DNA of 64,000 nucleotides from a bacterium. GTDB taxonomy: Bacteria; CLD3; SB21. Each line of letters starts with the position of its first letter. Within the stretch, counting starts at the first letter, position 1. The stretch spans positions 1 to 64,000 of the forward strand of contig WBUR01000011.1 of NCBI GenBank assembly GCA_008933615.1, read 5' to 3'. A program made the position numbers and the translations under genes. Below, piece by piece: positions 1 through 64,000 of this stretch. The notes beneath the pieces are model-generated. The model did not search any database. It was not told the DNA's origin and saw only the letters and a program-made list of their open reading frames with translations.

Positions 1-80
1 TAATGCCAGCATAAGAATCGATTTAGTTATCCTTAATAAATAAAAAAAGACAGCGTGACTATTGACTATTTACATACCAG

Positions 81-191
81 CGAAGTCGAAGACTGATTTT
101 ACTAAACTTGGTCATGGTTCGACAAGCTTGTCCTGAGCCCTGCCGAAGGGCTCACCATGACGTATGTGAGTAAACCCGATAAGTACATAAA
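81..191 (+). repeat. Intergenic palindromic repeat, copy 1 (upstream of ribD)
   Basis: This stretch matches the reverse complement of 17093-17180 at about nine of ten positions outside a central insertion. The outer stem is GTCATGGT (111-118) with ACCATGAC (154-161). Between them copy 1 carries about 22 extra bases with a perfect 12-base palindrome (121-132) and a second stem, TGAGCCCT (134-141) with AGGGCTCA (147-154). The element ends about 10 bases before the ribD start, so it lies in the ribD leader. Bases 1-80 hold nothing I recognise; the far terminal repeat seen in copy 2 is not evident there. Confidence 0.75.
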
Positions 192-200
192 ACAATCCAA

Positions 201-1316
201 ATGATCGACCACGAACACTTCATACGTCAGACGCTCAAACTCGCGGGAAAGGGTATTGGTAAGACCGCAACTAATCCAATGGTAGGCGCTATTCTGGTGA
301 AGCTTGAAAACGGCGAAGGACGCATTATTACCAAAGGCTATCATACGGGATACGGCAAGCCGCACGCAGAAGTGGAAGTCATCCGTCGGGCGAAACGAAT
401 GGGAGTTACCGATTTTTCAAATACGATTTTGTATGTCAATTTAGAACCCTGTTGCCATCATGGAAAGACGCCGCCGTGCACGGATCTGATCATTCAGGAA
501 AAAATTCCGCACGTCGTTTTTGGAACGCTGGATCCTTTCAAAGCAGTTTCAGGAAAAGGCGCCGCGCAGTTGAAAGACGCGGGGATTAAAGTCGAATTCG
601 GTTTTCTTGAAAATGATTGTATGGAACTAAACAAAGTATTTTTTAAACACATTCGCACTCAATTACCCTGGGTTACGTTGAAATTTGCGCAATCGATAGA
701 CGGCAAGATTGCGACCAGGAGCGGCGATTCTAAATGGATCAGTTCCGAAGCCTCGCGTCGGTATGTTCATCAATTGCGCACAGAATACGATGCTGTGTTG
801 GTCGGCGCGCAGACGGTGAGCAAAGATAATCCGCAGCTGAATGTTCGCCTCGCTAAAGGCCGCGACCCGAAACGAATCATCGTCGACGGACGCCTGCGGA
901 TTCCGCTGAACGCGAATGTCGTAAAGGGCAATGACGTTTCGAACACGATCATATTGACTGCCAAAAATTCTAATCGAAAAAAAATTGATCAGTTGATAAA
1001 AAGAGGCGTTCATATATACGAATTTCCTGCAAAGAAATTTAGGTTTGATCTCAAGGCTGCGTTAAGAAAATTACTCAAAGAAGAAAAAATCGCGTCCATT
1101 CTTGCAGAAGGCGGTTCGGTCATACATGGTGAATTGCTAAAAAGCAAACTCGCGGATGATGTGATCTTAATTATTGCGCCGAAGATCATCGGAAGCGGAG
1201 TATCGTCGGTTACCGGCCAACTGACCAAGACGATCGGCAAGGCGGTGAAACTGAATTCGTTTTCGGCGAAACCCATGGATAGGGATATCGTTATACAGGC
1301 GAGGATAGTTCCATGA
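201..1316 (+). CDS. ribD: RibD, bifunctional riboflavin biosynthesis deaminase/reductase
   Basis: This enzyme deaminates the pyrimidine product of GTP cyclohydrolase II and then reduces its ribosyl chain, two cytoplasmic steps to riboflavin. The N-terminal half is a zinc cytidine-deaminase-like domain: H55-A-E57, then P-C84-C-H-H-G-K-T-P-P-C93, giving the expected zinc ligands H55, C84 and C93 with catalytic E57. The second half (about 150-371) is the NADPH-dependent reductase, with a typical FAQSIDGKIA start and a late AEGGSVIHGELL segment. The length of 371 residues is normal for the family. No ribE, ribBA or ribH follows, so the pathway is not clustered here. No FMN-riboswitch-like sequence is seen in the 200 bases upstream. 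The stop overlaps the start of the next gene by four bases. Confidence 0.96.
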   Translation: MIDHEHFIRQTLKLAGKGIGKTATNPMVGAILVKLENGEGRIITKGYHTGYGKPHAEVEVIRRAKRMGVTDFSNTILYVNLEPCCHHGKTPPCTDLIIQEKIPHVVFGTLDPFKAVSGKGAAQLKDAGIKVEFGFLENDCMELNKVFFKHIRTQLPWVTLKFAQSIDGKIATRSGDSKWISSEASRRYVHQLRTEYDAVLVGAQTVSKDNPQLNVRLAKGRDPKRIIVDGRLRIPLNANVVKGNDVSNTIILTAKNSNRKKIDQLIKRGVHIYEFPAKKFRFDLKAALRKLLKEEKIASILAEGGSVIHGELLKSKLADDVILIIAPKIIGSGVSSVTGQLTKTIGKAVKLNSFSAKPMDRDIVIQARIVP

Positions 1317-1957
1317 TATTTCAAGCATCCACGGCATTGATCTTAGGATTGGGAATCGGATTTATCAATTCTATTCCGATCGGACCGATCAATGTATCGA
1401 TCATTGATACCGGCTTTAAACGCGGGTTCCGTCACGCCATTATGATCGGACTTGGCGCGTTAGTCGTGGATATTTTTTATTGCGTGATCGGAATTTTCGG
1501 CGTCTCGCTGATCAAGGACTATATTGTGGAAATGTTCCAACCGCTCGGATTTCCCGTTCTGGCGCTGATCGGCGGCCGGTTGGTTTATAAAGGCTACCGT
1601 AACAAAATGGTCCAAACGTTTCATCCGCCCACGCAAAAGGAATTGACCAAGAATTTTTCTCTCGGTTTTCTGATCTATCTGACGAATCCGCTCGCCATCG
1701 GATTCTGGATCATAACCGCGGGATTTATTTTTTCGCATCGATTGATCGAGCGAAACATGCCGGATCAGGTGAGCTTTATTTCAGGTATGGCGATTGGAAC
1801 GGCGGCGTGGTTTTTTTCGCTCGCAAAGATCGTTGCGTATAAACGGGCAGTGATCTCCGAAAAAACGGTGAAAAAAATTACGATGGCGACGGGAACGGTA
1901 TTGATCGTATTCGGAATTTATCTCGGTTATGACTTTTTGCTGTATTTGAAGAAATGA
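1313..1957 (+). CDS. LysE/RhtB-family inner-membrane exporter
   Basis: A 214-residue membrane protein with about six hydrophobic segments. It begins with the family's conserved first helix and loop (GFINSIPIGPINVSIIDTGF), which matches the glycine/proline-rich motif of LysE/RhtB amino-acid and small-metabolite exporters. A second characteristic stretch, YLTNPLAIGFWI, lies in the middle, where the family has an NP motif. The substrate cannot be told. The start codon overlaps the ribD stop (ATGA), suggesting translational coupling, and the HAD phosphatase gene follows almost directly, so the three are probably one transcript. Confidence 0.85.
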   Translation: MIFQASTALILGLGIGFINSIPIGPINVSIIDTGFKRGFRHAIMIGLGALVVDIFYCVIGIFGVSLIKDYIVEMFQPLGFPVLALIGGRLVYKGYRNKMVQTFHPPTQKELTKNFSLGFLIYLTNPLAIGFWIITAGFIFSHRLIERNMPDQVSFISGMAIGTAAWFFSLAKIVAYKRAVISEKTVKKITMATGTVLIVFGIYLGYDFLLYLKK

Positions 1958-1964
1958 GTTGACA

Positions 1965-2612
1965 ATGACGGACATTGACTTACTAATTTTTGACCTCGAC
2001 GGAACACTGGTTGATTCGCTGGATGATATTGTCAGTTCCGTTAATCATACCTTGCCGCAATTGGGGCTGGATATACTTTCACGCGATGAAATTCAAAGCT
2101 ACGTCGGCGACGGCATTAAAATGTTGCTCATTCGAGCCGTAGGAACGCAGGCCGACGTTTCGGATGATTTAGTCGAACGCGCGCGGAAGATTTATTATGA
2201 GCATCATGAACAACACTGTCTCGATCATGTTCACATGTATCCAAACGCATTAGAGGTGATGGAACATTTCCGTTCAAAGAAAAAAGCGGTAGTGAGTAAT
2301 AAATCGGAGCGATTCACCAAAAAGATTCTGGAAGGTTTGGGATTAGCTTCCTATTTAGACCTGATCATCGGCGGCGATTCATTGTCAAGCAAAAAACCTG
2401 ACCCGTTGGTGATTGAACACACCGTCTCACTTCTAAAAGTTGAGAAGAGAAAAACCGTCATGATCGGCGATGGGCATCAGGACATACAATGCGGGAAATC
2501 GGCCGGAGTTATAACGTGCGGCGTGACGTACGGGTTCAAGCCCGTTGAAGACACAAAGGACGCCGATTTCAGCATCAACGATCTTATGGAACTGAAAAAT
2601 ATTTTTAGATAA
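1965..2612 (+). CDS. HAD-superfamily phosphatase, phosphoglycolate phosphatase-like
   Basis: A HAD hydrolase with all four motifs: motif I F-D10-L-D12-G-T (nucleophile and acid/base aspartates), motif II around VVSNKS, motif III lysine in SSKKPDP, and motif IV GDGHQD. A helical cap lies between motifs I and II, as in the phosphoglycolate phosphatase/beta-phosphoglucomutase group. It probably dephosphorylates a small phosphorylated metabolite in the cytoplasm; 2-phosphoglycolate is the best guess but is not proven by sequence. I prefer the ATG at 1965; an in-frame TTG at 1959 would add two residues. It follows the LysE-like gene by seven bases. Confidence 0.85.
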   Translation: MTDIDLLIFDLDGTLVDSLDDIVSSVNHTLPQLGLDILSRDEIQSYVGDGIKMLLIRAVGTQADVSDDLVERARKIYYEHHEQHCLDHVHMYPNALEVMEHFRSKKKAVVSNKSERFTKKILEGLGLASYLDLIIGGDSLSSKKPDPLVIEHTVSLLKVEKRKTVMIGDGHQDIQCGKSAGVITCGVTYGFKPVEDTKDADFSINDLMELKNIFR

Positions 2613-2620
2613 TTTAAAAT

Positions 2621-3505
2621 ATGATCACAAAGGATATTCTAAAAAAGGTTCGACGTATTGAAATCAAGACGCGCGGACTGGTCAATAATATTTTCAGCGG
2701 CGAGTACCATACGGTATTTAAAGGGCGTGGGATGTCCTTTTCTGAAGTTCGCGAATACCAGTTCGGCGACGAAGTGCGTTTCATCGACTGGAACGTTTCT
2801 GCGCGCATGGACCGGCCGTATTTAAAAGTATTTGAAGAGGAACGTGAACAGACTTTAATGGTATTGTTTGATGCGAGCGCGTCGGGAAATTTCGGCACAG
2901 TGAAGCAGACCAAAATGGAGATGATGATCGAGATGGCCGCGCTCATCGCTTTCAGCGCGATTAAGAACAATGACAAAGTCGGGCTTTTGATCTTTACCGA
3001 TATTGTGGAGAAATTCATTCCCCCCAAAAAGGGCAAATCGCACGTGCTGCGGATTATTCGTGAACTTTTGACATTTAAGCCTCAGCGGAAAGCGACTAAA
3101 ATTTCAGCCGCGCTCGAGTACGCCATGCACGTGCTGAATCGGCGAAGCATTGTCTTTCTGATGAGCGACTTTCTTGATGCGAATTTCGACCGGCCACTTC
3201 GCGCCGCCGCAAAAAAACACGATCTGATCGCTATTCGGATTTTTGACCGTCGCGAAATAGAATTGCCGAAGGTTGGTATCCTGACTTTGGAAGATGAGGA
3301 GACGGGAGAATTGGTTGAGTTGGATACCTCGTCTGAGGAAACGCGGCAAGCTATCGCTGTGCAAGTAACGGCACGAACAAAGACCCAAAAAGATATTTTC
3401 AGAAAAAGTAAAGTTGATCTTATCGATATGGCAACCGGAACGGATTATGTCGAAGCCCTGATCCAATTTTTCAAGAATCGGGAAAAAAGACTGCAGCGAG
3501 GCTGA
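2621..3505 (+). CDS. DUF58-domain protein with von Willebrand A-like fold
   Basis: The N-terminal half carries the DUF58 signature (GRGMSFSEVREYQFGD followed by RFIDWNVSAR), then a metal-site-like motif D84-A-S86-A-S88 at the start of a vWA-like domain. The protein has no obvious membrane segment. DUF58 proteins usually sit next to a MoxR AAA+ ATPase and further vWA/batA genes, and are thought to act with MoxR as chaperone-like assembly factors. Here there is no MoxR or Bat gene nearby; the flanks are a HAD phosphatase (8-base gap) and a response regulator. The family call is firm, the role is not. Confidence 0.88.
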   Translation: MITKDILKKVRRIEIKTRGLVNNIFSGEYHTVFKGRGMSFSEVREYQFGDEVRFIDWNVSARMDRPYLKVFEEEREQTLMVLFDASASGNFGTVKQTKMEMMIEMAALIAFSAIKNNDKVGLLIFTDIVEKFIPPKKGKSHVLRIIRELLTFKPQRKATKISAALEYAMHVLNRRSIVFLMSDFLDANFDRPLRAAAKKHDLIAIRIFDRREIELPKVGILTLEDEETGELVELDTSSEETRQAIAVQVTARTKTQKDIFRKSKVDLIDMATGTDYVEALIQFFKNREKRLQRG

Positions 3506-3514
3506 AAAAAAACA

Positions 3515-3543
3515 TTGACATAATAATATATTTGTATTAAGTT
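3515..3543 (+). promoter_or_regulatory. Putative sigma-70 promoter for the response-regulator gene
   Basis: A perfect -35 hexamer TTGACA (3515-3520) is followed after 17 bases by TAAGTT (3538-3543), which keeps the conserved first T, second A and last T of a -10 box. The region is AT-rich and lies about 80 bases before the GTG start at 3622. The weak -10 box makes this a moderate call. Confidence 0.4.
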
Positions 3544-3621
3544 TACGGTTAAATTGAGCAATATTTCTACTCAGAATTTATTAATACTTTTTTAATACTA
3601 CAAATATGATGAGGTAAAATC

Positions 3622-4491
3622 GTGGAACCAGTTTACGCAAGAGCCAAAGATTTACGCGAAAAAGTTGAATCGATCATGTTGAAAAAAATCGAATGGCGCA
3701 TTCTTTTTTCCGTGGACGGGAAACGTTCTGTACCGGACATCGCCGCTAAAGTGGAACGCGATGAAAATTTTGTCGGGGAAATCCTTGAGAAATTGGCCGG
3801 CGATAAACTGATCACCGGCGGCGGCGCGCCTTCGGGAAGAGTTACAACCAAGGAACCCGAAGCGGAAACCAAAAAAGCGGATTCCAAAAAAGAGAAAAAG
3901 GAAACCAAGAAAAAGGAACCGGTCATTGAAGCGGAGCCGGTAAAAGAAATCAAGAAGGAAGCGCCGAAGCCAAAAGAGGAGCCTAAAGCCGTTGCGGCGC
4001 CGAAGAAAGAAGATTTTGATCTGATGTCCGCCATGACCGATTCGCCGAAAGAGGAACCTAAGAAAGTTGAAGCGAAAGCCACCGCAACCGCCAAACCTGT
4101 AGCGACCGCAGCCGGAGCGGGCGGCAAGAAAATTCTCGTTGTAGACGACAGCATTGTAATCCAAAAAATGGTCGAGATCGCATTGGAGAACGAGCATTAT
4201 GCGCTGACCAGCGCGATGAAGGGCGAAGATGCCATTCGCATAGCTAAGGACCTGCAACCGAGCCTTATTCTCCTTGACATGATGCTTCCGGATATGAGCG
4301 GCCTGGAAGTTATGAAAGCGGTTCGCGAGTTGGGCGGGAGTTTTACGACAGTTCCCATCGTCGTTTTAAGCGGCAAGGATTCACCTCAGGACAAAGATAC
4401 GGCGATCAATAACGGCGCCAATGATTTCCTTACGAAGCCTTTCCATGATGAGGATTTACTTTCAAAAGTGCATGAATATATTGCGAAATAA
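3622..4491 (+). CDS. Response regulator with N-terminal helical domain, long charged linker and C-terminal receiver
   Basis: Residues 1-67 form a small helical, probably winged-helix-like domain (DGKRSVPDIAAKVERDENF). Residues 75-165 are a low-complexity Lys/Glu/Pro/Ala linker. Residues 168-289 are a complete receiver domain: acidic pair D175-D176, phospho-acceptor D219 in LILLDMMLPD, conserved S250 and K272 in TKPF. The receiver being C-terminal is the reverse of the usual order, so the N-terminal domain is probably the output. The GTG start has a GAGG ribosome-binding site at 3611-3614. A strong terminator follows at once, and the next gene encodes an HPt-array protein, a likely phosphotransfer partner (inference from adjacency). 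Confidence 0.85.
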   Translation: MEPVYARAKDLREKVESIMLKKIEWRILFSVDGKRSVPDIAAKVERDENFVGEILEKLAGDKLITGGGAPSGRVTTKEPEAETKKADSKKEKKETKKKEPVIEAEPVKEIKKEAPKPKEEPKAVAAPKKEDFDLMSAMTDSPKEEPKKVEAKATATAKPVATAAGAGGKKILVVDDSIVIQKMVEIALENEHYALTSAMKGEDAIRIAKDLQPSLILLDMMLPDMSGLEVMKAVRELGGSFTTVPIVVLSGKDSPQDKDTAINNGANDFLTKPFHDEDLLSKVHEYIAK

Positions 4492-4521
4492 AATGATAAC
4501 GAGCATAGTGAATTAACTAAG

Positions 4522-4555
4522 AAAACCCTAAAGTTTTGTTTAGGGTTTTTTTTCT
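4522..4555 (+). terminator. Rho-independent terminator after the response regulator
   Basis: An 11-base-pair stem AAAACCCTAAA (4522-4532) with TTTAGGGTTTT (4539-4549), a six-base loop and a following T run. It also covers the TTG at 4536 that would otherwise extend the next gene, arguing that the next gene starts at the ATG at 4569. Confidence 0.9.
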
Positions 4556-4568
4556 TTACCTTACAGTT

Positions 4569-7500
4569 ATGATCACCGATCCGAAAGCCAGAAAATTTGT
4601 AGAATTTTATTTATCCGAATTGCTCACGCATGTGAAAAGCATGAGCGAGCACCGTTATTCGCCTTTGGAATATAACCTCATTAAGAAGGTGATCATTTTT
4701 ATCACGCAGCCGCGCGATCATCTTTCACAGGTTGAGAAGCTATCTTCGGTTTCCACTTTATCTGCTTTTCACGCATTTCTGCAGAAGATCATTGAAAAAG
4801 TTCAACAGCCCGATTTTAAAAAAAGCCAGATGATTTCCGTGATCGAGACCGATTCGGAAAAATTATCGCAGATTCTGGTACAGATACTACAATCGCGGGA
4901 TACACTAACGCTTTTGGAATCGGAACTGGCGAAAATCGGAATTGAGATCAGCACCGAGGCGCTGCGGAATGAACCGGTCAGGATGGCCGATAAACCGTCC
5001 GAAAAACCCGCTAAAACGATTACGCCTGTAAAAGAAAAAAGCACGGCCAAACAACCTATTAAGACAAAAGAGTCTCCAAAACCACAGATACTCACCGCAT
5101 CGGAATTCAAAAAAGTCGACGACATGATCGGTTTTCTTTCCACGCGCGGGAAGAGGAGCAAGCGTCATGATGACACGAAGGAAGAAACTTCTGCGGCGCG
5201 CTCATCGGCAGAGTCTCTCGCAACGGGTGGAGGCAAAGGCGAAGGCGTTGCTTCGGATACGGAAGACTTTTTCAGCGAATTTCGCACGGAATTCGCACGG
5301 CTTGAATCCGCGTTAACCCAATTGCGAACTAACTTAAGTAGAACCCGCTATATCGTTGAAGTTGCGGATTCTTTCGGCGAATTTAAACGCATTGGAAAAA
5401 TATTCGAATTACCGCGTTTCAGCCGCACTATGAATGCGATGGAAAAAGCGTTGATCGATGTTGCCGATAATGCAGACGGTAAGAAAAAGGGATTGGATAC
5501 GGCGTCGTTCGGTGTCATACAGGAACTGGCCGTGTTGTTAAAAGAAATTGAACTGCAAAAAACTTTTCCCCTAAACCTGTATTTATTGAATGAGATCAAT
5601 GCCTGTTTGGAAAATTTTACGACATCTGCGCTGGAAGACAATACTGCTGATATGTCCGACGCGCGCGTATCTGACAGAGTCGAAGCGGTCGATGCAGAAT
5701 TGATGCAATCGTCAATCGACGACGATGAAGAGAAATCCGTAAACCTTGATCTCTCCAACGTGGCTGCAGATGATTTTCAGGTTTTTAAAGATGAAGTTCG
5801 ATATACGTTTGAAACGGTTCGATCGGCCGTAGAAAAACTCAAGGCCTCCGGAAGTGATCCCGATTCAATAAAGGACATCCAGCAGTCATTCCGCAGTCTT
5901 TTTACCGGCGCCAGATTGCTCCGATTTAATTTGCTAACAGGTCATTTTGAGCTGATCCTCGCGCAACTGAAAACCTGCATTACGTCGCAAAATGCCATTG
6001 CTCCGGAATTATTACATCTGATCGAAGAAACGGTAAAAAACGGCGCCGTTCTTATTCAGGGAGAAAGGGTCACCGAGGCAGAATGGAACAAAATAAAATT
6101 AAGATTAGAAAAATTCGGAACGCAAAAGGAATTACCGACCGGAGAAACGCCGGCAGAATTTATAGCGCGGCCGGTTAAAACGGCACCGACGGAAAAAACG
6201 ATTGTGAAAAAGGCCGTTCAGCCGGTGAGCGATTCAGTGCTTGCCTCCAACGAAAACTGGATCAAAGAATTTCAGCCGATTCTCGAAAGCCATCCTTTTG
6301 TTGTTAAAGAAACTAAGGAAGAAAAGCCGGTTGAGTTAGCAAAAACCGCTGAAGTGAAATCCCGCGTTCCGCCAGTTCCGGTGCCGGAGATTGCAAGAGC
6401 CAAAGCAGCAGAACCTGCCGTAGTTATAAAAGCAAAAGATATTTTGGCTGAAAAAGAAAAAACGGCGGAGCCCGATCATGTTATCATTCCTACTAACCTG
6501 GTTGAACTGATGGCAGGCGGCGATGTTGACCTGAGCGATTTTGAACTGCCTTCTTTTATTGACAAATTGAATATTGAACCGCTAAATATCGCTGCTCCCA
6601 AAACAAAATCAGGTAAGAAAAAAGTTACCAAAAAAGAAACCGCTTCCATAGCCGGCAATGAAAAAACAAAAATTTCGGCTAATGAACAAACGGAGAAAGC
6701 GGTTTCGGCGCCAGGAGCAGGCCGGTTCAGCCTTGAAGAGTCTAATTTTGATACCGTAGATTTGGAGATTCTGGATATTTTTAATCAGGAGGCGGACGGT
6801 TATTTCAAAATTTTGGATAAGTCGCTTACCAAACTCGAAAGCCAAATCACCGATGAAACCGCCCTTAAGGATATTGAGCGCGTGAGTCACAGTTTGAAAA
6901 GCTCCTCCAGAATGCTGGGCCTCGCCAAAGTGAGCGGACTTGCCGGCGTGATAGAGTTGATCGCGGAGCGCTGCAACGAAAAAGAACTAGGCATGGATGC
7001 CGATCTGAGAAACATAATGCGCGTAACAGTTCAAAGCATCACGAGTTTGCTTGAACGCAAACCGGCGGACGTCAGCGGTATTATTGAATTTTTGCTGCAG
7101 CTCGAAGCGAAACTCTCTGCGCCGAATATTTTTATCGGTAACATTCCCGGCGCGCCGGCTGCCGTTTCCTCCGGCGTATTTGTTGTCCCGCCTTCCTTGA
7201 AAATAAAGGAGGCAATACCGGTTGAATCGAAGACGAAAGTGGAACCGGAAAAAGAAAAGCCAGTAGAAAAGATTGAAGTAAAAAAAGACGAGCCGGAAGA
7301 AATTAAAACGGAGTCCGCAGAAAATTATTTTGCTAAGATCGGCGTCGATGAAGAGATTGTAGAAATATTTAAGGAGGAATCGTCAACCTATTTCATGCTC
7401 ATAACCAATTCTCTTGCGGCGCTGCGGGACAATCCGGCCCATGAAACGGCGATGCGCGATATAGAAAAATCAGCGCACAGCCTACGCAGTTCGGCCAAAA

Positions 7501-7892
7501 TGCTCGGCTTTCAGAAGATCGGTAATGTGGTCAAACCGATCGAGGATGTGGCGGAACATATTAATGAAGGCACATTGGCGGTGAATGAGGAAATTGTGGA
7601 CCTTTTTACAAATGCTTTGACGGCGCTGAAAAAACTTGGGGACGGCGTTGATGTGGACATTACGGACGTGGTGGAAGAATTGATGCAGCTGGAAAAAAAG
7701 GCCGACCAGGGCATAACTCCGAAACAAAAACAAAGCGCCTCAATCGCAAAACCCAAAAAGGCTAAAAAACGATCAAAATCCCAATCCGATTATTTTGAAG
7801 ACATTCAGTTTGCATCCGACCCCATTTTGAAACAAGTAGATAAAGGCGCTGCAGAACTTCTCGAAGAAATGGCACATTCTGCAACGCAATAA
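4569..7892 (+). CDS. Giant HPt-array protein without a kinase domain
   Basis: A 1107-residue soluble protein. Two clear histidine-phosphotransfer (HPt) domains lie near the C-terminus: residues 730-840 with H774 in SHSLKSSSRMLG, and 926-1030 with H970 in AHSLRSSAKMLG. Two further modules (about 231-330 and 400-505) look like diverged HPt bundles. In the second of these the motif position reads SFRSLFTGARLLRF, with no histidine. Charged Lys/Glu/Pro/Ala linkers join them. CheA-like and hybrid kinases share this HPt type, but no dimerisation, HATPase or CheW-like domain is present. The upstream neighbour is a response regulator, so it may be a phosphorelay hub or sink. I reject the TTG at 4536 because it falls inside the terminator. 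Confidence 0.85.
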   Translation: MITDPKARKFVEFYLSELLTHVKSMSEHRYSPLEYNLIKKVIIFITQPRDHLSQVEKLSSVSTLSAFHAFLQKIIEKVQQPDFKKSQMISVIETDSEKLSQILVQILQSRDTLTLLESELAKIGIEISTEALRNEPVRMADKPSEKPAKTITPVKEKSTAKQPIKTKESPKPQILTASEFKKVDDMIGFLSTRGKRSKRHDDTKEETSAARSSAESLATGGGKGEGVASDTEDFFSEFRTEFARLESALTQLRTNLSRTRYIVEVADSFGEFKRIGKIFELPRFSRTMNAMEKALIDVADNADGKKKGLDTASFGVIQELAVLLKEIELQKTFPLNLYLLNEINACLENFTTSALEDNTADMSDARVSDRVEAVDAELMQSSIDDDEEKSVNLDLSNVAADDFQVFKDEVRYTFETVRSAVEKLKASGSDPDSIKDIQQSFRSLFTGARLLRFNLLTGHFELILAQLKTCITSQNAIAPELLHLIEETVKNGAVLIQGERVTEAEWNKIKLRLEKFGTQKELPTGETPAEFIARPVKTAPTEKTIVKKAVQPVSDSVLASNENWIKEFQPILESHPFVVKETKEEKPVELAKTAEVKSRVPPVPVPEIARAKAAEPAVVIKAKDILAEKEKTAEPDHVIIPTNLVELMAGGDVDLSDFELPSFIDKLNIEPLNIAAPKTKSGKKKVTKKETASIAGNEKTKISANEQTEKAVSAPGAGRFSLEESNFDTVDLEILDIFNQEADGYFKILDKSLTKLESQITDETALKDIERVSHSLKSSSRMLGLAKVSGLAGVIELIAERCNEKELGMDADLRNIMRVTVQSITSLLERKPADVSGIIEFLLQLEAKLSAPNIFIGNIPGAPAAVSSGVFVVPPSLKIKEAIPVESKTKVEPEKEKPVEKIEVKKDEPEEIKTESAENYFAKIGVDEEIVEIFKEESSTYFMLITNSLAALRDNPAHETAMRDIEKSAHSLRSSAKMLGFQKIGNVVKPIEDVAEHINEGTLAVNEEIVDLFTNALTALKKLGDGVDVDITDVVEELMQLEKKADQGITPKQKQSASIAKPKKAKKRSKSQSDYFEDIQFASDPILKQVDKGAAELLEEMAHSATQ

Positions 7893-7929
7893 GTCAGTTA
7901 TAAAACTTCATAGATTTAAAGGCTAAACT

Positions 7930-9495
7930 ATGCGTACTGTATTTAAGTTAATCTTGATCTGGTGCTGTTGGAGTCAGATCGCATCAGCAGCGACGTCCTC
8001 CGGTGTTCTTAAAGGCGATGAAACATGGGAAGGAGTGGTAATCATTACCGGCGACGTTACTGTGCCCGAGGGCGTTACGCTTCGCATCCGGCCGAATGCT
8101 TTAATAAAATTTGCGGCAAACCGGGACGATCAGCAGGGCGGCTATGATATAAATAAATGTGAATTGATCATCGAAGGTATGCTGCGTGCAGAAGGACAGG
8201 AAAAATATGAGATTCGTTTCACGTCGATCAATTTCAGCCTTCCAGGCCAGGAGTCTACATTGAACGCCCAACCTCAGGCGAGCGATTGGTACGGCATCAT
8301 TTTCAAAAAAGGGAATAACGATAAGAGTATTGTTTCCTACAGTGTCATTGAATTTGCTTATGACGGCATCACATGCATCAATGCCTCGCCTCGTATTTTC
8401 AGAAACCGCATCGAAGGAAATTATTGGAACGGCGTCTTATGCGACATTATGTCGGCTCCTAAAATTAACAGTAACCGGATCATGAATAACGGATACGCCG
8501 GACTGAATTGTAAGATCGGATCTTCGCCCAGCGTGAGCAGTAATGAAATAAGCGGCAACCGATACGGAATACTTATACAAGACGTTTCTCAACCTGTGAT
8601 CGGCGATATGCGGCTTGGCGAAAATGCAGGAAAAAATGCGATTTACGGAAACCTGGAATTCAATCTCTATAATCACACTAAGAATGTCATATATGCGCAG
8701 CGTAACGATTGGGGAGATAATACGAATGCAGATCAGATGATTCACGATGACGATGAAAACAGAAAATTTGGCCTTGTGGTGTATACACCCGTATACCGCA
8801 CCGGAAGTATTTCATATTCTGAATTGCAGAGCCTGGCAAGCGCTACTGCAACGTCGGTTCCGACCGAGGCTGAAAATAAAGCGCAGAAAGAAGAACTTGA
8901 GGATTTAAAAAAGAAACTAGCCGAAAAGAAAGAACAAACGTCCAAGCAGCTGGCCTCCGCATCGGACATAACCTCGAAGGAAGAGAAAGAAAAGCTCAAA
9001 GAGGACCAAGCCAAAGAGAACGAGCGGTTAAAACTTCTTGAGGCTCAGATTAAACAGCAGGAACAGATAAAAATAGAACAGGAAAAAGCGCTGGCAGCCC
9101 AGAAAAGAGCGGAAGAAATTGAAAAGCAGAAAGCCGCCGCCGCGGTGACGGCTGAGAAAAAGGAAACAACCTCTACTTCTGCGCCAAGTTTTATTCCTAC
9201 TAAAATGGCGAATGAACTTGATAACAACCCGAAACCGATACAGAAGGTTAATCCCGTAATGCCTGACCTGCCGAAAAAGGCGAAGGTGAACGGAACGGTT
9301 TCATTACGCGTCTTGGTTGGCGCTAACGGTGTACCTGAGGAGATATACGTATCAAAGAAGATAGGAAATAAGGATTTTGATCAAATGATTAATGACGAAG
9401 CGATCGCCGCGGTGAAAAAGTGGGTGTTTGAAACAGGATTATCAAATGGACAGCCTGTCAAATATTGGACGGTCGTGACGGTTCTGATGAAATAA
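7930..9495 (+). CDS. Exported protein: right-handed beta-helix, coiled coil and TonB C-terminal domain
   Basis: Residues 1-21 are a signal peptide or N-terminal anchor ending SQIASA. About 25-290 resemble a parallel beta-helix with recurrent short turns (SPRIFRNRIEGN, APKINSNRIMNN, SPSVSSNEISGN). About 305-405 are a Glu/Lys/Gln-rich coiled coil. About 425-521 are a TonB C-terminal domain (GTVSLRVLVGANGVPEEIYV). TonB domains normally sit on an inner-membrane anchor with a proline-rich spacer; here the spacer is a coiled coil and a beta-helix comes first, an unusual combination. It follows the HPt-array gene by 37 bases and may be co-transcribed. Partner receptors and function are unknown. Confidence 0.8.
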   Translation: MRTVFKLILIWCCWSQIASAATSSGVLKGDETWEGVVIITGDVTVPEGVTLRIRPNALIKFAANRDDQQGGYDINKCELIIEGMLRAEGQEKYEIRFTSINFSLPGQESTLNAQPQASDWYGIIFKKGNNDKSIVSYSVIEFAYDGITCINASPRIFRNRIEGNYWNGVLCDIMSAPKINSNRIMNNGYAGLNCKIGSSPSVSSNEISGNRYGILIQDVSQPVIGDMRLGENAGKNAIYGNLEFNLYNHTKNVIYAQRNDWGDNTNADQMIHDDDENRKFGLVVYTPVYRTGSISYSELQSLASATATSVPTEAENKAQKEELEDLKKKLAEKKEQTSKQLASASDITSKEEKEKLKEDQAKENERLKLLEAQIKQQEQIKIEQEKALAAQKRAEEIEKQKAAAAVTAEKKETTSTSAPSFIPTKMANELDNNPKPIQKVNPVMPDLPKKAKVNGTVSLRVLVGANGVPEEIYVSKKIGNKDFDQMINDEAIAAVKKWVFETGLSNGQPVKYWTVVTVLMK

Positions 9496-9516
9496 TCTTT
9501 TTTACGAAATTACCTG

Positions 9517-9553
9517 AAAGGTGATAATGAAATTTTCATTATCACCTTTTTTG
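9517..9553. terminator. Bidirectional terminator between convergent genes
   Basis: A perfect 16-base inverted repeat, AAAGGTGATAATGAAA (9517-9532) with its complement (9534-9549), flanked by A and T runs. It lies between the ends of the TonB-domain gene (+) and the cytochrome lipoprotein gene (-), so it can serve both strands. Confidence 0.92.
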
Positions 9554-9563
9554 TTTATAGGCA

Positions 9564-9986
9564 TTATCGCGGGAGCGCCCCATTGGATATCCATAAACGG
9601 ATGGTGTCAATTTGTGCCGTTGTAAGAAATGGCGGCCCGTCTCCTGGCATCCGGTCGCCATCAATTCCAGGCGCACCTTCAATCTTCTTAACTAAATAAC
9701 TGTTGTCCGGAGCAAAAGGGAGTACACGTTTTAGTGATGGTTGTTCCTCGCTATTTACGCTCACAATATCGTCGTAAGCAGAAAACTGAGATAAATTCAT
9801 TCCTGCTTCCGGTGAGGATCCAGCATGACAGCCTGAAGTGGCGCATTCATTGGTAAAAATATTCTGAACATTTTCCGGAACTAACGAGCCACTGCCGGTT
9901 CCTAAATTGTCAACTTGCTCCAGTTTGCCGCAAGAAAAAAAGCTATAACATAGTGTGATTATATACACAAATTTCATAGGCCTCAT
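9564..9986 (-). CDS. Small lipoprotein with planctomycete-type cytochrome c domain (CX4CH)
   Basis: A 140-residue exported lipoprotein: signal sequence and lipobox ending at C19 (FFSCGK), then a cytochrome-like domain with C48-ATSG-C53-H54, a CX4CH variant of the CXXCH haem site. A late RMPGDGPPFLT segment offers a methionine as the sixth haem ligand, followed by the typical IRLWISNGA ending. Its middle (PSLKRVLPFAPDNSYLVKKI) closely parallels the cytochrome part of the barrel protein encoded just upstream, so the two domains are related. The 13-base gap to that gene implies one operon. An alternative start at the ATG at 9977 would drop three residues. Haem binding is inferred. Confidence 0.8.
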   Translation of the reverse strand: MRPMKFVYIITLCYSFFSCGKLEQVDNLGTGSGSLVPENVQNIFTNECATSGCHAGSSPEAGMNLSQFSAYDDIVSVNSEEQPSLKRVLPFAPDNSYLVKKIEGAPGIDGDRMPGDGPPFLTTAQIDTIRLWISNGALPR

Positions 9987-9999
9987 TCTGTTAAAAAGT

Positions 10000-11280
10000 T
10001 TACCACTTGAATTGCCTGTAAATATTGAATCCGAGATGTACTGCCGGATCTTTAGTAGTCAATTTATTAAATGGAACGGGTTTTGTAGAACTGCCTGGTA
10101 TGTACTGCGTTGTGTGAATAGATTGGGAATTGGAAATAAGCAGCTGAAACACATGCAGCCGCACTTTATAGGCAAGGCCAAGCGACCACGTATCATAACG
10201 CCGGTCATCTGCAAAATCATTTCCTTTATATCCTCCCATCCTTGGAATATATTCGGCGGTCAAAGCAAAGTCTTTCATGAGTTGGTATTGAGCGCCCAGG
10301 CCGATCGCAAACGTTGCGCGGCTGTCTTTATAGTTTTGAAAAGTGGTATCGTTAATCTGCTTGATAATTCTTGCATTATGATTGCTTCTGAATGCAATGG
10401 ATGGAGCGGCCAGAATGGAGAATCTATTATTGATCCTTGAGGCGGCAAGTAATTGGACGTTAGGTGAAAACCGGTGCTTTGCATTCACATCGCTTCGGCT
10501 GATCCAGTTGAAGCCCGTATAGATTCCAATTGACAACGGCATGTTCCCGGATTGCTGGATTGGAACATGTTTTACGGCAACTTCAACATCCTTATTTTCT
10601 CCGGAACGGCGGACCAGGATGTCTGTATTTTTGTTCAGTCCGACGGATAAATTGATACTCGTGATCGCCCCATTATCTAATCCAAAAAAACTTCCCAGTG
10701 TATTGCTTCCGCCTCCGTTGCTGACCGCAAATCGGTGCAGAATACGGAATTCGGCGGTCTTTGAACTCAATACGCGTGTCGTCGGCAGATTAATGAGTTG
10801 TGTGGCGAGAAAGGCTTCTGAACTTTCATTGGAAGAAGGTGAGATTTCGGAATTGGATTCTGCTATTTCTCCCCAGATGTTTGTTGGAAATGACTGAATC
10901 CAGTTTTCGATAACGTTAATCTCGTCCTTCGATAATTTCTCATCGTCCAGGGGCATACCTTCGTCTTTGAATGGAAGCTGTTCTTGATCGCGGATTATTT
11001 TTCGGTAGAGATAACTGTCACTGACGTTGTTAGGCATGATGCGCTTGAGAGAAGGATCTTCAATACTGGCGTTATTGACCAGATTTCTGTAACTGTATCC
11101 GGCTTCAAGTGAGAGTCCCATCGGGGCTTGTTCTGAACTGTGACAGGATACGCATTTTGCGTTAAAGACCGCCTGTACTTTCGCAAATTTTTCAAAATGC
11201 GCCTGATCCTGGGCGGCAATACTTTTACTCAGGTTCATCATGATTGCTAATAGGAACCATCCGAGAAGATACTTATTCAT
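10000..11280 (-). CDS. Cytochrome c domain fused to a DUF5777-type outer-membrane beta-barrel
   Basis: Signal peptide (about 1-23), then a single-haem cytochrome c domain with C43-V-S-C46-H47 and a likely distal ligand M109 in GMPLDDEKLS. A Ser/Asn/Glu-rich linker (about 138-155) leads to a predicted beta-barrel (about 160-426) that resembles DUF5777: LGSFFGLDNGAITSINLSVG near its start and LGFNIYRQFKW at the C-terminus, which ends in an aromatic residue like many outer-membrane proteins. The sequence suggests a haem domain tethered to a barrel in the outer membrane, so a role in electron transfer at or across that membrane is possible. It lies between the eRF1-like gene (20 bases upstream) and the lipoprotein cytochrome. 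Confidence 0.82.
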   Translation of the reverse strand: MNKYLLGWFLLAIMMNLSKSIAAQDQAHFEKFAKVQAVFNAKCVSCHSSEQAPMGLSLEAGYSYRNLVNNASIEDPSLKRIMPNNVSDSYLYRKIIRDQEQLPFKDEGMPLDDEKLSKDEINVIENWIQSFPTNIWGEIAESNSEISPSSNESSEAFLATQLINLPTTRVLSSKTAEFRILHRFAVSNGGGSNTLGSFFGLDNGAITSINLSVGLNKNTDILVRRSGENKDVEVAVKHVPIQQSGNMPLSIGIYTGFNWISRSDVNAKHRFSPNVQLLAASRINNRFSILAAPSIAFRSNHNARIIKQINDTTFQNYKDSRATFAIGLGAQYQLMKDFALTAEYIPRMGGYKGNDFADDRRYDTWSLGLAYKVRLHVFQLLISNSQSIHTTQYIPGSSTKPVPFNKLTTKDPAVHLGFNIYRQFKW

Positions 11281-11300
11281 AGATCTATTTCCTGGTTAGT

Positions 11301-12455
11301 CTAATACCTGAGTAGGGCTCCGATGTTGCCCATGATCTTTAATCGGGAATTGTCCGATGTGTTTTCTACCTTGCAGCCCTGCATAAAGGCAAAAGTGATA
11401 GCTTCTTCTATAACATCATCAAGGTCATGGGCTTTACCGGAGCAGATCGGACAAGTATCTTTGGGACCCTTTTCTTCGGGAACTCCGATAAAAAAACATT
11501 GGTGACAAACAAAACCGGGAGCTTTGTAGCTTTTGGCGACAATGAGTGTATTCACACCGCCCCGACGCAGTGATTGTAACGTGGGCTGTAAACCGAATAT
11601 TCCTTTACCGCCGGCAGTATTCGCTTCGCCTTTGAGTTTATCTATTAGTTCAGTTTCGTACTTCTTTTCAGCCGCCTGGGCAACTTCCTGCGATTTTTTT
11701 AGTATGTCGTTCAGAGGCGCTTCCGGTTCAACCACAATGTGGCCGACGATTTTTTTGCGCGTGGATGAAGTAAGAGTGGATTCAAATTGTGATATAATAT
11801 TTTGCCTGCCGCCGATGATCAGGCGCGTCATATCCTCCTCTTCGATGAGTTTTTCTGTCTGTGCCGCCACATGATTAAAATGCTTCTGCACCATTTCGTC
11901 GTGGGCGCGATTAATGTTTCTTTCCTGAGTCCCCTCAATGCCGCCGTATTTTATTTTCGGCAAGACGTCATTGTGGATGCTGAGGTATTCCTTGACAAAC
12001 CCGAGCGTCACGTTCAGAATTTTCGCTTTGGCGCTGTCAACAAGCACAATACCGTAACTGCGATGCTCGCATATCAATTCGCTCAACGTTCGTATGTAGG
12101 GATCATAGTCGGCATTCAAATGGTTGGAAACCGCCTGTGGAAGTTCCAAAAGTTCCCAAAAATTATTGGCGCTGCAAGAAAAAATGGCCAAACCTTTATG
12201 ATGGTCGTTGTGAAGAAAGTCGTGATGGACAAAATGTTCAATTTTCGAAAAGTCGTTTTCAAGGGAGAGAACCTGCTCGCGGGCTAATTTTTTTTCATGC
12301 TTTATTTTGTCTAATCCCTGACGCCGGTCTTTGATCATATCTTTTAAGGCAATCTTATGATTATTATTTTTGTCGAGATGAAGATACATCGATGTAATAA
12401 AATAATCTTTACTGCCCATTTTCGACAGCCGTTCGATCGTTTTTTGATTCAGCAT
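11301..12455 (-). CDS. Bacterial eRF1-like protein (baeRF-type) with zinc ribbon
   Basis: A 384-residue protein organised like archaeal/eukaryotic release factor 1. About 1-125 is an N-terminal domain with a charged helical pair; about 130-250 is the middle domain; about 270-384 is the L7Ae-like third domain with a zinc ribbon (C317, C320, C335, C338). At the position of the catalytic GGQ loop the sequence reads GGIEGTQERNINR (171-183), so GTQ or GG..Q replaces GGQ. Such bacterial relatives have been proposed to act in ribosome rescue or quality control; this one's role is inferred only. A strong AAGGAG site precedes the ATG. The cytochrome-barrel gene follows after 20 bases. Confidence 0.8.
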   Translation of the reverse strand: MLNQKTIERLSKMGSKDYFITSMYLHLDKNNNHKIALKDMIKDRRQGLDKIKHEKKLAREQVLSLENDFSKIEHFVHHDFLHNDHHKGLAIFSCSANNFWELLELPQAVSNHLNADYDPYIRTLSELICEHRSYGIVLVDSAKAKILNVTLGFVKEYLSIHNDVLPKIKYGGIEGTQERNINRAHDEMVQKHFNHVAAQTEKLIEEEDMTRLIIGGRQNIISQFESTLTSSTRKKIVGHIVVEPEAPLNDILKKSQEVAQAAEKKYETELIDKLKGEANTAGGKGIFGLQPTLQSLRRGGVNTLIVAKSYKAPGFVCHQCFFIGVPEEKGPKDTCPICSGKAHDLDDVIEEAITFAFMQGCKVENTSDNSRLKIMGNIGALLRY

Positions 12456-12542
12456 GGGGTCTCCTTTCTTAAAACCGGTAAGGTTATTTATTTAACGGAT
12501 AAGAAGCAGAATATGCAGGATAATACACAGAAATTATATAAA

Positions 12543-13565
12543 TCATAATGAAAGAACATGCGTTAAACATTTTGAGCCATGATAGGAATCTCGTCGTTCA
12601 AGTTCTTCCTGTATCCATTTTGCCATTTCATTTCCGTTTGTTAACCATTTAGGCGCTATCAACATATCCTTAGGGGCATCGCCATACAAACGCTGGATGC
12701 CGATGCGCGGCGAGAGGCGTTCGACAAAATCGGCGGCGAGTTGTATGTATTCGTCCCTCTCGAATATATGGAATGGATCAGAATGATAAATAGAGGCCAG
12801 TGCGGTTTTTTCAACTATATGGAGATTATGAATCTTGATAAAATCAATGGGAAGTTCAGAAAGCGCATCGGCCATCGCGATCATTTCTTCGCGCGTTTCT
12901 GTGGGGAATCCAAGAATGATGTGTGCGGAGATGTCTATGTTTCTACCGGCAGTCGAATTTACGGTATTAACAAAACACCGGTAATCATGCGCGCGATTGA
13001 CCCATTGCAAAGTTCGGTCATAAACGGATTCACAACCGTATTCAATACTGACATAATGTTTTTGAGCGATACTTTCAAGCAGAGCAAGCTTTTCATCGTC
13101 TACGCAATCGGGCCTTGTTCCAATGGCCAGCCCCATAATATCAGGATGCGAAAGCGCCTCTTGGTAAAGCGACTCAAGTTCATTCACCGGAGCGTAGGTA
13201 TTGCTGTAGGACTGAAAATAAGCAAGAAACCGGTCAGTATGAAAACGTTTTTTGAGGAAGGGAAGCTGACTATCGATCTGATTCTGTACGGGCACAGACG
13301 GTTTAAGATAGACCTTTGCACGGAATAATTGGGACGCCGGGCTGAATCCATCGTTATTGCAGTAAGTACATCCGCCGCTGGCAATGGTGCCGTCGCGGTT
13401 GGGGCAGGTAAATCCAGCATCGATGGTCACGCGATGAATACGGTGGCCGAAACGCCATTGAATGTACTGATTGTAAGTAAAAAACCGCCGATCCGGGCGA
13501 ATGAACGGATGTTCATCTAAACTCAACCATGATCGTTTGTCGATCGTAGCGGGGGAATAGATCAT
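12543..13565 (-). CDS. Radical SAM protein, TIGR01212/YhcC family
   Basis: The N-terminal third has the YhcC-type cluster motif: C54-PNRDGTIASGG-C66-TY-C69, the three cysteines expected to hold a 4Fe-4S cluster for S-adenosylmethionine cleavage. Downstream come the family's conserved features, such as GLAIGTRPDCVDDEK and HIILGFPTETREEM. The length of 340 residues is slightly longer than usual because of about 25 extra N-terminal residues, for which the annotated ATG has only a weak ribosome-binding site. The family's substrate is unknown. It lies upstream of the eRF1-like gene on the same strand with an 87-base gap. Confidence 0.9.
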   Translation of the reverse strand: MIYSPATIDKRSWLSLDEHPFIRPDRRFFTYNQYIQWRFGHRIHRVTIDAGFTCPNRDGTIASGGCTYCNNDGFSPASQLFRAKVYLKPSVPVQNQIDSQLPFLKKRFHTDRFLAYFQSYSNTYAPVNELESLYQEALSHPDIMGLAIGTRPDCVDDEKLALLESIAQKHYVSIEYGCESVYDRTLQWVNRAHDYRCFVNTVNSTAGRNIDISAHIILGFPTETREEMIAMADALSELPIDFIKIHNLHIVEKTALASIYHSDPFHIFERDEYIQLAADFVERLSPRIGIQRLYGDAPKDMLIAPKWLTNGNEMAKWIQEELERRDSYHGSKCLTHVLSL

Positions 13566-13682
13566 TAAGTTTCTATTTGGTGTGGGTAATCAATAACAAT
13601 ATACTGAACGATAATGGGAAAATCAAGTTGCGTTAAATTGAAAATGATGAGTGGAGAAATGTTCGAAAACAGGCTAGTAAAG

Positions 13683-14090
13683 TTACTTTTTCTTTAAGGT
13701 CTTGATCATGATGAGGTGGATGGACACGCCAACGGCAATGAGGATAAGAATAATGTCTACATACCAGGGAGTTTTAGCTGCGTATATAGAAAACAGAATG
13801 GTTATCCAAAGAAGCGAGATCGAAAAAATCTTGGCGGAGACGGGTGTGCCTTGATTTTCTTTGTAATTTTTTATATAACTGCCGAAGTATCTGTTATGCA
13901 TGAGCCAATGGTAAAATCGCGGCGAACTGCGCGCATAACAGGTTGCGGCCAAAAGAAGAAATACAGTTGTCGGAACAAGCGGGAGGATAGCGCCGATAAT
14001 GCCTAAGCCAACAAACGCATGTCCCGCAAAAGTCAGCGCCATACGGTTGATGCGGCCTGCCGGTTTATTAGTGTTTTGCTCTATGTCCAT
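13683..14090 (-). CDS. YbaN/DUF454 family small inner-membrane protein
   Basis: A 135-residue protein with three or four hydrophobic segments and the family hallmark LGIIGAILPLVPTTVFLLLAATCYARSSP near the N-terminus (given here only as landmark residues 33-60). The next conserved stretch, RFYHWLMHNRYFG, also fits DUF454. No biochemical function is established for the family. It stands alone between a VOC protein and a radical SAM gene, with gaps of more than 100 bases on both sides and no clear promoter or terminator in them. Confidence 0.88.
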   Translation of the reverse strand: MDIEQNTNKPAGRINRMALTFAGHAFVGLGIIGAILPLVPTTVFLLLAATCYARSSPRFYHWLMHNRYFGSYIKNYKENQGTPVSAKIFSISLLWITILFSIYAAKTPWYVDIILILIAVGVSIHLIMIKTLKKK

Positions 14091-14204
14091 TTCTCACCTT
14101 GATTAACTCACTAAGGCACGGTAGTTTAAGCTAATTTATATGTTAATTTGTGAATCGCAAGTAACAACATGATTATTTAGTATAAGGCGTTATAAAACCG
14201 CCAT

Positions 14205-14594
14205 CTACTTGACTTCGCTCATGAGCGCAAGAAGGTTTTTATCGGGATCCCGAAAAAAAGCCATCCAAAGTTCATGGTCCGGCATCTTTGCGATCATGTG
14301 AGGCTTAGTTTCAAAAATAACACCTCGTGTAGAAAGCGTTTCAAATGATTGTACTATATCGTCTACCTTATAATAAATAACAGATCCGTGTCCGGCATTA
14401 TCCTTGGCCGGTTCATCCAGCATGAGGCGAACTCCACCGCAATCGAAGAAGCCCAATCCCGGCGGCGCCTTGAAAAGGAAACGCATTCCCAAAATGTCAC
14501 GGTAAAATACGATCGCTCTTTCAATATCAGTGACCGGAACGGCAATTTGTCCGATTTGATTAAGACCGCTATTCGCCGGTAAGGTATTACTCAT
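14205..14594 (-). CDS. VOC-family glyoxalase/dioxygenase-like protein
   Basis: A 129-residue single vicinal-oxygen-chelate module: two beta-alpha-beta-beta-beta repeats beginning IGQIAVPVTDIERAIVFYRD and ending FFRDPDKNLLALMSE, which is the typical C-terminal metal-site strand. The class includes glyoxalase I, fosfomycin-resistance enzymes and dioxygenases. Residues H and E at the usual metal positions are only partly evident, so the substrate and even catalysis are uncertain. It lies 73 bases after creD and 114 bases before the DUF454 gene on the same strand. Confidence 0.82.
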   Translation of the reverse strand: MSNTLPANSGLNQIGQIAVPVTDIERAIVFYRDILGMRFLFKAPPGLGFFDCGGVRLMLDEPAKDNAGHGSVIYYKVDDIVQSFETLSTRGVIFETKPHMIAKMPDHELWMAFFRDPDKNLLALMSEVK

Positions 14595-14667
14595 TATGGA
14601 TCTTTTCTAACAATGTTAAGATTCGATTTCAAAAAATTCATTTTCATTCTGCATAATGTTGTTATGA

Positions 14668-15975
14668 CTACTTATCTGGGTTTTCAACTGAATACCAGTC
14701 AACTTTTCGTGTCAAATACATGACTATGGCCATTATAGTCAGAAGTCCCAAACTGCCAATCAACAAGGCATAGTCCTCATTTTGCAAGACGATGTAGAGA
14801 AACACATATATTAAACAAAGAACCGTAGCTATAACAACGGCTGTTTTACGCTGTGCAGCGATCGCCATTGAGTAAAGTCCGATAAGAACAATAATTGAAG
14901 TCGCCGAGATGAAATAGGCGGAGTCAAATCCAAAATGCTCCGAAAGTGCAATAAGGAGTAGATAAAATAGGACAAGGCATAGGCCGGCAAGCGAATAGTG
15001 AATAGGATGCAGGGTTTCTTTCGAAAGAACTTCGGATAGAAAAAACGCTAAAAATGTAAGAGAGACTATAAGTATAGCATATTTGGCGGTACGTAGTGTT
15101 TTTTGATATTCATCGACGGAACGCAGTAGTCTCACGCCGAAAACGGATTCAGTTATGTCATAGCGTTTGTTCAACCAAAATTGCGGAAAGTTGCGGTTGA
15201 GTTCCAGTACATTCCAATTGCAAGAAAAACCTGAATCACTCAGTGATCGGGAGTCGGGAAGGAAGGCGCCGGTAAAACTGGGGCTTGGCCACGATGACTT
15301 CAGGTTTATGGTAGTTTGCCTTCCAAGCGGGCAGAACTGTATTTCTGAGCTTCCATTGAGATTGAGTGAAGATGAAAACGAGTAGTTCTTGGTTGTATTG
15401 TCCAGTTTGGGAAGTATAGTAATTCCGGAAGAAACAATGTCAGGAAATCGAACTCCTGCGCTGGCGGAATACGCTTGTTCACCAATGACCATTTGCACAT
15501 TCTCCTTAATCCCGCGAGGGTCAGAAATTCCAATCGTTATGGTAGCGTCGTTCCAAATAGCCGTGTAACCCTTCCGCAAGAAAGAGGAGATAATTTCTAA
15601 ATTGAATCCTCCCGATAAAGACAGCCGGCTATTATACAGGATCACTTCGTAAATGCCGCGCGCTCTTGTTTCTGTCGAGAGCTGCCCCTCTATTGCCAAT
15701 GAATCAGGCAAGATGTGCAGATGCTCAATTAATGGAATTTCTTTTCCTTTTTCGTCCTGAACGAAATGTCTGATGGGGATTGTTAAGATAGGGCCGCTAA
15801 TTATTTGAGGCAGTCCCCATTTTTCGCTGACTTCATGAATGGCCGAATCTCGGCGTTCGCTGCGTTCTTTAATCAATGATTCCACAATGGCTGCTGGAAT
15901 TAATAACAAGAGAGTCAAAAAAGCTATGATAGCCATGCGAAGCAATATCGACGATTTTAGAAAACTTCTAGACAT
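14668..15975 (-). CDS. creD: CreD-family inner-membrane protein
   Basis: The N-terminus has one membrane segment (about 12-30) followed by the CreD signature of a conserved helix and SEKWGLPQIISGPILTIPI. A large periplasmic domain extends to about 280 and the C-terminal third carries about six closely spaced membrane segments. The length of 435 residues matches E. coli CreD (about 450), whose expression is linked to the CreBC two-component system and envelope integrity. No creB or creC is seen here, so regulation must come from elsewhere. Its downstream neighbours (VOC, DUF454) show no clear functional link. Confidence 0.88.
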   Translation of the reverse strand: MSRSFLKSSILLRMAIIAFLTLLLLIPAAIVESLIKERSERRDSAIHEVSEKWGLPQIISGPILTIPIRHFVQDEKGKEIPLIEHLHILPDSLAIEGQLSTETRARGIYEVILYNSRLSLSGGFNLEIISSFLRKGYTAIWNDATITIGISDPRGIKENVQMVIGEQAYSASAGVRFPDIVSSGITILPKLDNTTKNYSFSSSLNLNGSSEIQFCPLGRQTTINLKSSWPSPSFTGAFLPDSRSLSDSGFSCNWNVLELNRNFPQFWLNKRYDITESVFGVRLLRSVDEYQKTLRTAKYAILIVSLTFLAFFLSEVLSKETLHPIHYSLAGLCLVLFYLLLIALSEHFGFDSAYFISATSIIVLIGLYSMAIAAQRKTAVVIATVLCLIYVFLYIVLQNEDYALLIGSLGLLTIMAIVMYLTRKVDWYSVENPDK

Positions 15976-16042
15976 CTACTCCTCCTGGTTATTGGCTCAC
16001 AACATAACAAACTAGACCATCTGTTTCTCGCGAACTTTTTCT

Positions 16043-17050
16043 TTACCTACCTATCTTCCCCTGAATAAATTTACATGCGAGGTCCACGTCGTATTGACTC
16101 CCGATGATCAAAGGTACGCGCTGATGCAGATCGGTCGGATCAATCTCCAAAATACGGCGATGGCCGTCGGATGCAAGGCCGCCGGCGTGCTCGATAAGCA
16201 TAGCAAGCGGATTGGCCTCGTACAGTAGTCGCAGTTTCCCTTCTGGATTGGTTTTGTCTTCCGGATACAAGAAAATGCCTCCGTACAATAAGTTACGGTG
16301 AAAATCGGCGACCAGCGAACCGATGTAACGGGAGGAGTAGGGTCTTTTATCAGTGCCGTTGTCTTCTTTCAGATAGCTGATGTAGCGGCGGACGCCGTCA
16401 TTCCACTTATTGGAATTGCCTTCGTTGATACTGTACATCTTGCCGCGCTTGGGCGTCTGTATATGCTCGTGGGAAAGTATGAATTCACCTAAACCCGGAT
16501 CAAGTGTGAATCCGTGAACGCCCTGCCCGGCCGTGTACACGAACATGGTACTGGATCCGTAGATGATATACCCAGCGGCAACCTGCTGTATGCCTCGCTG
16601 ACGGCACATATCCGTTTCGCTTACGTTGGCGTTGGGATATTTGCGGAGAATGGAGAATATCGTTCCGACGCTGACATTGGCGTCGATATTGGATGAACCA
16701 TCGAGCGGATCGAAGTTGATAATATATTTTCCGCCGGGTATGGTGTCCTTTAAGCTGAGTGGATGTTCCATTTCTTCCGATCCCAACATGTAGATTTCGC
16801 CGCGACCGCCGGAAATAATATTGACAAGAGTATCGTGGGAAAATATATCCAGTTTCTTTACCGCTTCGCCGTGTACATTCTCCGTTCCGGTCAAACCCAG
16901 CACATCAACCAACCCGGCGCGATTCACTTCGTGCCCGATGATTTTGCCGGCCAGCGCAATATCCGTAAGCAATCCGGACAATTCACCGGTTGCTTCCGGG
17001 TGCGTACGCTCCATGTCAATGATGTGGCGGTCGATCGTTTTGAAGCTCAT
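16043..17050 (-). CDS. fbp: Fructose-1,6-bisphosphatase, class I
   Basis: This enzyme hydrolyses fructose 1,6-bisphosphate in gluconeogenesis. The class I metal-site motif DPLDGSSNIDANVSVGTIF is intact, preceded by GSEEMEHP for the other metal ligands, and the substrate-binding segment YSSRYIGSLVADFHR is present. The length of 335 residues is normal. The ATG has an AGGA site seven bases upstream. The leader between about 17051 and 17092 is followed by a repeat element with an inverted-repeat structure, oriented toward this gene in the same way as the related copy upstream of ribD. Confidence 0.96.
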   Translation of the reverse strand: MSFKTIDRHIIDMERTHPEATGELSGLLTDIALAGKIIGHEVNRAGLVDVLGLTGTENVHGEAVKKLDIFSHDTLVNIISGGRGEIYMLGSEEMEHPLSLKDTIPGGKYIINFDPLDGSSNIDANVSVGTIFSILRKYPNANVSETDMCRQRGIQQVAAGYIIYGSSTMFVYTAGQGVHGFTLDPGLGEFILSHEHIQTPKRGKMYSINEGNSNKWNDGVRRYISYLKEDNGTDKRPYSSRYIGSLVADFHRNLLYGGIFLYPEDKTNPEGKLRLLYEANPLAMLIEHAGGLASDGHRRILEIDPTDLHQRVPLIIGSQYDVDLACKFIQGKIGR

Positions 17051-17092
17051 AGGTTTTCCTGTGCGATTTTATTGTGAACTTGTTAAAAATAA

Positions 17093-17236
17093 TTTATGTG
17101 CTTATCCGCTTTACTCACATACGTCATGGTGAGCGGAGTCGAACCATGACAAAGTATAGTAAAATCAGCCTTCGACTGCGATCAGGCTGAACTTATCTTT
17201 TCCATTTGTGAGTCAACCGGATATGCACAATAATTT
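17093..17236 (-). repeat. Intergenic element with terminal inverted repeats (MITE- or REP-like), copy 2
   Basis: The two ends are imperfect inverted repeats of about 26 bases: the reverse complement of 17093-17121 reads TGTGAGTAAAGCGGATAAGC and so on, and 17206-17231 reads TGTGAGTCAACCGGATATGC. They share about 22 positions. The interior holds a stem GTCATGGT/ACCATGAC with GTTCGACTCCGCTC between. One half (17093-17180) matches 81-191 in reverse complement. It lies in the 262-base gap between deoC and fbp (both on the minus strand). No open reading frame is inside, so any movement would depend on a transposase elsewhere. Confidence 0.7.
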
Positions 17237-17312
17237 ATAAGCGCCATACTTTAGATCCGCATCGACTTGATAGAAATCTTTGGCGAACTTACCATACGAT
17301 GTAAAAAAAAAA

Positions 17313-18221
17313 CTAATATCCCTGAGAGGGACCGGATTTTCCGCTGACGATCTTGACACTGGCGCTGGCGCCGATGCGGGTAGCCCCCGACTCGACCATT
17401 TGTACGACGTCCTCGTAGGTGCGAACGCCGCCGGAGGCCTTCACGCCTATCTGAGTGCCTACCACTTTTCGCATGAGAGCAATATCTGCCGCAGTTGCGC
17501 CGCCCTTGCTGAATCCCGTTGATGTCTTCACGTAGGCCGCGCCGGCTTCTTTGGCGAGCAAACACGCTTTTATTTTTTCTTCGTCGGTGAGCAGGCAGGT
17601 TTCGATGATTACCTTGACCGGGCGTCGTCCGGCATTACGAACGACCTCCTGAATATCTTTTTTGACCAAATCATATTCGCGAGATTTGAGCCAGCCGACG
17701 TTGATGACCATGTCAATTTCCTGCGCGCCCTGCGCAACGGCCGTTTGTGTTTCGAATCCCTTAGATTGGCTGCTGGTAGCTCCGAGCGGGAAGCCGACCA
17801 CCGTGCATACAAGTACGCCGCTTTTATGAAGTTTTTGCGCGCAGCGTTTGACCCAGCCGGGATTGACACAGACAGAAGCGAAACAGTACATGCGCGCTTC
17901 ATCGCATAACTGGTCAATTTCCTGCTTTGTTGCTTCGGGTTTGAGTAATGTATGATCGATCAAACGTGCGATCTGCTGTTTGGCCGGACTGATCCCGAGG
18001 CTCGAGGAAATACGGCACGCGCCGCATTCGATCATCTGGTCGGCGACCTCGGGATGTTTGGAGACGATGCAGTGACAGCTGTCGGAACGTTTACAATCGG
18101 TGTTGGTGCATGTCTCGCAAGTGGTCTCATCGGACGGCATCTTGATAGCGGCGGCGGATTTCAGATCGGTAATGATTTTTTCAATTTGATCGGAAAGCAT
18201 TTTTTCTGTGTAGAAATTCAT
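17313..18221 (-). CDS. deoC: Deoxyribose-phosphate aldolase with a cysteine-rich N-terminal extension
   Basis: DeoC cleaves 2-deoxyribose 5-phosphate to glyceraldehyde 3-phosphate and acetaldehyde in deoxynucleoside breakdown. The TIM-barrel part (about 82-290) has the Schiff-base lysine K232 in [11 protein letters not shown], the second lysine K261 in VKASGGVRT and D170 in [10 protein letters not shown]. The first 80 residues are an extension, not present in the compact E. coli enzyme, with cysteines at 35, 38, 43, 49, 51, 66 and 69 (CETC, CHC, CGAC), which could bind a metal or cluster. The gene follows ltaE by 12 bases and is probably co-transcribed. A nucleoside transporter gene lies nearby at 20139. 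Confidence 0.93.
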
Positions 18222-18233
18222 AGTTTTTTATTT

Positions 18234-19262
18234 TTAATTAAAATGTTTTTTCAAAATGCTGATCGTATGATCGATATCGTCCATGGAAACATCGAGGTGC
18301 GTGACGAAACGAATTTTAACGTCGCTGAACGGAATGGCTAGAATGCCCTGCAATTTTAATTTATCAATAATAGCATAAGAAGTACCGGTTTTAACGCTAA
18401 AGATCACAATGTTGGTTTGCACGGTGGGCAAGTCTATCGTAAATGATTTTAATTCCGAAATAGACTCGGCAAGTTTTCTTGCCTTGAGATGATCTTCGCG
18501 TAGTTTATCAACGTTATGCCGAAGCGCATACAAGCCGGCCGCCGCAAGAATTCCAACCTGACGCATTCCGCCGCCGAATGCTTTTCTGAAATAACGCGCT
18601 TTGTCGATAAACGGCTTTGTTCCAACTAAAACAGAACCTACCGGCGCGCCTAACCCCTTGGACAAGCAGATTGAAATAGAATCAAAATATTTTCCGTATT
18701 CCAGAGGTTTGATATTCGCTGCGACGCATGCATTCATTACGCGCGCCCCATCGAGGTGAAGCGGGATATTCCGCCGACGCGCGACGTCCGCTATTTTCTT
18801 AATTTCCTCAATCGGATAAATCGTTCCGCCTGCGCGGTTATGCGTATTCTCCAGCGCAATAAGTCCGGTTGGCGCAGCGTGAATATCGTCTAGATTATTG
18901 ACGGATCGGTCGATCTGATCTGCAGATAGCACGCCGTTTGTTCCGGGTATAATTTTTGTGATCACGCCGGATAACATACCCGCGGCGCCCGCTTCGTATT
19001 TGAAAATATGCGCATCGGCTTCAAGGATGATCTCATTGCCGGGCTGGGTGTGCGTTTTGACGGCAAGCTGATTACCCATGGTTCCGCTCGGAATAAAGAG
19101 GCCGGCCTCTTTATCAAACATTCTGGCAACCACCTGCTGCAGTTCATTGACAGTCGGGTCTTCGCCGAAGACATCATCGCCGACTTCTGCGGCGGACATG
19201 GCCGCGCGCATTTCGGGTGAGGGTTTTGTAACTGTATCGCTTCTAAGGTCAATTGTTTTCAT
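18234..19262 (-). CDS. ltaE: Low-specificity L-threonine aldolase
   Basis: A fold-type I PLP enzyme that splits L-threonine or allo-threonine to glycine and acetaldehyde. Motifs: the N-terminal [16 protein letters not shown], the residues [11 protein letters not shown] for the PLP-ring aspartate, and K202 in [15 protein letters not shown] for the Schiff base. The length of 342 residues is typical. It precedes deoC by 12 bases; both enzymes release acetaldehyde, so the pairing may be functional (inference). Its start faces coaE across a 159-base divergent region that contains a short inverted repeat. Confidence 0.95.
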
Positions 19263-19285
19263 GAACGGCCGTTTGAGGTGCTGAA

Positions 19286-19305
19286 TTCGTTATATGCATA
19301 ACGAA
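19286..19305. promoter_or_regulatory. Inverted repeat in the ltaE/coaE divergent region
   Basis: TTCGTTAT (19286-19293) and ATAACGAA (19298-19305) form a perfect eight-base dyad with a four-base spacer, 24 bases upstream of ltaE and about 116 upstream of coaE. The size and position suit a dimeric repressor site, but no matching regulator is encoded in the window. Confidence 0.4.
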
Positions 19306-19421
19306 CTTAACGGTTTAAGGTTATTATTTCAACGAAAATTTAGCTTTTATATTAAAATCGAATTATTCAAATTGTGTTTTAGCAAGCATATCGCTACCTG
19401 AACTTAAAACATAAGCGTCTT

Positions 19422-20021
19422 ATGAAAAGTGTCGTCATCGGCCTGACAGGCGGTATCGGCTGCGGGAAAACGGAAGTCGCTAAGATATTTCAGCAGCTTG
19501 GCGCAAAGATCATTGATGCAGACGAGATCGGTAAATCAGTGGTCGAAACTCAGCCGAACGTCCTGACGGAAATAGTGCATGTTTTCGGACGGAAATTTGT
19601 TGACACAGACGGAACATTAAAACGAAAAGAACTGGGCCGTTTCGTATTCGCTGATGAAGAAAAAAAGAGGCAGTTGAACAGGATCGTTCACCCTCATTTG
19701 TTTAAGCGTGTGAAGCAAGAGATCGAAGTGGCGCAAAATGCAGGTTACAAAGTTATTGTGGTTGATGCCGCGCTCATATACGAAACCGGCATTGAAAATA
19801 TCTTTGACAAGGTGATCGTAGTTAATTCAGATCTTAAAAATCGCATAGAACGAATAAAGCAGCGCGACCAATTGACCGAAGATGAAATCAATCATCGGAT
19901 TGCATCCCAAATGCCCTTAGAAGAAAAGGCCCGCCGCGCAAATATAGTGATTACTAATAACGGCTCCGTGGAATCTCTGAAAGAAGCGGCCGAAAAGATT
20001 TTCAGGACTTTTTTTGATTAA
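19422..20021 (+). CDS. coaE: Dephospho-CoA kinase
   Basis: This enzyme phosphorylates the 3-prime hydroxyl of dephospho-CoA, the last step of coenzyme A synthesis. The P-loop is G-L-T-G-G-I-G-C-G-K-T near residues 8-18, followed by the family's DADEIGKSVVE and RIVHPHLF stretches and the lid segment IERIKQRDQLTEDE. The length of 199 residues is normal. It stands alone, diverging from ltaE and followed by a 117-base AT-rich gap before the nucleoside transporter, with no clear terminator. Confidence 0.95.
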   Translation: MKSVVIGLTGGIGCGKTEVAKIFQQLGAKIIDADEIGKSVVETQPNVLTEIVHVFGRKFVDTDGTLKRKELGRFVFADEEKKRQLNRIVHPHLFKRVKQEIEVAQNAGYKVIVVDAALIYETGIENIFDKVIVVNSDLKNRIERIKQRDQLTEDEINHRIASQMPLEEKARRANIVITNNGSVESLKEAAEKIFRTFFD

Positions 20022-20138
20022 CGATTGAATCTTTACATTTGAGAATTTTAGACCGCAAGATAACCTTGCTTAAAAAAAATTAATTTTCTACTTTGCCAAA
20101 CCTTTTTACCACTTCTTTTTAAAATAAGCGGAGTCAAC

Positions 20139-21446
20139 ATGGAAAGATTCATCGGCCTATTTGGTTTGATCGGCATTCTCGGCATAGCGTACGCAGCCTC
20201 GAACAACAAGAAACGCATCAACTGGCGCCTGGTCGGGATGGGGATGCTCATACAGGTTGTCTTTGGTTTCCTGGTTCTTAAAGGGAAGGAATGGGGTGCG
20301 CCGTTCAATTTTCTTGCAATCGCTTTCGAGAAGATTGGAGAGGGATTCGTGGCCATTCTTGGTTACACAACCGCAGGAGCGCAATTTGTATTTGGGAATC
20401 TGGCGATCAGTCCCGGAGCGAACGGAAGCCTTGGATTTTTCTTTGTATTTCAGGTTTTGCCGACCATCATTTTCTTTTCTTCCCTGATGTCGCTACTGTA
20501 TTACATGGGCGTCATGCAAAAAGTGGTGCATGGCATGGCATGGGTAATGTCCAAACTCATGGGCACGAGCGGCGCGGAGTCGTTATCATGTACCGCCAAT
20601 ATTTTTGTTGGTCAGACAGAAGCGCCTTTGATGATACGGCCGTTCATTAAGACTTTGACCAATTCAGAATTACTTACCATCATGGTTGGCGGTATGGCCA
20701 CCATTGCCGGCGGCGTGATGGCTGCTTACATTCAAATGCTGGGACAGTCGTACGCGGATACCTACGGCGTTCCTATCGAACAGGGGCAGATCATGTTTGC
20801 TACGCAGCTACTGGGCGCGAGTATCATGGCGGCGCCTGCAGGCCTGGCCATTTCGAAAATAATATTTCCTGAAGTTTCAGATCCCGTGACGAAGGGCAGC
20901 GTCAAAGTTGAGGTCGAAAAAAACGCCTCGAATGTAATTGAAGCGGCGGCAACCGGCGCGGCCGACGGAATGAATTTAGCCTTAAACGTTGCCGGAATGC
21001 TCCTGGCATTTATCGCGCTCATTGCACTATTCAATTCCTTATTTGGAATCGTCGGCGGTTGGGTCGGCATTGAAAATTTAACGCTCCAGGACATTTTTGG
21101 CTATGTATTTGCGCCCGTGGCATTTCTTACCGGCGTTCCATGGAGTGAAGCTCAGGAAGTAGGGCGATTGTTAGGAACGAAAATTGTTCTTAACGAGTTC
21201 GTTGCGTATTCCGATATGGCCGGATTAATTCACAGTAAAGCCATTCAAGACCCCAAATCGATCATGATTGCCACATTCGCATTATGCGGTTTTGCTAATT
21301 TCTCATCAATCGCCATTCAGATCGGAGGCATTGCTCCACTGGCGCCGGAACGCCGTAAGGACATCGCGGCATTGGGACTGCGCGCCGTTTTGGGCGGAGC
21401 GCTGGCAACGTTGATGGCGGGCACGATCGCCGGAATTTTGCTGTAA
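20139..21446 (+). CDS. Concentrative nucleoside transporter, NupC/CNT family
   Basis: A 435-residue inner-membrane protein with eight or more hydrophobic segments. Hallmarks of the CNT family are GTSGAESLSCTANIFVGQTE and the later VGRLLGTKIVLNEFVAY and CGFANFSSIAIQIGG, which form the substrate- and sodium-binding helices. It should import nucleosides driven by a sodium or proton gradient. A GGAG site precedes the ATG. It is tightly followed by the transglycosylase gene, although the two functions do not obviously match. The deoC gene, for nucleoside breakdown, is 2 kb away on the other strand. Confidence 0.93.
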   Translation: MERFIGLFGLIGILGIAYAASNNKKRINWRLVGMGMLIQVVFGFLVLKGKEWGAPFNFLAIAFEKIGEGFVAILGYTTAGAQFVFGNLAISPGANGSLGFFFVFQVLPTIIFFSSLMSLLYYMGVMQKVVHGMAWVMSKLMGTSGAESLSCTANIFVGQTEAPLMIRPFIKTLTNSELLTIMVGGMATIAGGVMAAYIQMLGQSYADTYGVPIEQGQIMFATQLLGASIMAAPAGLAISKIIFPEVSDPVTKGSVKVEVEKNASNVIEAAATGAADGMNLALNVAGMLLAFIALIALFNSLFGIVGGWVGIENLTLQDIFGYVFAPVAFLTGVPWSEAQEVGRLLGTKIVLNEFVAYSDMAGLIHSKAIQDPKSIMIATFALCGFANFSSIAIQIGGIAPLAPERRKDIAALGLRAVLGGALATLMAGTIAGILL

Positions 21447-21455
21447 TTGGTATTA

Positions 21456-23555
21456 ATGAAAGATTTTTTTTTCAAATACTGGATCATAGGAGTTGTCTTC
21501 ATTGGCGCGGGCATGGTGGTTTTTGTTGTGCCGCCTATTCTGCATGCGGTGATTGAAAATAAGATCCTCGATGCGATTGAACGAACGGAAAAAAGGGTCA
21601 ACTGCAAAATAACTCTTCAGTCGTTGTCATTTTTGAATACAACGACGTTTCAAATTGAGAACCTATCCGTTGCATCCGATTCAGTTACCATGTCCAGGTT
21701 GTCCCGCGCAGGAATTGCCGATTCAAACAAACTTCTAGAAATCAAAAATTTGAAGGTGGATTTGTATCTTGGAGGATTTTTAACGGGCCGGTATGTACAT
21801 GCGATTACGATAGATTCATTGAGCGCCAACCTTATACGCACTTCCGACAGCACGAATAATTTCTTAACTATTCTCAAAGCTTTTCAATCGAGCCCGGGAA
21901 CAGGTACGGAAGCCGCCAGGCCGGAACAAAAAAATAAAATCGCGCAATTTGTTGACACCTACCTGCAAAAAAAACTTCCGTCGTTTGAAATTCGTCATAT
22001 GGATGTCCTGTATCAGGATTATTCAGGTAAACTTTTTTCTATCCGTAATTTCACCCGAAAGCCGGACGAAATAAGTTTCAAAAATTTTAGGTTAACCTTA
22101 CATGAAAGCCTGTTACGCGACGCCCAGTTTGAAATGCGGGGCTCCATCGTTCAATCGACGGCAATGGTGAATCAACTGGAGATCAACGGATCGCTGAATC
22201 ATTCCAAACGCCAGATTGTGTTTAATGCTTTGTTCGATTCGAATTTCAAAGTACCTTTTATACGGTCATTTTTTGGCGGCGAAATATCTTTGAAAGGTTT
22301 TGACGCTCAGATATACAGCATCGAAGATGATGACGATTGGAGCAACATGAAGGCAGCCGTAAATATCAATGAAATGGAAATCTTATCCGACGCGGTTTCC
22401 GAAAAAAAATTACGTAATCTCAATGTTGGTTTTGATTTGGATCTTGATTTTGGAGCGGATGAACTGGTCATTCGCCCCGATACCCGAGTCTACCTGAATA
22501 AGATAACGGGTTTTATAAGCGGTAAGATCGAACGCTTGCATAGTCAGCCGCTGTTAGATTTGCACTTCAAATTGCCGATGATTCCAATGGATGATTTTTT
22601 TTCATCAGTGCCGGAAGGTCTGCTGACGCGAATTGAAGGCATTAAGGTGCGCGGGTCATTCGAATTTGAAGCTGCATTGAAATTGGATTTTGAACAGTTG
22701 GACAGTATCAAGTATGACCCGACCCTGACCGTGAGCGATGATTTCAGGGTGCTTTCTCTTGGCGATTCCATTGAAGTTAAGGTCCTGCGGGACAGTTTCA
22801 ATTATACGTTTACACGGGAAGACGACACGGACAGCACCTATCTTGTTGGCGGAAGTAATTCGTATTTCCAGCCGCTCGACAGCATTCCGCCGATTCTGAT
22901 CCATAGCGTGTTATTCTGCGAGGATAATTCTTTCTTCAAGAACGACGGGTTTAACGTTTTGCAGATCGGGCGCAGCCTGCGCGACAATATCCGGGAAAAA
23001 AAATTCGCACGCGGGGCAAGCACGATTTCAATGCAGTTCGTGAAAAACATTTTCCTGAGCAGAGAAAAAACGATTTCACGCAAGTTTCAGGAATTGATCC
23101 TTACCTGGCTGTTTAATCATGAGAAACTATTGGATGAAAAACGAGACAAAGAAAAACATAAAAAAAGACTGTTGGAAATTTATTTGAATATCATAGAATG
23201 GGGCCCGGATGTTCACGGCGTCGGGAGGGCCACAGAATTTTATTTTCATAAAAAGCCAAAAGATCTGACGGTAGGCGAGTCGGTGTTTTTGGCAACCATC
23301 ATTCCGAATCCGAAAAAATACGAGCGGTATTTTGAAGACGGCGTACCGAAAAAAAAACACGCTAATTTCATGAACCTGATAGTCAAGATGCTTCATGAAA
23401 AAGATGTGATCGATTCATTGACCATGGCCAAAAACCTGCCCTGTACATTCAAGATCACCGGCGAAGCGCGCCGGTTCATGATCGGCATTAAGGCGGCTGA
23501 CAGCACGGACACGGAGCAGGATATTTATTACAAAGATATCGAACTGAATAATTAA
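21456..23555 (+). CDS. AsmA-like protein with a GT51 peptidoglycan transglycosylase domain
   Basis: One N-terminal membrane segment (about 8-30) leads into a long AsmA/DUF3971-like region (to about 450) and then a GT51 domain. GT51 motifs are present: catalytic E489 in C-E-D-N-S-F-F, then RGASTISMQFVKNIFLSREK and LLEIYLNIIEWG. These domains polymerise lipid II into glycan strands. No transpeptidase domain follows, so the protein is a monofunctional glycosyltransferase with a large periplasmic front part. I prefer the ATG at 21456; an in-frame TTG at 21447 directly follows the previous stop. It shares a likely transcript with the CPBP-like gene 11 bases downstream. Confidence 0.88.
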   Translation: MKDFFFKYWIIGVVFIGAGMVVFVVPPILHAVIENKILDAIERTEKRVNCKITLQSLSFLNTTTFQIENLSVASDSVTMSRLSRAGIADSNKLLEIKNLKVDLYLGGFLTGRYVHAITIDSLSANLIRTSDSTNNFLTILKAFQSSPGTGTEAARPEQKNKIAQFVDTYLQKKLPSFEIRHMDVLYQDYSGKLFSIRNFTRKPDEISFKNFRLTLHESLLRDAQFEMRGSIVQSTAMVNQLEINGSLNHSKRQIVFNALFDSNFKVPFIRSFFGGEISLKGFDAQIYSIEDDDDWSNMKAAVNINEMEILSDAVSEKKLRNLNVGFDLDLDFGADELVIRPDTRVYLNKITGFISGKIERLHSQPLLDLHFKLPMIPMDDFFSSVPEGLLTRIEGIKVRGSFEFEAALKLDFEQLDSIKYDPTLTVSDDFRVLSLGDSIEVKVLRDSFNYTFTREDDTDSTYLVGGSNSYFQPLDSIPPILIHSVLFCEDNSFFKNDGFNVLQIGRSLRDNIREKKFARGASTISMQFVKNIFLSREKTISRKFQELILTWLFNHEKLLDEKRDKEKHKKRLLEIYLNIIEWGPDVHGVGRATEFYFHKKPKDLTVGESVFLATIIPNPKKYERYFEDGVPKKKHANFMNLIVKMLHEKDVIDSLTMAKNLPCTFKITGEARRFMIGIKAADSTDTEQDIYYKDIELNN

Positions 23556-23566
23556 GGAACATCATC

Positions 23567-24514
23567 ATGAATCCTGACGGTAAAGTCTATCAATTTCTTT
23601 TTAATCACATTGCCCAGATAAAGTGGCAATGGCGTATATTGATCTTTTTCTTTTTCTTGTTTGTCCTGTCCAATTTTATTTCGGTGTTTTATGCAGTATA
23701 CCTGCCTGCGTTGCCCGCTACGGCGCCAGGTCATGATTTCAGGACATTAATGCATTTAGTAGGCTGGCTGATTGGGATTAGTATGTTAACGATTGCTGCC
23801 CTGAAGATACTCGATAAGCGGTCTTGGCGTTCCATCGGTCTGAGTTTTCATGCGGAATGGATAAGAGAACTTATTTTCGGTTTACTTCTCGGAATGCTGA
23901 TGCCTGTAGTATTGCTGATTTTGCTGCTGCCGTGGGGATTTATATCGCTTACGCCACAGCCGGTAGCATTCTTAGATTTTATCGGCGGATTGGGTATGAA
24001 CATACTTATATGGGCCGTAGCCGCGATCTGGATAGAACTCGTTCTACGCGGATATTTTATGCAAACCATGGCAGAAGGTATGGGCAAGATCGTTGCGGCG
24101 ATATTTGTCTCACTCATGTATGCACTGATACAAACGCAATTTCACATCGACGAAATTCTTAACGGAGTAAACATCGCGCTACTCGGTTTCGTTTTTGCAA
24201 TCTGTTATTTCCGAACCCGCGCCTTATGGACCGGCATAGGCGTCCAGTTTGCGCTGAATTTTATTCAGAATTTTTGTTTTGGCACTCCGGTTTACGGTAT
24301 TCGACCTTCGTATTCATTATTCAAGGCGGAGGTCGGTTTGCGGAATATTGCCGTTGGAGACTATTTTAGTATTGACCAAGGCTTGATTGCTTCATTGATT
24401 ACCATCAGTTGTATCTATTATCTTTTGCAGTCGAAACAGTTGACGATTTCCGAAACGGTCCGCAAGATTAAATTCGACGCGCTTTCTCAGCCTTTTCTTA
24501 AATCAAAAGAATAA
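23567..24514 (+). CDS. CPBP (CAAX protease)-like membrane protein with degenerate active site
   Basis: A 315-residue membrane protein with about eight hydrophobic segments and the CPBP order of motifs, but key residues are lost. The first motif, normally EExxxR, is I156-E157-L-V-L-R161. The second, normally FxxxH, reads Y185-ALI-Q189. The third, normally HxxxN, reads Q227-FAL-N231. It is therefore probably not an active intramembrane protease of the classical type. The closeness to the transglycosylase gene (11 bases upstream) and selA (10 bases downstream) suggests an operon but not a function. Confidence 0.75.
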   Translation: MNPDGKVYQFLFNHIAQIKWQWRILIFFFFLFVLSNFISVFYAVYLPALPATAPGHDFRTLMHLVGWLIGISMLTIAALKILDKRSWRSIGLSFHAEWIRELIFGLLLGMLMPVVLLILLLPWGFISLTPQPVAFLDFIGGLGMNILIWAVAAIWIELVLRGYFMQTMAEGMGKIVAAIFVSLMYALIQTQFHIDEILNGVNIALLGFVFAICYFRTRALWTGIGVQFALNFIQNFCFGTPVYGIRPSYSLFKAEVGLRNIAVGDYFSIDQGLIASLITISCIYYLLQSKQLTISETVRKIKFDALSQPFLKSKE

Positions 24515-24524
24515 AGCGGTTGCT

Positions 24525-25913
24525 GTGAAAACTTCTGCAAAAACAAAACTGCACCTGATTCCGTCCGTCCATCAACTGGCGGAACAACTCCAGACGACTG
24601 AATTTCCGCGGGACATGGTTATCAGGATCGTACGTGATGAAATTGTGAAGCTCAAAAAAAGACTTCACGCGGTTTCCTTCACGACGAAAGCGGAGGCGCA
24701 TACCCATTTGCTCCATGAAATTAATAATCGGTTGAGCAGATTACTTAAACCGAGCCTCAAAAGAGTCATCAATGGAACCGGAATCATTTTACATACAGGC
24801 CTTGGCCGTGCGCCCTTATCCGAAGCCGCTATACAGAACCTTAAATGCGTTACGGAAAATTATTGTAACATTGAACTGGATCTTCATAGCGGTGAGCGCG
24901 GCGATCGGATGTCGCTTGTGGAGGAATTGATATGCCTGCTCACCGGCGCAGAAGGCGCGACGGTGGTTAATAATAATGCGGCTGCCGTTTTAGTCGTACT
25001 GAATACGCTGGCCTATCAAAAAGAAGTGATCATCTCCAGAGGTGAATTAGTGGAGATTGGCGGCTCGTTTCGTATTCCGGATGTCATGGAAAAAAGCGGA
25101 GCCGTCATGCACGAAGTTGGCACAACAAACAAAACGCATCTCCGGGATTATGAAAACGCCGTTTCAAAGAAAACCGGTTTACTGCTCGCCGTACACACGA
25201 GTAATTACCGGATTATCGGCTTCACAAAATCGGTAAGCCTTAAGGAATTAGCCGCTATAGGCAAGAAACACAAATTACCGCTCGTTTATGATTTAGGGGG
25301 TGGGGCGTTTATAGGACTTGAGCAATTTGGTCTTTCGCACGAACCGGTCGTATCTGAAAGCATTGCTGCGGGAGCGGACGTCGTTACATTTAGCGGGGAT
25401 AAGATACTCGGGGGATGCCAGGCAGGGATTATTGCGGGGAGAAGAAAATATATCGACGCGATAAAAAAAAATCCGTTGATGCGGGCATTGCGTAGCGATA
25501 AGATGACGTTTGCAGTACTTGAGGCGACCCTTAAACAAATTCTCCGGCCTGATCAGTTGAAATCTCTGTCACCCGTAATCAGCATGCTCACTGAAAGTAT
25601 CGACGAAGTGCAAGGGAGGGCAATTAAAGTACAAAATGCCGTTGGGCAGCAATCGCACATTCGCATCGTTGTTCGTGATACTTTTGCACAGGCGGGAAGC
25701 GGTACGCTGCCGCTAGAAAAAATTCCAAGCGTTGACGTTACGATAACGTCAAGCCGCATGTCGGCGAAACAAATTGCGGAACGTTTTAGGTTTTCAGATA
25801 TACCCATTGTAGGCTTCGTTAAGGAGAACGCTTTTCATCTCGATATGCGTACCGTTCGTACCGATGAAGTTGAAGTTATAGTAGAACAATTGAAAAAAAT
25901 AATGATTGAATAA
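24525..25913 (+). CDS. selA: L-seryl-tRNA(Sec) selenium transferase
   Basis: SelA is a PLP enzyme that converts seryl-tRNA(Sec) to selenocysteinyl-tRNA(Sec) using selenophosphate. The N-terminal helical domain, the motif RVINGTGIILHTGLGRAPLS and the Schiff-base lysine K293 in FSGDKILGGCQAGII all fit. The length of 462 residues matches the bacterial family. The GTG start lies 10 bases after the previous gene. selB, selD and the tRNA(Sec) gene are not in the window and no neighbouring gene contains an in-frame TGA that I could support. The organism should therefore encode selenoproteins elsewhere. Confidence 0.95.
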   Translation: MKTSAKTKLHLIPSVHQLAEQLQTTEFPRDMVIRIVRDEIVKLKKRLHAVSFTTKAEAHTHLLHEINNRLSRLLKPSLKRVINGTGIILHTGLGRAPLSEAAIQNLKCVTENYCNIELDLHSGERGDRMSLVEELICLLTGAEGATVVNNNAAAVLVVLNTLAYQKEVIISRGELVEIGGSFRIPDVMEKSGAVMHEVGTTNKTHLRDYENAVSKKTGLLLAVHTSNYRIIGFTKSVSLKELAAIGKKHKLPLVYDLGGGAFIGLEQFGLSHEPVVSESIAAGADVVTFSGDKILGGCQAGIIAGRRKYIDAIKKNPLMRALRSDKMTFAVLEATLKQILRPDQLKSLSPVISMLTESIDEVQGRAIKVQNAVGQQSHIRIVVRDTFAQAGSGTLPLEKIPSVDVTITSSRMSAKQIAERFRFSDIPIVGFVKENAFHLDMRTVRTDEVEVIVEQLKKIMIE

Positions 25914-25970
25914 ATATTTTTCTATACATTTAGTTCATATGTTCGAGTCATCAAAATAAGGAGAGCCGTT

Positions 25971-26525
25971 ATGAAAACATGGATCATCGTTCTTATTTTT
26001 TCGTTTGCAGCCATGACGGGTTGCGCTTCATCCGAAACAGCCGCCAAAGGCGATAAACAAAAAGATACGGCTGAAGAAAATGCCAAGAAAGCGTTAGAGA
26101 TGATGAAGATGGAAGAAGAAAAAGCGGCTAAAGAAGAAATGACGGCGAGAGAGGAATTAGACAAGAAAAAGGCCGAATCGGAAAAACAAAAACAAGAATT
26201 GGGAGCTGTTAAGCAGAGATTGAAACAAATGAGTATGGCGGCTGTATTTGTTCCGATCACAAGGGACGGCGGAGTGTTCTCTTATCCCGGCGGCAGAACC
26301 AGCGTGATCAAGGTCAGAGTTACCGATGACATTACATTACGGCCGCTAAACCTGATCATGGATGGACAGTTAGAAAAGTCGAACAGCGACCGTGATTATT
26401 ATAATACAGGTACGGGCGGCTTTGAAACGTGTTTGAAAGATCAATTGTATATTTTATACATGTCTAAAGATAAAAATGGCATGGTAGTGAGAGAGTGGTA
26501 TGAAACGCTTGATAAATGTAAATAG
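25971..26525 (+). CDS. Putative lipoprotein with charged coiled coil and C-terminal domain
   Basis: I do not recognise this gene. A signal sequence ends in a lipobox (AAMTGCASS, cysteine near residue 18). About 25-85 is a Lys/Glu/Ala-rich coiled coil. About 88-184 is a compact domain containing FSYPGGRTSVIKVRV and two cysteines (in FETCLKD and LDKCK) that could form a disulfide. An AAGGAGAG site precedes the ATG. It is not clearly linked to selA or fumC, although the fumC start lies only 25 bases after its stop. It is probably envelope-located. Confidence 0.7.
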   Translation: MKTWIIVLIFSFAAMTGCASSETAAKGDKQKDTAEENAKKALEMMKMEEEKAAKEEMTAREELDKKKAESEKQKQELGAVKQRLKQMSMAAVFVPITRDGGVFSYPGGRTSVIKVRVTDDITLRPLNLIMDGQLEKSNSDRDYYNTGTGGFETCLKDQLYILYMSKDKNGMVVREWYETLDKCK

Positions 26526-26550
26526 GCAGGATTAATTGCAGGAGTACATC

Positions 26551-27930
26551 ATGGAATACCGAATTGAAACAGACAGTATGGGGGAAGTAAAAGTCCCCAA
26601 TGAAGCGTATTACGGCGCGCAGACGGCGCGTTCGTTAAGTAATTTTAAGATCGGCGGCGACCGGTTTCCGCGGGAAATGATCCGCGCGCTGGGCGTACTC
26701 AAGAAAGCCGCCGCAATGAGCAACCAGGAACTTGGTTCTCTACCCAAAGAAAAAGCTGGCTTGATCATCCAGGCCGCCGAGGAAGTCATAGACGGAAAAC
26801 TCGATTCTCATTTTCCTTTGGTGGTGTGGCAGACCGGCAGCGGCACGCAGACGAATATGAACGCCAATGAAGTGATATCCAACCGCGCTATTGAGATTGC
26901 AGGCGGCGTGATGGGAAGTAAGAAACCGATTCATCCGAATGACGATGTGAATAAAGCGCAGTCTTCCAACGATACTTTTCCAACGGCCATGCATATTGCG
27001 GCGGCGGAACAGGTTGTTCACAGGCTGCAGCCCATGGTAAAAAAACTTCGGGATACATTGCATTTGAAATCGGAAAAGTTCAAGAAGATCATAAAGATCG
27101 GCCGTACCCATTTGATGGATGCCGTTCCGCTGACACTGAGACAGGAGTTTTCAGGATACGTGCAGCAGTTAGATAACGATATCACACGCATCAATTTTGC
27201 GTTAGACGGATTATACGATCTTGCGCTGGGCGGTACCGCGGTAGGCACCGGGCTTAACACCCATCCGAAATTTGCAGAAACCGGAGCGAAACATATTTCT
27301 GAAATCACCGGCCTGCCGTTTCGAAGCGCGCCTAACAAGTTTGAAGCATTGGCCGCCCACGATGCGATTGTATTTGCCAGCGGCGCTATGAAAACATTGG
27401 CCGCATCGCTTATGAAAATCGCAAACGACGTTCGTTGGCTTGCTTCCGGTCCACGATGCGGCATCGGCGAGATCGTTATTCCTGACAATGAACCCGGGAG
27501 TTCCATTATGCCGGGCAAAGTCAATCCGACGCAATGCGAAGCCATGACAATGGTGTGTGTGCAGGTGATGGGAAACGATGCGGCGATCAATTTTGCCGGT
27601 GCGTCCGGGAATTTTGAATTAAACGTATATAAACCGGTATTGATATTTAATCTTCTAAATTCAATCCGGTTGTTGGCCGATGCATGCGAGTCGTTTAATG
27701 AACATTGTGCGATAGGTATAGAGGCCAATGATACGGTGATCAAGAAACACTTGGATAATTCCCTAATGCTCGTCACGGCCCTTAATCCGCATATCGGCTA
27801 TGACAATGCTGCGAAAGTCGCAAAGAAAGCATTTCATGATAATATCACATTGCGCGAAGCGGTGATTGAACTGGAACTGATGACGGGTGAAAAATTTGAT
27901 GAGGCAGTCAGGCCGGAGAAAATGGTCTGA
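26551..27930 (+). CDS. fumC: Fumarate hydratase, class II
   Basis: FumC interconverts fumarate and malate in the TCA cycle without an iron-sulfur cluster. The family signature [17 protein letters not shown] is intact, along with [13 protein letters not shown] and [13 protein letters not shown], and the total of about 459 residues fits the tetrameric class II enzymes. The start at 26551 is chosen because the Shine-Dalgarno sequence GCAGGAG (26538-26544) lies just upstream; an in-frame TTG at 26536 overlaps that site and is rejected. A weak terminator follows at 27942-27972. Confidence 0.96.
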
Positions 27931-27941
27931 TAAAGAAGGCT

Positions 27942-27972
27942 CTTCATTTTTGATTCCAAATGAAGTTTTATT
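27942..27972 (+). terminator. Probable terminator after fumC
   Basis: An eight-base-pair stem CTTCATTT (27942-27949) with AAATGAAG (27958-27965), an eight-base loop and a T-rich tail TTTTATTTAA. The stem is AT-rich, so it may be weak. Confidence 0.5.
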
Positions 27973-28003
27973 TAATTCGTCAATTCGTATTTCCCGGTAA
28001 ACT

Positions 28004-28690
28004 ATGCTGGTCAGCATTATTATTCCTACGCTGAACGAAGAAGTGAATATCGTTTCGGTTCTTCAATCCCTTATTGGATTTTCCAATATTGAGATCATCG
28101 TTCCCGATGGCGGCAGTTCGGATAGAACTTGCGGACTCATCGGCTCGTTCCTCATTAAATATCCGTTCATTCAGTTAGTTCATTCTTCCCGCGGACGTTC
28201 CGTTCAGTTAAATGCCGGGGCAAAACGGGCAACGGGTGAATGGCTGATATTTTTGCATGCAGATACCATTATACCTGAGAAATCATGGGCCAACTTCTGC
28301 ACAATGGTCGGAAATAGTAATGCGATTCAATCGGGTTCATTCTTATTTCAAGTCGCCAGCGATAAACTGCGATATCGTTTAATGGAAGAACTAGTGAATA
28401 TACGGACGAGAGTATTGAAACTACCATACGGCGATCAGGCTATTTTTGTAAGAAAAGATCTGTTTGTAAAAATGCAAGGGTATCGTGAGGACTATCCGCT
28501 GATGGAGGATGTGGAATTCGTACAACGGCTTCAAAAAGAAAAAGGTTTTGAGATATTGCAATCGCCCGTCTGTACTTCGCCGCGGCGACACGAATCGGAT
28601 GGTTTTTTTAAAAGAATAACCTATAATTTTCTCATTACTATTCTATATCGCTTAGGCATTCATCCCAAATATTTGGTCAAATATTACTAG
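28004..28690 (+). CDS. Family 2 glycosyltransferase, TIGR04283 type
   Basis: A short GT-A glycosyltransferase beginning with VSIIIPTLNEEVNI, followed by VPDGGSSDRT for nucleotide-sugar binding and LIFLHADTIIP, which supplies the DXD-like aspartate. The conserved RGRSVQLNAGAKRATGEW and the late MEDVEFVQRLQ fit TIGR04283, a group sometimes tied to arsenosugar biosynthesis. No other arsenic gene is in the window, so I call only the glycosyltransferase. There is no membrane segment except a weak hydrophobic tail. Confidence 0.88.
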   Translation: MLVSIIIPTLNEEVNIVSVLQSLIGFSNIEIIVPDGGSSDRTCGLIGSFLIKYPFIQLVHSSRGRSVQLNAGAKRATGEWLIFLHADTIIPEKSWANFCTMVGNSNAIQSGSFLFQVASDKLRYRLMEELVNIRTRVLKLPYGDQAIFVRKDLFVKMQGYREDYPLMEDVEFVQRLQKEKGFEILQSPVCTSPRRHESDGFFKRITYNFLITILYRLGIHPKYLVKYY

Positions 28691-28697
28691 ATTTCCG

Positions 28698-28744
28698 GCT
28701 TTTTCACTATTCTTGAAAAAAACAAAAAAATAGTTGTGAAAAAG
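28698..28744. other. Inverted repeat downstream of the glycosyltransferase
   Basis: GCTTTTTCACTATT (28698-28711) pairs with AATAGTTGTGAAAAAG (28729-28744), allowing one small bulge. It may end transcription of the glycosyltransferase, but no clear T run follows. Bases from 28745 to the rpoD start hold a possible promoter and a ribosome-binding site, nothing else. Confidence 0.4.
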
Positions 28745-28824
28745 GGAACTTATTTTTGATTTCGGGCGTTTAATCAGGGCATGACATAATTAGTTTATTG
28801 AAAATAAAGAAGTTACATGCGGAT

Positions 28825-28854
28825 TTGTTAGAATCAACAGCAATACAGTAATAT
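28825..28854 (+). promoter_or_regulatory. Putative promoter for rpoD
   Basis: TTGTTA (28825-28830) and TAATAT (28849-28854) are separated by 18 bases, about 45 bases before the rpoD ATG. The upstream region is AT-rich. The AAGGAG ribosome-binding site is at 28883-28888. Confidence 0.4.
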
Positions 28855-28898
28855 AGTTATAAATTGGTATAGAATTAAGAAAAAGGAGTTTATTTACG

Positions 28899-29756
28899 AT
28901 GGCCAGAATAAAGATGCGAATTAACAGCAGGGAAGATCAGTCTATTGAGCGTTATCTTGAGGAAATTAACCGGGTCTCATTGTTAAAACCTGACGAAGAG
29001 ATCGAATTAGCCAAACGAATCAAAAAAAACGACAAGCTTGCATTGAAACAGCTAGTTGAAGCGAATTTAAGATTTGTTGTCAGCGTGGCCAAGGATTATC
29101 AGAATCAGGGTCTGCCTTTAAGCGACTTAATTAATGAAGGTAATTTGGGTCTGATGAAGGCTGCGGAACGGTTCGATGAAACACGCGGATTTAAGTTTAT
29201 TTCCTATGCTGTGTGGTGGATTCGCCAGTCAATCCTGCAGGCGATTGCAGAACATTCCCGAATCGTTCGCCTTCCGCTCAATCGCGTCGGTATGCTGAAT
29301 AAGATCGGTAAAGCATACAATGAACTTGAGCAGGAATTTGAGCGCGAGCCCAGCACGGAAGAAATTGCCACTGAACTGGAGATCAAAGATTACGATGTGT
29401 CCGATGCGCTTCGAATTTCCAAACGGCATTTATCCCTTGATGCGCCGCTGCAGGAAGATGAAAAAAGCGTTCTCATGGATACTGTTCCGGACAAAGTGAA
29501 CCCGCTTCCGGATGATATTCTGATGAATGAATCGCTGAGACAGGACATTGAAAATACATTAGCTTCTTTGAGCGACCGCGAAGCTAAGATCATTAAGTTG
29601 TATTTTGGGTTGGGAATTGAAAGATCGTTGACGTTGGAAGAGATAGGTGAAGAATTCAAACTAACCCGCGAACGGGTGCGACAGATCAAAGAAAAAGCCA
29701 TCAACCGCCTGCGCCATAAGTCGCGCAGTAAGTCTCTGCGATCGTATCTTGGTTAA
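28899..29756 (+). CDS. rpoD: Primary-type RNA polymerase sigma factor (RpoD/SigA), short form
   Basis: A 285-residue group 1-like sigma-70 factor. Region 1.2 starts at about residue 14 ([19 protein letters not shown]), regions 2.1-2.4 hold [18 protein letters not shown]-type DNA-melting and -10 residues (here [20 protein letters not shown]), and region 4.2 ends with [20 protein letters not shown]. Region 1.1 and the non-conserved insert are missing, as in the short primary sigma factors of many FCB bacteria. It is monocistronic: its own promoter region upstream and a strong terminator at 29772-29804. Confidence 0.93.
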
Positions 29757-29771
29757 ACCAAGCTTTTTGAA

Positions 29772-29804
29772 TAAGCCCCGGTTAATCGGGGCTTATTTTT
29801 TTGA
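29772..29804 (+). terminator. Rho-independent terminator after rpoD
   Basis: An 11-base-pair stem AATAAGCCCCG with CGGGGCTTATT, a six-base loop (GTTAAT) and a T run. It is GC-rich at the base of the loop and should be efficient. Confidence 0.93.
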
Positions 29805-29850
29805 ATCAATAAAACAGAAAGAATCATAAACTGAATAGAGGTCTGCGGAC

Positions 29851-31179
29851 ATGGAAATAAAGGCCAAAGATAACGTTATTGAAGAACGGGGGCGGCAATT
29901 TTTTGAAGAGTGGGAAGAACGTTTTCTCGCGCCGCATGCATGCAAAAGTAAGGACATGCACAAGACGAGAGTGAATGACGAAATTGAAGATGTACATCGT
30001 ACGGCGTTCCAACGTGACCGGGATCGTATCATTTATTCCAATTCTTTTCGTAACCTGAGCGATAAGCGGCAGATTTTGGTGGAACATGTGAGCGAGCGCA
30101 ATCGAAGCCGGCTCACGCACACCGTCGAAGTGGTGCAGGTTTCCAAAACGATCGCCAATGCGATGGGGCTGAATGAAGACCTGACCGAGGCTATAGCCCT
30201 CGGGCATGACCTGGGACATCCGCCATTCGGGCATACCGGGGAGGCGCTTCTGGACTCGCTGCTTAACGGCGAGGATACAGCTGAAGGAACTCTGAGCGGA
30301 GAGAATTTTGGCGGATTCAAACATAATTACCAGAGCTTGCGGGTCGTAGATTATATTGAAAAGAAATACGGGTATGACGGCCTTAATCTGACTTCCGTAG
30401 TCCGGGAGGGCATTCTAAAACACACCAGCACACGCAATGAACGCTATTATTATCCCGACATGAACCTCAACTCGCTGAATTACGATCATTTCATGGCATT
30501 AACCCTGGAAGGCCAAGTCGCGGCTATTGCCGATGAAATAGCTCAACGCACATTTGACCTGGAAGATGCGCTGCGTGCGGATTACATCAAGGTCAGCGAT
30601 GCGCGTGAATTGAAACTCATTCAGGATGTCGAAATCAAATGCAGTATTCATGACGTTCTGGAGTCAAATCAGGACGAATATATCAATCTCCTGATAAGCG
30701 GACTGGTGCGTTTATTGGTGAGCGATGTGATACAAAATACAGTTCACAGGATCAAGAGTTTTTGTGAACGCAAAAATCGATCGAATAATTTTGATGAATG
30801 GCTCGTGATCTTCAGTTTAGACGTCAATCGGAAACAGAATGAACTCGATACGTTTATTCAGAAAGAACTCGCCAATAATTTCCAGGTTAACCGCGTCAAT
30901 AAAAAAAGTGAAAAAGTCATTCGCAAACTATTCAAGGCGTACTATTCGAATCCGCTTCAAATGAGCGACCGTTTTCTTGAGCGTTATACTTCCCGCGCAG
31001 TGGATTCCCAGTTTCGGTTGCGCAAACTGGCGCCAAAACTAGTTCATGAAAAAATTAAGGAATTTCAGAAAGATCCATTATACGCACGGCACATTGCCGA
31101 CTATATTTCAAGTATGAGCGATAGTTTCGCTGTGCAGGAATACAAGGCCATCTATATTCCCGAAGCAAGCGTTATATAA
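29851..31179 (+). CDS. dgt: Deoxyguanosinetriphosphate triphosphohydrolase-like protein
   Basis: An HD-domain enzyme of the Dgt/SAMHD1 type that splits dNTPs into a deoxynucleoside and triphosphate. The metal site is H90 in SRLTHTVEVVQV and H119-D120 in LGHDLGHPPFGHTGE, with a later aspartate in ADEIAQRTFDLEDAL. The length of 442 residues fits the non-E. coli branch of the family. It begins the dgt-ybbR-tsaD set: 14 bases separate it from the ybbR-like gene. It may adjust dNTP pools; a defence role against phage DNA replication is known for some relatives but nothing here points to it. Confidence 0.92.
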   Translation: MEIKAKDNVIEERGRQFFEEWEERFLAPHACKSKDMHKTRVNDEIEDVHRTAFQRDRDRIIYSNSFRNLSDKRQILVEHVSERNRSRLTHTVEVVQVSKTIANAMGLNEDLTEAIALGHDLGHPPFGHTGEALLDSLLNGEDTAEGTLSGENFGGFKHNYQSLRVVDYIEKKYGYDGLNLTSVVREGILKHTSTRNERYYYPDMNLNSLNYDHFMALTLEGQVAAIADEIAQRTFDLEDALRADYIKVSDARELKLIQDVEIKCSIHDVLESNQDEYINLLISGLVRLLVSDVIQNTVHRIKSFCERKNRSNNFDEWLVIFSLDVNRKQNELDTFIQKELANNFQVNRVNKKSEKVIRKLFKAYYSNPLQMSDRFLERYTSRAVDSQFRLRKLAPKLVHEKIKEFQKDPLYARHIADYISSMSDSFAVQEYKAIYIPEASVI

Positions 31180-31193
31180 CCCATTTCTCCGAT

Positions 31194-32132
31194 ATGAAAT
31201 TATTTACCAGTTATCGCATTTTTTTCTTCTCTTTATTTATTGCTTTCTTTTTGTGGTTTTACGTACGGCTGTCCTCACCGTACCAGCAGGTTATTTCAAT
31301 TCCGCTTCAGGTCGTCAATCTTAAGGAAGGACATGCCATTGTTTCCGGGTTACCGAAGACGATACCTGTTTTATTTGAAGCCAACGGAAGAACTTTGCTA
31401 GGTTTGGAATACGTGTATGATGTTAAATATGTAATTGATGCCGAACAAAAAGACGATTTCACTGTCATCACGTCAAAATATATAGAGAATGTGAAACTGC
31501 CAAGTACCGTAGAGGCAATTGCGCATGCTATTCCGTCCAGGGACACGCTGCACATTATTTCAAAAAAATGGATCACTAAACAGGTTCCGGTGATCGCGGA
31601 TATAGAAGTTTCCTGCGCCCCCGGCTTCGTAATGGTAGGCGGATTTCGTACGATCCCCGACTCAGTTTTTGTACGTTGTCCCATCACGCTCAGGGACAGC
31701 ATTCACTTTGTTTCAACGACCAGGATGCAATTGACTAATATTTCAGAGGACAAGGAAGTCGATGTAGAATTGGCGGACATGCTCCGGCCGAATGTCAAAA
31801 TAAAAAAAACAGATATTCGCGTTCTGATTGACATACAGCCGCTTGGGGAAACCGTGATGGAGAATCTTCCAATAAAGCTGATCAACGTTCCTGAAGACGT
31901 GAATGTCATAGTACAACCGTCAACTTTTTCGATCAAGGTACGCGGCGGTGTGGATTTTCTGTCGTCTTTGCGCAGGGACAGCGTCTATGCAGTAATCGAT
32001 TATGCGATGGAACAGCGTTTCGCCACTACCCAGCCGCGTCTTACGATCATTGCGCCGCGAGACATGTCCTGGAGTCAGATCACGCCTTCCAGGTTTAATT
32101 TAGTAAGACTCGATGCAGAAAAACTTCCCTGA
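31194..32132 (+). CDS. YbbR-domain membrane-anchored protein
   Basis: A single N-terminal membrane anchor (about 8-26, FFFSLFIAFFLWFYV) is followed by about 280 residues of YbbR-like beta-rich repeats in the periplasm (three modules, for example VPVIADIEVSCAPGFVMVGG and ENLPIKLINVPEDVNVIV). In other bacteria YbbR/CdaR partners the diadenylate cyclase CdaA and is encoded beside it. No cdaA gene is in this window: here the neighbours are dgt upstream and tsaD, whose start overlaps this gene by 20 bases. Function is uncertain. Confidence 0.8.
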   Translation: MKLFTSYRIFFFSLFIAFFLWFYVRLSSPYQQVISIPLQVVNLKEGHAIVSGLPKTIPVLFEANGRTLLGLEYVYDVKYVIDAEQKDDFTVITSKYIENVKLPSTVEAIAHAIPSRDTLHIISKKWITKQVPVIADIEVSCAPGFVMVGGFRTIPDSVFVRCPITLRDSIHFVSTTRMQLTNISEDKEVDVELADMLRPNVKIKKTDIRVLIDIQPLGETVMENLPIKLINVPEDVNVIVQPSTFSIKVRGGVDFLSSLRRDSVYAVIDYAMEQRFATTQPRLTIIAPRDMSWSQITPSRFNLVRLDAEKLP

Positions 32133-33147
32133 TCTTATAACACTGGCCATCGAAACATCGTGCGATGATACTTCCGTATCCGTTATGCGCGGCCGGTCCG
32201 TCTTGTCCAATGTGGTGTCGTCGCAAGTCGATGTACTGAAATTCGGAGGAATTGTTCCGGAATTGGCCTCCCGCGCGCATCAAGCCAATATTATTCCGGT
32301 CATCGAAGATGCATTGGTTCAAGCAGGGATTAAGCTGCAAGATGTCCGGTTAATTGGTGTTACGTATGGGCCAGGACTGATCGGAAGTTTGTTGGTTGGG
32401 CTTAATTTTGCAAAAGGGTTAGCGTATAGCCTGGATATCCCTTACATTGGCGTCAATCACATAGAAGCGCACATGCTAGCGGCGTTTCTTGAAAAACCGC
32501 ATCCGGATTTCCCATTTATCTCATTGATAGTTTCCGGCGGTCATACGATGTTGGTTCTGGCTGAGGCCCTGGGCCGATACCGGATACTGGGGGAGACGCA
32601 GGACGATGCTGCTGGGGAATGTTTTGACAAAGTTGCGCGTTTTCTGAATATAGCTCCGGAGAATGGTTCCGGCATGTCCGGCCCGATGGTCGATGTTAGA
32701 TCTCGTTTGGGCGATTCTGGAAAAATCAAATTTCCCCGCCCTTTGGGGAATTCGGATAATTTTAATTTTAGTTTTTCCGGGCTAAAAACATCGGTTCTGA
32801 ACTATTCAAAAAAGCAAGAGAAGTGGAGTGAGCAGGAAATTAACGATATTTGCGCAAGTTTCCAGGAGGCCGTCGTGGACGTTTTAGTTTCTAAATCATT
32901 ACGCGCATGCAAGGAGCATCACGTAGGATCGCTGGTACTGTCCGGAGGTGTGGCCGCCAATTCGCGCCTGCGAGACATACTGAACGAACAGTCTCAAAGG
33001 TCGGGCGTTCGGTTATTCATTCCGGCTAAACCCTATTGTACCGATAATGCGGCCATGATCGGTATGACGGCGTACTTGAAGCATTTGGAAGGGGAAGTAT
33101 CGTCATGGGACCTTGCGCCGAATCCTTCCTTGCGGCTGATCAGATAA
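32113..33147 (+). CDS. tsaD: tRNA N6-threonylcarbamoyladenosine transferase TsaD
   Basis: TsaD attaches the threonylcarbamoyl group to A37 of ANN-decoding tRNAs, working with TsaB, TsaE and TsaC. The ASKHA fold is clear: AIETSCDDTSVSV at the N-terminus, metal-binding H116 and H120 in GVNHIEAHML, and ISLIVSGGHTML, and later LVLSGGVAANSRLRD. The length of 344 residues is normal. The start codon overlaps the ybbR-like gene by 20 bases in another frame, so translation may be coupled. No tsaB or tsaE is close by. Confidence 0.96.
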   Translation: MQKNFPDLITLAIETSCDDTSVSVMRGRSVLSNVVSSQVDVLKFGGIVPELASRAHQANIIPVIEDALVQAGIKLQDVRLIGVTYGPGLIGSLLVGLNFAKGLAYSLDIPYIGVNHIEAHMLAAFLEKPHPDFPFISLIVSGGHTMLVLAEALGRYRILGETQDDAAGECFDKVARFLNIAPENGSGMSGPMVDVRSRLGDSGKIKFPRPLGNSDNFNFSFSGLKTSVLNYSKKQEKWSEQEINDICASFQEAVVDVLVSKSLRACKEHHVGSLVLSGGVAANSRLRDILNEQSQRSGVRLFIPAKPYCTDNAAMIGMTAYLKHLEGEVSSWDLAPNPSLRLIR

Positions 33148-33161
33148 CGGCAAAAATAGTA

Positions 33162-33190
33162 TTGACTTTTTATATTTTTTGCGATAATAT
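33162..33190 (+). promoter_or_regulatory. Sigma-70-type promoter of the exbB-exbD-exbD-tonB operon
   Basis: TTGACT (33162-33167) and TAATAT (33185-33190) are spaced by exactly 17 bases and lie about 130 bases before the ExbB start, with AT-rich flanks. Both boxes are close to consensus, making this the best promoter match in the window. Confidence 0.65.
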
Positions 33191-33319
33191 TGTCCACTGC
33201 AATCCAGCAGGTCGAAAGTTGCGCAAATCAAGAGTACTTGCTACAAATAATTTTTTAAATGCTATTAAAAATTACTTATCACAATGTTTAACACATTATA
33301 ACTTGGAGGCATGTCTTTT

Positions 33320-33943
33320 ATGGAGAAATCATTAGTTGATTATTTTAACGAAGGTGGCGGTTTCATGTGGCCAATCCTTTTTTGTCAGGTCGTGGGTCTT
33401 GCCATTTGTATCGAACGTTTCATCACTTTGTCGCGTTCGGGCGTCAACACAAGAAAATTTCTTGTGAAGATCAAACAAGCCCTTGATGAAGGAGGCGTGC
33501 AGAGAGCGGTAGAAGTCAGCGCTAACCAACGCGGCTCGGTTGCCTCCATTTTCCACGCCGGTTTGCTTCGCGCTCATAAAGGCGTGGATCAGGTCGAAAA
33601 AGCTATCGTGAATGCCGGCGCCATCGAAATGGCATTTCTGGAACGAGGCATGATCTGGATTGCTTTCTTTATTGCCGTTGCTCCCATGCTTGGATTTACA
33701 GGAACCGTGCAAGGTATGATTCAGTCTTTTGAAGCGATCGCGAAAGCTAACGACATTTCTCCTACCATTGTTGCAACCGGTATTTCAGTCGCGTTGCTCA
33801 CCACTCTATTTGGTTTGATCGTCGCTATGATACTTCAATTTTTCCATAATTATTTTACAGCGAAGATCAACCGTCTGGTTGTGGACATGGAAGAGACATC
33901 GGCAGAATTAGTTGACGCCATTGTTGAGTTGGAACACCGATAG
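33320..33943 (+). CDS. exbB: ExbB/MotA/TolQ-family proton channel protein
   Basis: An inner-membrane channel subunit that uses the proton gradient to energise TonB. Three membrane segments are visible: one near residues 15-32, then a cytoplasmic loop, and two C-terminal ones around IWIAFFIAVAPMLGFTGTVQ and ISVALLTTLFGLIVAMILQF. The GFTGTVQGMI motif is typical. I place the start at the ATG at 33320, ten bases after the GGAGG site at 33305-33309; the ATG at 33311 would be only one base from that site. The rest of the operon is two exbD genes and tonB, with short gaps of about 20-35 bases. Confidence 0.93.
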   Translation: MEKSLVDYFNEGGGFMWPILFCQVVGLAICIERFITLSRSGVNTRKFLVKIKQALDEGGVQRAVEVSANQRGSVASIFHAGLLRAHKGVDQVEKAIVNAGAIEMAFLERGMIWIAFFIAVAPMLGFTGTVQGMIQSFEAIAKANDISPTIVATGISVALLTTLFGLIVAMILQFFHNYFTAKINRLVVDMEETSAELVDAIVELEHR

Positions 33944-33964
33944 CCAAACCAAAGGACCACTCAC

Positions 33965-34366
33965 ATGTTAGTTGAAAAAAGATTAAAAAATACAGCAGAA
34001 ATACCGACAAGTTCGCTGGCAGATATGGCATTTCTTCTGCTCATATTTTTCATTGTTATCACCACCGTTGGCACGGATAAAGGGATTGACCTTGTTTTGC
34101 CGCCGGAAGGCGATGTAAAAGAAATTCCAAAGACAAATATCATGAATATCCTTCTCAATGATAACGGCGATATCCTGATTGAAGAAGAACCGCGATTTAT
34201 GAATCAGATTAAGGATATTGTGAAAAACAGGATTGCCAAGAATGACAAGATCATCGTGTCGGTTAAAACGACGCGAAGAACGCCATATAAGATATTTGTT
34301 GCCGTTTTAGATCAGCTCAAACAGGCCGAGGCAAAAAAAATATCCATAGCGGAGCCGGACAAATAA
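33965..34366 (+). CDS. exbD: ExbD, first copy
   Basis: A 133-residue biopolymer-transport protein: short cytoplasmic N-terminus, one membrane helix with the essential aspartate (D20 in SSLADMAFLLLIFFI), then a periplasmic domain of about 100 residues. With ExbB it forms the motor that drives TonB. It starts 21 bases after exbB and precedes a second, diverged exbD by 22 bases. Confidence 0.92.
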   Translation: MLVEKRLKNTAEIPTSSLADMAFLLLIFFIVITTVGTDKGIDLVLPPEGDVKEIPKTNIMNILLNDNGDILIEEEPRFMNQIKDIVKNRIAKNDKIIVSVKTTRRTPYKIFVAVLDQLKQAEAKKISIAEPDK

Positions 34367-34388
34367 TCTTAAAAAGCACGGAGATTGT

Positions 34389-34811
34389 ATGAAATTCAGT
34401 AATCAAAAAAATAAGCCGCCCGCTATACCCGGGGCATCCATGTCCGATATTGTATTTACCTTATTGCTTTTCTTTATGGTCTCGACGGTCATCAAGAAAT
34501 TCAACGGTCTGCCCGTCGACACGCCGGAAGCATATCAGGTGGAAAAATTGCAGACAAAGACACACACTTCTTATATCTGGATCGATGAAGGTGAAAATAT
34601 TTCATTTGACGATTATCCTATTTCCTCAATGGAAGAAATATACACCATCGCTCGGGAGAAAATTGTTAAAGATGTCCAATTATTAATTTTTATGCGAATA
34701 GACAAGAATATGCGAATGGGCGTATTAGTGGATGTACAACAGGAATTGAGAAAAGCGGGGGCATTGCGGGTCTATTACGCTACTAAAACAAAAGCTTCGC
34801 CAAATTATTAG
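34389..34811 (+). CDS. exbD: ExbD, second diverged copy
   Basis: A 140-residue ExbD with the same layout: D20 in the membrane helix (ASMSDIVFTLLLFFM) and a periplasmic domain whose sequence differs strongly from the first copy. Two different ExbD proteins per ExbB are common in FCB-group TonB operons and allow a mixed channel. A GGAG site precedes the ATG, and tonB follows after 35 bases. Confidence 0.9.
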   Translation: MKFSNQKNKPPAIPGASMSDIVFTLLLFFMVSTVIKKFNGLPVDTPEAYQVEKLQTKTHTSYIWIDEGENISFDDYPISSMEEIYTIAREKIVKDVQLLIFMRIDKNMRMGVLVDVQQELRKAGALRVYYATKTKASPNY

Positions 34812-34846
34812 ACTATAGTTTGCCATAGCGAAGAAAGGAAAATACA

Positions 34847-35488
34847 ATGACATTGTATGAATTGAAGAGGCAATACAAAGTTGTGTTAGAGGCTTCGATG
34901 ATCGCGGCGCTGGTTTTAATTACATTGGTCATCCGTTTTTATACATTTGGAGACAGCGGCCGCACTATCGGAAAAGCGGATATACAGTTTGAAGTCAGCA
35001 AGGTTGATTTGACCAAGCAGATCAAACGCGCGCCACCGCCAAATCGTCCGGCTGTTCCGGTTGCATCTGAAACGGAAACGTTATTGGGCGATGAGACTAT
35101 TGATGATACCGATGTGGATCTCGAAGAAATTCCACCGCCGCCGCCGCCGCCGGCAAAACGGGACCAGGGTGATGGCGATGCTGAAATTTTTGTGGCATAC
35201 GATACGCCGCCTGATCTGAAAGGCGGATTTGATTTCATTCGCAGAAATCTCAAATATCCCGATATGGCAAGACAGGCGGGTATAGAAGGTAAAGCGATTG
35301 TCAGTTGTGTTGTTGACGAAAATGGGAATGTGCTTAAAGCGGAAGTAGTCAAAGAAGACGGTAATGTCGGTTTCGGGCAAGCCGCTGTAGAAGTGATCAT
35401 GAAGGCTAAATTTAATCCTGCCAAGCAGCGCGATAAAGCCGTCAAAGTCAGAATATCCGTGCCGGTAGTATTCAAGCTCAGGGGATAG
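34847..35488 (+). CDS. tonB: TonB energy transducer
   Basis: One N-terminal membrane helix (about 18-37), a periplasmic spacer with the short proline run EEIPPPPPPPAKR, and a C-terminal TonB domain (about 122-213, with GGFDFIRRNLKYPDMARQAG and GKAIVSCVVDENGNVLKAE). It should couple ExbB-ExbD energy to outer-membrane receptors. No TonB-dependent receptor is in the window. An AAAGGA site precedes the ATG and a strong terminator follows, closing the operon. Confidence 0.94.
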   Translation: MTLYELKRQYKVVLEASMIAALVLITLVIRFYTFGDSGRTIGKADIQFEVSKVDLTKQIKRAPPPNRPAVPVASETETLLGDETIDDTDVDLEEIPPPPPPPAKRDQGDGDAEIFVAYDTPPDLKGGFDFIRRNLKYPDMARQAGIEGKAIVSCVVDENGNVLKAEVVKEDGNVGFGQAAVEVIMKAKFNPAKQRDKAVKVRISVPVVFKLRG

Positions 35489-35509
35489 TAAATTAAAAAT
35501 AAAATTAGA

Positions 35510-35544
35510 AAATCCCATTCGTCAAAGGCGAATGGGATTTTTTT
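35510..35544 (+). terminator. Rho-independent terminator after tonB
   Basis: A 12-base-pair stem AAATCCCATTCG (35510-35521) with CGAATGGGATTT (35529-35540) followed by a T run. It ends just before the tRNA gene on the other strand. Confidence 0.93.
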
Positions 35545-35546
35545 GT

Positions 35547-35622
35547 TGGTGGGCCATCAGGGATTTGAACCCCGGACCAAAGGATTATGAGTCCTCTGCT
35601 CTAACCGCTGAGCTAATGGCCC
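35547..35622 (-). tRNA. tRNA with CAT anticodon, best read as tRNA-Ile2 (lysidine type)
   Basis: On the minus strand the acceptor GGGCCAT (35616-35622) pairs with ATGGCCC (35551-35557), followed by A and an encoded CCA. The D arm is TAGCTCAGCGGTTAGAGC, the anticodon loop CTCATAA is flanked by AGGA and TCCT, and the T arm contains GGTTCAAATCC. The CAT anticodon could be elongator Met, but the body (TTAGCTCAG.GGTTAGAGCAG..GACTCATAATC..TTGGTC) resembles E. coli tRNA-Ile2 most, whose C34 is changed to lysidine by TilS. No tilS gene is in the window. Confidence 0.88.
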
Positions 35623-35703
35623 AAAAGCGTGGTAATATAAATTTCGTTTAAGAAATAATCAATGAGTTTTTCTCGTGTGATGATTATTTTTAGACGGCAG
35701 GAG

Positions 35704-36099
35704 TTAGCTGAAGCTTTTGATACAGTCTTCCTGAGTGGGATGAATTTCAAATACTTCGGCTAATTTGGTGATGTTGAGTACATTTTTGACGAACTCGTTG
35801 TAGCCCCCAATTTTTAGTACGCCGTTCTTGTTATGCGCCGCTGTATAGAGTGAAATAAGGCTGCCAAGGCCGGAACTGTTGATTCTTTTTATCTTTGACA
35901 GATCGATAACTATCTTATCGACATTATCGTCCAATAATTCCCGAACGGCGGCCTGCAACATCTCGATGTGCTCTTCCGTCATGAGTTTATCCTGGATTTC
36001 TACGACGGCCAGAGTGTCGGTTACCTTACGGGACGTAACTTTGACCTTGCTCTCGCTGGCAATTTGCACTTTTTTGCTTTGTTTCATTGGTGTTTTCAA
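35704..36099 (-). CDS. STAS-domain anti-sigma-factor antagonist-like protein
   Basis: A 131-residue protein with a STAS domain at about 28-131. The phosphorylatable serine region reads RINSSGLGSLISLYTA, as in SpoIIAA/RsbV, and the domain begins VVEIQDKLMTEEH. The first 25 residues are a Lys/Ser-rich tail; the ATG at 36087 would shorten it by four residues. STAS proteins normally bind partners such as anti-sigma factors or serine kinases; none is nearby. The gene directly follows a coiled-coil gene (nine bases) and precedes the tRNA, so the pair is probably co-transcribed. Confidence 0.85.
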   Translation of the reverse strand: MKTPMKQSKKVQIASESKVKVTSRKVTDTLAVVEIQDKLMTEEHIEMLQAAVRELLDDNVDKIVIDLSKIKRINSSGLGSLISLYTAAHNKNGVLKIGGYNEFVKNVLNITKLAEVFEIHPTQEDCIKSFS

Positions 36100-36108
36100 G
36101 GTGTATAT

Positions 36109-36537
36109 TTATTTACTTTCTAATTTTGTGTTAATTTCACTCAAATGCATGTTCATATCATGAAGGTGCCGTTCAAGAATCCATATTTCTTCCCCGGTCT
36201 TCTGCATAGCGACTTCATCTCCGCTCCGGCCGCCATAGGTAAGGCTATTGCATATTTCATCGAATGTATCGGCGGAATGTTTTAAGTAGGTTACAAAATA
36301 CCGGATATCTTTTCGAACCTCTGTGAAATCAAGTTCCTGCGATTGCGAAAGCTCGTTGGCCTTCAGCCGCAAGTAGGTAATATTAAGTTTGAATACGTTC
36401 AGATCGTCAATGACTTTATCGATATCAACTTCCCGCTCTTCCGGGGCTTCGATACGCATATCCAGTTCCATGGATTTCAAATCGAGATGAATTCTGCGCA
36501 AATCATTCGCTAATTCCCTGATTTTATCCGCTAGCAT
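36109..36537 (-). CDS. Conserved-looking helical coiled-coil protein of unknown function
   Basis: I do not recognise this 142-residue protein. It is almost wholly alpha-helical with heptad-like spacing, rich in Leu, Glu, Asp and Arg, and has no membrane segment or signal peptide. The middle reads IRYFVTYLKHSADTFDEIC. It lies nine bases upstream of the STAS gene, so it may work with that protein as a binding partner (inference). Methyl-accepting or phosphotransfer bundles also look like this, but no conserved phosphorylatable histidine motif is seen. Confidence 0.7.
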   Translation of the reverse strand: MLADKIRELANDLRRIHLDLKSMELDMRIEAPEEREVDIDKVIDDLNVFKLNITYLRLKANELSQSQELDFTEVRKDIRYFVTYLKHSADTFDEICNSLTYGGRSGDEVAMQKTGEEIWILERHLHDMNMHLSEINTKLESK

Positions 36538-36629
36538 TTTGGTCTGAATCCCGAAAAATTAATAAGATGTGTCAATCAAAGCAGTAGGTTTATACTAATC
36601 ATTTTTGAAGATACTGTCAACAAGTAAAA

Positions 36630-37640
36630 TTATTTGTACGCTGATTGAGTGATCGAAACCGTGAGCGAATTGACCGCGGTACGAAGCTGTTCCTGCGAAC
36701 TGTAGTTCACGTTGGCGGCGCTGATAATCTGCCCCGATTGGATATTCACCAACCGCCCGTCTATTTCCGTCTGCGAACCAAGCTGCGTTAAAACGCCTAC
36801 GATGATGGCATCTACTCCGATTAATTCGCCGACTTTTACCGCGGTGGATTGTTCAATAGCTTCACCCATTTCAAAATCCTGTTCGGTCATAACTTTTTCT
36901 AGTTGCTGCCGCTCGACCACCATAAAACAGTTGGTTTGGACCATGGAGGTGGTAAGCATGTCGCATACGATGTTCCCAGCCTGTCCAACGACGGTGTCCT
37001 GCCAGCCGGCCATAGCCTTAAATTGAAAGGGTAGTACGGCAATTTTTAATTTCTTATCATTCTGAATCGAAGGTAACTTTGACTGCCACTCGGAGCTTTC
37101 GTTTGTTTGCGATGTGTAAAATTGCGGTTTTGATCTTGTTTGTTGAGAAAAAGCCGAAGCAATTTGCTTTTGCATTTCGTCCATATTTGTTTCTGCATCG
37201 TCGATTTCGTGATCGCCTGAGTCGGACGAATTTTTGGCCCTGCTCATGAATTCCATAGCTTTCAAAGGCTTATTTTCTTTATACAAAATTTTTGCCGCAA
37301 GCAAATTTAAAAGCCGGCTTTGCGGGTTTGATTTAAGAGCATGATATACGATTTTTTTTGCTTCTTTATAGTCTTGACGGTCATGATGAATTCTTGCCAT
37401 TAAAGCCCAGGCCGGAGTAAATTGCGGATATAGTTCGGTGATTTTTATTAATATTTGTTCAGCTTTGGCAGGTTCCTTTTTCTTATAGTGTGCAACCGCT
37501 TCCCTGAAATGCGGATCGGGACCTTCTTTCAAATTTCTTTTTACAGGGCGCTTCTGAGCGCAGGCGTCGTTGTGTAAAACGGTCACAGACATAACAAATA
37601 ATGCAAACGAACCTATTAAGATAGCCATTAAGTTTTTCAT
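36630..37640 (-). CDS. Exported protein with TPR repeats and a CsgG-like domain
   Basis: Signal peptide (1-28, ending DACAQ), then TPR-like helices (about 40-150: a run such as AWALMARIHHDRQDYKEAKKI), and a C-terminal CsgG-like domain (about 195-336) beginning KIAVLPFQFKAMAGWQD with the later VERQQLEKVMTEQDFEM and a long GVDAIIVGVLTQLG strand. CsgG-like domains help build or sense secretion pores at the outer membrane. I start it at the ATG at 37640, where it overlaps the pgsA stop by four bases (ATGA); an upstream in-frame start at 37739 would lie inside pgsA and is rejected. Confidence 0.82.
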   Translation of the reverse strand: MKNLMAILIGSFALFVMSVTVLHNDACAQKRPVKRNLKEGPDPHFREAVAHYKKKEPAKAEQILIKITELYPQFTPAWALMARIHHDRQDYKEAKKIVYHALKSNPQSRLLNLLAAKILYKENKPLKAMEFMSRAKNSSDSGDHEIDDAETNMDEMQKQIASAFSQQTRSKPQFYTSQTNESSEWQSKLPSIQNDKKLKIAVLPFQFKAMAGWQDTVVGQAGNIVCDMLTTSMVQTNCFMVVERQQLEKVMTEQDFEMGEAIEQSTAVKVGELIGVDAIIVGVLTQLGSQTEIDGRLVNIQSGQIISAANVNYSSQEQLRTAVNSLTVSITQSAYK

Positions 37641-38251
37641 ATAACATCCTTCGTATTCTTTTGATTCAAACGTAAAAATTTCAATAAGCGTAGGACATAC
37701 ACATAAAAGGACGTAACGAGTAAAATAGTACTTACCCACAGCAAGAATACATAAAACCCCTCGATTAGAAATACATCTTTGACAACGTAGACCGTCACCA
37801 TGAGCGCAACAACAGTAATTGTAATTTTGCCGAGCATATTTGATGTAAAAAGAAAAGCATATTTGTTCTTAATGTAGAGTCCTGCCGAAAAGATCAATAT
37901 GTCCCTAACCAGCGCGACAACAAGGAACCACACCGGGAAATCGTCACGTGAAAAAGCTAAAAATAAGAGAATCGCAGCCATTCCTATTTTATCAGCGATC
38001 GGGTCAATGACTTTGCCGAAATTGGTAATTTGGTTCATTTTTCTTGCAAGCTGTCCGTCAAACGTATCTGTGAGACCCCCGATGATCATAAGGGCAAGTG
38101 CGGTCAGATTATGGCGCGGATTTGTATTGCCAAGATCAAGAAAATAAATGATAGGTATGACAATAACAATCCTCGAAAGGCTTAGGATATTTGAAACGGT
38201 AAATATTTTGTCGGCGTGAGGATTTTTACCGCCAGTGGTTTCATTTGTCAT
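37637..38251 (-). CDS. pgsA: CDP-diacylglycerol--glycerol-3-phosphate 3-phosphatidyltransferase
   Basis: PgsA makes phosphatidylglycerol phosphate in the inner membrane. The CDP-alcohol transferase motif DGxxAR...GxxxDxxxD is intact: D-G-Q-L-A-R, then G-K-V-I-D-P-I-A-D-K. Four or five further hydrophobic segments follow. The 204-residue length is normal. It overlaps both neighbours by four bases (DUF4837 upstream and the CsgG-like gene downstream), which implies translational coupling in an envelope-related operon. Confidence 0.92.
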   Translation of the reverse strand: MTNETTGGKNPHADKIFTVSNILSLSRIVIVIPIIYFLDLGNTNPRHNLTALALMIIGGLTDTFDGQLARKMNQITNFGKVIDPIADKIGMAAILLFLAFSRDDFPVWFLVVALVRDILIFSAGLYIKNKYAFLFTSNMLGKITITVVALMVTVYVVKDVFLIEGFYVFLLWVSTILLVTSFYVYVLRLLKFLRLNQKNTKDVI

Positions 38252-39306
38252 TGTTCAGCGGGAGGGTTAGTCGTAAATGTTTTTGTTATGACGTCCAATT
38301 CTCTGAGAAATTTAAGCTTCTTAATTTCCTCCGGAAAAAACAACGCTTGGTCAATAAAATAAATACGCCGCGTGCGATCATCGTAAAACGCGTAACTACG
38401 AAACGGGCCGCCAAATGCGTTTTGCAAATCTAAGGTTTTCCAAATTCCGGTATATGCAAGCGCCGGACGGCCGCCGATCTCAGTTTTGTAAAATGAATCG
38501 AAAGATGGCGTCGTTTTGACTGAATCCAGAAACCAGGATCCTATTTTATTTCTCGTCTGTGTCATCCATGTTTTGGTCAAAAAGCTGTCAGGAACGGCTT
38601 GAGAGTCGAGCGGAACCCAATATACCGAGAGCCATCGCTGCAGCGACTTGTAGTATGACGATGCGTGGAAACGAACGTAATGCCTGTCCGGGCTTTCTTC
38701 AACGAGTTTATAGTCAGGATGAATTCGCAGGGTCCATTGGTATTTCATAAAAAGTTCTTTCTGCAAGGCCTTGTCTTCGAGAGGGGCTGACGAACCATAA
38801 AGAAAATCAGACATCAGATTTGTTTTATGCGTGTCGAAAATTTCAAAAAGCTGATCTCCGTTAGCCTGGATGAAGCGGTTAACTTCCTGGATGGTATTTG
38901 ACGTCAGTACCATGATGACTTGCCCGACCGACCATTCGTCCTTGCGCGTAAAAATAAAATACTCGCCAGACGCTACCGCCTTGGCCGCTTCCTCATTGAG
39001 CATACTCTGAACCGTTTGCGATACCGGTTCTTTCGAGTCCAACGTGCCAATCATGACGATGTATTTATACTTTTTATAAATATCAAAAACGCTGATAGGT
39101 GCGCGCTGCAGATAGAAATCGGTTTCATTCTGCGGCGTCACAAAATTTCTTTCGAATACGATCTGTAATGATTCTTTACCCTGGCTCCAATTGGCCGAAT
39201 CCGAAAAAACAATGATCTGATCATCGCCGCCGATCGCCGGAGACTTGTAAACCTTCCCGCAGGATGCAATAAAGCACGCCGCCATGACGCAAAAAAGTGT
39301 CTTCAT
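38248..39306 (-). CDS. DUF4837-family lipoprotein
   Basis: A lipobox ends at C16 (CFIASCGK), making a 352-residue lipoprotein. The body matches the DUF4837 layout, with VFSDSANW near the start and KSLQRWLSVYWVPL and GRPALAYTGIWKT later. The family is found mainly in FCB bacteria and has no known function. The start overlaps the flippase-like gene by four bases and the stop overlaps pgsA by four, so it is embedded in a coupled run of envelope genes. Confidence 0.82.
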   Translation of the reverse strand: MKTLFCVMAACFIASCGKVYKSPAIGGDDQIIVFSDSANWSQGKESLQIVFERNFVTPQNETDFYLQRAPISVFDIYKKYKYIVMIGTLDSKEPVSQTVQSMLNEEAAKAVASGEYFIFTRKDEWSVGQVIMVLTSNTIQEVNRFIQANGDQLFEIFDTHKTNLMSDFLYGSSAPLEDKALQKELFMKYQWTLRIHPDYKLVEESPDRHYVRFHASSYYKSLQRWLSVYWVPLDSQAVPDSFLTKTWMTQTRNKIGSWFLDSVKTTPSFDSFYKTEIGGRPALAYTGIWKTLDLQNAFGGPFRSYAFYDDRTRRIYFIDQALFFPEEIKKLKFLRELDVITKTFTTNPPAEQ

Positions 39307-40259
39307 GTGTGTTTACTCTTTCTCATAAAAAAAATCAATGCGCCGGGAACAGTAGAAATCATTGAGATAATGTAAGTAACGAACCCGATCGAAAATGCGA
39401 TTTCAGCCGTCACACCGATTTTTCTGAACAGTAAGATAGTCGTCTGTTCTCTGGGGCCCGTTCCTCCAATGGAGATAGGCAGGCTGGCGGCCAGTGAAAT
39501 AATGGGAACGAAAATTATGTAATATAATATCGACGATTCATCACCCATTGCCCGCCCAATAGCCCAGATAGTCATTATTCGAAGACCCTGCACGCCGATG
39601 GAAATCAAGAAAATTATAAGCAAGTCAAACCTCCGTGTTCTGAAATTATGTATTTCATGATACAGATGACGGAGACGTTCGTATAGTTTATTTGGAATGA
39701 AAACCGTAAAAGGCTTTACTACGGCATCGGCAACTTTCTTGTTCAACACAAATACCAACCCCATAATCCAGATCGTAAGCAGTACAACAATGCTCAAAAA
39801 CATTCTTATCGATTCGCCGCGTCCGATCATAAATACACCGGTGATGCAGGCCAGAAAGATTAAAGTTAGCAATCCGACAAACCGGTCAAAAAAAACCGTT
39901 GCGACCGCCGGCGATAATCTTTCACGATCCGGCGAATGTTTCTTAACGTCATAGACTCTCAAAAGATCGCCGCCCATACCGCTGATCAAAAAATTATTAA
40001 AGAACAAACCGACATAATAGTAACCCAGCGTAACCTGATAGCTGATTCTGATCTCAGACAAACGTAAAATAAGCCTCCACTGAAAGGCTCCTAAAAAATA
40101 ACTGAAGGACAATAAGATCAAAGACCAACCGATCCACGCCGGATCCGTTTTAAGAAATTGCGCCTGTAAAGCATCCAGCTCGATCGAACGGACGGTGAAA
40201 AATATGATTCCGAAACTGATTGCAATTTTAAGAACAACGTATAAATATTTTTTCATCAT
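39303..40259 (-). CDS. Flippase-like membrane protein (AglD/UPF0104 type)
   Basis: A 318-residue membrane protein with about eight hydrophobic segments and the lysylphosphatidylglycerol-synthase transmembrane-region fold: GMGGDLLRVYDVKK, which matches the family's GxxGDxxR signature, and the later SIGGTGPREQTTILLF, which fits the conserved Gly-rich, GxRE-type motif. Such proteins are linked to lipid or glycolipid handling. It lies between the DUF2723 gene (14 bases) and DUF4837 (overlap), so a role in glycolipid or lipid-linked sugar handling is plausible but not proved. Confidence 0.87.
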   Translation of the reverse strand: MMKKYLYVVLKIAISFGIIFFTVRSIELDALQAQFLKTDPAWIGWSLILLSFSYFLGAFQWRLILRLSEIRISYQVTLGYYYVGLFFNNFLISGMGGDLLRVYDVKKHSPDRERLSPAVATVFFDRFVGLLTLIFLACITGVFMIGRGESIRMFLSIVVLLTIWIMGLVFVLNKKVADAVVKPFTVFIPNKLYERLRHLYHEIHNFRTRRFDLLIIFLISIGVQGLRIMTIWAIGRAMGDESSILYYIIFVPIISLAASLPISIGGTGPREQTTILLFRKIGVTAEIAFSIGFVTYIISMISTVPGALIFFMRKSKHT

Positions 40260-40273
40260 CCTTTTAGAAGAAA

Positions 40274-43162
40274 TTATTTTTTCGAATCTAATCTTGCCTT
40301 GATCTCAGCTAATTTCGTTTTAGCCGTTACATCTTGCGGATTACGCGCGAGCCATGACTCAAGTATCAATGCCGTTTCTGTCAGATTGCCGCTTTCCTCC
40401 AACGCTTGTATATAATAACCCAAAGCCTCCGGATTGGCCGGATTGGATTCGTAAATCGGTTTCAGAATGTCCACAGCCGTTGCGGCATCCTTTAAAACAA
40501 ACAGGTGCAATGCGGCAATACGAATCTTGCCGTTTTGATCGATGCGATATAATTTTTCATTCGCGAGTACTTCGGCTATATATTCTTTTAGTTTTTCAGG
40601 CTGTCCCGCGTCCGCATAAAATTGGCCTATCGCGAGTTTCAGGCGGTAATCGCGCATGGGAACCGCCTCCTCGGTGATTATCGACTGCATGGAGTCTAAT
40701 ATTGCGACTATTTTTTGATCGGCCGTAAGCGATTCTGGAAATTCCAGATCAATTTTATTTTTCAGATTTTCCGCCGTTCCCATCATTTTCCTTTGACGAT
40801 AATATTCCACCATGCGCAGAAACAGGGTGCGGTAATTTTGCGTCAAACGGCGGATATTATCATCATATGACACGTCCGGATTGTTCATGTTTCGGTATTT
40901 ATATTTCTTGAACGTGTTTTCATACATAAGGTCAATTGACATATCCTGATCGGGTACGGTAATCAGTTTATAAGCCAGCCCGTCCATTCGCAAGTAACGG
41001 CCAAGGCCGACTTTATTATCATCACTTACGGTAATTGCGTAATAGATCGGGCGAGAGAATTTTGATGCAAACAAAATATCCAGAACCATCAGATCCTGAA
41101 CACGCAGACCCTGACCGGAAATAGTCGGATCCACTTTAAACTTCATTTTGGGGATGACGAGGGTATCATGATTCTTCGGCAGCGCTTTACCGGACTCGAC
41201 CCAGTCTTTCCAATAAATCTCCTTCGGCACATCTATCGTAAATTCGCGTGATTTCCACCGCGTCGGCTGGATACTGGAGTTCGGGATTTTCGGATCGCCG
41301 AGAATTTGCCGATCGGTATATCCGATTGGGACTTTCATTGCTTTGACCGTTGAGCCGTCCTTCATTCTATACTCCAGCTCTTGGTTTTTCAGCTGGTGAA
41401 TGTACCATTCCGTATTCAGCAGACTCAAGTTGACTATGCGTACATCCGGCCTGACCTTTTCAACTTCCTGCAAATACCATAACGGAAAGGTGTCGTTGTC
41501 GCCATTGGTAAAAATGAGCGCATTCGGTTCGCAAGTCTCAAGCAGATTATATGAATAATCCCATGCAACATAGTTTCCCTGACGGCTGGTCGTATTTTTA
41601 TTATACAAGAACATATTTAGTGGCAATAGAATAATAAGGCCACAACACGCCGTATATACAAGCGTGGGCATGAAATTTTTATTTTTCAACTTTTCTTCGA
41701 TAGATTCCAGAATGGAATATACGCCAATACCGATCCATACGGAGAAAGAAAAGAACGCCCCAACATAACTGTAATCGCGTTCGCGCGGCTGCGGGTCCGG
41801 CTGGTTCAGATAAATAATGATGGCAAAACCGGTCGTAATGAAGAGGCCGAATACCGCTAACGCTCTTTTCCAATCGCGGCTGAAATGATGTACAGCGCCG
41901 ATGATTCCAACGATAAATGGAATTCCGTAAAGCCCGCGCATGCTGAATACGGTATAAACATATCCGTACCGGTCTTCCTGAGTATCCTGTAATTTGTCTA
42001 CCGACCAACCGATTGCATTCCGTACGTGATCGACAAAGGATAATGCCAGATCATCGGGCCGCCCTATGAATTGCCAGTTAAAATAGCGGACGAACATCTT
42101 GTTGAACTGATAATCCCAGAATGGAGCCACGCGTGGCCAATATGAGAAATCGCCGTACTGTTCGCGGTTCATGTACCGGATAAAAGCCGCCCAGTTGCCC
42201 GGATCGTTCTGGTCAATATTCGGATTCATCCCGGAACGAATCATGATCATGGCGTACGTTGAATAACCTACAAAAATAAGCAGCGAAGCAATAACAACCA
42301 GCGCACCGGCATGGTTGTTTTGTTTGATCATGTAGTACGACAAATAGATCAGGATTCCGAAAAACAATAGAATAGAAGCGCCGGCTAACCCAAATTGGTC
42401 AAAAAAGAGGGGAACCTGAATACTCCAGAATATGAACACCTTGTAAATAACGGCCATTGCAATCAGTCCGACGATGACAAACTTGATGAAACTGGAAACA
42501 GTGATCTCGAATTTTTTTGAATAGATGATAAAGAATATGAACGGAAGCGCAAGTATATTTAAAAGGTGGACGCCGATGGCCAGGCCTACCATGTACGCAA
42601 TGAGCAGTAAATATACATCGCTGTGAATGTCGTCCGGTTTTTCAAGCCATACCATAATGAGCCATACCACGATCGCGGTAGAAAAAGTGCTCGCTGCGTA
42701 TACTTCCGCTTCAACGGCATTAAACCAATGGCTGTAGGTGAAAGCAAATGTCAATGCGGCGATGGCCGCGGATAGTGTGATTTTCAGTGCGCCAAACGTA
42801 TCCGTCGGACGTTCCTTCCATTGTAACAAAAGCCGAACGATAGTCAGGTACAAAAACAATACTGCAAAGGCGCTGCACAGCACCGATATCATATTCACAC
42901 GGAATCCGATATCGTAATCCGTGACGGCAATGCCTACCGCATGCCCAATTTCCGAAGTCGGCAGCATGGAGAACAGCCGGCCGACGAGCAGAAACAGCGG
43001 TGAACCGGGAGGATGAGGTACCGCTAAACTGTAGGCGCATGCAGCAAATTCTCCGCAATCCCAATAAGATAATGTCGGTGACACGGTCGCTAAATATCCA
43101 AATAAGGATAACACAAATACAACGAGGCCCGTGATGCGATTGACCTTTACATAATTGAACAT
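40274..43162 (-). CDS. DUF2723-family PMT-like membrane protein with C-terminal TPR region
   Basis: A 962-residue protein. The first 500 residues have about a dozen hydrophobic segments and begin with the family landmark SPTLSYWDCGEFAACAYSLAVPHPPGSPLF, here given as residues 29-58, including the acidic D-x-E motif. DUF2723 belongs to the GT-C protein O-mannosyltransferase-like superfamily. About 560-780 is a periplasmic domain, and the C-terminal 150 residues look like TPR repeats (for example DILKPIYESNPANPEALGYY). The donor and acceptor are unknown. It is common in the FCB group. Confidence 0.88.
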   Translation of the reverse strand: MFNYVKVNRITGLVVFVLSLFGYLATVSPTLSYWDCGEFAACAYSLAVPHPPGSPLFLLVGRLFSMLPTSEIGHAVGIAVTDYDIGFRVNMISVLCSAFAVLFLYLTIVRLLLQWKERPTDTFGALKITLSAAIAALTFAFTYSHWFNAVEAEVYAASTFSTAIVVWLIMVWLEKPDDIHSDVYLLLIAYMVGLAIGVHLLNILALPFIFFIIYSKKFEITVSSFIKFVIVGLIAMAVIYKVFIFWSIQVPLFFDQFGLAGASILLFFGILIYLSYYMIKQNNHAGALVVIASLLIFVGYSTYAMIMIRSGMNPNIDQNDPGNWAAFIRYMNREQYGDFSYWPRVAPFWDYQFNKMFVRYFNWQFIGRPDDLALSFVDHVRNAIGWSVDKLQDTQEDRYGYVYTVFSMRGLYGIPFIVGIIGAVHHFSRDWKRALAVFGLFITTGFAIIIYLNQPDPQPRERDYSYVGAFFSFSVWIGIGVYSILESIEEKLKNKNFMPTLVYTACCGLIILLPLNMFLYNKNTTSRQGNYVAWDYSYNLLETCEPNALIFTNGDNDTFPLWYLQEVEKVRPDVRIVNLSLLNTEWYIHQLKNQELEYRMKDGSTVKAMKVPIGYTDRQILGDPKIPNSSIQPTRWKSREFTIDVPKEIYWKDWVESGKALPKNHDTLVIPKMKFKVDPTISGQGLRVQDLMVLDILFASKFSRPIYYAITVSDDNKVGLGRYLRMDGLAYKLITVPDQDMSIDLMYENTFKKYKYRNMNNPDVSYDDNIRRLTQNYRTLFLRMVEYYRQRKMMGTAENLKNKIDLEFPESLTADQKIVAILDSMQSIITEEAVPMRDYRLKLAIGQFYADAGQPEKLKEYIAEVLANEKLYRIDQNGKIRIAALHLFVLKDAATAVDILKPIYESNPANPEALGYYIQALEESGNLTETALILESWLARNPQDVTAKTKLAEIKARLDSKK

Positions 43163-43193
43163 AGTCGGTTTGATCTCCTGATAATTTAGATTA

Positions 43194-44066
43194 TTATATT
43201 TTCAACTTGTTTTCTTTATCGAGAAAATAATCCGCGAGCGCCTCTTCCCATGATTTCATAATATCCAGGCCCCGCTCCTTTAGATTGTAATTTCCGAGAA
43301 CGGAGTACGCCGGGCGACGGACCGGGCTTCCAAATTCCTTCACGCTCGTTTTTTCAAGTTTGGTTTTGACCTGTGCGATCTCAAATATTTTTTTTGTGAA
43401 TTCGTACCAGGAACATGCGCCGTCACTGGTTGCGTGATACAGTCCGTAATGGTTCGTTGACATCAACTTTTTGATCTGCTGCGCAAGGTGTATCGTGAAA
43501 GTCGGCGTCAAAACTTCATCATCAACCACTTTGATCGTATCTTTTTCTTTGGCCAGATTCAGCATTGTTTCAACAAAATTGGATTTCTTGCCGATTGCAG
43601 GATAAATCCCGTAAAGACCCGAAGTACGAATGATAAAATTTTTACGGCCATACGCAGAAACATAATGTTCACCGGCTAATTTGCTCACTCCATATACATT
43701 CAAGGGCGCCGGCAAATCCGACTCAATGTACGGCTTGTTTTTTTTCCCGTCAAAAACATAATCGGTGCTGATATGAACCAGTTTACATGACGCTTGTTCA
43801 CAATTTTGAGCAACATGTTTTGCGCCGAGGGCATTGACCTCAAAAGCTTTCCTGTCGTTGGTTTCACACCCCGGCACATCGGTCCATGCAGCGGTATTGA
43901 TAACCAGGTCGGGGCGATGGGACTCAAAAAGCTCAGCCACCTGCGACGGACTAGTGATATCGCATTGGTCGACGTCCGTTTTTGTAATGTTAAAGTCGCG
44001 CGATAATACACGGATAAGGTCTTGTCCCAGTTGTCCGTTTGCGCCAATTAACAAGATATTTTGCAC
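43194..44066 (-). CDS. rfbD: dTDP-4-dehydrorhamnose reductase
   Basis: A short-chain dehydrogenase with the N-terminal NAD(P) motif LIGANGQLGQDL (residues 6-17), and catalytic T101-D102-Y103 plus Y125-GVS-K129. It reduces dTDP-4-keto-L-rhamnose to dTDP-L-rhamnose for cell-surface polysaccharide. rfbA, rfbB and rfbC are not adjacent, which is unusual since they normally cluster. It lies between the DUF2723 gene and a GT2 rhamnosyltransferase-like gene, consistent with a polysaccharide role. Confidence 0.93.
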   Translation of the reverse strand: MQNILLIGANGQLGQDLIRVLSRDFNITKTDVDQCDITSPSQVAELFESHRPDLVINTAAWTDVPGCETNDRKAFEVNALGAKHVAQNCEQASCKLVHISTDYVFDGKKNKPYIESDLPAPLNVYGVSKLAGEHYVSAYGRKNFIIRTSGLYGIYPAIGKKSNFVETMLNLAKEKDTIKVVDDEVLTPTFTIHLAQQIKKLMSTNHYGLYHATSDGACSWYEFTKKIFEIAQVKTKLEKTSVKEFGSPVRRPAYSVLGNYNLKERGLDIMKSWEEALADYFLDKENKLKI

Positions 44067-44084
44067 AGCCGCCCTTTTATTTTT

Positions 44085-45122
44085 CTAAAAGCCTAAAGTA
44101 TGAAACTCTTTTTTCTTCTTCAAGAAATAATCAAAAACAATACTCTTAGGATAGATCAGATGACGGAATTGCGCATCGGTGACTTTTCGGTTTATTTGCA
44201 CCAACCTCCTTTTTTTGAGAAGCACAAGGGCATGCGCATAGACCCAAAAATGGGCATTTAAAATAGCGACGATGCGCATCGGTTCAAACTGTACCAATGC
44301 ATGTATCCCGGCAATTCCGTCCAAAATGAATCGTTGCAGCAGAGTCAAGAATAAGCGCCGCGCCGGTAAATTCTTAATAAGTAAAATAAGGCTGTTTCGA
44401 TGGTTCCAATACAGTTTTTTAAAATCTGCCGCTGGCAGAGATGCGCTCACATAATGTAATACATTAGATTGAGGGATTACCTTGACTATATACCCGTGGA
44501 GGTGCAGACGCCAGCAAAGATCGATTTCCTCGTAGTGCATAAAAAAAGTTTCGTCAAGCGTTCCGGCCTCATCCAATGCAGACCGCCTGAGAAATAACGC
44601 CGCGCCGCTGGCCCAGAATATTTCCCTGATATCATCGTATTGGCCGCGATCCGTTTCGATCGTATCGAACATACGCCCGCGGAGAAATGCAAACCCCCAT
44701 TGGTCAATAAATCCGCCCGATGCTCCGGCATACTCAAAATATCCGCGGTTGATCATAGACTGAAGTTTGGGTTGCAGTGCGCCGACCGTCTCGTCCTTTT
44801 CGGCTTCATTTACAAGATGGTCGAGCCAGTCGGGAGCTACTTCAACGTCATTGTTCAATAAAACGATATATTTACCCTGCGCCGCAGCTATTCCGAGATT
44901 ATTGCCGCCGGTGTATCCGAGGTTGGCATCAGATCGGATCAACATGACCTGAGGATAATGTTGCTCCGTATAAGCAACAGAATCGTCCATCGATGCATTG
45001 TCCACCATGATCCATTCGACGGAAGGATAAGTCGTTTTGGAAAGCGAATCGAACAAACTTTTTATAAATTTTTTGCCGTTATAATTGAGAATGACGACGG
45101 AGACGAGCGGAGATGGATTCAT
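44085..45122 (-). CDS. Family 2 glycosyltransferase, rhamnosyltransferase-like
   Basis: A 345-residue GT-A enzyme: VSVVILNYNGKKFIKSLFDS at the N-terminus, then WIMVDNASMDDSV and YIVLLNNDVEVAPDWLD, which contains the D-x-D-like metal site, and the catalytic acidic residues around HYEEIDLCWRLHL. It resembles WbbL-type rhamnosyl- or related sugar transferases. Being 18 bases upstream of rfbD, it probably uses the sugar made by that pathway (inference from context). Confidence 0.87.
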   Translation of the reverse strand: MNPSPLVSVVILNYNGKKFIKSLFDSLSKTTYPSVEWIMVDNASMDDSVAYTEQHYPQVMLIRSDANLGYTGGNNLGIAAAQGKYIVLLNNDVEVAPDWLDHLVNEAEKDETVGALQPKLQSMINRGYFEYAGASGGFIDQWGFAFLRGRMFDTIETDRGQYDDIREIFWASGAALFLRRSALDEAGTLDETFFMHYEEIDLCWRLHLHGYIVKVIPQSNVLHYVSASLPAADFKKLYWNHRNSLILLIKNLPARRLFLTLLQRFILDGIAGIHALVQFEPMRIVAILNAHFWVYAHALVLLKKRRLVQINRKVTDAQFRHLIYPKSIVFDYFLKKKKEFHTLGF

Positions 45123-45150
45123 GCAAGCGATCGATGTTTATTCAGGTTGA

Positions 45151-46572
45151 TTAAAATGGCTGTTCATCGCGCGAGTAGGGCGGAGGCACTTCCTGGCTGC
45201 GGGTGGTATCAATTTCGACAAAGCGAGCAAATTTCTTTATAAACCCTAATTTGACATCGCCGACAGGCCCGTTACGCTGTTTACCAATAATGATGTCAGC
45301 CGGCACTACGTCTGCCTGGCGATTGAAGTCATCCTGATCGTAATAATCCTGCCGGTGTACGAACATAACGACGTCGGCATCCTGTTCGATTGATCCGGAA
45401 TCACGTAGGTCTGAAAGCATGGGTTTCTTATCGCCGCCACGCTGCTCCACCGCGCGCGACAGTTGACTGAGCGCCAGAACCGGGATATCCAATTCTTTAG
45501 CGAGGGCTTTGAGCGAACGTGAAATGATCGCAACTTCCTCCTGGCGGTTGGCGTTGCTCTTGGCGTTCGCATTGACCAGCTGCATGTAATCCACGATCAG
45601 GATTTCAATTTGTTTTTCGACTTTCAGACGGCGGGCACGCGCGCGAAGTTCGAGAATATTCAAACTCGGCGTGTCATCCAGATAGATAGGCGCTTTGGAG
45701 AGGCGGCCCACGCTGGTGGATAATTTTGACCAGTCATTGCTGGGGAGCATGCCCGTGCGAACTTTATGCGCATCGACCTGGGCTTCGGCGCAAAGCAGAC
45801 GCATGACCAATTGCAACGAGGACATTTCCAAACTAAAAAAACCGACAGGTTTATTTGCGTCGACCGCAACGTTGCGGGCAATGGATAATACAAGCGCTGT
45901 TTTTCCCATGCTCGGCCGGCCGGCTACGATAATCAAATCGGAGTTTTGAAATCCGCTGGTCATCTGATCCAACGGTTTATAGCCTGAAGTAACTCCGGTG
46001 ACGCCGCCCGGTTGATGATGAAAATGTTCGATCTGTTCAAATGCCTTATGCAGTACCGGATTTAAAGCGATAAAACCTTGCCTGCTCTTGTCCTCCGCGA
46101 TCTTGAATATCTGCTGTTCCACCGAGTCTATCAGGTTATCCACTTCTTCCGTTTCCTGAAAAGCCTGTGTCACGATTTGTCCGCCGACATGGATCAGTTT
46201 ACGCAAACGGGCTTTATCAAGTACGATCTTGGCATAATGGGCAATATTGGAGGCGCTGGGAACTTTCTGACTTAAACCGGAAATAAAATAACTTCCTCCG
46301 ACACGATCAAGTAGATTGGATTTACGTAATTCTTCCGTCAACGTGATCAGATCGATAGGTTGTGAGTGGCCATAAAGGCTCAGCATGGCTTGAAAAACAA
46401 TGCGGTGCACCTCTTTATAAAAACAGGTTTCATCGATTATTTCTATGACTTTCCCCACTGCATTGTCATCGATCAGCATGGATCCTAAGATCGCTTCCTC
46501 CACTTCGAGCGCCTGAGGGGGGATGCGGCCGGAAAATTCGATGATATTTGATTTTTCTTCGGGTACGGACAT
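45151..46572 (-). CDS. dnaB: Replicative DNA helicase DnaB
   Basis: A hexameric 5-prime to 3-prime helicase that unwinds DNA at the fork. The N-terminal helical domain (about 15-160) is complete; the RecA-like domain has Walker A G218-R-P-S-M-G-K-T225, a Walker B near EILIVDYMQLV, and conserved ALSQLSRAVEQRGG. The 473-residue length is normal and no intein is seen. The operon setting is odd: it is followed by glycosyltransferase and rhamnose genes and preceded by a receiver-DHp gene. Confidence 0.97.
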   Translation of the reverse strand: MSVPEEKSNIIEFSGRIPPQALEVEEAILGSMLIDDNAVGKVIEIIDETCFYKEVHRIVFQAMLSLYGHSQPIDLITLTEELRKSNLLDRVGGSYFISGLSQKVPSASNIAHYAKIVLDKARLRKLIHVGGQIVTQAFQETEEVDNLIDSVEQQIFKIAEDKSRQGFIALNPVLHKAFEQIEHFHHQPGGVTGVTSGYKPLDQMTSGFQNSDLIIVAGRPSMGKTALVLSIARNVAVDANKPVGFFSLEMSSLQLVMRLLCAEAQVDAHKVRTGMLPSNDWSKLSTSVGRLSKAPIYLDDTPSLNILELRARARRLKVEKQIEILIVDYMQLVNANAKSNANRQEEVAIISRSLKALAKELDIPVLALSQLSRAVEQRGGDKKPMLSDLRDSGSIEQDADVVMFVHRQDYYDQDDFNRQADVVPADIIIGKQRNGPVGDVKLGFIKKFARFVEIDTTRSQEVPPPYSRDEQPF

Positions 46573-46603
46573 TTTGGAATTAGTGTAATGCGGAAGTGAA
46601 AAA

Positions 46604-47392
46604 TTAAAACCCGTTCTGGTCTTCGAATTTAGTTAATAATTCATTGACTGTCAAACTTGAATAATCAACGGGAACAGTGTTCGAGGGCTGCTTCATTGCT
46701 TTGATGACCTGTGACAAAAGTTCTATCGTGTTTGTGATCTTGCGGCATCCATCGATGCATACGTCAACGAGTTTCTTGACGCCATCCGGATCATGAACGT
46801 CGCAGATCTGCGCCCGGCCGGCAATAGGCGCCGTAGCATTGTTAATGTGATGCGATATCGCAATCAGCGTTTGTTCAAGCGTTTTGATACGTTCAAGTTC
46901 CTTTTCTTTCAGAATCAGTTCCCCGCGCAATTTCTTTAGTTTAAGCATGGATGCTATACGAACGCGTAATTCAACAAGGTTGTACGGTTTTGTAAGATAA
47001 TCATCTGCGCCTTTTTCAAGGCCGACAATTTTGTCGCCCGGATCATTCTTGGCTGTGACAAGGACAATCGGCGTCATTTTGAGTAACGGCTCGCTGCGAA
47101 CCATTTCACAAAATTTAAACCCGTCTATTTTCGGCATCATCACATCGCTCAAAACAAGGTCGTGATGTGATTTTTTCAGTTTGTCGAAGCCTTCCTGACC
47201 GTCGCCTGCAATGTCGATGTCGTACCCTTCTTTGGAAAAGAACATGTTCAGGATAGAAACGGTATCCTGATCGTCTTCGATGATCAGGATTTTTGTAGGC
47301 ACATGGTGAGCGGGCTTTTTAGACTTAGCGTATTCCTTGGTATCACGAGCCGCTTTTGTTTTTTTTGAGATAGTTTTTGGCTTATTTGGCAT
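46604..47392 (-). CDS. Receiver domain fused to a DHp-like domain, no ATPase
   Basis: A 262-residue protein. A basic, probably disordered N-terminus (1-30) precedes a full receiver (about 33-152): acidic pair D40-D41, phospho-acceptor D83 in LVLSDVMMPKID and K135 in TKPY. Then a helical linker and a DHp-like module with H181-H182 in LIAISHHINNATAPIAGRAQI. There is no HATPase domain, so it cannot autophosphorylate by itself; a partner kinase would be required. It lies 31 bases upstream of dnaB. Its arrangement resembles the gene at 51859, suggesting a family. Confidence 0.8.
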   Translation of the reverse strand: MPNKPKTISKKTKAARDTKEYAKSKKPAHHVPTKILIIEDDQDTVSILNMFFSKEGYDIDIAGDGQEGFDKLKKSHHDLVLSDVMMPKIDGFKFCEMVRSEPLLKMTPIVLVTAKNDPGDKIVGLEKGADDYLTKPYNLVELRVRIASMLKLKKLRGELILKEKELERIKTLEQTLIAISHHINNATAPIAGRAQICDVHDPDGVKKLVDVCIDGCRKITNTIELLSQVIKAMKQPSNTVPVDYSSLTVNELLTKFEDQNGF

Positions 47393-47482
47393 GAATTGTG
47401 AATTTACAGAGAGGAACGGTTGATTCTAAGATTGACTTTTAGTGATAAATATTATACTATTGAACAGAATTTTTTTCATATC

Positions 47483-47523
47483 ATGACGGAAAACGTCAAC
47501 CTACAGAGGATTTTTAGGTAGGC
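47483..47523 (+). other. Two short hairpins in the leader of the HEAT-repeat lipoprotein gene
   Basis: In the divergent region (47393-47598) the sequence TGACGGAAAACGTCA forms a five-base stem and the following ACCTACAGAGGATTTTTAGGT forms another. A TTGACT (47432) with TATACT (47453) is 15 bases apart, a weak promoter. These may be chance structures. Confidence 0.25.
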
Positions 47524-47598
47524 GATAATATACATTTTCCAAACCATTATCAAGTTTTTTTTGGGCGTTTCCGCAGTATCCATCATGAGAAAGAGCCA

Positions 47599-48963
47599 AT
47601 GAAGATTGACAAAACACTGATTACGCTTGTTATTTTCGTTCTGTTATCATCCTGCAATATTAAGATGCCGGTTGTAGGGAAACTCCCTCCCCGCGAAACG
47701 ATCATCAAATACTGTTGGCAAACGTTTGAATTCGGACTGAAAGATAAAAACGAATTTATCCGAACAAATACCATTCGTACTTTGGGGCGCATTGGAAATC
47801 GGACGGCGATCGATGCGCTGGGTTCTTTCGATTATGGCTGGAAACCGGTCGCCGTCAAGACGTGCGCGCTAACTTTAGCGCAAATCCACGACAGTGCAGC
47901 TTTTTACAGCCTGCGACATTTTGCTGATTCAAAGGATTTTATGATAAGGGAATACGTCGTTGTCGGAATTGCGCGGATGTCCGATCTATTTCCCGATACG
48001 TTGGTTGCGCGCTATCTGAATAAAATGATGTATAGCGTGGACAGTATTGCAGTTGACACTCTATTGTATGATTCGGCTGAAATTTCACAGGATAAATTCG
48101 AACTTCGGGCAAAGATCGGGATGGCTTTGCTTAAAGTCGGCGACAGGTCCGGTCAAACGTATACGAAATCTCTGGCAAAAAACCGTTCCCTTCAGTTCCG
48201 GATTTCAATTGCGAAAGTTATTGGAGAAATTAATCCGCCCAATTCGTTAGATTTGCTGTTACCGTTTTTGAAAGATTCATCCTCCTATGTTCGCTCCAAA
48301 GCTCTGGAATCGTTGATTAAGATTAAGCCAAACGACATCGAATCGCGGCTGCGACACATTTTAGCGAGTGACAAGGCTGAAGATATGCAGGTCAATGCGG
48401 CGATCGGATTGATGAAATACGATGAATTGACATCCGTAAACCTGTTATTAAAGTTGCTGGATAGCGGGGACGAGGATGTGCTAAGCCGGATCATTCTCGC
48501 TCTGGGGGAAGTTAAGTCTAAACCGGCGCGGGACAAAGTTATCCCGCTCTTGAGGAGTCTGACCACGCAACCTTCGGACTGGGTGAGAATATCCTCCGTC
48601 GCGTCGCTTGGGAACTTAAAGGATTATGAATCGATAGATATTATTGAATCGGCATTGAATGATCCGTCGCAGGAAGTTCGGGAAATTTCGGTTGGCGTTT
48701 TATCGAGGCTGAAAGGAAAACTAATGCTGGAAGATCTTAAGAAACTTATCAATGACGATACTTATTCGATGCGTTCGGTTGCGATATCCGGCCTGGGCAG
48801 TATTGAAGACGAAACCTTGCAGAATGAAGTGATCCTGCCTCTGCTGCTCGACAGGCTTAAAAATGATGGCGAGCTGATAGTGAGAGTACGTGCCGCATTT
48901 ACGATTCTAGACATTTTGTCCGGCGGAAAATACACTAAACAAAACGATACGAAAACAGATTAA
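47599..48963 (+). CDS. HEAT-repeat lipoprotein
   Basis: A 454-residue protein with a signal sequence ending in a lipobox (VLLSSCNIK, cysteine near 19). Almost all of the rest is a run of about ten HEAT-like helix pairs, for example IRTNTIRTLGRIGNRTAIDAL and VRISSVASLGNLKDYES, which form a superhelical protein-binding surface. It is probably anchored to a periplasmic membrane face. It precedes the UPF0182 gene by 17 bases, so the two may form a small envelope unit. Confidence 0.8.
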   Translation: MKIDKTLITLVIFVLLSSCNIKMPVVGKLPPRETIIKYCWQTFEFGLKDKNEFIRTNTIRTLGRIGNRTAIDALGSFDYGWKPVAVKTCALTLAQIHDSAAFYSLRHFADSKDFMIREYVVVGIARMSDLFPDTLVARYLNKMMYSVDSIAVDTLLYDSAEISQDKFELRAKIGMALLKVGDRSGQTYTKSLAKNRSLQFRISIAKVIGEINPPNSLDLLLPFLKDSSSYVRSKALESLIKIKPNDIESRLRHILASDKAEDMQVNAAIGLMKYDELTSVNLLLKLLDSGDEDVLSRIILALGEVKSKPARDKVIPLLRSLTTQPSDWVRISSVASLGNLKDYESIDIIESALNDPSQEVREISVGVLSRLKGKLMLEDLKKLINDDTYSMRSVAISGLGSIEDETLQNEVILPLLLDRLKNDGELIVRVRAAFTILDILSGGKYTKQNDTKTD

Positions 48964-48980
48964 TATTTAGGAGTAGTTAT

Positions 48981-51761
48981 ATGAAAAAATGGGTAGCCAT
49001 TGGGCTTTTAGCGGTATTCTTTTTTTATGTCGCAACGAATGCGACCGGGTTTTATACTGAATTACTATGGTTCAGATCACTCGGTTATGAAAATCCATTC
49101 TGGACGATGTATACATCGGAGTATCTGCTAGGATTCGTATATTTTGCGGTTTTTTGGATCATCATAGGCTCGAACATACTGATCGCTTCTCGGGTAAAAT
49201 CGGTAGTGGTAAAGCCCGGCGGGGAGGTGTTTCAGCAGCAGCTTCAGTTTTTTGCAAAACCTGCAAAGCTCATATTTTTCGGATTGCTTTTGTTTGTCAG
49301 TTATATCATGGCAGCAGCGCCGGCGACGAAATGGATGCGTGTGCTGCAGTATTTTAACAGTGAGTCCTTTGGCGAACTGGATTCGGTTTTTCAAAAGGAC
49401 ATCGGCTTCTATGTTTATGAATTGCCGTTCTATCAGAGTATTATCAATTGGCTATTTGGCGTCCTGGTTGTAACGATCATTGCGACGGCCGCCGTTCATG
49501 TATACAAACGCGCCGTTAATTTTACGCCGCAGGGTGTCAGTCTTGGCCAATTTACGCGTCGGCATATCATGGTGCTGATCGGACTGATCTTATTTCTTTA
49601 CGCGTTTGATTATCATTACAGCCAGTACGATATCTTATATAAGGATAACGGCATTGTGGTCGGCGCGGGGTACACCGATGTAAACGCCGCGCTTACGGGG
49701 TACATGCTCATGCAGGTGATTGCTTTGGTCGGCGCGTGCGGTGCGTTTATCAGCGCATTTAAAGGAACTTGGCGGTGGCTTATCGGAAGCGTCATACTGC
49801 AATTCGGCGCCGCATTCCTGCTTCTGAATATTTATCCGTCGTTGATACAGCGATTTGTCGTGAAGCCCAATGAATTGGAAAAAGAAAAACCGTATATCGA
49901 AGAAAATATCAAACAGACACGCCGCGCGTACGAACTGGACAAAATTACCGAAAAAGATTTCAAGTATGACCTTGCGCTGACGTCGTCGGATATTAAAGCA
50001 AACAATGCAACAATCAAAAACGTCACGCTTTGGGATTACCGGCCGTTGCGGGATTCCTATTCGCAGTTACAGGAAATTCGTCCCTATTATAATTTTTATG
50101 ACGTGGACATTGACCGTTATTTTGTCAATGGCGAATACCGGCAGGTCATGTTGTCTGCGCGCGAACTCAATCTCCAGAAGATCGGAAGCGATAACTGGAT
50201 CAATAAAACATTCATCTATACCCACGGACACGGCATCGTTATGAGCCCGGTGAATGTGGTGACGACCGAAGGCCAACCGGAATTCTTTATCAAAAATATT
50301 CCACCCGAAAAATCTGTGGATATTACGTTAGATCGGCCTGAAATCTATTTCGGAGAACTCCAGGGCATTGACGATTATATCGTTGTTAAAACAAGCAAAG
50401 AGGAATTTGATTTCCCGCTCGGAGAAAAAAATCAGCACACGTTCTATAAAGAAGATGCGGGGGTAGGTATCGGCAGTTTTGCACGTAAGGCCATGTTTGC
50501 AATTCGGTTCGGTAAATTCAATTTTCTGCTGAACGATTACATTCAGCCGGAAAGCAAAATCATTTATTACAGGAATATCAACGATCGCATTAAAAAATTA
50601 ATTCCTTATATCAAGCTGGATAAAGATCCTTATATGGTCGCAGAAAACGGACGGCTATATTGGATCTACGATGGATTTACTACCACGAATCAGTATCCGT
50701 ATGCCAAGATGTCGTACGAAAAAAGTTCGTCTCCATTTGGCGCAGGCATAACATATAATTATATTCGAAATTCCGTCAAAGTTGTGATCGACGCATACAA
50801 CGGTTCCACTCAAATTTATAGTTTTAATTCTGAAACCGATCCGCTGATTAGGGTGTATGCTAAGATCTTCCCCGGAGTTTTTAAACCGATTCAGGATATG
50901 CCGGAGTATTTGAGGAAACATCTGCGTTATCCACAGGATCTTTTCGATATTCAGGCAAAATTATTCACGTTCTATCATGTTGATGACGCCAATGTGTTTT
51001 TCAACCGGGAAGATGAGTGGAATATCGCGACGGAAAAATACGGCGACGATGTGAAACGTATGGAGAGTTATTATGTCATCATGAGGCTTCCGGGTGAATC
51101 GAAAGAAGAATTTTTGCTCATGGTTCCGTTCACGCCAAACACCAAACCGAATATGATCGCGTGGTTTTGCGCCCGGAGCGATGGAGATAATTATGGAAAA
51201 CTGTTAGTATATAAATTTCCGAAGAGTGAATTGGTCTATGGGCCATTGCAGGTAGAGAGCCGGATCGACCAGACGCCGGAAATTTCTGAAAAACTAACCT
51301 TATGGAATCAACAGGGATCCAGTGTGACCCGGGGCAATCTCCTCGTCATACCGATCAACAATTCCGTCTTGTATGTGGAGCCTTTGTATCTTCAGTCGCA
51401 GCAAAGCAAAATGCCGGAACTGAAAAAAGTCATAGTTGCATTTGACAATTACATCTTTATGGAAGACAATCTGGAGAACGGCCTAGAAAAAATCTTCGGA
51501 GGAAATTTTGCCGCATTCAACAGAGACAAGCAGTCTGCCGAGTCTGCAGAGGCAGCTTCATCGGTGACGGACAAGAATGTGGCTGCCATTTCTTCGGAAA
51601 CGGCAAAAGCAATTAGGGATTTGTCGCGTTCCGCAATGGACAATTATAACAACGCTCAGGATGCACTGAAAAAAGGGAACTGGACAAAATACGGCGAAAG
51701 CTTAGAGCGTCTCAAAAAAGATCTTGAAAAACTTTCCGAACGAAGTAAAGGTATCAAATAA
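48981..51761 (+). CDS. UPF0182-family large membrane protein
   Basis: A 926-residue protein with about seven membrane segments in the first 300 residues, starting IGLLAVFFFYVATNATGFYTELLW, then a long extracytoplasmic domain with the family motif SYSQLQEIRPYYNFYDVDIDRY, and a Glu/Lys-rich C-terminal coiled coil. UPF0182 has no assigned function. It is best known from Actinobacteria, cyanobacteria and some other lineages. The GGAG site precedes the ATG by about nine bases. A HEAT-repeat lipoprotein gene lies just upstream. Confidence 0.88.
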   Translation: MKKWVAIGLLAVFFFYVATNATGFYTELLWFRSLGYENPFWTMYTSEYLLGFVYFAVFWIIIGSNILIASRVKSVVVKPGGEVFQQQLQFFAKPAKLIFFGLLLFVSYIMAAAPATKWMRVLQYFNSESFGELDSVFQKDIGFYVYELPFYQSIINWLFGVLVVTIIATAAVHVYKRAVNFTPQGVSLGQFTRRHIMVLIGLILFLYAFDYHYSQYDILYKDNGIVVGAGYTDVNAALTGYMLMQVIALVGACGAFISAFKGTWRWLIGSVILQFGAAFLLLNIYPSLIQRFVVKPNELEKEKPYIEENIKQTRRAYELDKITEKDFKYDLALTSSDIKANNATIKNVTLWDYRPLRDSYSQLQEIRPYYNFYDVDIDRYFVNGEYRQVMLSARELNLQKIGSDNWINKTFIYTHGHGIVMSPVNVVTTEGQPEFFIKNIPPEKSVDITLDRPEIYFGELQGIDDYIVVKTSKEEFDFPLGEKNQHTFYKEDAGVGIGSFARKAMFAIRFGKFNFLLNDYIQPESKIIYYRNINDRIKKLIPYIKLDKDPYMVAENGRLYWIYDGFTTTNQYPYAKMSYEKSSSPFGAGITYNYIRNSVKVVIDAYNGSTQIYSFNSETDPLIRVYAKIFPGVFKPIQDMPEYLRKHLRYPQDLFDIQAKLFTFYHVDDANVFFNREDEWNIATEKYGDDVKRMESYYVIMRLPGESKEEFLLMVPFTPNTKPNMIAWFCARSDGDNYGKLLVYKFPKSELVYGPLQVESRIDQTPEISEKLTLWNQQGSSVTRGNLLVIPINNSVLYVEPLYLQSQQSKMPELKKVIVAFDNYIFMEDNLENGLEKIFGGNFAAFNRDKQSAESAEAASSVTDKNVAAISSETAKAIRDLSRSAMDNYNNAQDALKKGNWTKYGESLERLKKDLEKLSERSKGIK

Positions 51762-51858
51762 TAAATAGATGAAGCGAGTCGGACACCAAGGCGGCAATTT
51801 TTGCTTCTCATGATTGGATACGAGTTTAATTGTTGACGGGTTTCAGAAAGCAGCACTT

Positions 51859-52572
51859 ATGAGCGACGCTAGTCTGCATCAATCCATTGATGTTTTTACG
51901 AAGAGAACCGGATTGATTGTAAGCCAGAATCATGGCGATGCGCAGGAAATGGAATTTAATTTATCTACGCTTTTGGGCATCAATATTCTTTTATGCCAAT
52001 CGATACCCGATGCGCAGTTGATCTTAAAGGCGGAGCCTATTGACATCGTTATTCTCGATACTAAGATGGATCATCCAAATCCGTTTGTCATTTGTAAATT
52101 TATCAAGTCCGATGAAGCCTTGTGGAATATTCCTGTCGTCGCGCTGTTATCGGAAAACGCATTGAATAACCGCAGTCATGCGCTTAATTACGGAGCGGAC
52201 GATTTTATCATGCGGCCGTTTGATTATTCTGAAGTGTATAGCAGAACCCGGGCGCAGCTTCGCTTGAGGGAATTGTATCTGCAGCTGCTGAAAGATGAAC
52301 GGCTGAAAGTATTATTTGAGATGGCCGGCGCAGCGGCTCACGAATTGGCTCAGCCCGTAACGGGCGCCATGGCTTTAATTCAGGTCATTTTGGCTAAACG
52401 CGAAAAAGAAATAACAGATGTCGATACTGAAATGAAAATGTTATATGAGTGCCTTCAGCGCGCTACAGACGTTATACACAAGATTCAGCGGATCAGGAAA
52501 TATGAAACGACAGCGTACGCGGGTTCAAGTCAAATCATTGATATTAACAAAGCCTCCGATTCAAACCGATAA
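51859..52572 (+). CDS. Degenerate receiver domain fused to a DHp-like domain, no ATPase
   Basis: A 237-residue protein with the same receiver-DHp order as 46604-47392. The receiver (about 17-135) keeps D67 in DIVILDTKMD, but the acidic pair near the N-terminus is replaced by V21-S22-Q23-N24, and the conserved lysine is R119 in IMRPF. It is probably not phosphorylated normally. The DHp part has H161 in AGAAAHELAQPVTGAMALIQ. No HATPase domain follows. I choose the ATG at 51859; a TTG at 51814 would extend it by 15 residues. Its stop precedes tldD by two bases. Confidence 0.75.
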   Translation: MSDASLHQSIDVFTKRTGLIVSQNHGDAQEMEFNLSTLLGINILLCQSIPDAQLILKAEPIDIVILDTKMDHPNPFVICKFIKSDEALWNIPVVALLSENALNNRSHALNYGADDFIMRPFDYSEVYSRTRAQLRLRELYLQLLKDERLKVLFEMAGAAAHELAQPVTGAMALIQVILAKREKEITDVDTEMKMLYECLQRATDVIHKIQRIRKYETTAYAGSSQIIDINKASDSNR

Positions 52573-52574
52573 GC

Positions 52575-54041
52575 ATGACTCTTCCAGATCTTACTCATAG
52601 ACAAATTGCGACGGCATTTGCAAATGGCTTTGACCATATTTTGGATTATGACGCTTTATCCAAAATTTGTGAGTCTGCGCGCGTGAAGGGCGCCGACTTT
52701 TCAGAGGTATACATTGAACGGCGTCTGTCGACATGGATTACCTTGGTAGAGGACAAGATCAATGTAGTTCGGGCCGGCATTAAAGCAGGCGCCGGAGTCC
52801 GTGTGATTCGCGGCACACACGTTGGCTATGCTTATTGTGAGGATCTCCGCCCGGAGAGTATCGAAATCGCCGCAAAAACGGCAGCGTATATCACTCATGA
52901 AGGCAGTCCGGAATCTTTCTCAAACCCGGTTAATGTAACTCCACCACGAACGGATCAGTCAGTTACGTTCTACCGGCTCGAATCCGATGGTAAGAAAAAG
53001 ACTGACTTGTTGCGCCGGGCCAACTCAGCCGCGCGCGACGAAGACAACCGCGTAAAGGAAGTAAGTTGCACCTACTATGACGAAGAAAAGGAGATTCGTA
53101 TTGTTAATTCCGACGGGTTGCAATGCGATGACCAACGCTCGCTTTACGGGTTTCATGTGTTTGTTCTGACGGGCGATGGAGGCAAAAATAATTTCGGATA
53201 CGCAACCGGCGGAGGCCGATATCCTTTTACCTATTTTGAAAAGAGAACTCCGGAGATGATCGCGCGTGACGCGTCCCGGCAGGCGCTGCGCAAACTAAGA
53301 TCGTGTGAATGTCCGGCGGGACAATTCCCGGTTGTTATCAATAAAGGCTGGGGCGGCGTGCTGATCCATGAAGCCGTCGGCCACGGACTTGAAAGTGATT
53401 TTAACCGGCGAGGTTCATCTGTCTACACGGGAAAAATCGGCCAAAAAGTTGCTTCAGAATATGTAACGATCATCGATGACGGTACCATACTCAACGGGCG
53501 CGGATCATCGAATTCCGACGATGAAGGAACGATCACAAAAAAAAATATCCTGATAGACAATGGAATTTTAAAAAATTATTTGTATGATAACTACAATGCG
53601 CGTTTGATGAATGCGGTGCCGACAGGCAACGGCAGAAGGGAGAGTTTTGCGCAACTTCCGATGCCGCGCATGACCAATACTTATATCGCGCGTGGAAAAG
53701 ATAATCCGGAAGATTTGATTCGCTCCGTCAAATGGGGCCTGTATGCTCAAACTCTTGGCGGCGGTCAGGTTGACATTGCCAGCGGCAATTTCGTATTTGA
53801 AGTTCAGGAAGGATACTGGATCGAAAACGGTAAGATCACGTATCCGGTGCTCGGCGCAAATTTGATAGGCAATGGGCCGGACATTCTCAATAAGATCGAT
53901 GCAATAGGAAATGATTTAGAAATAGAAACCGGCGCCGGCGCCTGCAGTAAAGAGGGTCAAAATATTCCCGTTGGGGTCGGACAGCCGACTATAAAGATAG
54001 GTGAAATGACCATCGGCGGAACTGGTTTAAGGAGGCTATAA
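52575..54041 (+). CDS. tldD: TldD metalloprotease
   Basis: A peptidase of the TldD/PmbA (U62) family. The metal-site motif is H265-EAVG-H270 in GWGGVLIHEAVGHGLESD, and the N-terminal domain has VVRAGIKAGAGVRVI. TldD normally acts as a heterodimer with TldE/PmbA; no pmbA is in the window. The 488-residue length is normal. It starts two bases after the degenerate receiver-DHp gene, so translation may be coupled, but no functional link is known. Confidence 0.93.
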   Translation: MTLPDLTHRQIATAFANGFDHILDYDALSKICESARVKGADFSEVYIERRLSTWITLVEDKINVVRAGIKAGAGVRVIRGTHVGYAYCEDLRPESIEIAAKTAAYITHEGSPESFSNPVNVTPPRTDQSVTFYRLESDGKKKTDLLRRANSAARDEDNRVKEVSCTYYDEEKEIRIVNSDGLQCDDQRSLYGFHVFVLTGDGGKNNFGYATGGGRYPFTYFEKRTPEMIARDASRQALRKLRSCECPAGQFPVVINKGWGGVLIHEAVGHGLESDFNRRGSSVYTGKIGQKVASEYVTIIDDGTILNGRGSSNSDDEGTITKKNILIDNGILKNYLYDNYNARLMNAVPTGNGRRESFAQLPMPRMTNTYIARGKDNPEDLIRSVKWGLYAQTLGGGQVDIASGNFVFEVQEGYWIENGKITYPVLGANLIGNGPDILNKIDAIGNDLEIETGAGACSKEGQNIPVGVGQPTIKIGEMTIGGTGLRRL

Positions 54042-54065
54042 CGATTTTCATAATCACGAAAGCAC

Positions 54066-54551
54066 ATGCAAGCACAAAAAGCGCTTCCCCTTAGCAGTTG
54101 GCACATAGCCTTCCCGAACGACGCGAATCCTCACGGCACCATGTTTGGCGGGAAAGTGATGGCGATCCTGGATATTCAAGCGGGAATCGTTGCATCCCAT
54201 TATTGCCACAAGATCGTTGTTACCGCGTCAACGGAGGCGGTAGATTTCAGAAACCCGGTGAAGGTCGGGGATCGTTTGGAGACAATTGCGCGCGTGGTGT
54301 ATGTCGGCAATACCTCGTTGGTGATCAAGATTGACGCTTATTCGGAGAACCCTTTATCGGGTAAGCGTAAGCATTGTACGACGGCCTTTTTCAATATGGT
54401 CGCTCTGGACGAAGACGGTTCGCCGACGCCAATTCCGCCGTTGATCGTCGAAACAGAGGAGGAAAAAAGGGACTTTGAATTGGCTCAGTTGATCAAACAT
54501 AATGCGCTCGAGCGAAAGAAAAAAGTTCATCAAGCAATGAAAGACGAATAA
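54066..54551 (+). CDS. Hotdog-fold acyl-CoA thioesterase
   Basis: A 161-residue YciA/BFIT-like thioesterase: FPNDANPHGTMFGGKVMAILD carries the conserved hotdog-fold motif with the catalytic aspartate, and VVTASTEAVDFRNPVKVGD follows. It should hydrolyse acyl-CoA. The last 35 residues are a charged tail. It lies 24 bases after tldD and 32 before lgt, with no obvious shared pathway. Confidence 0.88.
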   Translation: MQAQKALPLSSWHIAFPNDANPHGTMFGGKVMAILDIQAGIVASHYCHKIVVTASTEAVDFRNPVKVGDRLETIARVVYVGNTSLVIKIDAYSENPLSGKRKHCTTAFFNMVALDEDGSPTPIPPLIVETEEEKRDFELAQLIKHNALERKKKVHQAMKDE

Positions 54552-54583
54552 TAAAGTTAAGTTAATTTACCATTTGAGGATTC

Positions 54584-55438
54584 ATGATACCGACTCTTTT
54601 TGAAATTCCGATTTTCGGCGGCATACCGATTCACAGCTTTGGCCTGATGCTGGCATTGTCATTTCTTACGACAAGTTTTGTGCTTAAGAAATTATTTAAG
54701 CGGGCAAATTATCCGGTGGATTTGGCCGATCAGGTTATATTGGTCGCGGCCATTGCCGGGTTGGCCGGATCAAAGTTCTATTACCTTCTCTTTGAAGCAT
54801 TTGACCGATTTATGAAGCATCCGATAGACATGCTTTTTTCCGGCGCAGGTCTGACATGGTACGGCGGGTTTGTTCTTGCTATGATAAGCATCATCTGGCT
54901 GATCAGAAAAAATAAGTTGCCGATACTGAAATCGATTGACATGATATCGGTACCGTTGCCGTTAGGATATGGCATCGGGCGTATCGGTTGCCATCTGGCG
55001 GGCGACGGAGATTACGGTAAGCCCTGGGACGGCGTTTTTGCAACGGATTATTCCAGAGGCATCGTACCGCCATCGCAGGCTTTTTACGGAACGGAGATTG
55101 CAAAAGATTATCCTAACGGAATTGTACCGGACCACACGTTGTGCCATCCAACACCAATGTATGAAACCGTATTCTCCGTTATTATTTTTGCTATACTATG
55201 GTATACCACGAAGAAAAAACTGCCAACCGGGTTTCAGATTTCACTTTATTTTATGCTTGGCGGGCTTCAGCGTTTCCTGATCGAATTTCTCCGCATAAAT
55301 CCGAAAGTTGCTTTCGATCTCAGCGGCGCACAGCTGATCAGCCTGGTTTTGATAATGTTTGGGGGAATCTGGATGTTTTGGGCTTTCAAAATACAACCTA
55401 AAGCGGAATTGAATAAGATATCAGCTAAAATTAAATAA
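54584..55438 (+). CDS. lgt: Prolipoprotein diacylglyceryl transferase
   Basis: Lgt transfers diacylglycerol from phosphatidylglycerol to the lipobox cysteine of prolipoproteins. It is an inner-membrane protein of about seven helices; the signature GRIGCHLAGDGDYGKPWDG (residues 132-150) matches the Lgt GRIGN region, here in an FCB-type variant. The 284 residues fit. Many lipoproteins in this window would be its substrates. The next gene starts two bases after its stop. Confidence 0.93.
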   Translation: MIPTLFEIPIFGGIPIHSFGLMLALSFLTTSFVLKKLFKRANYPVDLADQVILVAAIAGLAGSKFYYLLFEAFDRFMKHPIDMLFSGAGLTWYGGFVLAMISIIWLIRKNKLPILKSIDMISVPLPLGYGIGRIGCHLAGDGDYGKPWDGVFATDYSRGIVPPSQAFYGTEIAKDYPNGIVPDHTLCHPTPMYETVFSVIIFAILWYTTKKKLPTGFQISLYFMLGGLQRFLIEFLRINPKVAFDLSGAQLISLVLIMFGGIWMFWAFKIQPKAELNKISAKIK

Positions 55439-55440
55439 TT

Positions 55441-56133
55441 GTGAACGGATTTACGAAAATACTGACGGCAACATTTTGTGTTTTGTTCATGAACCGGGCA
55501 GGTATCACAAATGAACCAGTCGGTAGCGAACAAACGAGCAGGTTTACAATTGCCCGAATCAAATACGGCGGAGGAGGAGATTGGTACGGTAACAAGACGG
55601 CGTTGAACAATCTATTACGATATCTGAAAGAGCAAACCAATATTGTTACCGGCAACAGCGAAACTTTTGTTGAACTGTCGGACATCAAGTTATTCGATTA
55701 TTCTTTTCTGTATATGGCGGGACATGGAAATGTCAAATTTTCAGATGCCGATGTGAAAAATTTACGAACGCATCTGACTCATGGCGGATTCCTTTGGTGC
55801 GATGACGACTACGGAATAGATAAGTTTTTTAGACGCGAAATGAAGAAAGTTTTTCCTGAACTTGAATTTGTTCCAATACCTTTCTCTCATCCTTTATATC
55901 ATATTTATTATAATTTTCCGAACGGACTTCCCAAGATTCATGAACACGATGGCGGCGCACCCGAAGCATTTGGTTTGTTCTGGAAGGGACGTTTGGTTTG
56001 CTTCTATTCCAAAAACACCGATATCAGCGACGGGCTGGAAGGGCCGGACGTTTTTCCCGAGGATGGAATAGAAAAACATCAACAGGCGCTTAAAATAGCG
56101 ACGAATATTGTAGTGTATGCTTTAACTTACTAA
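55441..56133 (+). CDS. Exported DUF4159-domain protein
   Basis: A GTG start two bases after lgt gives a protein with a hydrophobic N-terminus (ILTATFCVLFM), probably a signal peptide. The body fits DUF4159: FTIARIKYGGGGDWYGNKTA, then YLFYMAGHGN-like YMAGHGNVKFSD and HLTHGGFLWCDDDYG. Structurally this is a glutamine-amidotransferase-like or flavodoxin-like fold. DUF4159 is often found near MoxR/DUF58/vWA genes; here the only such gene, DUF58, is over 50 kb away. The alternative start at residue 17 would remove the signal peptide. Confidence 0.8.
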   Translation: MNGFTKILTATFCVLFMNRAGITNEPVGSEQTSRFTIARIKYGGGGDWYGNKTALNNLLRYLKEQTNIVTGNSETFVELSDIKLFDYSFLYMAGHGNVKFSDADVKNLRTHLTHGGFLWCDDDYGIDKFFRREMKKVFPELEFVPIPFSHPLYHIYYNFPNGLPKIHEHDGGAPEAFGLFWKGRLVCFYSKNTDISDGLEGPDVFPEDGIEKHQQALKIATNIVVYALTY

Positions 56134-56152
56134 TCTATTTCAAGGAAAAATT

Positions 56153-56842
56153 ATGAAATCGACAGTACTTGACAGAGTATTTGACGGTGTGATATTATGT
56201 TTGATGTTAGTTGCTCTGTACTTTGTTTTTATCTGGGTTCCGAACGAAAAAACAATGGGAATCATTCAACGAATATTCTATTTTCACGTGCCGGCTGCGT
56301 GGGTTGCGTTCCTGGCTTTCGGAATTGTATTTGCTGCGAGTATAGCATACTTGGTCAGCCGTAATGACCATTGGGATCTCATTGCGGCGATAAGCGCTGA
56401 GTTGGGGCTTGTTTTTTGTTCCATCATGTTGATCACAGGTCCGATATGGGCCAAGCCGGTTTGGGGGATTTGGTGGACATGGGATCCGCGACTGACGCTG
56501 GCGCTTGTACTGTGGCTGATTTACGTTGCATACGTAATGTTGAGGATCTACATTGACGACGAAGGCAAACGCGCCCGACTATCGGCCGTCGTGGGTATCA
56601 TTGGTTTTCTTGACGTGCCGTTGGTATACATGTCGATCCGTTGGTGGCGTACTCAGCATCCTGCGGCCGTGATGGGCGGCGGAGAAAAGTCGGGTCTTGC
56701 GCCCGAAATGATGCTGACCTTTGTTATTTGCTTAGTAACTTTTACTGCGCTGTTCTTTTATTTGCTTCAGAAGCGGTATGGCATTGAAAAAGCCGAGCAG
56801 GAGATCAATGAACTTTATAAAAAAATCGGAGATCGTGATTGA
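56153..56842 (+). CDS. ccmC: Haem-handling protein CcmC (cytochrome c maturation)
   Basis: A six-helix inner-membrane protein that carries haem to the Ccm chaperone for cytochrome c assembly. The haem-binding WWD motif reads WGIWWTWDPRLT (104-115), and the two likely haem-iron histidines are H45 in YFHVPAAW and H169 in RWWRTQHP. The 229-residue length fits CcmC rather than the longer CcmF. No ccmABEFGH genes are here. It supports the presence of c-type cytochromes such as those at 9564-11280. Confidence 0.9.
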   Translation: MKSTVLDRVFDGVILCLMLVALYFVFIWVPNEKTMGIIQRIFYFHVPAAWVAFLAFGIVFAASIAYLVSRNDHWDLIAAISAELGLVFCSIMLITGPIWAKPVWGIWWTWDPRLTLALVLWLIYVAYVMLRIYIDDEGKRARLSAVVGIIGFLDVPLVYMSIRWWRTQHPAAVMGGGEKSGLAPEMMLTFVICLVTFTALFFYLLQKRYGIEKAEQEINELYKKIGDRD

Positions 56843-56861
56843 CCGCTCAGTTTTTCTTTTC

Positions 56862-56891
56862 TTGACTCTCGTTTCAGTCCGTGCGTATATT
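56862..56891 (+). promoter_or_regulatory. Putative sigma-70 promoter for the PorV-like gene
   Basis: TTGACT (56862-56867) and TATATT (56886-56891), spaced by 18 bases, lie about 40 bases before the start at 56932. Confidence 0.5.
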
Positions 56892-56931
56892 ATTTTGTTA
56901 TAACTTTTTACATACGATTATAGGATTTTTC

Positions 56932-57849
56932 ATGTTACGATTCGTCATATTAATAATTTTTATAGGCTTTTCTTCATCATACGCAGGTGAAAGCGGATAT
57001 CAATTTTTACGTGTAGGCGTTCCGGCCAAGGCGACGGGGCTGGGTGACACATATGTGTCTCAATTTGGCGATGTGAATACCTTCATGTATAATCCTGCCG
57101 GTCTATCTAAACTTTCCCATAGGCAATTTTCCGCCGGCTATATGAACCATATCCTTGACATTGGATCCGGTTATGCAGCCTACGCGCAGCCGTATAAAGA
57201 TATCGGCGTATTCGGAGCAGGGCTTGTCTATTTCGGTTATGGGGACTTTCAAGGTTATGATGCCTCGGGTTATGAGACCAGCAGTTTTTCTTCCAGCGAT
57301 TATGCTCTTAGTTTGTTCTATGCGCGTCAGCTGAAAGAAAATGTTCATTTCGGCGCGACGGTAAAGATCATTCGATCTGCTATTGAAAACTATTCATCCG
57401 GAGCGGTCGCTGTGGATCTCGGAGCCATTTATGTTTTGCAGCAATACGATATGCAGCTCGGCGCAAGTCTTTTGAATGCCGGATTCGCGACTCATGCATT
57501 TCTTGACCACAAAGAAAAGCTCCCTCTTAGTTTGCAATTGGGCGTTTCGAGGAAATGGAATTTCACCACATTCGGCTTGAATCTGTCAGACTTAAACTTG
57601 CCGGGTAACAGGCTGAAAAGATTTGCCGTCAGCGCCGAAGCCGATCCCTGGGAGAAAATAAGCATGCGCATCGGTTATAATCTGCAACGCAAAAGCGAGC
57701 TGGATCTGAAAGGATCCGGTTTTCTTAACGGCGCAGCAGGCCTGTCCGCCGGCTTAGGCTTCAAACACCAGAACTACGTATTTGATTATTCATTCTCTTC
57801 ATGGGGCATCGGCGCTGTTAACCGATTTTCTTTGACTGTAAATTTATAG
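56932..57849 (+). CDS. PorV/PorQ-like outer-membrane beta-barrel protein
   Basis: A 305-residue protein with a signal peptide (about 1-18, ending SSSYAG) and a barrel rich in alternating aromatic/Gly strands. The opening YQFLRVGVPAKATGLGDTYV and MYNPAGLSKL are diagnostic of the PorV/PorQ (UPF0164) family, outer-membrane proteins of FCB bacteria related to FadL. PorV works in type IX secretion in Bacteroidota, but no other T9SS gene is present here. I use the ATG at 56932; a GTG-start extension from 56881 would lie upstream of the signal peptide and within the promoter. Confidence 0.86.
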   Translation: MLRFVILIIFIGFSSSYAGESGYQFLRVGVPAKATGLGDTYVSQFGDVNTFMYNPAGLSKLSHRQFSAGYMNHILDIGSGYAAYAQPYKDIGVFGAGLVYFGYGDFQGYDASGYETSSFSSSDYALSLFYARQLKENVHFGATVKIIRSAIENYSSGAVAVDLGAIYVLQQYDMQLGASLLNAGFATHAFLDHKEKLPLSLQLGVSRKWNFTTFGLNLSDLNLPGNRLKRFAVSAEADPWEKISMRIGYNLQRKSELDLKGSGFLNGAAGLSAGLGFKHQNYVFDYSFSSWGIGAVNRFSLTVNL

Positions 57850-57859
57850 GATTCGTACT

Positions 57860-58420
57860 ATGGATATGTTTAACGATCCGGATTTTGTTTGGACGGGTTT
57901 TAATCTGGCCGTTCTTCTCTACGTTCTTTACGATATCTACCAGGAGTTATCGACTATTTTTACCTACGTAGCCCGAACCGGACAAAAAGATGGATTTTTT
58001 ATTACGTTTGTAAACCGTTTATCATCCAGAGTTTATTTTATTCTGATGCTCATCAGCGCTAGCCTTCTCTTTGTCGTAAATAACGCCGAAATGCTCGAAG
58101 CGGTCATGTTAATTGCGCCGGTTGCGCTGCTGATCGGTTTTTTTGTAAACACACTTATATGCAAAATGTGTTTTATTAACGACATCGGGCTGGGAACGGT
58201 TTCGCCAAATTATGAAATGGAAATCCAATGGAATGAGATTAAGGCGTACACATGGAAACAAAATGTATTATGTTTAATTCTCAATCGAAAGTGGTTTACT
58301 CGAAAAAAAATTAAGTTCAGCGATTCGTCGGCAATTACAGTTATCAATGACCGTCTCCAAAACCTCACCCATCAGGGCACTCATGTTCCTTCAGACTCTA
58401 TGGACATAAAAGCTATTTAA
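57860..58420 (+). CDS. Small membrane protein of unknown function
   Basis: I do not recognise this 186-residue protein. It has three hydrophobic segments (about 14-30, 57-76 and 82-100). The C-terminal half is soluble and reads MEIQWNEIKAYTWKQNVLCLIL, resembling the PH-like or DUF5673-type domains that follow two or three membrane helices in other proteins. It starts 10 bases after the PorV-like gene and may be co-transcribed. Confidence 0.65.
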   Translation: MDMFNDPDFVWTGFNLAVLLYVLYDIYQELSTIFTYVARTGQKDGFFITFVNRLSSRVYFILMLISASLLFVVNNAEMLEAVMLIAPVALLIGFFVNTLICKMCFINDIGLGTVSPNYEMEIQWNEIKAYTWKQNVLCLILNRKWFTRKKIKFSDSSAITVINDRLQNLTHQGTHVPSDSMDIKAI

Positions 58421-58461
58421 GTAATAATAAAGCTACCGACTTATTTGCACGGAGAAAAATT

Positions 58462-60588
58462 ATGGCGAACTCTATTCGGCAATATCACAAAAAACTATGG
58501 ATTACGGCAATTGTGTTGTTTTCAGCATTGCTTGGATACATGTTATCTCAAAGCTTCAGTTTCCAGAATATCGAGCATGCCGGAATTGATTTACTCTTTA
58601 CGACGCGACCCAAGCCGGCTGAAGTACCGGAGACCATCGTTGTTATGATCGATGAGAAATCGTATGCGGAGGAATTCGGTTATTATGATCCATTGCCTCG
58701 CCGTTACATTGCGCGGCTCATAGACACACTTGCCGCCAAAGGCGCAAAAACGATCGCTCTCGATATTGCTTTTTATGATAAACTGGATATGCTTGACCCT
58801 AATGGGGACTCGATACTGGTCAAGTCTATGAAACGCGCCGGCAATGTTATTGCCGTATCGATCTGGTATCCGCAGGAGGACGGCACTTTGAAAAATCAGA
58901 TGCCGCATCCGTTTTTTATGTCCGGATTAAAGGGAGTAGGTTACGCGAATCTCCAGATTTACGGATCCGGTGTGCTGTCCAGTGTGCGCGCAGTTCGTCC
59001 CATCCAAAAAATGGGAGATGGGGAAATCATTTTATCTTTTTCTGCGCTCGCATATTGCGAGATCATGGATCTTCAAAAAGAGAAATTTGTCGAAGCAGTT
59101 GAAAATAGAAAATGGGATATTGTTCCGCCAATACCGCTTGACGGACAGGGCAATATGATTATCAATTATGTGGGGCCGCCGGCGACGTGGATCAAACAGC
59201 CGAACGGAGAATGGACGCAGAATAAAGAAGGAACAATTAACACTTATCGAAGCAGCAAGATAACCGGCGAAGAATCTAGCCAGTGGCCGGAGGATTTTTT
59301 GAAAGACAAGCTCGTGATTGTTGGAAACGGGTCGGAATTTGCAGTCGATCGGTTCATAACTCCATTTTACAACAATGCACAAAACAACTGGATGTACGGA
59401 GCCGAAGTTCACGCAAACGCCTTTCTTACTTTGCTTAACAAGCGTTTCCTTGAAAAAAGTTCACCGACGGTGACTTTCGCAATTGCATTATTATTCTGTT
59501 TTTTAATGGTGTGGGCTACTGTTCGATTTGGTTTTATGGGTGAAATTGGCGTTGCATGGGTGTTGCTCATATTTACTTGGGGATTGAGCTATTATCTTTT
59601 TGCCGAAAAGGGGATTTGGTTCCCTGCCTGGAGCATAACCATCGCCGTTATTTTTGCATATTTTTCCACATCGATATACCAGGCCTTTACCGAAGAGAAA
59701 AATAAGAAACAAATTAAGAGTATGTTCTCGCGATATGCACCACCGGCCTATGTGGATGCGCTTGTCAAAGATCCTTCTAAACTGGAGCTCGGCGGCGAGG
59801 AAAAAGAGATCAGTATTCTTTTTTCAGACATTGAAGGTTTTACGACTATCTCTGAGTCATTATCACCAAGAAAATTGATCGAAATGCTGAATGATTATCT
59901 CAATACCATGACGCATCTGATTTTCAATCAGGGCGGCAGTCTGGACAAATATATCGGTGACGCTATTGTGGCCGTTTTTGGTGCGCCTTTACCTCAAAAT
60001 GAACACGCACTGCACGCCTGCTATGCAGCTCTGGATATGCAGAAAGCGCTGATTGAATTTCGTAAGAGAACCATGGAAATGGGATTGCCGGCTGTACGGA
60101 GCCGTGTCGGTATTAATACCGGTAATGTCGTTTTCGGAAACATCGGTTCTGATATCCGTTACGATTATACCGGTATCGGGGATCATATGAATTTGGCTTC
60201 ACGTCTGGAAGGGGCAAATAAAGAATACGGAACGTACATCATGATCAGTGAATTCACATATCATCAGGTGCGTGAACGCGTGATTGTCCGTGATCTGGAC
60301 TTGATCGTTGTCAAGGGAAAGAGTAAGCCTGTAAAAGTTTTTGAACTGATAGGAAGAGCAAATGAACCGTTGCCTGAAGCGGCTCGTAAGCTTGTTGAGT
60401 TTTACCAGGAAGGAATCATGTTGTACCGTCAGCAGAATTGGAATGAAGCGGTCAGAAAATTTGAACAGGCGCTCACGTATTCACATACGGACGAACCGTC
60501 AAAGTTGTATATAACAAGGTGCAAGGAACTGATTTCTAATCCTCCGGGCGCCGACTGGGATGGGTCTTACCATATGACGAGTAAATAA
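58462..60588 (+). CDS. CHASE2-domain adenylate/guanylate cyclase
   Basis: A 708-residue receptor-type cyclase. One N-terminal membrane segment (about 10-28) is followed by a CHASE2 sensory domain (about 30-320), three membrane helices (about 335-400), a class III cyclase domain (about 440-620) and a TPR-like C-terminus (about 635-700). Catalytic metal aspartates are D456 in LFSDIEGFTT and D500 in KYIGDAIVAVFG, and K496 suggests ATP specificity. It should make cAMP in response to periplasmic signals. The next gene encodes an exported FecR/TPR protein, often found with CHASE2 proteins. Confidence 0.93.
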   Translation: MANSIRQYHKKLWITAIVLFSALLGYMLSQSFSFQNIEHAGIDLLFTTRPKPAEVPETIVVMIDEKSYAEEFGYYDPLPRRYIARLIDTLAAKGAKTIALDIAFYDKLDMLDPNGDSILVKSMKRAGNVIAVSIWYPQEDGTLKNQMPHPFFMSGLKGVGYANLQIYGSGVLSSVRAVRPIQKMGDGEIILSFSALAYCEIMDLQKEKFVEAVENRKWDIVPPIPLDGQGNMIINYVGPPATWIKQPNGEWTQNKEGTINTYRSSKITGEESSQWPEDFLKDKLVIVGNGSEFAVDRFITPFYNNAQNNWMYGAEVHANAFLTLLNKRFLEKSSPTVTFAIALLFCFLMVWATVRFGFMGEIGVAWVLLIFTWGLSYYLFAEKGIWFPAWSITIAVIFAYFSTSIYQAFTEEKNKKQIKSMFSRYAPPAYVDALVKDPSKLELGGEEKEISILFSDIEGFTTISESLSPRKLIEMLNDYLNTMTHLIFNQGGSLDKYIGDAIVAVFGAPLPQNEHALHACYAALDMQKALIEFRKRTMEMGLPAVRSRVGINTGNVVFGNIGSDIRYDYTGIGDHMNLASRLEGANKEYGTYIMISEFTYHQVRERVIVRDLDLIVVKGKSKPVKVFELIGRANEPLPEAARKLVEFYQEGIMLYRQQNWNEAVRKFEQALTYSHTDEPSKLYITRCKELISNPPGADWDGSYHMTSK

Positions 60589-60723
60589 AAGCTTGTAATT
60601 GCCTGCATCTTTGAATAATTTTATTTAACTAATACGATTTACTTTGGGTTACTCGCCGGAATACATAACATCTAAAATTTGTAAATCTGTTACTGATACA
60701 CATAACGTAAGGAGAGGTGAGTT

Positions 60724-61683
60724 ATGAATAATCCGTTAATTAAGACCATCGGCAAGTTGGTATTGCTTTCCGTTTTCTCATTTTCGATTGCCGCCGCTCA
60801 AGATGTGGCGTTCTTTTCGAAAGTGAAGGGAAGCGTCAAAATTACCGACGCTAACGGTAAGGAAAAGAAAGCGACTTCCAGCACAAAATTAGCTGACGGC
60901 GATAAGGTTTCAACCGGCGCCGACGGCAGCGCTACCATTATGTACTACTCCGGTAAGGAAGTTGTTTTAGCAGCTAAGAAGTATCATACGGTCAAGAAAA
61001 AACAGGAAGAAAGTTCCTTCTTATCTGGTCTATATAGCACGTTATCAGGACTTGTTTGGGGACAAGCTTCCGACGCTTCAATGGCAGGAGCTACTCGAGC
61101 ATGGGCCGGCGATGCCAACCGCATGATCACGGCAACATACCCATCCGAGACTAAGATATTGGAGTCCGAACCTGTTTTCAAATGGGCTGACCATCGCAAA
61201 GTTGCAGGCAAGAATTTTGTTGTTACGATCAAGAGTGAGATCAGCGATTTTAAATATGAAATCAATGTGTCCGGTGTTAACGAAGTTGCTTATCCGAAGG
61301 TAGCGCCGAAACTGAAAGTAGAAGAAAAATATATTTGGACGGTCAAAGATGCCGCAGGCGCTGATGTATCTCCCGCCGTTAAGTTTTCATTGCTTGATCC
61401 GGGTGAATCTGAGAACATGAATGATGATTTGAAAGAAGTTCAGAAAGTCTGCAATAACGATATTACGAATCCGCAATGGTATCTATTGACGGCTGCGTTA
61501 TATCGCGATTACGGCTTGATGCGTCAGGCCGAAACGGCCATCCAAAGCCTCATTCAATTAAAGCCGGACATGGCTCAGGCGCGTATCATGCTCGCCACGT
61601 TATATAAGGAAACGGGACGGTTGGAAGAGGCTAAACTGGAAGAAGAAGCTGCGCGTAAATTAAGCGAAGGCGGAGCGAAGTAG
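60724..61683 (+). CDS. FecR-domain protein with TPR repeats, exported
   Basis: Signal peptide (1-25, ending IAAAQ), then a FecR-like domain (about 27-130: FFSKVKGSVKITDANG and KLADGDKVSTGADGSATIMY), an Ig-like or beta-rich middle part (about 138-225) and TPR helices (about 230-315). FecR domains in this setting are periplasmic scaffolds or ligand sensors. A ribosome-binding site AGGAGAGGTG precedes the ATG. It probably forms a unit with the CHASE2 cyclase upstream (135 bases). A terminator shared with lpxB follows. Confidence 0.86.
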   Translation: MNNPLIKTIGKLVLLSVFSFSIAAAQDVAFFSKVKGSVKITDANGKEKKATSSTKLADGDKVSTGADGSATIMYYSGKEVVLAAKKYHTVKKKQEESSFLSGLYSTLSGLVWGQASDASMAGATRAWAGDANRMITATYPSETKILESEPVFKWADHRKVAGKNFVVTIKSEISDFKYEINVSGVNEVAYPKVAPKLKVEEKYIWTVKDAAGADVSPAVKFSLLDPGESENMNDDLKEVQKVCNNDITNPQWYLLTAALYRDYGLMRQAETAIQSLIQLKPDMAQARIMLATLYKETGRLEEAKLEEEAARKLSEGGAK

Positions 61684-61705
61684 ATCTGCTCAAAATAACT
61701 CATTT

Positions 61706-61737
61706 AAAAAGCGATGATGTAAATATCATCGCTTTTT
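61706..61737. terminator. Bidirectional terminator between the FecR protein and lpxB genes
   Basis: A 13-base stem AAAAAGCGATGAT (61706-61718) with ATCATCGCTTTTT (61725-61737) and a six-base loop, with T runs on both strands. The two flanking genes converge on it. Confidence 0.93.
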
Positions 61738-62924
61738 TATTTTATATCGTTCAAAATAAATTGAGCAATTTCATCAGTAACTGAGTCAGGGCGACGGCGG
61801 GTATGAACGTCAGAAAATTCCGTCAATTGTTTTATCATATTTGCTCTATATTCACTATCGGTCAGTATACCGTTCATCTCAACAGCGATGGAAGAGGGAT
61901 TGGCCTGATACTGAACAAACTCTTTAACAATTACTTTAGCGGATAAAATATTAATAAGAGAAATATGGTGAATTCGCAGAAGAAATTTGGCAATAAGCCA
62001 GGTCAGCAAAGAAGTTTTATAAATGACAATAAATGGTTTCCCGAAGAGAGCGATTTCGAGATTAACCGTTCCCGACTTAGCGAGAATAACATCGGAGCGC
62101 TCCATGATCTCATATGAATGAGGTATAAGGCTAATAGAAAATCTTGCGGGCATACCCGTCCGGTGAATGATGTCAGAGTAAATATCTTCAGCAATCCATC
62201 CGCACCGGCTTATTAGAACGGAGATGCTTTTCCTGTTTGTGTTCCATGTTTTATCAAATTCGAGGATCGCATTGAGCATAATCGGCAAGATATTTGCAAT
62301 TTCTTGCAGCCGGCTTCCTGGAAACAATCCGGCAGTGGTATTGCTTGCTTGATTTTCACTTATGTTTTGACAATATTGATCTCGTAAAACAATATCGTTG
62401 ATGGGGTGTCCGGCATAAAAACTTTTGATTCCGTGCTGCGTATACAAGTCGTGTTCGAAGGAAAATAGAGGAAAAACGCCATCACATAGTTGTCTGATTT
62501 TACTGATTCTCCTTTTTCTCCAGAGCCACACTTGCGGAGGAACGAAATAGTAAATTCTGGGAGAAGTTAGTCCAAGACGTTTTTTTCGCTGAAAGATCTT
62601 CTTGGCAACACTGAGATTAAAATCAGGAAAATCGATTAGAATAAGGAGCGATGCGCCGGAATCGAAAATGTGATCGACGAGGCGCTTTCGAAGCAATAAA
62701 AGCCGTGGGATGTGAAGGAGGACTTCACTGACACCCATGATGGAAAGTTCGGAGATAGTGCAGTCAAGCGAAACTCCGGCTTTCCGCATAGCTTCGCCGC
62801 CAACGCCGCTTAAACGGGCTTGCGGGGAGAGTTTTAGAATTGATTTTGCGAGCAGCCCGCCGTACAAGTCGCCGGAGGATTCTCCTGCAAGTAGTATGAT
62901 GGACAGTTCTGAAATTTTATTCAT
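61737..62924 (-). CDS. lpxB: Lipid-A-disaccharide synthase
   Basis: LpxB joins UDP-2,3-diacylglucosamine and lipid X to make the lipid A disaccharide, so the cell has an LPS-type outer membrane. Family features: LLAGESSGDLYGGLLA at the start, DFPDFNLSVAK, and the substrate-site region PGSRLQEIANILPIML. The length of 395 residues is normal. The C-terminal tail lies against the terminator. No other lpx gene is next to it, so the pathway is scattered. Confidence 0.95.
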   Translation of the reverse strand: MNKISELSIILLAGESSGDLYGGLLAKSILKLSPQARLSGVGGEAMRKAGVSLDCTISELSIMGVSEVLLHIPRLLLLRKRLVDHIFDSGASLLILIDFPDFNLSVAKKIFQRKKRLGLTSPRIYYFVPPQVWLWRKRRISKIRQLCDGVFPLFSFEHDLYTQHGIKSFYAGHPINDIVLRDQYCQNISENQASNTTAGLFPGSRLQEIANILPIMLNAILEFDKTWNTNRKSISVLISRCGWIAEDIYSDIIHRTGMPARFSISLIPHSYEIMERSDVILAKSGTVNLEIALFGKPFIVIYKTSLLTWLIAKFLLRIHHISLINILSAKVIVKEFVQYQANPSSIAVEMNGILTDSEYRANMIKQLTEFSDVHTRRRPDSVTDEIAQFILNDIK

Positions 62925-62980
62925 ATATAAGGGTTATAATAGCATATTCTATTTAAAGTTAATCGGATAAAAAATCAACT

Positions 62981-64000
62981 ATGATTGAAAAGGAAATTGA
63001 AAATATCTTAAAAGAGTTTGCAGCGGTTGAATACGTCGTTAGCGACTCCAACGCGTTTTTTGCAAAATTTGAGATTATGCGTCTTAATCAGGATATGATG
63101 AATCATATTCAGAGCAAGCTGGCGCCGTTGGGTTATAAAGCCGTCATATCGAATTTATCGACGAAGACGGAAAATGGCTCCCATGCCGACATTGTTATCC
63201 TGAAGATATTCTCAGCAAATAATGGATACCATGATAGTGTACGTCCTTATCAATTTTTGCCCGAGACAAAAAGCCGATGGACGTGGCTCAACCACCCGTC
63301 CGTTAATCTTGTGCTTTTTGTATTTACTTTTATTGTTGTTTTTATTACGGGCGCGGCGACTATCATCAACAGAGAGATCACGGATGAGTGGAGCTGGATT
63401 ACGGGATTTCAATTTTCATTTGCATTGCTTGGAATTCTCAGCGCGCACGAATTCGGCCATTATTTCGCGGCCAAGTATCATAAACTGAATGTCACACTTC
63501 CGTATTTTCTGCCAGGGATTCTGATTCCTCCTTACTTATTCACAGGTTTTGGCGGAACGACGCTGATGCCGGGTACATTCGGCGCATTCATTCGCATAAA
63601 ATCTCCGATTCTGAATAAAAAGCAACTGATGGACGTAGGCGTTGCAGGCCCTATTGCGGGTTTTGTAGTTTGCCTGATTGTCCTGATTTACGGCTTCACT
63701 ACCGTGCCTGATAGATCATATGCGTATCAATTCTACGATCCGCAGAGCATATATACCGGGGAACCATTCTGGCATTTCGGGAATTCTTTATTATTCAGTT
63801 TTCTTGGAAATACGCTTGCCGGCAATAGAATGCCGGAAATGTATGACATCATTCACTACCCGTTTATTTTTGCCGGATGGTTTGGTCTGCTTGTAACTGC
63901 GCTGAATTTACTGCCTATAGGACAACTAGACGGTGGACACATAACGTATTCGCTTCTCGGCAAACGACAGAAATATGTAGGTTATTTTGCATTTGTCGCA
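62981..64000 (+). CDS. Site-2 protease family (M50) membrane metalloprotease, partial
   Basis: The gene runs off the right edge (340 codons visible, no stop). The first 105 residues are a soluble N-terminal domain, followed by membrane segments. The zinc site is H156-E157-F-G-H160 in SAHEFGHYFAAKY, and the third ligand D317 lies in GQLDGGHITYS. This looks like the EGY1/S2P branch with a long loop (PGTFGAFIRIKSPILNKKQL) between the helices. It should cut substrates within the membrane. It diverges from lpxB, with 56 bases between. Confidence 0.9.
   Translation, partial: MIEKEIENILKEFAAVEYVVSDSNAFFAKFEIMRLNQDMMNHIQSKLAPLGYKAVISNLSTKTENGSHADIVILKIFSANNGYHDSVRPYQFLPETKSRWTWLNHPSVNLVLFVFTFIVVFITGAATIINREITDEWSWITGFQFSFALLGILSAHEFGHYFAAKYHKLNVTLPYFLPGILIPPYLFTGFGGTTLMPGTFGAFIRIKSPILNKKQLMDVGVAGPIAGFVVCLIVLIYGFTTVPDRSYAYQFYDPQSIYTGEPFWHFGNSLLFSFLGNTLAGNRMPEMYDIIHYPFIFAGWFGLLVTALNLLPIGQLDGGHITYSLLGKRQKYVGYFAFVA

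Follow-up and report, generated by a model that had tools for sequence, protein, structure and literature searches.

What role might a cytochrome c domain play when it is built into the same polypeptide as an outer-membrane barrel? This question is raised by a gene in a 64-kb stretch of DNA, referred to here as the window, from a bacterium whose phylum is small and little studied, with only nine genomes available. The open reading frame runs from 11280 to 10000 on the minus strand, begins with ATG and encodes 426 amino acids in a single unbroken frame; ORF calling, Pfam and alignment together identify it as a fusion of a cytochrome c domain and a DUF5777 outer-membrane barrel. From its N-terminus, the protein comprises a probable signal peptide read by eye (residues 1-23, MNKYLLGWFLLAIMMNLSKSIAA; 11212-11280, minus strand, as for all parts of the gene), followed by a class-I monohaem cytochrome c domain (residues 33-130; 10891-11184). 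This domain contains the haem attachment motif C43-V-S-C46-H47 (11140-11154), evident from sequence and alignment, and Met109-Pro110 (10951-10956), the likely sixth haem ligand by comparison with class-I cytochromes. A variable linker (residues 136-156; 10813-10875) leads into the DUF5777 barrel (residues 157-426; 10003-10812), for which PF19089, AlphaFold2 and Foldseek point to an outer-membrane barrel of 12 predicted strands with a tryptophan at its end.

The cytochrome assignment combines invariant haem-binding residues with a Cytochrom_C (PF00034) match over residues 33-130, which at 23.2 bits exceeds the Pfam cut-off of 21.3 by a modest margin. A PF00034 score above gathering, a CXXCH motif and a downstream methionine, by which a class-I cytochrome c is recognized, are thus all present, and we infer from the sequence that the domain would be loaded with haem c. 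By its profile match, the protein is a member of DUF5777 (PF19089), aligning over residues 157-424 to profile positions 1-247 with 158 bits against a Pfam cut-off of 23.1. An NCBIfam scan of the fusion returned no family at or above its cut-off. An earlier note on this DNA had proposed precisely such a chain of signal peptide, CXXCH domain with a methionine ligand, linker and DUF5777-like barrel with an aromatic last residue. The fusion itself is confirmed, with the chain ending in QFKW, while the interpretation that the note placed on it is partly supported.

The fusion is present in all seven sequenced genomes of the bacterial family, complete in six and truncated by a contig end in the seventh, and DUF5777 was absent from two sister-family genomes belonging to the same class. 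The five other full-length fusions share 52-94% identity with the window protein, and C43, C46, H47, Met109-Pro110 and the C-terminal QFKW are kept across all six in the alignment; the haem motif reads CVSCH in the window protein and CISCH in one relative. Across the whole gene, dN/dS was about 0.12-0.14, indicating purifying selection, which acts on both domains and most strongly on the barrel (0.08-0.09), the most conserved part of the protein. The linker was the least constrained part in two more distant pairs (0.36-0.56) and is the least conserved part overall. Since the same full-length frame occurs in six genomes under purifying selection, we ruled out a chance motif or an assembly artefact. 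Chance is also excluded because only two of the 58 called ORFs in the window contain a CX2-4CH motif, and these two, the fusion and a companion cytochrome, are neighbours. The earlier note had regarded two separate genes in close relatives as evidence against a fusion; split genes were found only in distant phyla.

AlphaFold2 modelling of the full-length protein from eight sequences folded the DUF5777 part into 12 antiparallel strands, bearing out the predicted beta-barrel. This model is of low confidence (pLDDT 60, pTM 0.52), with low pLDDT in the linker, and does not fix where the cytochrome sits in relation to the pore. The barrel modelled alone reached pTM 0.71 and pLDDT 68 and again showed 12 main strands, with an additional hairpin of low confidence; the barrel models are only moderately confident because the alignment is shallow. 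Foldseek searches against solved structures gave small outer-membrane porins, OmpG, KdgM, NanC and VhGalP, as the best structural matches (E-values 1e-6 to 1e-3), and no sequence match to any solved structure was found for the fusion protein. We infer an outer-membrane location and topology.

Directly downstream of the fusion, on the same strand, lies the companion gene (9564-9986, minus strand), which by Pfam and alignment encodes a 140-amino-acid probable lipoprotein with a monohaem domain homologous to that of the fusion, including CATSGCH and Met-Pro; its lipobox, like the signal peptide of the fusion, was judged by eye. The companion stands beside the fusion in six of the six genomes with an intact locus. 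A baeRF family 10 gene (11301-12455, minus strand), release-factor-like and assigned by Pfam and as a conserved neighbour, lies 20 bp upstream on the same strand, is kept in all six genomes and is probably co-transcribed with the fusion. The resulting order of baeRF gene, fusion and companion was also observed in the five genomes of the bacterial family inspected besides that of the window. The genome encodes cytochrome maturation genes for haem assembly and two haem-copper oxidases, both of which an electron chain of the kind proposed below would need. The 64-kb window held no pointers to Fe(II) oxidation.

One fusion of a monohaem cytochrome with an outer-membrane porin has been described before: Cyc2 of iron-oxidising bacteria, which is defined by the motif AXPXFAR[Q/K][T/Y] upstream of CXXCH, a 16-stranded porin and a length of at least 365 amino acids (PMC8406198). 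The fusion resembles Cyc2 in its signal peptide (by eye), its single N-terminal CXXCH cytochrome, its C-terminal barrel and its length above 365 amino acids. However, the defining motif was absent from the window protein and from the five bacterial-family fusions tested, which rules out membership of Cyc2. The barrel is also of a different and smaller family, DUF5777, with 12 predicted strands in two moderate-confidence models instead of 16. In addition, the profile matched by the haem domain is that of ordinary class-I cytochrome c, and a neighbouring gene encodes a lipoprotein cytochrome. The missing motif and the distinct barrel set the fusion apart, and by sequence it would be a separate and apparently undescribed cytochrome-porin family. 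The MtrCAB and PioAB complexes likewise combine a cytochrome with an outer-membrane barrel, and include a lipoprotein cytochrome in MtrC. However, they are multihaem assemblies of separate chains in which the 26-stranded MtrB holds a decahaem protein (PMC8406198), whereas here each protein has one haem motif and the barrel has 12 predicted strands. As no MtrB/PioB homologue (PF11854) was found in the genome, a multihaem conduit of this type was ruled out. The earlier note set the fusion against the multihaem complexes alone, an incomplete comparison that overlooked Cyc2; compact cytochrome-porins are therefore not new in kind.

We extended the analysis to other phyla. In a Bacteroidota phylum, DUF5777 was found in 113 of 297 sampled genomes. 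We inspected 20 loci, mostly top-scoring, so the partner rates that follow are not unbiased. The barrel family is the same and its genes again lie near monohaem cytochromes, but the barrel is a stand-alone protein of about 290 amino acids without a fused haem domain in 19 of the 20 loci, with a single fusion at L135. A YceI lipocalin, the most constant partner, was encoded no more than 1.5 kb from DUF5777 in 18 of 20 loci and a small haem protein in 16 of 20. Small haem proteins were enriched near the barrel, accounting for 17 of 101 genes within 1.5 kb compared with 1 of 71 further off (Fisher p = 0.0007). YceI was the commonest Pfam family among the partner genes (17/57), with OB-fold and Rieske proteins among the others. 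The recurrent operon (L121-L140) consists of a small monohaem lipoprotein, a membrane-anchored and often present OB-fold protein (tRNA_anti-like), YceI and DUF5777, and Rieske-like proteins are encoded at L123 (5096-5527) and L127 (4928-5371).

In the acidobacterial phylum, 85 of 297 sampled genomes contained DUF5777, and among the 30 best loci a haem motif lay on the same chain in about 13. Several long frames first read as fusions proved to be out-of-frame extensions across a separate cytochrome gene and were left out of the counts. Most of the haem-DUF5777 fusions have class-I-like domains, and a lipoprotein cytochrome gene adjoins most fusions, lying just upstream of several class-I-like ones (L072, L073, L076, L086). 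At L104 (3143-4864, plus strand), a 574-amino-acid chain has two haem motifs ahead of the DUF5777 barrel and looks like a merger of companion and fusion; the join may also reflect a frameshift or sequencing error. The fusions at L088 (949-2241, plus strand) and L118 (3264-4775, plus strand) have another haem module, CxTCHINPAGGGPRNxFGxAF, that to the eye bears some resemblance to the haem region of Cyc2 and may represent an independent fusion. Those at L112 (3453-4814, plus strand) and L113 (3791-5131, minus strand) have haem-motif domains of a third kind (CHSCH); L112, the one of the two that was scanned, matched no other Pfam family. At L095 (850-2337, plus strand), a cupredoxin-like domain at the N-terminus (PF13473, 47 bits) takes the place of the haem domain. 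We do not claim copper binding for L095, since it seems to have lost one ligand position and its sister L097 has largely lost them.

In a tree of 67 barrel domains, nearly all stand-alone Bacteroidota barrels fell into one clade (35 rows, support 100/98), and fused forms required four state changes, at least three of them on well-supported branches. Because the tree has a midpoint root and a score-biased sample, it does not settle whether the common ancestor was fused or unfused.

The recurrence of the joined design in other phyla, together with its resemblance to Cyc2, makes it likely, though unproven, that the fusion acts as a gate for electron transfer in the outer membrane. In the explanation that we consider best, with a probability of roughly 0.38, the single-haem class-I cytochrome would be held by its short linker at the end of the 12-stranded DUF5777 barrel that faces the periplasm. 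The haem would lie where the pore opens into the periplasm, since both ends of a porin are periplasmic by default, a reasoning already published for Cyc2 (PMC8406198). A small soluble substrate may reach the haem through the barrel and exchange electrons there, and the electrons would be handed on to, or received from, the companion lipoprotein cytochrome, presumably linking the unit to periplasmic carriers, so that the fusion would work like Cyc2 despite its different barrel family. Counting against this explanation, many DUF5777 barrels occur without a fused haem domain, which indicates that the pore does not require a tethered haem.

The constancy of YceI in Bacteroidota fits a role other than electron exchange at a pore mouth. 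Lipocalins of the YceI family bind ubiquinone-8 and, together with cytochrome b561, counter lipid peroxidation in Burkholderia (PMC9113575), and an envelope antioxidant or quinone relay can be envisaged in which DUF5777, cytochrome and YceI pass electrons to lipid-soluble quinone or oxidised outer-membrane lipids, as proposed for LcoA-BcnA. The occurrence of Rieske proteins among the partners would also suit such a relay, and LcoA-BcnA, a pair of cytochrome b561 and YceI lipocalin, parallels the Bacteroidota operons in tying an envelope redox protein to YceI (PMC9113575). However, that system has an inner-membrane b-type cytochrome and no barrel, the single YceI gene of the window's genome lies on another contig, unlinked to the fusion, and a search of nine acidobacterial loci found no YceI gene. 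The relay also leaves the 12-stranded pore unaccounted for; we regard it as unlikely. We think it slightly less likely again that the barrel is a mere anchor, which would keep a periplasmic cytochrome at the outer membrane for relay to other periplasmic proteins, the pore having no redox role. A short, variable linker and the exchange of N-terminal modules on the same barrel in Acidobacteriota, including the cupredoxin-like domain, would fit an interchangeable anchor. Lipidation, already used by the companion, would nevertheless be cheaper, the barrel is the most conserved part of the fusion, and stand-alone barrels are likewise retained beside redox genes.

Electron export, for which the earlier note suggested tests, would place one haem inside, the barrel across the membrane and a surface lipoprotein cytochrome outside as a minimal MtrCAB-like conduit. 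We consider this improbable: inner haem, barrel and lipoprotein haem are indeed encoded together, as in porin-cytochrome complexes, but a single haem on either side would probably not bridge the membrane, and a multihaem wire is impossible with a single haem and 12 strands. Very improbable, in our judgement, is a pore that moves a metal or small metabolite, with the haem domain as a redox sensor or gate outside any electron chain; the top structural matches are substrate porins, and gating by a Met-His monohaem domain is conceivable, yet an electron relay fits the conserved second cytochrome and the Rieske partners better than such a transporter.

Taken together, DUF5777 is linked to redox proteins in three phyla. 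With slightly less than even confidence, we propose that DUF5777 barrels may be widespread, undescribed outer-membrane redox porins in at least three phyla, independent of Cyc2 and MtrCAB, and partnered by fusion or operon with interchangeable one-electron carriers, namely several kinds of haem c, Rieske and perhaps cupredoxin-like proteins. If this redox role is true, the family, which reaches more than a third of the sampled Bacteroidota-phylum genomes and more than a quarter of the sampled Acidobacteriota-phylum genomes, gains a testable job in single-electron traffic at the outer membrane. The Cyc2 design of one haem fused to a small pore would then have arisen more than once, and searches by Cyc2 models or multihaem counts would overlook such systems. 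The DUF5777 fusion family and its steady pairing with one-electron carriers appear undescribed so far; neither DUF5777 nor its operon was found in the open literature searched, with an earlier description in subscription papers being possible, and a Riemerella iron-limitation study that features a YceI gene does not mention the operon.

Two further proteins of the same genome were observed. A 437-amino-acid probable lipoprotein (L002, 1480-2793, minus strand) has repeated PEGA-like domains, recognized by eye, and a C-terminal monohaem domain homologous to that of the fusion. Within the window, a gene convergent with the cytochrome genes (7930-9495, plus strand) encodes a right-handed beta-helix (NosD-like) region and a TonB C-terminal domain in one protein.
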